From a virus: a DNA stretch of 26,779 nt. The DNA lies in IMG/VR virus record IMGVR_UViG_3300042516_003340, positions 1 through 26,779 of that record; one strand, given 5' to 3'. Of this stretch, positions 1 through 26,779 are shown one piece after another. Under the pieces are notes generated by a model, which was not told the origin of the DNA, made no database searches, and saw only the letters and a program-made list of their open reading frames with translations. Within the stretch, counting starts at the first letter, position 1, and each line of letters opens with the position of its first letter. A program made the translations under genes and the position numbers.

Positions 1-3000
1 GCAGGTAGTGCAGGTACAATAGGTGCAAATGGAAATAGCCAAGTAAGTGGAACTAGTGGTACCTCAGGTACTGCAGGTTCAAATGGTACAATAGGTGCTG
101 TTGGAGCTTCAGGTGCTAGTGGTTCTTCAGGAACTAGTGGAACAGCAGGTACTTCAGGAACTTCAGGTTCAGCAGGTACTTCAGGAACTTCAAATAATTC
201 AGGAACATCAGGAACATCAGGTACAAGCGGAACAGCAGGTTCAGCAGGTACAAATGGTTCATCTCAAATATCAGGTACTTCAGGTACTTCAGGTACAGCT
301 GGTTCAAGTGGTACTATTGGTGCTAATGGAAACAGTAACGTATCAGGAACAAGCGGAACAAGTGGAACTTCAGGTACAGCAGGTAGTACAGGAACAGGTG
401 GAAATTCAAATGTAGCTGGTACTTCAGGAACTAGTGGTACAAGTGGTACATCAGGTTCAATAGGTACTTCAGGAAATAGTGCAGTTAGTGGAACTAGTGG
501 TACTTCAGGTACTGCAGGTTCTTCAGGTACAATAGGTGCAAATGGTAATAGTCAAGTAAGTGGTACAAGCGGTACTAGTGGAACCTCAGGTTCAACTGGT
601 TCAGCAGGTACTGTAGGAGCTTCAGGTGCAAGTAGAACAGCAGGTACAAGCGGTACTTCAGGTACTTCAGGCACAGAAGGTAGCTCTGGTACCTCAGGTA
701 CAAGTAGAACAGCAGGTACAAGTGGAACTAGCGGTACTTCAGGTACTGAAGGTAGTGCAGGTACAAGTGGTACAAGCAGAGTATCAGGAACAAGTGGAAC
801 TTCAGGTACAGCAGGTTCAAGTGGTACAATTGGTGCAAACGGAAATAGTAACATTTCAGGTACTTCAGGTACTTCAGGAACTAGTGGAACAAGTGGTACT
901 GCAGGTAGTACAGGAACGTCAGGTGCTGCAGGTGCTGCTGGTACTTCAGGAACAGCAGGTACAAGTGGAACCCAAGGTTCAGTAGGTACTTCAGGAAATA
1001 GTGCAGCAAGTGGAACAAGCGGAACTTCAGGAACAGCAGGTTCAAGTGGTACAATTGGTGCTAATGGAAATTCTCAAATTAGTGGTACTAGCGGTACTAG
1101 TGGAACCTCAGGTTCAACTGGTTCAGCAGGTACTAATGGTGCTTCAGGAGCTTCAGGCTCAGCAGGTACATCAGGAACTTCAGGTACTAGCGGAACTCAA
1201 GGTTCAGCAGGAACAAGTGGTTCATCACAAGTTAGTGGCACATCAGGAACTAGTGGTACTTCAGGAACTCAAGGTTCATTAGGTACTAGTGGTTCTTCAC
1301 AAGCTTCAGGTACTTCAGGTACAAGCGGTACAGCAGGTAGTGCTGGTACAATAGGTGCAAATGGTAATAGTCAAATAAGTGGTACAAGCGGTACTAGTGG
1401 AACCTCAGGTTCAACTGGTTCAGCAGGTACAGCAGGTTCAAGTAGAACAGCAGGTACAAGTGGAACTAGCGGTACTTCAGGTACTGAAGGTTCAGTAGGT
1501 ACTAGTGGAAATAGTAGAGTATCAGGTACTAGTGGTACTAGCGGTACAGCAGGTAGTGCAGGAACAATAGGTGCAAATGGTATTTCACAAGCTTCAGGAA
1601 CTTCAGGAACAAGTGGTACCGCAGGTAGTAATGGTACAATAGGTGCTGTTGGAGCTTCAGGTGCTAGTGGTTCTTCAGGAACTAGTGGTACAAGTGGTAC
1701 ATCAGGAACTTCAGGTTCATTAGGTACATCAGGAGTTGCAGGAGCAGCAGGAACTAGTGGTACAAGTGGTACATCAGGAACTTCAGGTTCAATAGGAACA
1801 AGCGGTTCAAGTTCAGCTTCAGGAACTAGTGGTACTTCAGGTACTGCTGGTTCTTCAGGTACAATAGGTGCAAATGGTAATAGTCAAGTAAGTGGTACTT
1901 CAGGTACAAGCGGAACAGCTGGTTCAAATGGAACAGTAGGTGCTTCAGGTGCAAGCAGAACAGCAGGTACTTCAGGTACTTCAGGTACATCAGGAACTGA
2001 AGGTTCAGCTGGTACATCAGGTACAAGTAGAACAGCAGGTACAAGTGGTACATCAGGAACTTCAGGTACTGAAGGTTCAGCAGGTACATCAGGTACAAGC
2101 AGAGTTTCAGGTACAAGTGGAACAAGCGGAACAGCAGGTTCTTCAGGAACAATAGGTGCAAACGGAAACTCACAAGTTTCAGGTACATCAGGAACTTCAG
2201 GAACAGCTGGTTCAGCTGGAACATCAGGAATTGCAGGTGCTGCAGGAACATCAGGTACAAGTGGTACATCAGGAACTCAAGGTTCTACTGGAACAAGTGG
2301 TAATTCACAAGTATCAGGTACTTCAGGAACTTCAGGTACTGCAGGTTCTAGTGGAACTATAGGTGCTAATGGAAACTCACAAGTATCAGGTACTTCAGGT
2401 ACTTCAGGAACAGCAGGTTCAGCAGGTAGTACAGGTACTAATGGTGCTTCAGGTGCTAGTGGTTCTGCAGGTACAAGTGGTACTAGTGGAACAAGCGGAA
2501 CAGCAGGTTCTAATGGTACATCAGGAGTAGCAGGTGCTGCAGGAACAAGTGGTACATCTGGTACTTCAGGAACTCAAGGTTCTGCAGGTACAAATGGATC
2601 AAGTCAATTATCAGGTACTAGTGGAACAAGCGGAACTGCTGGTTCATCAGGTACTATAGGTGCTAATGGTAATTCACAAGTTAGTGGAACTTCAGGTACT
2701 AGCGGAACAAGTGGAACAGCAGGTTCAGCAGGTACAACGGGTTCATCAGGAGCTAGTAGAACAGCAGGTACATCAGGAACTTCAGGTACAAGCGGAACTG
2801 AAGGTTCAGCAGGTACATCAGGTACAAGCAGAACAGCAGGTACATCAGGAACTTCAGGTACAAGCGGAACTGAAGGTTCAGCAGGTACATCAGGAACAAG
2901 TAGAATATCAGGTACAAGCGGAACAAGCGGTACTTCAGGTACAGAAGGTTCAGCAGGTACTTCAGGTCAAAGTAGAAATAGTGGAACAAGTGGTACATCA

Positions 3001-6000
3001 GGTACTGCTGGTTCAAGTGGTACAATAGGTGCAAATGGTAATAGTCAAATAAGTGGTACTTCAGGTACATCAGGTACATCTGGCTCAACAGGTAGTGCAG
3101 GTACTAATGGTGCTTCAGGAGCTTCTGGTTCAGCAGGAACAAGTGGTACTTCAGGAACTTCAGGTACAGCAGGTAGTAATGGAACAAGTGGTTCAAGTTT
3201 AGCATCAGGTACTAGTGGTACAAGTGGTACAAGTGGTACAGCAGGTAGTGCAGGTACAAATGGTTCATCTCAAGTAAGTGGAACAAGTGGTACCTCAGGT
3301 ACTGCCGGTTCAAGTGGTACTATAGGTGCTAATGGTAATTCACAAGTTTCAGGTACTTCAGGTACATCAGGTACTTCAGGAACAGCAGGTTCAGCAGGAA
3401 CAAGTGGAGCTGCCGGTGCCGCAGGAACAAGTGGTACTAGCGGAACAAGCGGAACTCAAGGTTCAGCAGGTACTAGTGGTTCATCTCAAGTTAGTGGTAC
3501 AAGTGGAACAAGCGGAACAGCAGGTTCTTCAGGTACAATAGGCGCAAATGGTAATTCACAAGTAAGTGGAACTAGTGGTACATCAGGTACAGCAGGTAGT
3601 GCAGGTAGCGCTGGTACAGCTGGTTCAAGCAGAACGGCAGGTACAAGTGGTACAAGCGGTACTTCAGGTACAAGTGGTACTGAAGGTTCAGCAGGTACTT
3701 CAGGAACAAGTAGAACTTCAGGAACTTCAGGTACTAGTGGAACTAGTGGTACTGAAGGTTCTACAGGAACCTCAGGAAATAGTAGAGTATCAGGAACTAG
3801 TGGTACTAGTGGTACAGCTGGTTCAAGCGGTACAATTGGTGCAAACGGAAACTCACAAGTAAGTGGCACAAGCGGAACAAGTGGCACTTCAGGAACAGCT
3901 GGTTCAGCAGGAACATCAGGAGTTGCCGGTGCCGCAGGAACAAGTGGTACAAGCGGTACTTCAGGTACTCAAGGTTCAGCAGGTACTTCAGGAAATAGTT
4001 TAGTTAGTGGAACAAGTGGCACTTCAGGAACAGCTGGTTCTTCAGGAACAATAGGCGCAAATGGTAATTCACAAGTTAGTGGTACAAGTGGAACAAGTGG
4101 AACAAGTGGTTCAACTGGTTCAGCAGGTACTACAGGTGCTTCAGGTTTAAGCAGAACAGCTGGTACAAGTGGTACAAGTGGTACATCAGGTACTGAAGGT
4201 AGCGCAGGTACTTCAGGTACAAGTAGAACTTCTGGAACAAGTGGTACAAGCGGAACATCAGGTACTGAAGGCTCAAATGGAACTTCAGGAAATAGCAGAG
4301 TATCAGGAACAAGTGGTACATCAGGTACTGCAGGTTCAAGCGGTACTATAGGTGCTAATGGAAACAGTAATGCTTCAGGTACAAGTGGAACAAGCGGTAC
4401 TTCAGGTACAGCAGGTAGTGCAGGAACATCAGGAGCTGCCGGTGCCGCAGGAACAAGTGGTACAAGCGGAACTAGTGGAACTTCAGGTTCAGCAGGTACT
4501 TCAGGAAACAGCGCAGCAAGTGGAACAAGCGGTACCTCAGGAACAGCAGGTTCAAGTGGTACAATAGGAGCAAACGGAAACAGTCAAGTATCAGGTACTT
4601 CAGGAACTAGCGGAACTTCAGGTTCAACAGGTTCAGCAGGTACAGTAGGTAATTCAGGTGCAAGTAGAACAGCAGGTACAAGTGGCACATCAGGAACTTC
4701 AGGCACTGAAGGTAGTGCAGGTACAAGTGGTATAAGTAGAGCTTCAGGTACAAGCGGAACTTCAGGTACAAGCGGTACTGAAGGTAGCGTAGGCACAAGC
4801 GGTCAAAGCAGAGTAAGTGGTACATCAGGAACTAGCGGAACAGCAGGTTCATCAGGTACTATAGGTGCAAACGGAAATTCACAAGTTTCAGGTACTTCAG
4901 GTACTAGCGGAACAAGTGGAACAGCAGGTACAACTGGTAGTGCAGGAACATCAGGAGCTGCCGGTGCCGCAGGAACAAGTGGTACAAGCGGTACATCAGG
5001 AACAAGTGGTTCAACTGGTTCTAATGGCTCAAGTTCAGCATCAGGCACTTCAGGCACTTCAGGAACAGCTGGTTCTTCAGGAACAATAGGTGCAAATGGT
5101 GTAAGCCAAGTATCAGGAACAAGCGGAACTTCAGGTACAAGTGGTACAGCAGGTAGTGCAGGAACAACAGGTTCAGCAGGAGCTAGTAGAACAGCAGGTA
5201 CATCAGGTACAAGTGGTACTTCAGGTACAGAAGGCTCAGCAGGTACTTCAGGAACTAGCAGAACAGCTGGTACATCGGGAACAAGCGGAACAAGCGGTAC
5301 TGAAGGTAGTGCAGGTACATCAGGTACAAGTAGAGCTTCAGGAACTAGTGGTACTAGTGGTACTGCAGGTTCAAGCGGTACAATTGGTGCAAATGGAAAT
5401 TCACAAGTTAGTGGCACTTCAGGTACTAGTGGTACAAGTGGAACAGCAGGTTCAGCAGGTTCAAGTGGTACATCAGGTATTTCAGGTGCTGCAGGTATTT
5501 CAGGAGCAAGTGCTACATCAGGAACAAGCGGAACTTCAGGTTCTACAGGTTCAGCAGGTACTACAGGTGCTTCAGGTTCAAGTAGAACAGCTGGTACTTC
5601 AGGAACAAGTGGCACATCAGGTACTGAAGGTTCTGCAGGTACATCAGGTACAAGTAGAGCTTCAGGAACAAGTGGCACATCTGGTACTTCAGGTTCAAGT
5701 GGTACAATAGGTGCAAATGGAAATAGCAACGTATCAGGTACAAGTGGTACTTCAGGTACATCAGGTACAGCAGGTTCAGCAGGTTCAAATGGTACAGGTG
5801 GAAACGCAGGTGCTAGTGGAGCAAGTTCAACATCAGGTACAAGCGGAACTTCAGGTTCAACTGGTTCAGCAGGTACAGTAGGTGCTTCAGGTGCAAGTAG
5901 AACAGCAGGCACAAGTGGCACTTCAGGAACAAGTGGTTCAACTGGTTCAAACGGAACATCAGGTCCAAGCGGAACAAGTCAAGTATCAGGAACAAGTGGT

Positions 6001-7599
6001 ACCAGTGGTTCAACAGGTTCAAATGGTACTATAGGTGCTAACGGTATTAGTCAAGTATCAGGTACATCAGGTACTTCAGGTACAGCAGGTAGCGCAGGTA
6101 CAGTAGGTGCTTCAGGTGCAAGTAGAACAGCAGGCACAAGTGGTACTTCAGGTACTTCAGGTTCAACTGGTTCAAATGGAACAGCAGGTCCTTCAGGAAT
6201 AAGTAATACATCAGGTACAAGCGGAACTTCAGGTTCTACTGGTTCAAATGGTACAGCAGGTCCTAGTGGAACAAGTAACGCAAGTGGCACTTCAGGTACT
6301 TCAGGTACAGCAGGTTCATATGGAACATTAGGAAATAGTGGTTCATCACAACCATCAGGTACAAGTGGAACAAGTGGTACAGCTGGTTCAGCAGGTACAA
6401 TAGGTGCAGATGGTAATAGTAATGCCTCAGGTACATCAGGTACAAGCGGAACTTCAGGTTCTACTGGTTCAAATGGTACAGCAGGCCCAAGCGGAACAAG
6501 CAACATAAGTGGTACATCAGGTACATCAGGTACTGCCGGTTCATCAGGTACTATTGGTGCAAATGGTAACTCACAAGTATCAGGTACAAGTGGCACATCA
6601 GGAACAGCTGGTTCAAATGGAACAGTAGGTGCTTCAGGTACAAGTAGAACTTCAGGTACTTCAGGTACTAGTGGTTCAAATGGAACAACCGGAGCTACAG
6701 GTGCTCCTGGAATTTCTGGTGAGAGTGGTACTAGTGGTACATCAGGTACAGCAGGTAGCGCAGGTACAATAGGTGCTAACGGAAACAGTAACATATCAGG
6801 AACTAGTGGAACTTCAGGTACAGCTGGTTCAGCAGGTTCAGCAGGTACATCAGGAACAAGTAGAACAGCAGGTACTTCAGGTACAAGTGGTACTTCAGGT
6901 ACTGAAGGATCAAATGGGGCAAGTGGAGCTACAGGTGCTCCTGGAATTTCTGGTGAGAGTGGTACTAGTGGTACATCAGGTACAGCAGGTAGCGCAGGTA
7001 CAGCAGGTACAACAGGTGCTGGAGGAATCTCAAGACAATCAGGAACTTCAGGTACAAGTGGTACAGAAGGTACCTCAGGTTTATCATTTAATGGTACTTC
7101 AGGTATTAGTGGTGGTGGTACATTTACAAACGAACCTGACTATTTAGTAAGAACTACAGGTACAACAACAATACAAAGTATATCGTTCTTATATGCTGAT
7201 ACTACAAATAGTAGATTAGGTCTTAGTACAACATCTCCTAGCTATCCATTCCATGTAAATGCAGACGTAAGTGGTGTATCTATATACGCATCAAATGATA
7301 TCCAAGCATTCTCTGATAAAAGAGTAAAAGGTGATATTAAAGTAGTAGAAGATGCTATTAACAAAATTAACCAAATTAACGGTGTAACATTTATAAGAAC
7401 TGATGATACTGAAGGTTACAAAGGTAGACATGCTGGTGTAATTGCTCAAGAAGTTGAATTAGTACTTCCAGAAGTAGTACTTACAGATGCTAAAACAGGA
7501 ATGAAATCAGTAGCATATGGTAACTTAAATGCTCTATTAATTGAAGCAATTAAAGAATTAAGTAAAGAAGTTGAAGAATTAAAAAAACAAATTAAATAA
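1..7599 (+). CDS. Giant collagen-like tail fibre with C-terminal S74 chaperone (5' partial)
   Basis: Frame 1 stays open from the first base to a TAA at 7597-7599, giving 2,532 visible residues; the true start lies outside the window. The only in-frame ATG is at 7501, far inside the C-terminal domain, so a start-to-stop search misses the gene. Residues 1 to about 2360 are Gly-X-Y triplets, mostly G-T-S, G-T-A and G-S-A. A short non-repeat neck follows (about 2363-2437). The end is a peptidase S74 domain with an SDKRVK motif (Ser2438, Lys2443), a GVIAQEVE motif, and a helical, probably coiled-coil tail. S74 domains drive trimerisation of phage fibres and then cut themselves off at the Ser. This fits a trimeric triple-helical fibre, probably a tail or side fibre used for adsorption. 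The receptor is unknown and no separate receptor-binding domain is visible, so that part may lie upstream. Confidence 0.93.
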   Translation, partial: AGSAGTIGANGNSQVSGTSGTSGTAGSNGTIGAVGASGASGSSGTSGTAGTSGTSGSAGTSGTSNNSGTSGTSGTSGTAGSAGTNGSSQISGTSGTSGTAGSSGTIGANGNSNVSGTSGTSGTSGTAGSTGTGGNSNVAGTSGTSGTSGTSGSIGTSGNSAVSGTSGTSGTAGSSGTIGANGNSQVSGTSGTSGTSGSTGSAGTVGASGASRTAGTSGTSGTSGTEGSSGTSGTSRTAGTSGTSGTSGTEGSAGTSGTSRVSGTSGTSGTAGSSGTIGANGNSNISGTSGTSGTSGTSGTAGSTGTSGAAGAAGTSGTAGTSGTQGSVGTSGNSAASGTSGTSGTAGSSGTIGANGNSQISGTSGTSGTSGSTGSAGTNGASGASGSAGTSGTSGTSGTQGSAGTSGSSQVSGTSGTSGTSGTQGSLGTSGSSQASGTSGTSGTAGSAGTIGANGNSQISGTSGTSGTSGSTGSAGTAGSSRTAGTSGTSGTSGTEGSVGTSGNSRVSGTSGTSGTAGSAGTIGANGISQASGTSGTSGTAGSNGTIGAVGASGASGSSGTSGTSGTSGTSGSLGTSGVAGAAGTSGTSGTSGTSGSIGTSGSSSASGTSGTSGTAGSSGTIGANGNSQVSGTSGTSGTAGSNGTVGASGASRTAGTSGTSGTSGTEGSAGTSGTSRTAGTSGTSGTSGTEGSAGTSGTSRVSGTSGTSGTAGSSGTIGANGNSQVSGTSGTSGTAGSAGTSGIAGAAGTSGTSGTSGTQGSTGTSGNSQVSGTSGTSGTAGSSGTIGANGNSQVSGTSGTSGTAGSAGSTGTNGASGASGSAGTSGTSGTSGTAGSNGTSGVAGAAGTSGTSGTSGTQGSAGTNGSSQLSGTSGTSGTAGSSGTIGANGNSQVSGTSGTSGTSGTAGSAGTTGSSGASRTAGTSGTSGTSGTEGSAGTSGTSRTAGTSGTSGTSGTEGSAGTSGTSRISGTSGTSGTSGTEGSAGTSGQSRNSGTSGTSGTAGSSGTIGANGNSQISGTSGTSGTSGSTGSAGTNGASGASGSAGTSGTSGTSGTAGSNGTSGSSLASGTSGTSGTSGTAGSAGTNGSSQVSGTSGTSGTAGSSGTIGANGNSQVSGTSGTSGTSGTAGSAGTSGAAGAAGTSGTSGTSGTQGSAGTSGSSQVSGTSGTSGTAGSSGTIGANGNSQVSGTSGTSGTAGSAGSAGTAGSSRTAGTSGTSGTSGTSGTEGSAGTSGTSRTSGTSGTSGTSGTEGSTGTSGNSRVSGTSGTSGTAGSSGTIGANGNSQVSGTSGTSGTSGTAGSAGTSGVAGAAGTSGTSGTSGTQGSAGTSGNSLVSGTSGTSGTAGSSGTIGANGNSQVSGTSGTSGTSGSTGSAGTTGASGLSRTAGTSGTSGTSGTEGSAGTSGTSRTSGTSGTSGTSGTEGSNGTSGNSRVSGTSGTSGTAGSSGTIGANGNSNASGTSGTSGTSGTAGSAGTSGAAGAAGTSGTSGTSGTSGSAGTSGNSAASGTSGTSGTAGSSGTIGANGNSQVSGTSGTSGTSGSTGSAGTVGNSGASRTAGTSGTSGTSGTEGSAGTSGISRASGTSGTSGTSGTEGSVGTSGQSRVSGTSGTSGTAGSSGTIGANGNSQVSGTSGTSGTSGTAGTTGSAGTSGAAGAAGTSGTSGTSGTSGSTGSNGSSSASGTSGTSGTAGSSGTIGANGVSQVSGTSGTSGTSGTAGSAGTTGSAGASRTAGTSGTSGTSGTEGSAGTSGTSRTAGTSGTSGTSGTEGSAGTSGTSRASGTSGTSGTAGSSGTIGANGNSQVSGTSGTSGTSGTAGSAGSSGTSGISGAAGISGASATSGTSGTSGSTGSAGTTGASGSSRTAGTSGTSGTSGTEGSAGTSGTSRASGTSGTSGTSGSSGTIGANGNSNVSGTSGTSGTSGTAGSAGSNGTGGNAGASGASSTSGTSGTSGSTGSAGTVGASGASRTAGTSGTSGTSGSTGSNGTSGPSGTSQVSGTSGTSGSTGSNGTIGANGISQVSGTSGTSGTAGSAGTVGASGASRTAGTSGTSGTSGSTGSNGTAGPSGISNTSGTSGTSGSTGSNGTAGPSGTSNASGTSGTSGTAGSYGTLGNSGSSQPSGTSGTSGTAGSAGTIGADGNSNASGTSGTSGTSGSTGSNGTAGPSGTSNISGTSGTSGTAGSSGTIGANGNSQVSGTSGTSGTAGSNGTVGASGTSRTSGTSGTSGSNGTTGATGAPGISGESGTSGTSGTAGSAGTIGANGNSNISGTSGTSGTAGSAGSAGTSGTSRTAGTSGTSGTSGTEGSNGASGATGAPGISGESGTSGTSGTAGSAGTAGTTGAGGISRQSGTSGTSGTEGTSGLSFNGTSGISGGGTFTNEPDYLVRTTGTTTIQSISFLYADTTNSRLGLSTTSPSYPFHVNADVSGVSIYASNDIQAFSDKRVKGDIKVVEDAINKINQINGVTFIRTDDTEGYKGRHAGVIAQEVELVLPEVVLTDAKTGMKSVAYGNLNALLIEAIKELSKEVEELKKQIK
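13..7080 (+). repeat. Gly-X-Y repeat tract with a 513-nt higher-order period
   Basis: The tract carries 26 copies of an anchor reading GTIGA(N/D)G followed by a triplet in which Gly is replaced. The anchors start at 13, 310, 526, 823, 1048, 1345, 1561, 1858, 2146, 2353, 2650, 3019, 3316, 3532, 3829, 4045, 4342, 4558, 4855, 5080, 5377, 5701, 6025, 6394, 6547 and 6763. The spacing is 297 nt ten times and 216 nt six times. From 3316 to 4855 the two alternate strictly, making a 513-nt (171-residue) unit. Every spacing is a multiple of 9 nt, so the triplet phase is never lost between anchors. Confidence 0.92.
6691..7002 (+). repeat. Identical 78-nt direct repeat inside the fibre gene
   Basis: Bases 6691-6768 and 6925-7002 are identical by eye, offset by 234 nt (26 Gly-X-Y triplets). 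Both copies encode the only GAPGISGESG segments of the protein. The other repeats in this gene differ by many synonymous changes, so exact identity suggests a recent internal duplication or gene conversion near the 3' end of the tract. Confidence 0.85.
7312..7599 (+). other. Peptidase S74 chaperone domain (self-cleaved C-terminus)
   Basis: This is the part of the fibre expected to be released after self-cleavage. The Ser codon is at 7312 and the Lys codon at 7327, five residues apart, matching the Ser-Lys pair of endosialidase-type intramolecular chaperones. The GVIAQEVE segment and the YGNLNALLIEAIKEL-type helix are also typical. The predicted cut is just before Ser2438, removing about 95 residues. 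The residue assignment rests on family knowledge and was not modelled. Confidence 0.85.
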
Positions 7600-7604
7600 A
7601 TAAA

Positions 7605-8267
7605 ATGGCAGTTCCATCTACAAACGTAAAATTTAGTGACATATGGAGTGAGGCTAATGGTACCTATTCTACAGGTATCCTTAGCTTAAACACCATGAGT
7701 TTTTTTTCATATTTTGCTGGCCCTAGTGGTTCAAATTCCCAACCAGACAATAATTGGGGTCAAGGTGAAGCATCAGGTGTAAATAGAATATACGGCACTA
7801 CTGCTAAAACAACAAATATTCAAGTTCGTGATTTTGAGGGGTTAACATATTTTTATGATAATTCTACATTTCAAGTAACTTTAAATATTACTAATAATTT
7901 AGTATCTAGTTTAGGTATAGATAATGATGTTAACGTAAACGTTGAACTATACGATTCAAGTTCTTCATATCAATATTTAGCAGGAGGAGGTATGGCAGCA
8001 GCTCCTGGTACTTTTGGACCAACTGCAATTAGCAATATAAATACCCCTATTATTTTTAGAGGATATTGGATAGTAACAGTTGGTGGAGCTTTTCCTTCAT
8101 TTGCGGGGGGTACATGTAATATTGACATAAATGGATTTAACTTTGTAACTGGGGGTACAGTTCCAATCAAGACTAGTGCTAGTTTTGACTCAACTGTATT
8201 TGGTACTGCAGATGTAGATGCCTTTAATGGATTTACAGGATTATATTTTGATGTAACTGTTAACTAA
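7605..8267 (+). CDS. Virion structural protein, probably fibre- or tail-associated
   Basis: A 220-residue protein starting 5 nt after the fibre stop, in the A-rich leader AAATAAATAAAATGGCA, almost the same leader as the tail tube gene. Its N-terminus (NVKFSDIWSEANGTYSTG, then ISLN-like and SGSNS segments) resembles a motif found at the start of many myovirus structural and fibre-tip proteins, where a 'SFSDI..E' stretch is followed by short Ser/Gly-rich elements. The rest is rich in beta-prone, Asn/Thr/Gly-rich sequence (for example the VTLNITNN and VNVNVELYD stretches), as expected for a beta-sandwich. There is no signal peptide or membrane segment. Its position directly after the fibre suggests a fibre tip, adaptor or decoration. 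The family link is by eye only. Confidence 0.6.
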   Translation: MAVPSTNVKFSDIWSEANGTYSTGILSLNTMSFFSYFAGPSGSNSQPDNNWGQGEASGVNRIYGTTAKTTNIQVRDFEGLTYFYDNSTFQVTLNITNNLVSSLGIDNDVNVNVELYDSSSSYQYLAGGGMAAAPGTFGPTAISNINTPIIFRGYWIVTVGGAFPSFAGGTCNIDINGFNFVTGGTVPIKTSASFDSTVFGTADVDAFNGFTGLYFDVTVN

Positions 8268-8269
8268 CT

Positions 8270-8488
8270 ATGATAATAAATGATTGGATATCAACATACG
8301 AATTTTTAGGTTATGCTCCTAATGATGCTTTAAAACAGGAAATATACAACAAAACAATTGAGGTAGGTACTGGGTGGGAAAAAGGCAATCCAAAAAATCC
8401 AAATGAATATCCTTATTTAAGAAAAATAAGTTATTATTCACAAGCATTTTTACAACAATATTTTCAAGATAAAGTAGGAAATCCTTAA
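8270..8488 (+). CDS. Small protein of unknown function
   Basis: A 72-residue protein whose ATG lies 2 nt after the previous stop, so it is probably translated with the gene at 7605. It is rich in Tyr, Asn and Lys, has no Cys, no membrane segment and no motif I recognise, and looks like a small soluble helical protein (for example the LRKISYYSQAFLQQYFQDK stretch near the C-terminus). Many phages carry similar small proteins next to fibre genes, some of them fibre-assembly helpers, but nothing in this sequence shows that role. Its tight spacing and normal codon use support it being real. Confidence 0.6.
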   Translation: MIINDWISTYEFLGYAPNDALKQEIYNKTIEVGTGWEKGNPKNPNEYPYLRKISYYSQAFLQQYFQDKVGNP

Positions 8489-8518
8489 TAAGTTTGGTAA
8501 TTTAATATCTTGTTATTA

Positions 8519-8526
8519 TATTTATT
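8519..8526 (+). promoter_or_regulatory. TATTTATT, near-match to the recurrent upstream motif
   Basis: One base differs from the TATTTATA 8-mer found upstream of the tail genes. It lies in the 52-nt gap before the first glycosyltransferase gene and ends 14 nt before its ATG. If it is a promoter element it would make the glycosyltransferase cassette a separate unit. Confidence 0.35.
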
Positions 8527-8540
8527 AAAAATAAGTTATT

Positions 8541-10529
8541 ATGAAAAAATTGTTGTATATTGCTCCCCATTTATCAACTGGTGGACTTCCTCAATATTTA
8601 ACTAAAAAAATAGAATTACTTAAAGATGAATTTGAAATTTATCTTATAGAATGGGCAGATGTTACTGGTGGTAGATTAGTTGTAACAAAAAATAAAATCT
8701 TAAAATTAGTTAAACCTAATAGATTTTTTACATTAGGTGAAAATAAAATGGAATTAATGGATATTGTTAATCGTATCCAACCTGATATTATTCATAATGA
8801 GGAAATTCCTGAATTTTATATGGATTTTGAAGTTGCTTCTGCTTTATATAATCCTAAAAGAAAATATATTATAATAGAAACATCACATGATTCATCATTT
8901 GATACTACTCAGAAAAAGTTTTTTCCGGATAAATTTATGTTTGTGTCGGATTGGCAAATTCAACAATATAAAGATATTGATATTCCTCGCGTATTAGTTG
9001 AATATCCTATTGAATATATAAAACGTCCCGACCGTAAAGAGGCATTGCGTAAACTACAACTAGATACAACTAAAAAACACATTTTACACGTAGGGTTATA
9101 TACCTCTCGTAAAAATCAAGCGGAATTTTTTGAATATGCTAGACAGTTTCCTGAATATGAATTTCATAGTTTAGGTAATAGAGCTGATAATTTTAAATGG
9201 TATTGGGAACCATTAGCTCAAAATACTCCTCCAAATTTAACGTGGTGGGATGAAAGAACAGATGTAGATAATTTCTATCAGGCAATGGATTTATTTTTAT
9301 TTACATCACGTGGTTCAGCTAATGATAAAGAAACAATGCCTTTAGTTATTCGTGAGGCAATTTCATATCAAATCCCAACATTAATTTATAATTTAGAGGT
9401 ATATCAAAACTATTTTGATAAATTTGATATAGTTGATTATCTTGATTTTAGTAGTTTTGAAAATAATTGTGAATTAATTAAAGAAATTTTAGAAACAGAA
9501 GAAGAAATTTATCCGGAACAAGAAGCAATAATTATTTCAACATACCCTGTTCAACAAAGTATTATAGATTCAACTAAAGAATGTATTGAATCATTTAAAC
9601 AAACAGGTAGAAAAATTATATTAACCTCACACGTTCCCATTCCTCAAGAATTACAAGAATTAGTAGATTACTGTGTTTATGATAAAAATAACCTATTAAC
9701 TAAACATGATTTTTATTATTATTGTTGGGTTGATTATGGACATTTTTTAGTAAATACTTTATTACAAGGAGAAGGTAATGATGTGTATCATGGTCCTGCT
9801 GTTTATACAAATTATTATAATGCAGCTTCATTAGCAAAAAATATAGGATTTAAAAAATTATATTTTACTAATTATGATTACATTTTAACTAATCCAGAAT
9901 TCATTAATAATATATCATTTATATTAAATAAAAAAAAAGCATATGTGGATGAACGTGAATATCCTGAAGGAATGGTAAGTGCAACATTTTTCTTCGGTAT
10001 ACAAACTAATTTTTTCTTTAAAACACACGAATTTATATCTACTGCTACCGAATATGATAATTTAAAAAACAAAGTTGGTAGTTTTTCTAATGGATATGAA
10101 AATATTTTTCATTTTGCTTTAAAACCTTTTAAAGATCAAATTCATATAGAAAGTAGTGAAAATTGGGATGGGTTAATTGCTAAAAATTTTAAACATAATA
10201 ATTTTTCTCGAGTAGAATATACAACTGTTTTACCATCTAATGTAGAAAACCATTTTGCTATTTATTATCAAAACTCAAATGAATCAGATAATAGAACTTT
10301 AATTGTAAGTGGTGAAGAAGAAGGAGTAGAAACATTTAGTGAAAAAATAGACATTACTCATAAATTTGCTTGGTATAGATTATATCAATTTATGGGGAAA
10401 GAGATTACATTTAGGTTTAAATTTTATGATGCCTTTGATAACAAATTCCTTAATGAAAAAGTTATTGTAGTTAATCAAGATTATTTAGATAATAAAATCC
10501 AATTAAACGGAAATTTAGAAACAAAATAA
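8541..10529 (+). CDS. Two-domain glycosyltransferase (GT-B plus GT-A-like)
   Basis: A 662-residue protein. Residues 1 to about 320 form a GT-B glycosyltransferase of the GT4 type: a first Rossmann strand (KKLLYIAPHLSTGGLPQYL), a second domain opening with HILHVGLYTSRKNQ, and a clear E-x7-E motif at Glu264 and Glu272 that binds the nucleotide-sugar in this group. Residues about 327-560 look like a second, GT-A-like transferase: an IIISTYPVQQ strand, ILTSHVPIP, and an NYD segment around Asp446 where a DxD-like metal site would lie. The last 90 residues are beta-rich. No signal peptide or membrane helix is visible, so it should act in the host cytoplasm. Its stop shares one base with the next start (TAATG). 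A fused enzyme could add two sugars in sequence. Donor and acceptor are unknown; the neighbouring fibre is a plausible acceptor. Confidence 0.8.
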   Translation: MKKLLYIAPHLSTGGLPQYLTKKIELLKDEFEIYLIEWADVTGGRLVVTKNKILKLVKPNRFFTLGENKMELMDIVNRIQPDIIHNEEIPEFYMDFEVASALYNPKRKYIIIETSHDSSFDTTQKKFFPDKFMFVSDWQIQQYKDIDIPRVLVEYPIEYIKRPDRKEALRKLQLDTTKKHILHVGLYTSRKNQAEFFEYARQFPEYEFHSLGNRADNFKWYWEPLAQNTPPNLTWWDERTDVDNFYQAMDLFLFTSRGSANDKETMPLVIREAISYQIPTLIYNLEVYQNYFDKFDIVDYLDFSSFENNCELIKEILETEEEIYPEQEAIIISTYPVQQSIIDSTKECIESFKQTGRKIILTSHVPIPQELQELVDYCVYDKNNLLTKHDFYYYCWVDYGHFLVNTLLQGEGNDVYHGPAVYTNYYNAASLAKNIGFKKLYFTNYDYILTNPEFINNISFILNKKKAYVDEREYPEGMVSATFFFGIQTNFFFKTHEFISTATEYDNLKNKVGSFSNGYENIFHFALKPFKDQIHIESSENWDGLIAKNFKHNNFSRVEYTTVLPSNVENHFAIYYQNSNESDNRTLIVSGEEEGVETFSEKIDITHKFAWYRLYQFMGKEITFRFKFYDAFDNKFLNEKVIVVNQDYLDNKIQLNGNLETK

Positions 10530-11470
10530 TGAAGATTTGCCAAGTACATCCAGGTTGCGGAATACCAGTACCACCAGTAGCATGGGGTGCTGTAGAAAAA
10601 ATTGTATGGGAACTTACTTGTAATCTTAGAGAATTAGGACATGAAGTAGATATTAAATATGCTGCTGAGATTTATCCAGGTGAATATGATATAGTAATGG
10701 TTCATGTAGCTAATTTAGCTTTATTTCTTGCTGATAGAGATATACCTTATATTTTTCAACATCACGATCATCATGCTTTTCATTATGGTAAGGATTCATC
10801 TGTGTATAAGGAAAATTTAGAGGCAATGGAAAAATCTATTTTTTCATTAGTACCTGCTCGTTATTTAGTTGATTATTTTGATACAGATAAAGTATATTAT
10901 TTTTCACATGGAGCAGATATAACTAAATTTTATCCAAACGAAACTTATCCTATAAATCATAGTTTATTAATGTTAGCAAATAACGGATTAGGTGGTTATG
11001 GTTCATATGATAGAAAAGGATTTGGATTAGGTGTACAGGTAGCAATGTCTCGTAATTTACCAATTACAATAGCTGGTCCTAGAAATAATGAAAATTGGCT
11101 TAATGATAATCCATGGGTTAAAGGATATCCTAAATTAAATATTATTTGGGAACCTTCAAACGAACAACTAAGACAACTTTATACATCCCATACTATATTT
11201 CTTCATCCATCAGACTTGGAAGCTGGACATCCTAATCTTACATTACTAGAGGCAGCAGCTTGTGGTTTACCTGTTTTAGGATGGATTGAAATGGAAACAG
11301 TATTTCATGGATTATGGAGAGCACCAAGAGATTTAAATGAAATGTTACGCGGTTTAGACACTATTATAAATGAGTATGATGAATATAGACAACGTTCATT
11401 AAATACTGCTCAAGAATTATCATGGTTTAATCGCTCAAAAGAATTAATAGAATTATACAATAATATATGA
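10529..11470 (+). CDS. GT4-like glycosyltransferase
   Basis: A 313-residue GT-B protein. The N-terminus (MKICQVHPG, then a Gly-Ala-Val-Glu segment before a helix) is the usual GT4 acceptor-side start. The C-terminal half has ITIAGPR, a WEPSNEQLRQLY helix and the segment LHPSDLEAGHPNLTLLEAAACGLPV. In classical GT4 enzymes this last segment holds an E-x7-E pair. Here the second Glu (Glu241) is present, but the residue eight positions before it is Gly and the nearest Glu is two residues further upstream, so the site is a variant. At 313 residues it is shorter than a typical GT4 of about 350-400. Translation is coupled on both sides (TAATG upstream, ATGA downstream), so it works with its neighbours. 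Substrate unknown. Confidence 0.82.
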   Translation: MKICQVHPGCGIPVPPVAWGAVEKIVWELTCNLRELGHEVDIKYAAEIYPGEYDIVMVHVANLALFLADRDIPYIFQHHDHHAFHYGKDSSVYKENLEAMEKSIFSLVPARYLVDYFDTDKVYYFSHGADITKFYPNETYPINHSLLMLANNGLGGYGSYDRKGFGLGVQVAMSRNLPITIAGPRNNENWLNDNPWVKGYPKLNIIWEPSNEQLRQLYTSHTIFLHPSDLEAGHPNLTLLEAAACGLPVLGWIEMETVFHGLWRAPRDLNEMLRGLDTIINEYDEYRQRSLNTAQELSWFNRSKELIELYNNI

Positions 11471-12669
11471 AAGAAGTTTTAATTAACGAGTATGGTAATA
11501 CTAAAATATTAGGATTACCTCACAAAAAACCCGAAAATATTTTTAACATAAATTTTATGGATGGTGCTTTTGTAGAAGTCTTAGGACCCTTACAAAAAAC
11601 ATACCATATAAAATTTATTAATACTAAAACTAACCGAGTTTTATTTGAAAACACTATTACTAATAATATGTGGACTCGTACTAATATTAAGTACTTGGTT
11701 AAATGGCGTATTGAAATCTATGATAAAGAAAGTGGATTTAAAGTTTTAGAACATAACTTTGAACCTGAAGGTAAAAGAATTTATATCCATTTAGATTCAG
11801 GAGCATTAGGTGATACATTAGCTTGGTTTCCTATAATTGATGAATTTAGAAAAGAAAATAAATGCGAAGTAGTATGTTCTACATTTCATAATGAATGGTT
11901 TGAAGGAAATTATCCTGAATTAAGATTTGCTAAACCAGGAGAAGAAGTACATAATTTGTATGGTATGTTTACTATTGGATGGTTTTATGATGATAAAAAA
12001 GTTGTTTATGATAGAACACCAATTGACTTTAAAAAATATCCGTTACAACAAACCGCAACAGAAATATTAGGAATGAAATACCGAGAGGTAAAACCAAAAT
12101 TAATTACCCCTGAACGTAAAACAGATATTGAAGGTAAATACGTTGTAATAGCACCTCATGCTTCAGCACATGCTAAGTATTGGAACCATTCAGGTGGATG
12201 GCAAACCGTTATTGATTATTTAAATGAAAAAGGTTATAAAGTTGTTATGTTAACAGCAGAACCATTAAATGATGAATGGCATGATTCAAAATTAGGAGGT
12301 ACATTAACAGGTGTTATTGATAAAACAGGATTTAATATTCCATTAGAAGATAGAATGGTAGATATTAGAGATGCTGATTTATTTATTGGATTAGGTAGTG
12401 GATTAAGTTGGTTAAGTTGGGGACTAAATACACCTACAGTATTAATTTCAGGATTTAGTTATCCATATACTGAATTTCAAGATTGTGAACGTTTATTTCC
12501 TAAAGACCCTAAAACATGTAGAGGATGTTTTAATCGCCAATGGCTAAATCCAGGTGATTGGGAATGGTGTCCTGACCATAAAGATACACCACGTCATTTT
12601 GAATGTACAAAAGTTATTGAACCTTCTCAAGTGATTGAATCTATTAATAAACTTTTACATATTTATTAG
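11467..12669 (+). CDS. TibC/AAH-family protein O-heptosyltransferase-like enzyme
   Basis: A 400-residue protein with the layout of the bacterial autotransporter heptosyltransferases, which transfer heptose from ADP-heptose to many Ser/Thr residues of repetitive surface proteins such as TibA and AIDA-I. Residues 1 to about 105 are a beta-rich N-terminal domain, followed by the hallmark GDTLAW (115-120) and FPIIDEFR, a VVIAPHAS strand, SGGWQTVIDYL, and GLGSGLSWLSWGLNTPTVLI leading to SGFSYPYTEF. The end carries four cysteines, Cys351, Cys354, Cys368 and Cys380 (CX2CX13CX11C), matching the position of the family's iron-binding finger. The start overlaps the previous stop (ATGA). In this family the N-terminal barrel helps hold the protein substrate. 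No autotransporter is visible; the giant Thr/Ser-rich fibre is the obvious candidate substrate. Family assignment is confident; substrate is inference, and the sugar may not be heptose. Confidence 0.85.
   Translation: MKEVLINEYGNTKILGLPHKKPENIFNINFMDGAFVEVLGPLQKTYHIKFINTKTNRVLFENTITNNMWTRTNIKYLVKWRIEIYDKESGFKVLEHNFEPEGKRIYIHLDSGALGDTLAWFPIIDEFRKENKCEVVCSTFHNEWFEGNYPELRFAKPGEEVHNLYGMFTIGWFYDDKKVVYDRTPIDFKKYPLQQTATEILGMKYREVKPKLITPERKTDIEGKYVVIAPHASAHAKYWNHSGGWQTVIDYLNEKGYKVVMLTAEPLNDEWHDSKLGGTLTGVIDKTGFNIPLEDRMVDIRDADLFIGLGSGLSWLSWGLNTPTVLISGFSYPYTEFQDCERLFPKDPKTCRGCFNRQWLNPGDWEWCPDHKDTPRHFECTKVIEPSQVIESINKLLHIY
12660..12667 (+). promoter_or_regulatory. TATTTATT, near-match to the recurrent motif
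   Basis: It overlaps the last codons and stop of the heptosyltransferase-like gene and ends 3 nt before the next ATG. That is too close to act as a -10 box for that start, so it is a weak candidate, though it could serve the sheath gene further down. Confidence 0.2.
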
Positions 12670-12670
12670 C

Positions 12671-12919
12671 ATGGAAAATAAAGTTTTAACACCAGAAGAG
12701 TTATCAAAATTACAAGAGTTAGATAATAAAAGAGGACAATTAGTTGAACAATTCGGAATTCTTGAAATAAACATTCAAGATTTAGAATTGCAAAAAGAAA
12801 AACTAATTGATGAGTTATCAAAATTAAAAGCAGCTGAATTAGATTTAGGTGGTTTGTTACAACAAAAGTATGGTGACGGAAACATCAATTTGTCTACGGG
12901 GGAAGTGATTTCTCGATAG
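12671..12919 (+). CDS. Small coiled-coil protein of unknown function
   Basis: An 82-residue protein. I place the start at 12671, 1 nt after the preceding stop, rather than at the in-frame ATG at 12635: the 12 extra codons would overlap the previous gene and read as out-of-frame sequence. Residues about 7-60 are a heptad-patterned charged helix (LSKLQELDNKRGQLVEQFG, then QDLELQKEKLIDELSKL), so a coiled coil is likely. The tail GDGNINLSTGEVISR is a short beta-like end. Similar short coiled-coil proteins are scattered among late genes of T4-like phages, but I know no assigned role. It precedes the sheath gene by 52 nt. Confidence 0.7.
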   Translation: MENKVLTPEELSKLQELDNKRGQLVEQFGILEINIQDLELQKEKLIDELSKLKAAELDLGGLLQQKYGDGNINLSTGEVISR

Positions 12920-12939
12920 CATTTTGAAGGTTTCTTACA

Positions 12940-12947
12940 TATTTATA
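12940..12947 (+). promoter_or_regulatory. TATTTATA motif upstream of tail sheath
   Basis: Exact copy of the recurrent 8-mer, in the context CATATTTATAACA, ending 24 nt before the sheath ATG. It lies in one of the few real intergenic gaps. It is a candidate phage late promoter element. Confidence 0.5.
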
Positions 12948-12971
12948 ACAAAACATTAATTAATCTAAAAA

Positions 12972-15071
12972 ATGGCAGAAACATTAATATCTCCGGGTGT
13001 ATTAGCGTTAGAAAATGACAATTCTTTCGTTTCCGCGCAACCAATCACCGTTGGAGCAGCTATCGTCGGTCCAACAGTAAAAGGTCCTGTTGAGGTTCCA
13101 ACAATTGTTCGCTCATATAGCGATTATCAAAACAAATTTGGTACAACTTTTTTAAGTGCTAGCCAAGTTTATACTTATTTTACCTCAGTAGCGGCTTTTA
13201 ACTATTTTAACAATGGTGGTCAAACATTATTAGTAACAAGAGTAGTAAGTGGAACTTTTGATTCTGCAGATTCAACTCCTATTGTTAATGCAAATTTAGC
13301 AACAACAGCCTCCGTTACTGTTAGTAGTGCTAGTTTAGCTCCTTTTATTACTCCTACGGGATCGTTTTTAATTAATGGAATCACAATTGCTGTTACTGGA
13401 AGTACAACACCTGCTAATACAGCAACAATAATATTTGTAGCCTCAGGTTCAACACCAGCAAATACAGTTACAGCTATTGTAGCAGCATTTAATGCTAGTT
13501 CTTCTGTAGCTCCATATAGTTCTTCATTACAATACATTGTTGCTAGTGCTTCTGGATCTACTGGTTTATTCTTTAATACAACATCTTCACAAATTGGAAC
13601 TACTTTCTCAGCAGATACTTTAAATGCTTATACTTTTGTATCTGGAAGTACTACTACTTTATTTAGTGGAGCTACCAATACTGAAGCTTTAGTATTAACA
13701 ACTTTATCTGAAGGAGCTATTATGAATAGTTCTAGTTCATTAGATGTAAGTGGTTCATTAGCCTCAGGTTCAGCAGATAATATTAGATGGCAAATTCAAA
13801 ACCGTGATACAAGCTCAGGTACATTTACTTTATTAATCCGTCAAGGAGATGATAACGCAGTTAATCCTGTTATATTAGAATCTTGGACTAATTTATCAAT
13901 GGATCCAACAGCTCCAAATTATGTAGCTAGATTAATTGGTAACCAATACAAACAATATAATGCAGCTGATAATCAAATTGAAGTAATTGGTGATTATCCA
14001 ACTAATTCAAGATATGTTTATGTATCTAGTGTTTTAACACCAACTCCATTATATTTTGATAATAATGGAAATGCAAAATCACAATATACTAGTTCAATTC
14101 CAGTTAATGCAAGTGGTTCATTTATAGGAGCTACAGGTACTTTAAATACTGGAATCAATGCTGATTATAATAATAATATTGATGTAGCTTCAACAAATAC
14201 ACAAGGTTTAACAGGTAGTGATTACACTAACATGATTAACTTAATGGCTAATGCTGATGATTACCAATATAATGTATTATTAACTCCTGGTTTATTTGCA
14301 TCAACCTCAAATTTAGGTTCATCACAAGTAACTACAGCAATTAATAACACAATGAATAGAGGAGATGCTATTTATGTAGTAGATTTAGTACCATTTAGCT
14401 CAAGTATCAATGACGTAACTACTCAAGCAAATGCTAAAAATAATTCATACGCTGCAACATATTGGCCTTGGGTTCAAACAATTGATCCAGATTCTGCTCA
14501 ATTAATTTGGGTACCAGCTTCTACAATGGTAGGTGGTGTTTATGCTTACAATGATAACGTAGCAGAACCTTGGTTTGCACCAGCAGGTATTAACAGAGGT
14601 GGATTAAGTACAGTAGTTAGAGCTGAGAAAAAATTATCTCAAGCAAACCGTGATACTTTATATCAAAACAAAGTTAATCCAATTGCAACATTCCCTGGAA
14701 CAGGAGTTGTAGTATACGGACAGAAAACATTACAAACTAAAGCATCTGCTTTAGATCGTGTAAGTGTTCGTAGATTATTAATCCAACTTAAAGGATATAT
14801 TTCTCAAGTAGCTCAAAACTTAGTGTTTGAACAAAACAGTATCGCTACAAGAAACCAATTCTTAAGTCAAGTTAATCCATACTTAGAATCAGTACAACAA
14901 AGACAAGGTTTGTATGCTTTCAAAGTAATCATGGATGACTCAAACAACACCGCTGACGTAATCGACAGAAACCAGATGGTAGGTCAAATTTATATTCAAC
15001 CTACTAAGACTGCTGAATTCATTTACTTGGATTTCAACATCTTGCCAACTGGAGCAGTTTTTCCAGCGTAA
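12972..15071 (+). CDS. Tail sheath protein (gp18-like)
   Basis: A 699-residue protein, close in size to T4 gp18. The N-terminus (ISPGVLALENDNSF, then VGAAIVGPTVKGPV and IVRSYSDYQNKFG) is the classic sheath start that forms the inner part of the contractile layer. The C-terminus (SVRRLLIQLKGYISQVAQNL, FEQNSIATRNQFLSQVNPYL, and MVGQIYIQPTKTAEFIYLDF) is the conserved core that links neighbouring subunits. Residues about 100-240 are a Ser/Thr/Ala-rich insertion with little similarity to known sheaths, probably the surface-exposed domain that varies between phages. The ends use more C- and G-ending codons than the middle. The sheath contracts around the tube to drive it through the host envelope. 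It starts an A-rich-leader gene with no Shine-Dalgarno and is followed by the tube gene. Confidence 0.95.
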   Translation: MAETLISPGVLALENDNSFVSAQPITVGAAIVGPTVKGPVEVPTIVRSYSDYQNKFGTTFLSASQVYTYFTSVAAFNYFNNGGQTLLVTRVVSGTFDSADSTPIVNANLATTASVTVSSASLAPFITPTGSFLINGITIAVTGSTTPANTATIIFVASGSTPANTVTAIVAAFNASSSVAPYSSSLQYIVASASGSTGLFFNTTSSQIGTTFSADTLNAYTFVSGSTTTLFSGATNTEALVLTTLSEGAIMNSSSSLDVSGSLASGSADNIRWQIQNRDTSSGTFTLLIRQGDDNAVNPVILESWTNLSMDPTAPNYVARLIGNQYKQYNAADNQIEVIGDYPTNSRYVYVSSVLTPTPLYFDNNGNAKSQYTSSIPVNASGSFIGATGTLNTGINADYNNNIDVASTNTQGLTGSDYTNMINLMANADDYQYNVLLTPGLFASTSNLGSSQVTTAINNTMNRGDAIYVVDLVPFSSSINDVTTQANAKNNSYAATYWPWVQTIDPDSAQLIWVPASTMVGGVYAYNDNVAEPWFAPAGINRGGLSTVVRAEKKLSQANRDTLYQNKVNPIATFPGTGVVVYGQKTLQTKASALDRVSVRRLLIQLKGYISQVAQNLVFEQNSIATRNQFLSQVNPYLESVQQRQGLYAFKVIMDDSNNTADVIDRNQMVGQIYIQPTKTAEFIYLDFNILPTGAVFPA

Positions 15072-15087
15072 TTTTTTAAAAACGGAA

Positions 15088-15095
15088 TATTTATA
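15088..15095 (+). promoter_or_regulatory. TATTTATA motif upstream of tail tube
   Basis: Exact copy of the recurrent 8-mer in the 47-nt gap after the sheath gene, in the context AATATTTATAACA, ending 23 nt before the ATG. Its spacing is nearly the same as at the sheath gene. Confidence 0.5.
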
Positions 15096-15118
15096 ACAAG
15101 AACAAATAAATAAATAAA

Positions 15119-15607
15119 ATGGCAGTATTAGATCCAAACGAAATATTTTTCACAGCATTTGAACCAAAACAGGCAAACCGCTTTATCATGTATATTGATG
15201 GTATCCCTGCATATGAAATTAAAGGTGTAGGTGCAGTGAATTTAACTCAAGGTACAGTTCCTTTAAATCACATTAACGTACAACGTTTTGTAAAAGGTAA
15301 AACAACTTGGGGTACCATTCAATTTACATTATTCGATCCTATTACACCTTCAGGTGCTCAGGCAGTAATGGAATGGGTACGTTTACATCACGAATCAGTA
15401 ACAGGTCGTGATGGTTATAGTGATTTTTATAAGAAAGACTTAACATTTGACGTATTAGGACCAGTAGGTGATATTGTTTCAGAATGGATTATCAAAGGTG
15501 CATTGATTACCGAATCAAATTTTGGAGACTACAACTGGGATACTGAAAACACAGCTGTAAATATTACAATGACAGTTCAACCAGATTATTGTGTGTTGAA
15601 TTTCTAA
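15119..15607 (+). CDS. Tail tube protein (gp19-like)
   Basis: A 162-residue protein, the usual size for a T4-type tube subunit (T4 gp19 is 163). It begins PNEIFFTAFEPKQANRFIMY, with the conserved 'F.P...NRF' entry, followed by IDGIPAYEIKGV and a KGKTTWGTIQFTLFDPITP strand pair. It ends ITESNFGDYNWDTENTAVN and a final VQPDYCVL strand, matching the beta-barrel order of tail tube and Hcp-like proteins. Six copies per ring form the inner conduit for DNA. It directly follows the sheath and is closed by a strong terminator, which would let this highly needed pair be expressed at its own level. The leader AAATAAATAAAATGGCAGT is shared with the gene at 7605. Confidence 0.93.
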   Translation: MAVLDPNEIFFTAFEPKQANRFIMYIDGIPAYEIKGVGAVNLTQGTVPLNHINVQRFVKGKTTWGTIQFTLFDPITPSGAQAVMEWVRLHHESVTGRDGYSDFYKKDLTFDVLGPVGDIVSEWIIKGALITESNFGDYNWDTENTAVNITMTVQPDYCVLNF

Positions 15608-15631
15608 TAAAATTACAATTACTATTAAAAG

Positions 15632-15661
15632 AGCTCGCATTTTTTGCGAGCTTCTTTTTTT
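15632..15661 (+). terminator. Intrinsic terminator after the tail tube gene
   Basis: A perfect 8-bp stem (15632-15639 with 15645-15652, AGCTCGCA pairing with TGCGAGCT) closes a five-T loop and is followed by TC and a run of seven T (15655-15661). It is the only clear intrinsic terminator I found and lies 24 nt after the tube stop codon. Confidence 0.92.
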
Positions 15662-15667
15662 CTCATA

Positions 15668-15675
15668 TATTTATA
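15668..15675 (+). promoter_or_regulatory. TATTTATA motif just after the terminator
   Basis: Exact copy of the recurrent 8-mer, 6 nt after the terminator T-run and 32 nt before the next ATG. Only 46 nt separate the terminator from that ATG, so a promoter for the following genes should lie here. This makes it the strongest single site in support of a promoter role. Confidence 0.55.
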
Positions 15676-15707
15676 TGTGATAACAAAGTTATAAAAAAAT
15701 AAAAATT

Positions 15708-16439
15708 ATGAATGAACATAAATTCCCTACAGAAATTGTAGAATTACCTTCAAAAGGTTTGGTATATCCTCTTAACCATCCACTTCGTAGTGGTAAAATA
15801 GAAATGAAATATATGACTGCCAAAGAAGAAGATATTCTTTCTAATCAAAATTATATTTCAAAGGGTATAGTATTGGATAAATTATTAGAAGCTTTAACAT
15901 TAAATGCTTTTGATATTAAAGATATTGTAACTGGAGATAAAAATGCTATCTTAATAGCATCTCGTATTTTAGGTTATGGTAAAGATTATTCTTTTACTTA
16001 TGATAAAAAAGAATATACCATTGATTTAAGTAAACTTGAAAACAAAAACTTTGATGAATCATTAGTTTCACATAATGGTACATTTATTTTCACCCTTCCA
16101 AATTCAGAAACAGTAATAGAGTTTAAAATTTTAACAGCTAAAGATGAAGAACTAATCCAACAAGAAATTGAAGGCCTTAAAAAAATTAATAAAGAATCAT
16201 CTTCAGGTATTACAACACGTTTAAAATATCAAATAGTTTCTGTTGATGGAAAAACAGATAAATCATCAATAAAAGAATTTGTTGAATCTTATTTATTAGC
16301 ATCAGATTCAAGAGCACTTCGTTCTTATATAAAAAATATTTCTCCTGATATTAATTTAACACAAAAAATTTCTATAAACGGTATTGAGGAGGATATCGAT
16401 ATCCCAATTAATCTTAACTTTTTTTGGCCTGACTTATAA
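15708..16439 (+). CDS. Baseplate/tail assembly protein (T4 gp26-like)
   Basis: A 243-residue protein. The N-terminus (FPTEIVELPSKGLVYPLNHP, then SGKIEMKYMTAKEEDIL and KGIVLDKLLEAL) is the signature of the T4 baseplate-hub assembly family (gp26/gp51-like, called T4_baseplate in Pfam as I recall). The 'ILTAKDEELIQQEIEGLKK' helix and the ending NLNFFWPDL also fit. No membrane segment. Its place, after sheath and tube and just before the tape measure, is where contractile and long non-contractile tailed phages encode their tail assembly chaperone. The 3' end contains seven T in a row and overlaps the next frame, which has no ATG, so this protein may also be made as a frameshifted fusion of about 331 residues. 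It is the first gene after the terminator. Family call is good; the chaperone role is inference from position. Confidence 0.82.
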   Translation: MNEHKFPTEIVELPSKGLVYPLNHPLRSGKIEMKYMTAKEEDILSNQNYISKGIVLDKLLEALTLNAFDIKDIVTGDKNAILIASRILGYGKDYSFTYDKKEYTIDLSKLENKNFDESLVSHNGTFIFTLPNSETVIEFKILTAKDEELIQQEIEGLKKINKESSSGITTRLKYQIVSVDGKTDKSSIKEFVESYLLASDSRALRSYIKNISPDINLTQKISINGIEEDIDIPINLNFFWPDL

Positions 16440-16704
16440 AAATGCTATTGAATTTAGATTATCAATTTTTAATCAAATTCATGAAATAGTTTTTCATGGT
16501 AAAGGTGGTTATGATTATTTTACTATTTATAACATGCCTATATGGTTAAGAAATTATACTTTTAATAAAATTAAAGATTGGTATTCTGAATCTAATAAAC
16601 AACAAAATAATGAAGAAACGTGGGTAAAAGGTAAAGTTAAAGAACAAGTAAAAAATACAACAATATCAACCCCTTCTTATGTTACAAAGGCATCTAAAAA
16701 ATGA
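16384..16704 (+). CDS. Second tail-assembly reading frame, +1 overlap, no ATG start
   Basis: An open frame overlapping the end of the gp26-like gene in the +1 frame. The coordinate given is its most upstream possible start (TTG at 16384). The sequence that looks conserved begins after the overlap: YKNAIEFRLSIFNQIHEIVF, GKGGYDYFTIYNMPIWLR and NYTFNKIKDWYSE, which resembles the short protein that follows gp26-like genes in other T4-like phages ('...GKGG...YNMP.WLR...'). The C-terminal third is Lys/Gln/Asn-rich. The only in-frame ATG (16534, the Met of NMP) falls inside this conserved part, so ATG initiation would lose it. Expression is therefore by a non-ATG start or by slippage at the 7-T run. 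In the second case the product is a C-terminal extension of the gp26-like protein, comparable to lambda gpGT. The frame is real with good confidence; its expression route is open. Confidence 0.75.
   Translation: MRRISISQLILTFFGLTYKNAIEFRLSIFNQIHEIVFHGKGGYDYFTIYNMPIWLRNYTFNKIKDWYSESNKQQNNEETWVKGKVKEQVKNTTISTPSYVTKASKK
16419..16425 (+). other. Candidate programmed frameshift site (7-T run)
   Basis: In the gp26-like frame the bases read AAC TTT TTT TGG. A +1 step (or a -2 step) on the T run would move ribosomes into the overlapping frame: the tRNA can re-pair with TTT either way, and the next codon then reads GGC. An AGGAGG at 16387-16392 lies 26 nt upstream, probably too far to stimulate slippage. 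Confidence 0.45.
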
Positions 16705-16714
16705 TGCCTTTTAA

Positions 16715-16722
16715 TATTTATT
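16715..16722 (+). promoter_or_regulatory. TATTTATT near-match before the tape measure gene
   Basis: One mismatch to the recurrent 8-mer, ending 5 nt before the tape measure ATG. A transcript starting just downstream would be nearly leaderless, so either the motif is not a -10 box here or the next gene is read through from upstream. Confidence 0.25.
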
Positions 16723-16727
16723 AACAT

Positions 16728-18968
16728 ATGGCAAAGAAAGAACTTGATCCTAAGGATATTGAAAAAAAAGCAAAAGAGACTGCTGAGATAGTCGAAGATG
16801 CTCTTCGAAATATATCATCACAAATTGGTGAAATATTTCAAGATGCTTTTGATACAACATCAAGTTTTAGTAAAACTCTTACTGGTGATATTACTAAAGG
16901 GATTAATAATCTAGCTAAAACAAGTACAACTTTATTAAGCAACCAGGAAAAATTAAGCTCAGGTAGTTTAACTAGAAGTCAAGTTGAAAAACAAATAGCA
17001 GAACGTACATTTAAAGTAGCAGCTCTTCAACAACAAATTAACATTGCTAAAAAAGCAGGTTTAATAACAGATGAAGAAGCAGATGAACAATTAGGTCAAG
17101 CTTTATTGTATGAAAAAGAATTTATTGATGATTTAAATAAACAAGCTGATTTAGCAGATAAATTCAATAAAAAATTAGGAGTAACAGGAGCAACCATAAA
17201 GGGATTAAATAAAATTCCTATTTTAGGTAGTCTTATAAATGCTGAAACAGTTTTAGCTAGAATACAAAAGAAAACAGCTGAAGAAGGTTCAACAAAATTT
17301 GATGTATTTAAAGAAGGAGTTAAAGGTGTCGGTTCATCAATGAAAGACAATTTAACAGACCCATCAGTATTAATGGGTGGTGGTTTTTCAATTTTAGCCA
17401 AAGTAATTCAGTTTTTCATTGATGCTATGTTTGCTGCTGATAAACGAGTTACAGATATAGCTAAAAATTTAAGCATAAGTAAAGATTCAGCACGAGGATT
17501 ATATGATAATCTTAAAGCCAGTAAAACGGAAATGGATACTATGTATAGAACTACAGCTAATATTGCTGAAGCTTTTAATGACATAGCTCAACTTACTGGT
17601 TTTTCTACAATAGCTACTACTGATCAAATCGAAGCTCAAATAGTTTTAACTAAACAATTAGGTCAATCTAAAGAAGAAGCTTTAGGATTACAAGAAGCAT
17701 TTGCAATAAGTAATGTTGAAGCTGGTAAAGGAATAGATATTGTTTATGATCAGATAGCGGCCTTTGCAAATCAAAATAAAATAGTAGCTGATGGCCGAAA
17801 AATACTACAGGAAGTAGGTAAAACAAGTAAATTAATTCAACTTAATTTTAGAGGCAATGTTGGTGAATTAACTAAATCTGTTTTAGAAGCTAAAAAATTA
17901 GGTTTAACTTTAGATCAAGTTTCTAAAGTAGGTGAGTCATTATTAAATTTTGAACAATCTATATCTAATGAATTAGAAGCTGAATTATTAACGGGTAAAG
18001 ATTTAAATTTAGAAAAAGCACGTGAATTTGCTTTAAATCATGATATAGCAGGTTTAACTCAAGAAATAGCTAAAAATGGAATAACAGCTGAAAAATTTGC
18101 TTCTATGAATGTTATTCAGCAAGAAGCAATAGCTAAAACATTAGGTATGAGTGCTAATGAATTAGCAGATAGTTTATATAAACAACAAGTAATCGATAAA
18201 GTAGCAGGTGATACTACTAAAAAATTAAGAGAACAAGCAGAAGCAGCTAGAAAAAGAGGAGAATATGAAACAGCTATTAAATTAGAAAAAGAAGCAGCAT
18301 TAATTGAACAAGGAATTTTAGAAGGTAGAAATTTAAAAGAAGCCCAAAAATCAGCAGATGCTCAAGAAAAATTTAATGTAGCTGTAGAACGAATTAAAGA
18401 AGTATTTTCCGATTTAGTAAATGGTGGAATACTTGATAAATTAGTAGATTACTTAGATCAATTTGTTGGAAGTTTAGAAACAGGAAGTAGCGTATTAGGT
18501 ACCATGATATTTGGCCCCGACTCAAAATCAGAAATTGCTTCATCTAGAAAAGCATCTCTTGAAGAACAATTAAAAATGGCTAAAGACGATGATGAAAAGA
18601 AAAAACTTCAAGAAAGAATTAAAAAACAAGAAGAAATTTATAATGCTGAAAAAGCTAAAGAAAATGAAAAAGCATTAAAAACTGTAGGAATAAGTCAAAG
18701 TGAAACAAAACAAATTCAAAATAATGAAGTAGTAACAGCACCTCGCGGTCCAAAATTTGCTGAAGGAGGAATTATAACAAAACCAATTAGCAATGCAACA
18801 ATAGGTGAAGCTGGTCCTGAAGCTATTATTCCATTAGGTGAATTAATGAAACATTTTAATGCTATGAATAACACATTAAATGCTATATTACAAAAAGATA
18901 GTAATGTATATTTAGATGGAACAAAAGTAGGTACAGCAATGAATGTAAGTACATATAGAGTTCAATAA
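16728..18968 (+). CDS. Tail tape measure protein
   Basis: A 746-residue, largely helical protein. Residues about 1-200 are charged and coiled-coil-like (IEKKAKETAEIVEDAL, RSQVEKQIAERTFKVAALQQ). A hydrophobic stretch (FSILAKVIQFFIDAMF, about 221-236) follows, as many tape measures have one or more membrane-active segments used for DNA entry. A long helical middle comes next, then a highly charged coiled coil (about 605-670). The C-terminus has the hallmark EGGIITKP and GEAGPEAIIPLGEL (about 680-710) and a final VYLDGTKVGTAM, typical of tape measure ends in many phages. Length sets tail length; 746 residues at about 0.15 nm per helical residue predicts a tail near 110 nm, an estimate only. It follows the assembly-chaperone pair and precedes baseplate genes, the standard order. 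Confidence 0.88.
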   Translation: MAKKELDPKDIEKKAKETAEIVEDALRNISSQIGEIFQDAFDTTSSFSKTLTGDITKGINNLAKTSTTLLSNQEKLSSGSLTRSQVEKQIAERTFKVAALQQQINIAKKAGLITDEEADEQLGQALLYEKEFIDDLNKQADLADKFNKKLGVTGATIKGLNKIPILGSLINAETVLARIQKKTAEEGSTKFDVFKEGVKGVGSSMKDNLTDPSVLMGGGFSILAKVIQFFIDAMFAADKRVTDIAKNLSISKDSARGLYDNLKASKTEMDTMYRTTANIAEAFNDIAQLTGFSTIATTDQIEAQIVLTKQLGQSKEEALGLQEAFAISNVEAGKGIDIVYDQIAAFANQNKIVADGRKILQEVGKTSKLIQLNFRGNVGELTKSVLEAKKLGLTLDQVSKVGESLLNFEQSISNELEAELLTGKDLNLEKAREFALNHDIAGLTQEIAKNGITAEKFASMNVIQQEAIAKTLGMSANELADSLYKQQVIDKVAGDTTKKLREQAEAARKRGEYETAIKLEKEAALIEQGILEGRNLKEAQKSADAQEKFNVAVERIKEVFSDLVNGGILDKLVDYLDQFVGSLETGSSVLGTMIFGPDSKSEIASSRKASLEEQLKMAKDDDEKKKLQERIKKQEEIYNAEKAKENEKALKTVGISQSETKQIQNNEVVTAPRGPKFAEGGIITKPISNATIGEAGPEAIIPLGELMKHFNAMNNTLNAILQKDSNVYLDGTKVGTAMNVSTYRVQ

Positions 18969-18973
18969 TTTAA

Positions 18974-18981
18974 TATTTATA
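18974..18981 (+). promoter_or_regulatory. TATTTATA motif upstream of the baseplate gene block
   Basis: Exact copy of the recurrent 8-mer in the 29-nt gap after the tape measure stop, ending 16 nt before the next ATG. The genes that follow to 25125 are nearly contiguous, so this would be the head of a baseplate unit. Confidence 0.45.
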
Positions 18982-18997
18982 ATAAAATAATATAACA

Positions 18998-19243
18998 ATG
19001 GGACTATTAGATAAATTAACAACCGCAGGTTCAGTATTGACTGATTTAGATGGTAAAACACCAGTAAAATATGATGGTGCTTCTAATTATCAAAAAGGTT
19101 TAGCTACTTCACAACTTGATTTAGATGGTAAAACACCTTTACAATATGATAGACAAACAATTCAAATTGCAGGCTTAACACAATCACAATTAGATTTAGA
19201 CGGTAAAACACCAGAAAAATATTTAGATAATCCACCTAGATAA
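18998..19243 (+). CDS. Small protein with three 25-residue repeats
   Basis: An 81-residue protein. The heptad DLDGKTP occurs at residues 16-22, 41-47 and 66-72, exactly 25 residues apart, each followed by two variable residues and Tyr. GL..SQ elements precede the second and third copies. The whole protein is little more than these repeats plus a short MGLLDKL start, which resembles the MGLIDLK start of the next gene. Asp-x-Asp-Gly could suggest metal binding, but the loop is too short for a standard EF-hand. Its stop shares a base with the next start (TAATG), so it is coupled to a baseplate gene and sits after the tape measure. A virion or baseplate role is likely by position. I do not recognise the family. 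Confidence 0.75.
   Translation: MGLLDKLTTAGSVLTDLDGKTPVKYDGASNYQKGLATSQLDLDGKTPLQYDRQTIQIAGLTQSQLDLDGKTPEKYLDNPPR
19043..19213 (+). repeat. Threefold 75-nt coding repeat
   Basis: Three in-frame copies, 75 nt apart, of a segment reading GATTTAGA(T/C)GGTAAAACACC (19043, 19118 and 19193). The DNA is almost unchanged between copies in the DLDGKTP core, while the linkers have diverged. Confidence 0.85.
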
Positions 19244-21036
19244 TGGGATTAATCGACTTAAAGACTGATCTTAAGTCCCTAAGATATGGGAAAGATACCC
19301 TTGGTGGAGGGTATAGTGGCCAACCTTATATTCAAACACCAATACCTGATAGCTTTAATGATTTAGGAGCTAATGAAGATTTTATTTTACGAGGAGGCAT
19401 AGGTGCTATAAGAGATTCTCTTACAGATATTAGACGTTTAGGTAAAATGTTTATTGATACAAAATCACCTAATGGGTTAATTTTTATTGCTAAACAACAA
19501 TTATTATCACGTACAGCAGTTCGTACTCAAACAAGTGGTATATTAAATGAAGGTACCTATTCACCATTAAATACATTGGCACAAGCCGGTGTTATAGCGT
19601 TTGGTACGCATTTAAATAAACAAGGCATTAATCCATTCGCTGATACAGGAGCATATGCTAATAACGATGCTTTATATAATACTAAAGTAAATAAATCTAA
19701 ACCACTAATTGAAAATAGATTATATCAATTAACTAAAGCAAGTGTAGAAAATACACCTTATGCTTTTGATGGAAGTAGAGTAATACTTAATAATGGTATT
19801 AATGTAATGACTTATACTGGTGGTCCTGGTTCTTTATTAGGAGTAGGAAATACAGGTATAAGATATTCTACATTATCTAAAACAAATTTAACTACTAACG
19901 ATAAAACTAATAATTTTATTGTTGGTAAATCTACAGGTAACTGGGCTTTTAATTCTAAAGATTTATTTGCACCTTATTATCAATCACCCTTACTTCCTTT
20001 AATACCAGAAGCCCAAAGTCCAGAATCACAAGGTAGTATTTCTTCTCCTAAAATTCAAGATTTTAGGAAAATATTAAGAGAAAAACTAGGTGTTAATACT
20101 ACAGCAGGTAAAAATGCTACTGATAGTGGTGCTACATCTTTATCTCAAGATTATACTTTAGAAGGTGGTGTTAACTTTACTCAACGAGTAAATATTGGAG
20201 ACCCTGGACAAAGAGGAGCAAAAAGTTATGCTGACTATTCTAAAGGAGTTATTGATATAGCTACTAATAATTCACCTTACGGTAACATTGGAGGAACCCC
20301 AGCAGGTTTAGATAAAATAAATTCCTTACCAATTTACAGAAGTCAAGCAGTTGATACTACTCAACCAATAAATGATTTTGTAAAATTTAGAATTGCTGTT
20401 ATTGATAATGATAGTCCTAATTTTAAAACATTTATGCATTTTAGAGCATTTTTAGGACCTATATCGGATTCTTATAATGCTCAGTGGAATAGTTTTCAAT
20501 ATCTTGGTAGAGGTGAAAATTTCTATACTTATGGTGGGTTTACTAGACAAATTTCATTATCGTGGACTGTTGCTGCTCAATCAAAACAGGAACTTATTCC
20601 AATGTATAAAAAATTAAATTATCTTGCTTCTACATTAGCCCCAGACTACAGTCCAAACGGTTATATGAGAGGTAATTTAGTTCAATTAACAATTGGTGGT
20701 TATTTATATGAACAACCTGGTTTTATAACTGGATTAACATATGAAATGAGTGAGGACAGTCCTTGGGAAATTGGAATTGGAATAACACCAGGATCAGAAG
20801 ATGGAACAGTAAAAGAATTAGCTAAAATTATTAGAGTTACAGGATTTAATTTTACTCCAATCCAAAACTTTATTCCAAGAAAACAACAATTACAATTTAG
20901 CACAAATACAACTGAAACCACAGGAGATGATACAGGATTTGTTTTATCATATCCTGGAGATCAAAGATTTATAGCTTTAGCAAACGGACCTAATGTCGAT
21001 AATAATAATTACGGCAATAATGATACTAGTAATTAA
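19243..21036 (+). CDS. Baseplate tube initiator/cap-like protein
   Basis: A 597-residue protein. Residues about 1-370 are poorly recognisable, with low-complexity Asn/Thr/Ser-rich stretches. Residues about 375-540 form a conserved region: DFVKFRIAVIDND, FRAFLGPISDSYNAQWNS, YLGRGENFYTYGGFTRQISL, then SKQELIPMYKKLNYLASTLA and a GNLVQLTIGGYLYEQPGFIT strand set. The pattern '(W)N...Y.GRGE..Y.Y.GF.R..S' followed by 'L.P.Y.KLN.L' is known from myovirus baseplate proteins related to the tail tube fold (gp48/gp54-like). Such proteins cap the hub and start tube polymerisation. Translation is coupled at both ends by TAATG. Which T4 protein it corresponds to is not certain, and the long N-terminal part may carry an additional role. 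Confidence 0.65.
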   Translation: MGLIDLKTDLKSLRYGKDTLGGGYSGQPYIQTPIPDSFNDLGANEDFILRGGIGAIRDSLTDIRRLGKMFIDTKSPNGLIFIAKQQLLSRTAVRTQTSGILNEGTYSPLNTLAQAGVIAFGTHLNKQGINPFADTGAYANNDALYNTKVNKSKPLIENRLYQLTKASVENTPYAFDGSRVILNNGINVMTYTGGPGSLLGVGNTGIRYSTLSKTNLTTNDKTNNFIVGKSTGNWAFNSKDLFAPYYQSPLLPLIPEAQSPESQGSISSPKIQDFRKILREKLGVNTTAGKNATDSGATSLSQDYTLEGGVNFTQRVNIGDPGQRGAKSYADYSKGVIDIATNNSPYGNIGGTPAGLDKINSLPIYRSQAVDTTQPINDFVKFRIAVIDNDSPNFKTFMHFRAFLGPISDSYNAQWNSFQYLGRGENFYTYGGFTRQISLSWTVAAQSKQELIPMYKKLNYLASTLAPDYSPNGYMRGNLVQLTIGGYLYEQPGFITGLTYEMSEDSPWEIGIGITPGSEDGTVKELAKIIRVTGFNFTPIQNFIPRKQQLQFSTNTTETTGDDTGFVLSYPGDQRFIALANGPNVDNNNYGNNDTSN

Positions 21037-21359
21037 TGAATAGATATCAAAACATACCAAAAATAAAAATTGATGGAAATCTTGTTTATCAAACATCACG
21101 ATATCCTGAGGTACAATTATCTGAAAATGATATTTATGTTTATACAACCCAAGGTGATAGATTTGATATTTTAGCACAGCAATATTATAAAGATAGTTCT
21201 TTATGGTGGGTTATATCTATTGCTAATACAGGCAATGCAGGTGCAGATACATTAATAAGTTTACCTCAAAATACATTAGTAATCCCTCAAGGAATACAAA
21301 TTCGAATCCCAGCAAACTATATAAATGTAGTAAGAAATTTTACAGCAATAAATACCTAA
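21036..21359 (+). CDS. LysM-like baseplate protein (gpX/gp53-like)
   Basis: A 107-residue protein. Residues about 30-95 match the phage LysM-like pattern: 'YTTQGDRFDILAQQYYKDSS' entry, LWWVISIANTG helix, and a closing PQGIQIRIP strand. The tail protein X of P2-type phages and part of T4 gp53 have this fold. In virions it acts as a baseplate connector rather than as an external peptidoglycan binder. It starts on the previous stop (TAATG) and ends 3 nt before the hub gene. A wedge or hub-linking role is inferred from this place. The N-terminal 30 residues (PKIKIDGNLVYQTSRYP) resemble the lead-in seen in related proteins. Confidence 0.75.
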   Translation: MNRYQNIPKIKIDGNLVYQTSRYPEVQLSENDIYVYTTQGDRFDILAQQYYKDSSLWWVISIANTGNAGADTLISLPQNTLVIPQGIQIRIPANYINVVRNFTAINT

Positions 21360-21362
21360 TTT

Positions 21363-24300
21363 ATGTCAAATATAGTAGGAGAAGGTTTTCCAAAAGCAAT
21401 AATACAACAAATCGATGTACGTCAAAAAGTATATGGTTCTGCAAATAGAACTAATGAACAATTATCTTATTTAGAAGCAAGAACAGGTTGGGTAAAATTA
21501 GTTTCATCAGTTAATGTAGATACCCCTATTAGAAATATTCCATATGTAGGAGGTGAATTAGCTTCTAGATTTGTATTATTTAATGGTACTACAAATGAAT
21601 CACCAACTAGAGGTGCTTTAGAAACCTATCAAAGAGGTGGTATATGGCCAGGAGGTAATGCAAATGAAAATAATTATGCTTATGGTATAGGAGGAATAGA
21701 TTATGGTTTAAGACCAATGCCTGGTATTAAGTATGCAACTATTAAAACTGAAACTCGTGGTTCAATAAAAACAGCAGAAGTAAAAATTCAAGCAAATAAT
21801 AGACAACAATTTGATATTATTGATTTATTATATATGCGTTTAGGATTTTCAATGTTGTTAGAATGGGGTAATAGTTCTTATTTTGATAATGATGGAAAAT
21901 ATATAAAAGACAATCCTTATAGTTTAGCAGATGATTTTTTATTAGGTAACTTAGGATATGATACAATTTATAATACAATTCAAGAAAAACGATTAGCATC
22001 TTGTGGTAATTATGATGCTCTTATAGGTAAAGTAGTTAACTTTTCTTGGAATTTTACTAAAGACTTAACATACGAAATTACTTTAAAAATAATTAGTATG
22101 GGTGATGTAATTGAATCACTTAAAACTAATGCTCTTTTACCAGGTGGTAGTTTAGATACTTCAGCTACAACCCCTGTTACAGGTTCAACCCCACCCGCAC
22201 CTACTCCAGAAACAGTAATTAAAGATTTTGCTAATGTTCATGAAATTGGTAAAATGTTTTATCAAAACCAACAAAAATTAGCTCCTTTAGGTAGTGGTTT
22301 AGATGGAATATCAACAATTATTGAATCTAATTTAGAATATAGTGGAAGAGATGATGGTAATAGTGTTTCATTTTTTAAACAAGTTTATCAAGATAAAGGA
22401 TCTACTCAATACTATGTTAAATTAGGTTGGTTTTTAAAATGGATAGAAAAAAATCTTATATATAAAGTAAAAACAAATAATGCTACTGTTAATAAACAAG
22501 TAAAACTATTAAAAATAAATAATAAAGTAAAAGAAAATATTATTTATCTTTTAGGGAGACAAATTAGTACAGATCCTGGTATATGTTTATTTAGAGTTAG
22601 ATTTAATACTCCGAGTGGGTTTATTCAATTTGCTAATGATGCTGATGAATTTTATGCTCCTAGTGTAAATGGAAATCGTTATGGATATATAATGAATTCT
22701 TATTTTAATATAGCATGGATTCTTAAACAGATGGAATCTTTAAAAAATAAGGATGGTAAAGTTCCATTATTTGATTTATTAAAATGTTTATGTGATGGAT
22801 GGAATTCGGCTACTGGTAATTTTAATAAATTATCCCCTGTAGTAGATAGTGAAACTAATGAAATTAAATTAGTAGATGAAGTTATTCTTCCTAATAAAGA
22901 TAGTTTTATAACCAATCTATCAGGATCAACAGAATTAGCTTATTTTAATGTTCAAGGATATTATTTTGACCCAAGTGGTTCTTCAACTGGTGGTTTTATT
23001 AGAGATTTAAATTTTACAACAACTGTACCACCAAATTTAGCTACTATGATTACTGTAGGAGCAACATCTAATGGATATGTTGTTGGACAAGAGGCAACAG
23101 CATTATCTAGAATGAATGCAGGTTTAACAGACAGATTTAAACCAGAAATTGATACAGAACAAGCACTTTTAAATGCTGTTCCATCATCCGGTTCTCTTTT
23201 ACAAGATTATAAAGCTCAAATTGATGCTTTTAATATATTTTTACGTGATTTAGGATCATGGCAAGGTCAAAACTTTCCAAAATGGAATCAAGAAGCAATT
23301 ACAGCGTTTTCAAATGCTGCTACTACTTTTTATGAATATGATCAAGCAAAACAAACCCAAGCAGCTCAAAAAATAAATAAAAATGCAGCTTCACCAAATG
23401 GTGGATTTTTACCTTTTGATTTATCTATAAAAATGGATGGACTTTCAGGAATGAAAGTTTATCAAAAATATACAATTGATACTACCTATTTGCCTTCAAA
23501 TTATCCTAATTCATTAGAATTTATTATTAAAAGTATTAGTAATACTATTGATAGTAATCAATGGACTACTACTTTAGAATCTATGGCTATTCCTAGAAAT
23601 CCATTTGGTTCTTCAATTGCTGAAGGTCCTGTTGAACAAGCATCTCGAAATGCAAATAGAGGAACACAAGCATCACCAACAAGTGCTGATAAACAAAGAA
23701 TTATTGAAAAAATTGTTGCGTTTGCTAGATCTAAAGGTATCACAGATAAAGAAAGATTAACAGCTATATTAGCAACCGCAAAGGCAGAATCTAATTTTAA
23801 TCCTTCAATTGTAGAAAGTTTTAATTATTCTTTAGATAGTGCTAAAAGAGTATTTCCTTCATATTTTAGAGGAATGACAGATGCTCAAATATTACAATAT
23901 ATTCCTGTATCAAAAGGAGGTAGTGGTTCACAAGAAAAACTTGCTAATTTCTTATATGGTGGTAAATACGGAAATGGACCTAATGAAGGATACAAATATG
24001 CTGGTAAAGGTTTAGTTCAAATTACATTTAAAGGTAATTATGAAGCAATGGCCAAAAAACTAAAATATTATGGATATGAAAAATGGGACATTGTTACTAA
24101 CCCAGAATATTTAAATGAAGAAGATACAGCAATTGCTGTTTTAGTAATAGGAAAATTACCTAATCCTGGAGGTAAAGATACAATTAAAGGACTTTCACCA
24201 GATAAAAGCTCATTTGGCCTTCAATTAAAACCAGGATTCCAAGGATATTTAACTAATGGATTAGAAGTACAAGCAACCCAAAACGGAGGTAAAAGAGTAG

Positions 24301-24380
24301 TAAATAGTGTAACAGCAGGATATACAGCAGCCGTTTATTCAATTAATAACACTAAATATATCCAAGATTTAATATCATAA
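21363..24380 (+). CDS. Baseplate hub fused to a GH19 lysozyme-like domain
   Basis: A 1,005-residue protein. Residues 1 to about 765 look like a baseplate hub: a 'LLYMRLGFSMLLEWG' segment, beta-rich regions, and an end near MKVYQKYTIDT...SNQWTTTLESMAIPRN that resembles the final strands of hub proteins. A Ser/Gln/Asn-rich linker follows. Residues about 785-1005 resemble a glycoside hydrolase 19 domain: ILATAKAESNFNPSIVESFN with probable catalytic Glu809 and a second Glu818, then YKYAGKGLVQITFKGNYEAM, which is the GH19 'Y.GRGLIQLTG..NY' core. GH19 domains in phages cut peptidoglycan. Placed on the hub, this would open the wall during infection, like the lysozyme of T4 gp5, which belongs to a different enzyme family. 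The length is far above that of a free GH19 endolysin (about 200-250). The GH19 call is strong; the hub call is moderate. Confidence 0.82.
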   Translation: MSNIVGEGFPKAIIQQIDVRQKVYGSANRTNEQLSYLEARTGWVKLVSSVNVDTPIRNIPYVGGELASRFVLFNGTTNESPTRGALETYQRGGIWPGGNANENNYAYGIGGIDYGLRPMPGIKYATIKTETRGSIKTAEVKIQANNRQQFDIIDLLYMRLGFSMLLEWGNSSYFDNDGKYIKDNPYSLADDFLLGNLGYDTIYNTIQEKRLASCGNYDALIGKVVNFSWNFTKDLTYEITLKIISMGDVIESLKTNALLPGGSLDTSATTPVTGSTPPAPTPETVIKDFANVHEIGKMFYQNQQKLAPLGSGLDGISTIIESNLEYSGRDDGNSVSFFKQVYQDKGSTQYYVKLGWFLKWIEKNLIYKVKTNNATVNKQVKLLKINNKVKENIIYLLGRQISTDPGICLFRVRFNTPSGFIQFANDADEFYAPSVNGNRYGYIMNSYFNIAWILKQMESLKNKDGKVPLFDLLKCLCDGWNSATGNFNKLSPVVDSETNEIKLVDEVILPNKDSFITNLSGSTELAYFNVQGYYFDPSGSSTGGFIRDLNFTTTVPPNLATMITVGATSNGYVVGQEATALSRMNAGLTDRFKPEIDTEQALLNAVPSSGSLLQDYKAQIDAFNIFLRDLGSWQGQNFPKWNQEAITAFSNAATTFYEYDQAKQTQAAQKINKNAASPNGGFLPFDLSIKMDGLSGMKVYQKYTIDTTYLPSNYPNSLEFIIKSISNTIDSNQWTTTLESMAIPRNPFGSSIAEGPVEQASRNANRGTQASPTSADKQRIIEKIVAFARSKGITDKERLTAILATAKAESNFNPSIVESFNYSLDSAKRVFPSYFRGMTDAQILQYIPVSKGGSGSQEKLANFLYGGKYGNGPNEGYKYAGKGLVQITFKGNYEAMAKKLKYYGYEKWDIVTNPEYLNEEDTAIAVLVIGKLPNPGGKDTIKGLSPDKSSFGLQLKPGFQGYLTNGLEVQATQNGGKRVVNSVTAGYTAAVYSINNTKYIQDLIS

Positions 24381-24381
24381 A

Positions 24382-25125
24382 ATGTATTATCCTAAGTCAC
24401 AAATAACTCCTAATTTATACACCAATGGTGGTGAATTTGTATATGCTGATACTAAAGAAGCATATAGTGGATATTACTTTAAAATATCAACAGGCAAATA
24501 TTTTACTGGTAGAAACCAAGATGATAGACCTAACGTAGAATTAATAATTGATACATTTGGTGACACAACTCAAATTGACCCTCAAATTGATAGTGTTCAA
24601 GAAAATGTAACAACAAGTAATTATACTACGGATATTCCCTACAGTATTATTACTGTTGATTACAATAACATCACTCAGAATAGATTTCAAACAACAACAG
24701 CTATTCCTAATTACAATCCAGTGTTACCAACAACACAAGATTACCAGAATGGGGAATTTAGAAGGTTATTTGCTAAAAAAACAAACGAAATACAATACAT
24801 TGAAATTGACCAAGATACATTTGCTAAATTAGTAGCTAAAGATCCACAAATATTATGGCAATTATATGAACCGTTTGATTTAACATGGTATTTAACAGGC
24901 AATATAGAAGATGTAGCAAGAATTAACTTTAACACAGTAGAATTAACATCTAAAAGAAAAAGATTACCTATGCTTGGAGAATACCTAAAGTTTAATTATA
25001 TTAAATACTATAATAAAACGGTTACGACAAATGTTTTGGTTAATAGAGACACAAGAGCAAATAGAATATCTTCGACAGAGCAACCCACAGGAAGCTTTTA
25101 TCGAGATAATTCCATACCACGATAA
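24382..25125 (+). CDS. Unknown protein at the end of the baseplate block
   Basis: A 247-residue protein starting 1 nt after the hub stop. It is Tyr-, Thr- and Asn-rich with a beta-prone first half (GYYFKISTGKYFTGRNQDD, then PNVELIIDTFGD), a Thr/Gln-rich middle, and a more conserved-looking section, NEIQYIEIDQDTFAKLVAKD, LWQLYEPFDLTWYLTG and RINFNTVELTSKRKRLPMLG. I recognise a similar 'YYFK...GKYFTG..P...P..EL' opening from other marine myovirus structural proteins but know no function. Position suggests a virion or baseplate component. The last 32 residues are encoded in DNA that also encodes the start of the polymerase gene; they are Arg/Thr/Asn-rich and may be a tail acquired by read-through rather than a folded part. 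Confidence 0.7.
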   Translation: MYYPKSQITPNLYTNGGEFVYADTKEAYSGYYFKISTGKYFTGRNQDDRPNVELIIDTFGDTTQIDPQIDSVQENVTTSNYTTDIPYSIITVDYNNITQNRFQTTTAIPNYNPVLPTTQDYQNGEFRRLFAKKTNEIQYIEIDQDTFAKLVAKDPQILWQLYEPFDLTWYLTGNIEDVARINFNTVELTSKRKRLPMLGEYLKFNYIKYYNKTVTTNVLVNRDTRANRISSTEQPTGSFYRDNSIPR

Positions 25126-26311
25126 AATACACCCTGCTCTAAATGACGTATCGTTAGTTTATTTTAGACCGTCTAATGACACTAAAGGGTACATGTTATG
25201 TATTGACCATAGCGAGACTTTAAGTGTTAATAAGACACTAGTAAACGAGTTATTGACGGATGTAAAGGTGTTATGGGTGCGCGATAAGAAAAATGCATTA
25301 TATTATTTTCAAATTAAAGGCTTGCGCGACCTAAACATACTCAATCCTCCGTATATACAAGATCAAACACAAACTCATACATACTTCCAAAACAAGTATC
25401 CGGATTATGATAAAATCAATAAAGTAATTCCGGTAGCTAAGCATTATGAAGTGTGTGAACATATTTATCACAAAGTTAAAACGCAGTTTACACAAGATTT
25501 ACCACCTTATTTCGACTTTTACAACAATAAAACAACACTCGCATTCTTTGGAATCGAAAAAAACGGAATCAAAATAGATGAAGAACAGTTTTACAAACAT
25601 TTTAAACCAACTAACCCGCTTTATTCAATTGCGGATGGTAAAGTCTACACCAATTATAATTTGGGTACAACAACACGTAGACCAAGTAACTCTTTTAATG
25701 GCATTAATTTTGCCGCATTAAACAAGGATAATGGCGCAAGGAGGAGTCTCATATCGAGTCATGGGTTTGTGGAGCTCGATATTAGTGCATATCATCCTCA
25801 TCTCGCTAGTCGTTTGGTTTCCTATGATTTTGGCGATGTCGATGTCCACCAAGCGTTCGCGGACCTATATGGTACAAGTTACAAAGAAGCCAAAGAGCTC
25901 ACGTTTAAGCAACTATACGGAGGCGTATTTAAAGAGTATGAGCACCTTGAATTTTTTCAACAAGTAAAGAAATTCATTAATCAAAAATGGGCTGAATATA
26001 CGGATCTAGGTGAAGTTGTAGTTCCGGGGTCTGGTTATGTGTTTAAAGCAAGTGAGCTGGAAAACATGAATCCACAAAAGCTTTTTAATTATATTTTACA
26101 GAACGTGGAGACATCAACAAATGTTTGTATTTTGATGGAAATACATAAGTTGTTAAGAGGAAAAAACACTAAATTAGTATTATATACTTATGATAGTTTT
26201 TTATTCGATTACGACGAGAGTGAAAATTTAATAGATGATATAAAAGAAATATTTAAAAATAAACGGTTACAAATAAAAACAGGTTATGGAACAAGCTACG
26301 ATTTTCAATAA
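25031..26311 (+). CDS. Family A DNA polymerase, polymerase domain only
   Basis: A 426-residue protein. The C-terminal half shows family A polymerase motifs in order: TTTRRPSNSFNGINF (213-227; the T..R.S...N element), motif A ELDISAYHPHLASRL with Asp250, motif B KELTFKQLYGG with Lys288, Phe292 and Tyr296 spaced as in the Pol I O-helix, and motif C LYTYDSFLFD with Asp388. The residue after Asp388 is Ser, where Pol I has Glu. Phe292 is the position that selects against dideoxynucleotides. The first 150 residues lack the acidic motifs of a 3'-5' exonuclease; they may be a degenerate form, so a proofreading subunit would have to be separate. It starts inside the preceding gene (95-nt overlap), in another frame, and uses more G- and C-ending codons than the tail genes. 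Its likely job is genome replication. Confidence 0.85.
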   Translation: MFWLIETQEQIEYLRQSNPQEAFIEIIPYHDKIHPALNDVSLVYFRPSNDTKGYMLCIDHSETLSVNKTLVNELLTDVKVLWVRDKKNALYYFQIKGLRDLNILNPPYIQDQTQTHTYFQNKYPDYDKINKVIPVAKHYEVCEHIYHKVKTQFTQDLPPYFDFYNNKTTLAFFGIEKNGIKIDEEQFYKHFKPTNPLYSIADGKVYTNYNLGTTTRRPSNSFNGINFAALNKDNGARRSLISSHGFVELDISAYHPHLASRLVSYDFGDVDVHQAFADLYGTSYKEAKELTFKQLYGGVFKEYEHLEFFQQVKKFINQKWAEYTDLGEVVVPGSGYVFKASELENMNPQKLFNYILQNVETSTNVCILMEIHKLLRGKNTKLVLYTYDSFLFDYDESENLIDDIKEIFKNKRLQIKTGYGTSYDFQ

Positions 26312-26321
26312 AAACAGGAAT

Positions 26322-26744
26322 ATGTATTGGGAGACATCCCAACTAAATACATCAGATTTGAACAACAAGTTATTTTGTACATTCGTTACTGAAGAAGCCT
26401 TAGATTTCCTTATTGAGGATATTTCGAAGGCATATAGTATCATGTATAATAAGATGTTTGTGCTTTTTGTAAAGAGTACAAACGAATACGTAATTACATA
26501 TAATGTAGATCAAGGCAACGTGGAAAATATTCCCGTTAATACCATTTTGGTACATAGAAAGAAAGAGACCAATACTCTATATACAATCAACGCTTTAAAT
26601 GATTTAATTAAAAAATTAAACAGTGGAGTAGTTGATGTATCATTCAGGGTCAATTGGCAACACTATAAAAATTGTATCTTACTTACTCAGAATGGTGAGA
26701 TTAAACAATTGAATACAAAAGTTTTCAAGATAATTGAACTTTAA
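26322..26744 (+). CDS. Unknown protein next to the DNA polymerase
   Basis: A 140-residue protein if started at 26322, 10 nt after the polymerase stop. An in-frame ATG at 26286 would add 12 residues but overlap the polymerase by 26 nt; I prefer 26322 because those residues look like a shadow of the polymerase C-terminus. The sequence is a mixed alpha/beta soluble protein (NKLFCTFVTEEALDFLIEDI, YNKMFVLFVKSTNEYVITYN, then FRVNWQHYKNCILLTQNGEI). There is no membrane segment, zinc site or motif I recognise. Its codon use resembles the polymerase gene more than the tail genes, so it probably belongs to the replication or regulation block starting here. The function is not known. Confidence 0.65.
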   Translation: MYWETSQLNTSDLNNKLFCTFVTEEALDFLIEDISKAYSIMYNKMFVLFVKSTNEYVITYNVDQGNVENIPVNTILVHRKKETNTLYTINALNDLIKKLNSGVVDVSFRVNWQHYKNCILLTQNGEIKQLNTKVFKIIEL

Positions 26745-26745
26745 A

Positions 26746-26753
26746 TATTTATA
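26746..26753 (+). promoter_or_regulatory. TATTTATA motif upstream of the last gene
   Basis: Exact copy of the recurrent 8-mer in the 25-nt gap after the gene ending at 26744, ending 16 nt before an ATG at 26770. Both context (AATATTTATAATAAAA) and spacing match the site upstream of the gene at 18998. Confidence 0.45.
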
Positions 26754-26769
26754 ATAAAAATAAATTAAA

Positions 26770-26779
26770 ATGAAAAAAG
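26770..26779 (+). CDS. Start of a further gene (3' partial)
   Basis: ATGAAAAAAG (Met-Lys-Lys) lies at the window edge, 16 nt after an exact TATTTATA motif and in an A-rich leader like those of the tail genes. Only three codons are visible, so nothing can be said of the product. Confidence 0.4.

Follow-up and report, generated by a model that had tools for sequence, protein, structure and literature searches.

A candidate phage-encoded O-glycosylation module beside a giant Thr/Ser-rich collagen-like tail fibre

Gene content of the tail locus

The window, i.e., the whole stretch of DNA analysed here, is a 26,779-base virus contig that covers a myovirus tail region. Its genes are arranged in the order fibre, a 220-aa gene, two glycosyltransferase genes (GT1 and GT2), and a TibC-like gene, after which come sheath, tube, and other tail genes. 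The features considered below are as follows.

1..6990, + strand: fibre repeat of 2,330 aa with Gly-X-Y periodicity (GTS/GTA/GSS triplets), its 5' end cut off by the contig edge, from the open frame, PF01391, and triplet count
6991..7599, + strand: C-terminus of the fibre, a Peptidase_S74 intramolecular chaperone, from PF13884 and PHROG matches
7605..8267, + strand: 220-aa gene without a known family, following the fibre and conserved in relatives
8541..10529, + strand: GT1, with a GT4-type N-terminal half and a C-terminal half (9516-10526) of GT-A-like fold plus C-terminal beta-sandwich, from profile matches and a structure model
10529..11470, + strand: GT2, a GT4-type glycosyltransferase, from profile matches
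11467..12669, + strand: protein O-heptosyltransferase of the TibC/AAH family (BAHT), from TIGR04414 and the TibC structure
12972..15071, + strand: tail sheath, from profile and PHROG matches (context; basis of a matched control)
15119..15607, + strand: tail tube homologue, from its position and similarity in sheath-locus relatives (context)

Three coupled glycosyltransferase genes had originally been noted within 1 kb of the fibre, which agrees with the distances found: GT1 starts 942 bp downstream of the fibre stop, with the 220-aa gene in between. Calling the cassette genes coupled is fair, as GT2 overlaps GT1 by 1 base and the TibC-like gene overlaps GT2 by 4 bases. Because GT1 comprises two domains, the cassette holds four glycosyltransferase-like domains.

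The nearest isolate by sheath similarity is Flavobacterium phage immuto (47%), for which a 45-kb stretch contained neither a TibC match nor a Gly-X-Y fibre. The sole match in the genome collection came from a Winogradskyella MAG, on a phage-like contig that carries the same module. These two relationships make a host within the Flavobacteriia likely, which is not to say that it has been shown.

A giant Thr/Ser-rich collagen-like fibre

The fibre is encoded by a single open frame (1-7599) of 2,532 aa, whose start lies off the contig. Gly opens 698 of 777 triplets (90%) in the first 2,330 residues, with mostly Thr at position X (456), mostly Ser at position Y (485), and almost no proline. The repeat thereby contains 483 Thr and 621 Ser, together 1,104, and bears out the original prediction of a Thr/Ser-rich frame with more than 2,300 Gly-X-Y residues. 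PF01391 produced 59 matches in the frame, all above cut-off either singly or together with their neighbours. With a profile match above cut-off and Gly at each third residue, the fibre qualifies as collagen-like. It does not qualify as an uninterrupted Gly-X-Y repeat, as every 8-9 triplets another residue stands, in phase, in the place of Gly, and on account of these interruptions we refer to the fibre as collagen-like and not as collagen. The codons are mixed (GGT 470/GGA 203; ACA 277/ACT 191; TCA 322/AGT 195), and the repeat is therefore coded and not the product of simple DNA slippage. The C-terminus matches Peptidase_S74 (PF13884, 3.8e-15) as well as long-tail-fibre families in PHROGs. A collagen triple helix rises by about 0.29 nm per residue; if the fibre repeat indeed formed such a helix, which is inferred, it would be approximately 0.65 micrometre long.

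The triplets without Gly (~10%) are spaced by exactly 8 (55 times) or 9 (9 times) triplets and otherwise mostly by multiples thereof. This in-phase replacement every 8-9 triplets in the clade of the window is a new detail. The replacement triplets (1-6990) read QVS, RTA, RVS, and similar. The 8/9-triplet spacing is common to the clade (L009, L050, L053, L080, L081, L087, and L102) and absent from Mel-JY01-type fibres.

A glycosyltransferase of the TibC/AAH family

The product of 11467-12669 matches TIGR04414 (autotransporter O-heptosyltransferase) with 301.9 bits over residues 27-396, which passes the curated cut-off of 200 bits, and aligns to the TibC structure 4rap with E=8e-60 over residues 21-396. 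Models of lipopolysaccharide heptosyltransferases scored much lower (RfaQ, 45.8 bits). The family had originally been proposed from a GDTLAW segment and a four-Cys finger; both are present, at residues 115-120 and at Cys 351, 354, 368, and 380, respectively, and the assignment holds. Asp110, Lys230, Trp305, Arg286, Pro300, and the four finger Cys were shown to be important in TibC, and the finger is required for dodecamer formation and protein-substrate recognition (PMC4358343). The catalytic Asp110, Lys230, and Trp305 correspond to D116, K237, and W315 of the window enzyme, and Cys339/342/358/370 of the iron finger to C351/C354/C368/C380. Among 118 distinct phage TibC homologues, the catalytic residues were kept in 118/118, as were the four Cys.

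Other positions of the active site are less uniform. Arg286, which contacts adenine in TibC, corresponds to R296 in the window but is kept in just 58/118 phage homologues, and the sugar donor may therefore vary among phage TibCs. Ser stands at the position of Thr226, which we scored as compatible with the phosphate/adenine contact. At the stereoselectivity position, the window enzyme and 106/118 phage homologues have Gly in place of Pro300. Every sequence test run places the window enzyme in the BAHT family; its heptosylation activity is inferred. None of the PHROGs families matches the TibC-like protein, and we found no published link between TibC-type enzymes and phages in the open-licence literature.

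TibC and Thr/Ser-rich fibres co-occur in viral contigs

To judge by composition of the fibre, we compared 50 contigs chosen solely by the GTSGTSGTSGTA DNA pattern (GTS set) with 50 contigs chosen by the collagen pattern GPKGDKGD. TibC was detected in 29 of the 50 GTS contigs (27 above cut-off) and in 0/50 GPKGDKGD contigs (Fisher p=1e-11). When the comparison was restricted to contigs that reach 40 kb or more, the respective fractions were 22/33 and 0/16 (p=5e-6). The sets were not corrected for phylogeny, and the two searched sets partly overlap. The 21 GTS contigs without a detected TibC could be fragments, encode other enzymes, or lack glycosylation.

TibC relatives were also gathered from virus contigs by two queries and clustered at 85% identity. 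A Thr/Ser-rich Gly-X-Y frame was present in the locus of 40/55 TibC lineages for which 6 kb or more of upstream sequence was available, and of 24/31 with full flanks. Adjacency alone is weak evidence, as tail-fibre regions are gene-rich hot spots. We set observed distances against random placement in 12 contigs of 70-115 kb that had the fibre pattern and TibC anywhere: TibC lay at most 6 kb from a Thr/Ser-rich Gly-X-Y frame in ten of them, with 2.0 expected (combined p=9e-8). This set replaced an earlier whole-contig test that had included contigs with already known nearby fibres. A stretch-based adjacency test gave no enrichment (6 seen, 4.5 expected); whole-contig distances were used because the fetched stretches reach little beyond a single pattern match. 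TibC-like genes equally common in phages without Ser/Thr-rich fibres would have refuted the original prediction, an outcome opposite to that of the set comparison.

The tail sheath served as a matched control. Sheath relatives without TibC had no collagen repeat in 12/12 contigs, whereas one was present in every sheath relative in which TibC lay close and sufficient upstream sequence was available; it was missing from two whose TibC was distant. As these contigs are fragmentary and were partly picked after an early look, we consider the control supporting evidence only.

The linkage of TibC and fibre is kept where the module sits away from the sheath (G017) and where the pair is inverted (L079). 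Fused pairing occurs in Microcystis phage Mel-JY01 and in a 735-kb phage: GT4-type enzyme and TibC form one 1,226-aa protein that adjoins the GTS fibre in Mel-JY01 and one 743-aa protein close to a Gly-X-Y frame in LR756501. Exceptions exist. TibCs of a clade of ~384 aa (L456, L462, L477, L480, and others) have no large Gly-X-Y fibre nearby and adjoin large non-collagen structural proteins, with Gly-X-Y only short or distant. The 636-kb phage LR756504 encodes TibC and GmhA in the absence of a collagen repeat, and in L048 and L051 the end of the fibre beside the cassette contains YadA-head-like repeats. These exceptions suggest that the substrates of TibC may differ in kind among phages.

Candidate sugar donor genes

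HldE-kinase-like proteins (TIGR02198) and HldD-like epimerases are encoded near TibC or elsewhere in TibC-carrying phages; the best family of the latter was TIGR02197, with 191 and 208 bits, below cut-off. HldE-kinase matches were present in 11/50 TibC contigs and full-length in two large phages, HldD-like matches in 6/50, and GmhA matches in 3/50, one of them above cut-off; most ADP-heptose gene matches fell under the family cut-offs. Among the 11 contigs with an HldE-kinase match is G001, whose TibC is 84% identical to that of the window. Most TibC contigs have no ADP-heptose genes, and the donor is thus probably supplied by the host. The 26.8-kb fragment analysed here likewise has none, so that the term self-contained, as originally applied to the module, is too strong for the window.

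Proposed fibre glycosylation and alternative explanations

We propose that the cassette is a phage-encoded O-glycosylation module for the giant Thr/Ser-rich collagen-like tail fibre, a reading to which we assign a probability of about 75% in the absence of biochemical or mass data. TibC and fibre travel together in many related viruses, and the virus therefore probably coats its own fibre. Briefly, the TibC-type enzyme would act inside the infected cell and put sugar on many Thr and Ser of the Gly-X-Y region or the nascent fibre, with both the acceptor and its sites being inferred. The transferred sugar would most likely be heptose from ADP-heptose; heptose as the first sugar and the nature of the donor are likewise deduced and not observed. 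GT1 and GT2 might then extend or cap this sugar, as might FkbM-type methyltransferases in relatives, although the order of action and the extension roles are inferred. The donor would derive from the host; in certain relatives, HldE/HldD/GmhA-like enzymes of the phage would contribute to it. The fibre sugar might confer stability or protease resistance, mask the fibre, or serve adhesion. The original claim that the cassette decorates the fibre has gained comparative support from co-occurrence, adjacency, rearrangements, and fusions, but remains unproven biochemically. The accompanying argument that sugar on Thr stabilises the helix does not carry over directly, as Thr is mostly at X in the window and at Y in the GPT repeats of BclA3. 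Together with the in-phase interruptions, this makes stabilisation the weakest step.

Alternatively, the cassette could modify lipopolysaccharide or other surface glycans of the host and thereby block superinfection, which is the usual reading for pelagimyophages. In the pelagimyophage study, glycosyltransferases, rfaE, and collagen repeats are described and the sugar genes are interpreted as modifying the host O-chain (PMC7029224), and, as generic enzymes of the GT4 type, GT1 and GT2 would fit such a role. TibC, however, falls into a protein-modifying equivalog family with far higher scores than for RfaQ, and its invariant four-Cys finger is the element needed for dodecamer formation and recognition of a protein substrate (PMC4358343). 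Host-surface modification also does not predict that TibC tracks fibre composition. We thus regard it as unlikely, albeit not negligible.

More doubtful still is that TibC targets another Ser/Thr-rich virion protein, with the collagen-like part as a bystander. Candidates are the 220-aa product, the YadA-like part of the fibre, or a Ser-rich protein that relatives encode upstream of the sheath. The YadA-head-like repeats of L048 and L051 and the TibC clades without large Gly-X-Y are compatible with this, as is L110, in which a protein with 30% Ser is encoded near a distant TibC and a collagen repeat is missing. Yet no other protein of the window comes close to the Gly-X-Y fibre in Thr/Ser richness, TibC is associated at the level of contigs with GTS repeats, and the contig holding L051 also carries a collagen-like frame. 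Least probable in our view is mere hitch-hiking, i.e., that TibC and GTS fibres share aquatic myovirus lineages and a recombination hot spot without any enzyme-substrate relation. The contigs do stem mostly from aquatic metagenomic viruses, and the partial overlap and missing phylogenetic correction noted above leave room for it. The association nevertheless holds over TibC copies that are 37-96% identical and occur in varied positions, orientations, and fusions, while sheath relatives without TibC are also without the fibre. Nothing in the data points to DNA glycosylation as a role of the cassette.

Comparison with known systems

The window enzyme shares family, catalytic D, K, and W, and four Cys with the BAHT systems of E. 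coli, TibC-TibA and AAH-AIDA-I. BAHT genes adjoin their repetitive surface substrate, much as the window gene adjoins its putative one, but the known TibC substrates are beta-helical autotransporters and not collagen-like rods (PMC4358343). The phage enzyme instead neighbours a Gly-X-Y tail fibre; the missing autotransporter concerns the partner and not the enzyme family. Phage TibCs further differ in sharing an operon with GT4-type enzymes or being fused to them, and in the Gly at the Pro300 position.

The nearest proven parallel for a collagen-like repeat glycosylated by an adjacent enzyme is SgtA-BclA3 of C. difficile. The sgtA gene is located immediately upstream of that for BclA3, and sugars are added to Thr of the collagen repeat, with Ser also accepted (PMC7157674). 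A glycosyltransferase gene beside a collagen-like protein gene is also what the window shows; BclA of B. anthracis belongs with this parallel. In contrast to the phage enzyme, SgtA is a bacterial, spore-coat-specific GlcNAc transferase, and the BclA3 repeats contain proline, which the X=Thr, Y=Ser repeat of the window almost lacks.

The host-recognition cluster of pelagimyophages, which are T4-like aquatic phages, resembles the window in having glycosyltransferases beside tail fibres; TibC family membership and a link to fibre composition are not described for them in the available portion of the source (PMC7029224). Gly-X-Y repeats are also reported in collagen-like tail proteins of phages and prophages (PHROG 1806, EPcl proteins; PMC3368898). 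Fibre contigs with the GPKGDKGD pattern differed from the window in having no TibC.

We know of no TibC-type enzyme associated with tail proteins of the PHROG 1806 or EPcl type. The evidence is evenly balanced on whether virion glycosylation is widespread among phages, with TibC-type enzymes densely coating giant collagen-like fibres with heptose-based glycans, aided by glycosyltransferases and methyltransferases that are fused to them or share their operon, and sometimes by phage ADP-heptose genes. If so, viruses of bacteria would have, in the phage fibre, their own equivalent of glycosylated collagen or mucin. Protein heptosylation, known from bacterial autotransporters, would then also occur in phage virions and on collagen-like substrates. 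Many phage glycosyltransferases that are now presumed to alter host lipopolysaccharide would be re-assigned, and fibre glycosylation offers a testable function for them. The combination of a GTS-repeat fibre and TibC is a cheap genomic predictor, and Mel-JY01 is an isolated phage that has both.

Partner proteins and accessory domains of the cassette

A domain related to GT2 is the one fused to TibC in LR756501. The 220-aa gene directly follows the fibre in several lineages; profile searches revealed no known family for its product, whose model is beta-rich but of low confidence (pLDDT 58), and a role as fibre tip or partner is possible. PDB profile searches with this protein and with the C-terminal half of GT1 returned nothing useful. 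The high-confidence model of the GT1 half (pLDDT 94.7) consists of the GT-A-like domain and the beta-sandwich, with nucleotide-sugar enzymes, glycogenin, and collagen galactosyltransferase as best fold matches at modest TM-scores of ~0.35.

L110 has tandem TibC-like genes (L110:4936-8132), one of which is fused to a GT4-type domain. Extra ORFs precede GT1 in L051 (L051:5348-7078), one with a tentatively sulfotransferase-like start, SSLPRAGST. FkbM or other methyltransferase domains are fused to or inserted in the cassettes of L483 (1826-6736), L428 (8795-11767), and L456 (7701-9950), suggesting capping of the sugar by methylation. The C-terminal half of GT1 (9516-10526) has relatives in 88 loci and represents a previously unrecognised domain.
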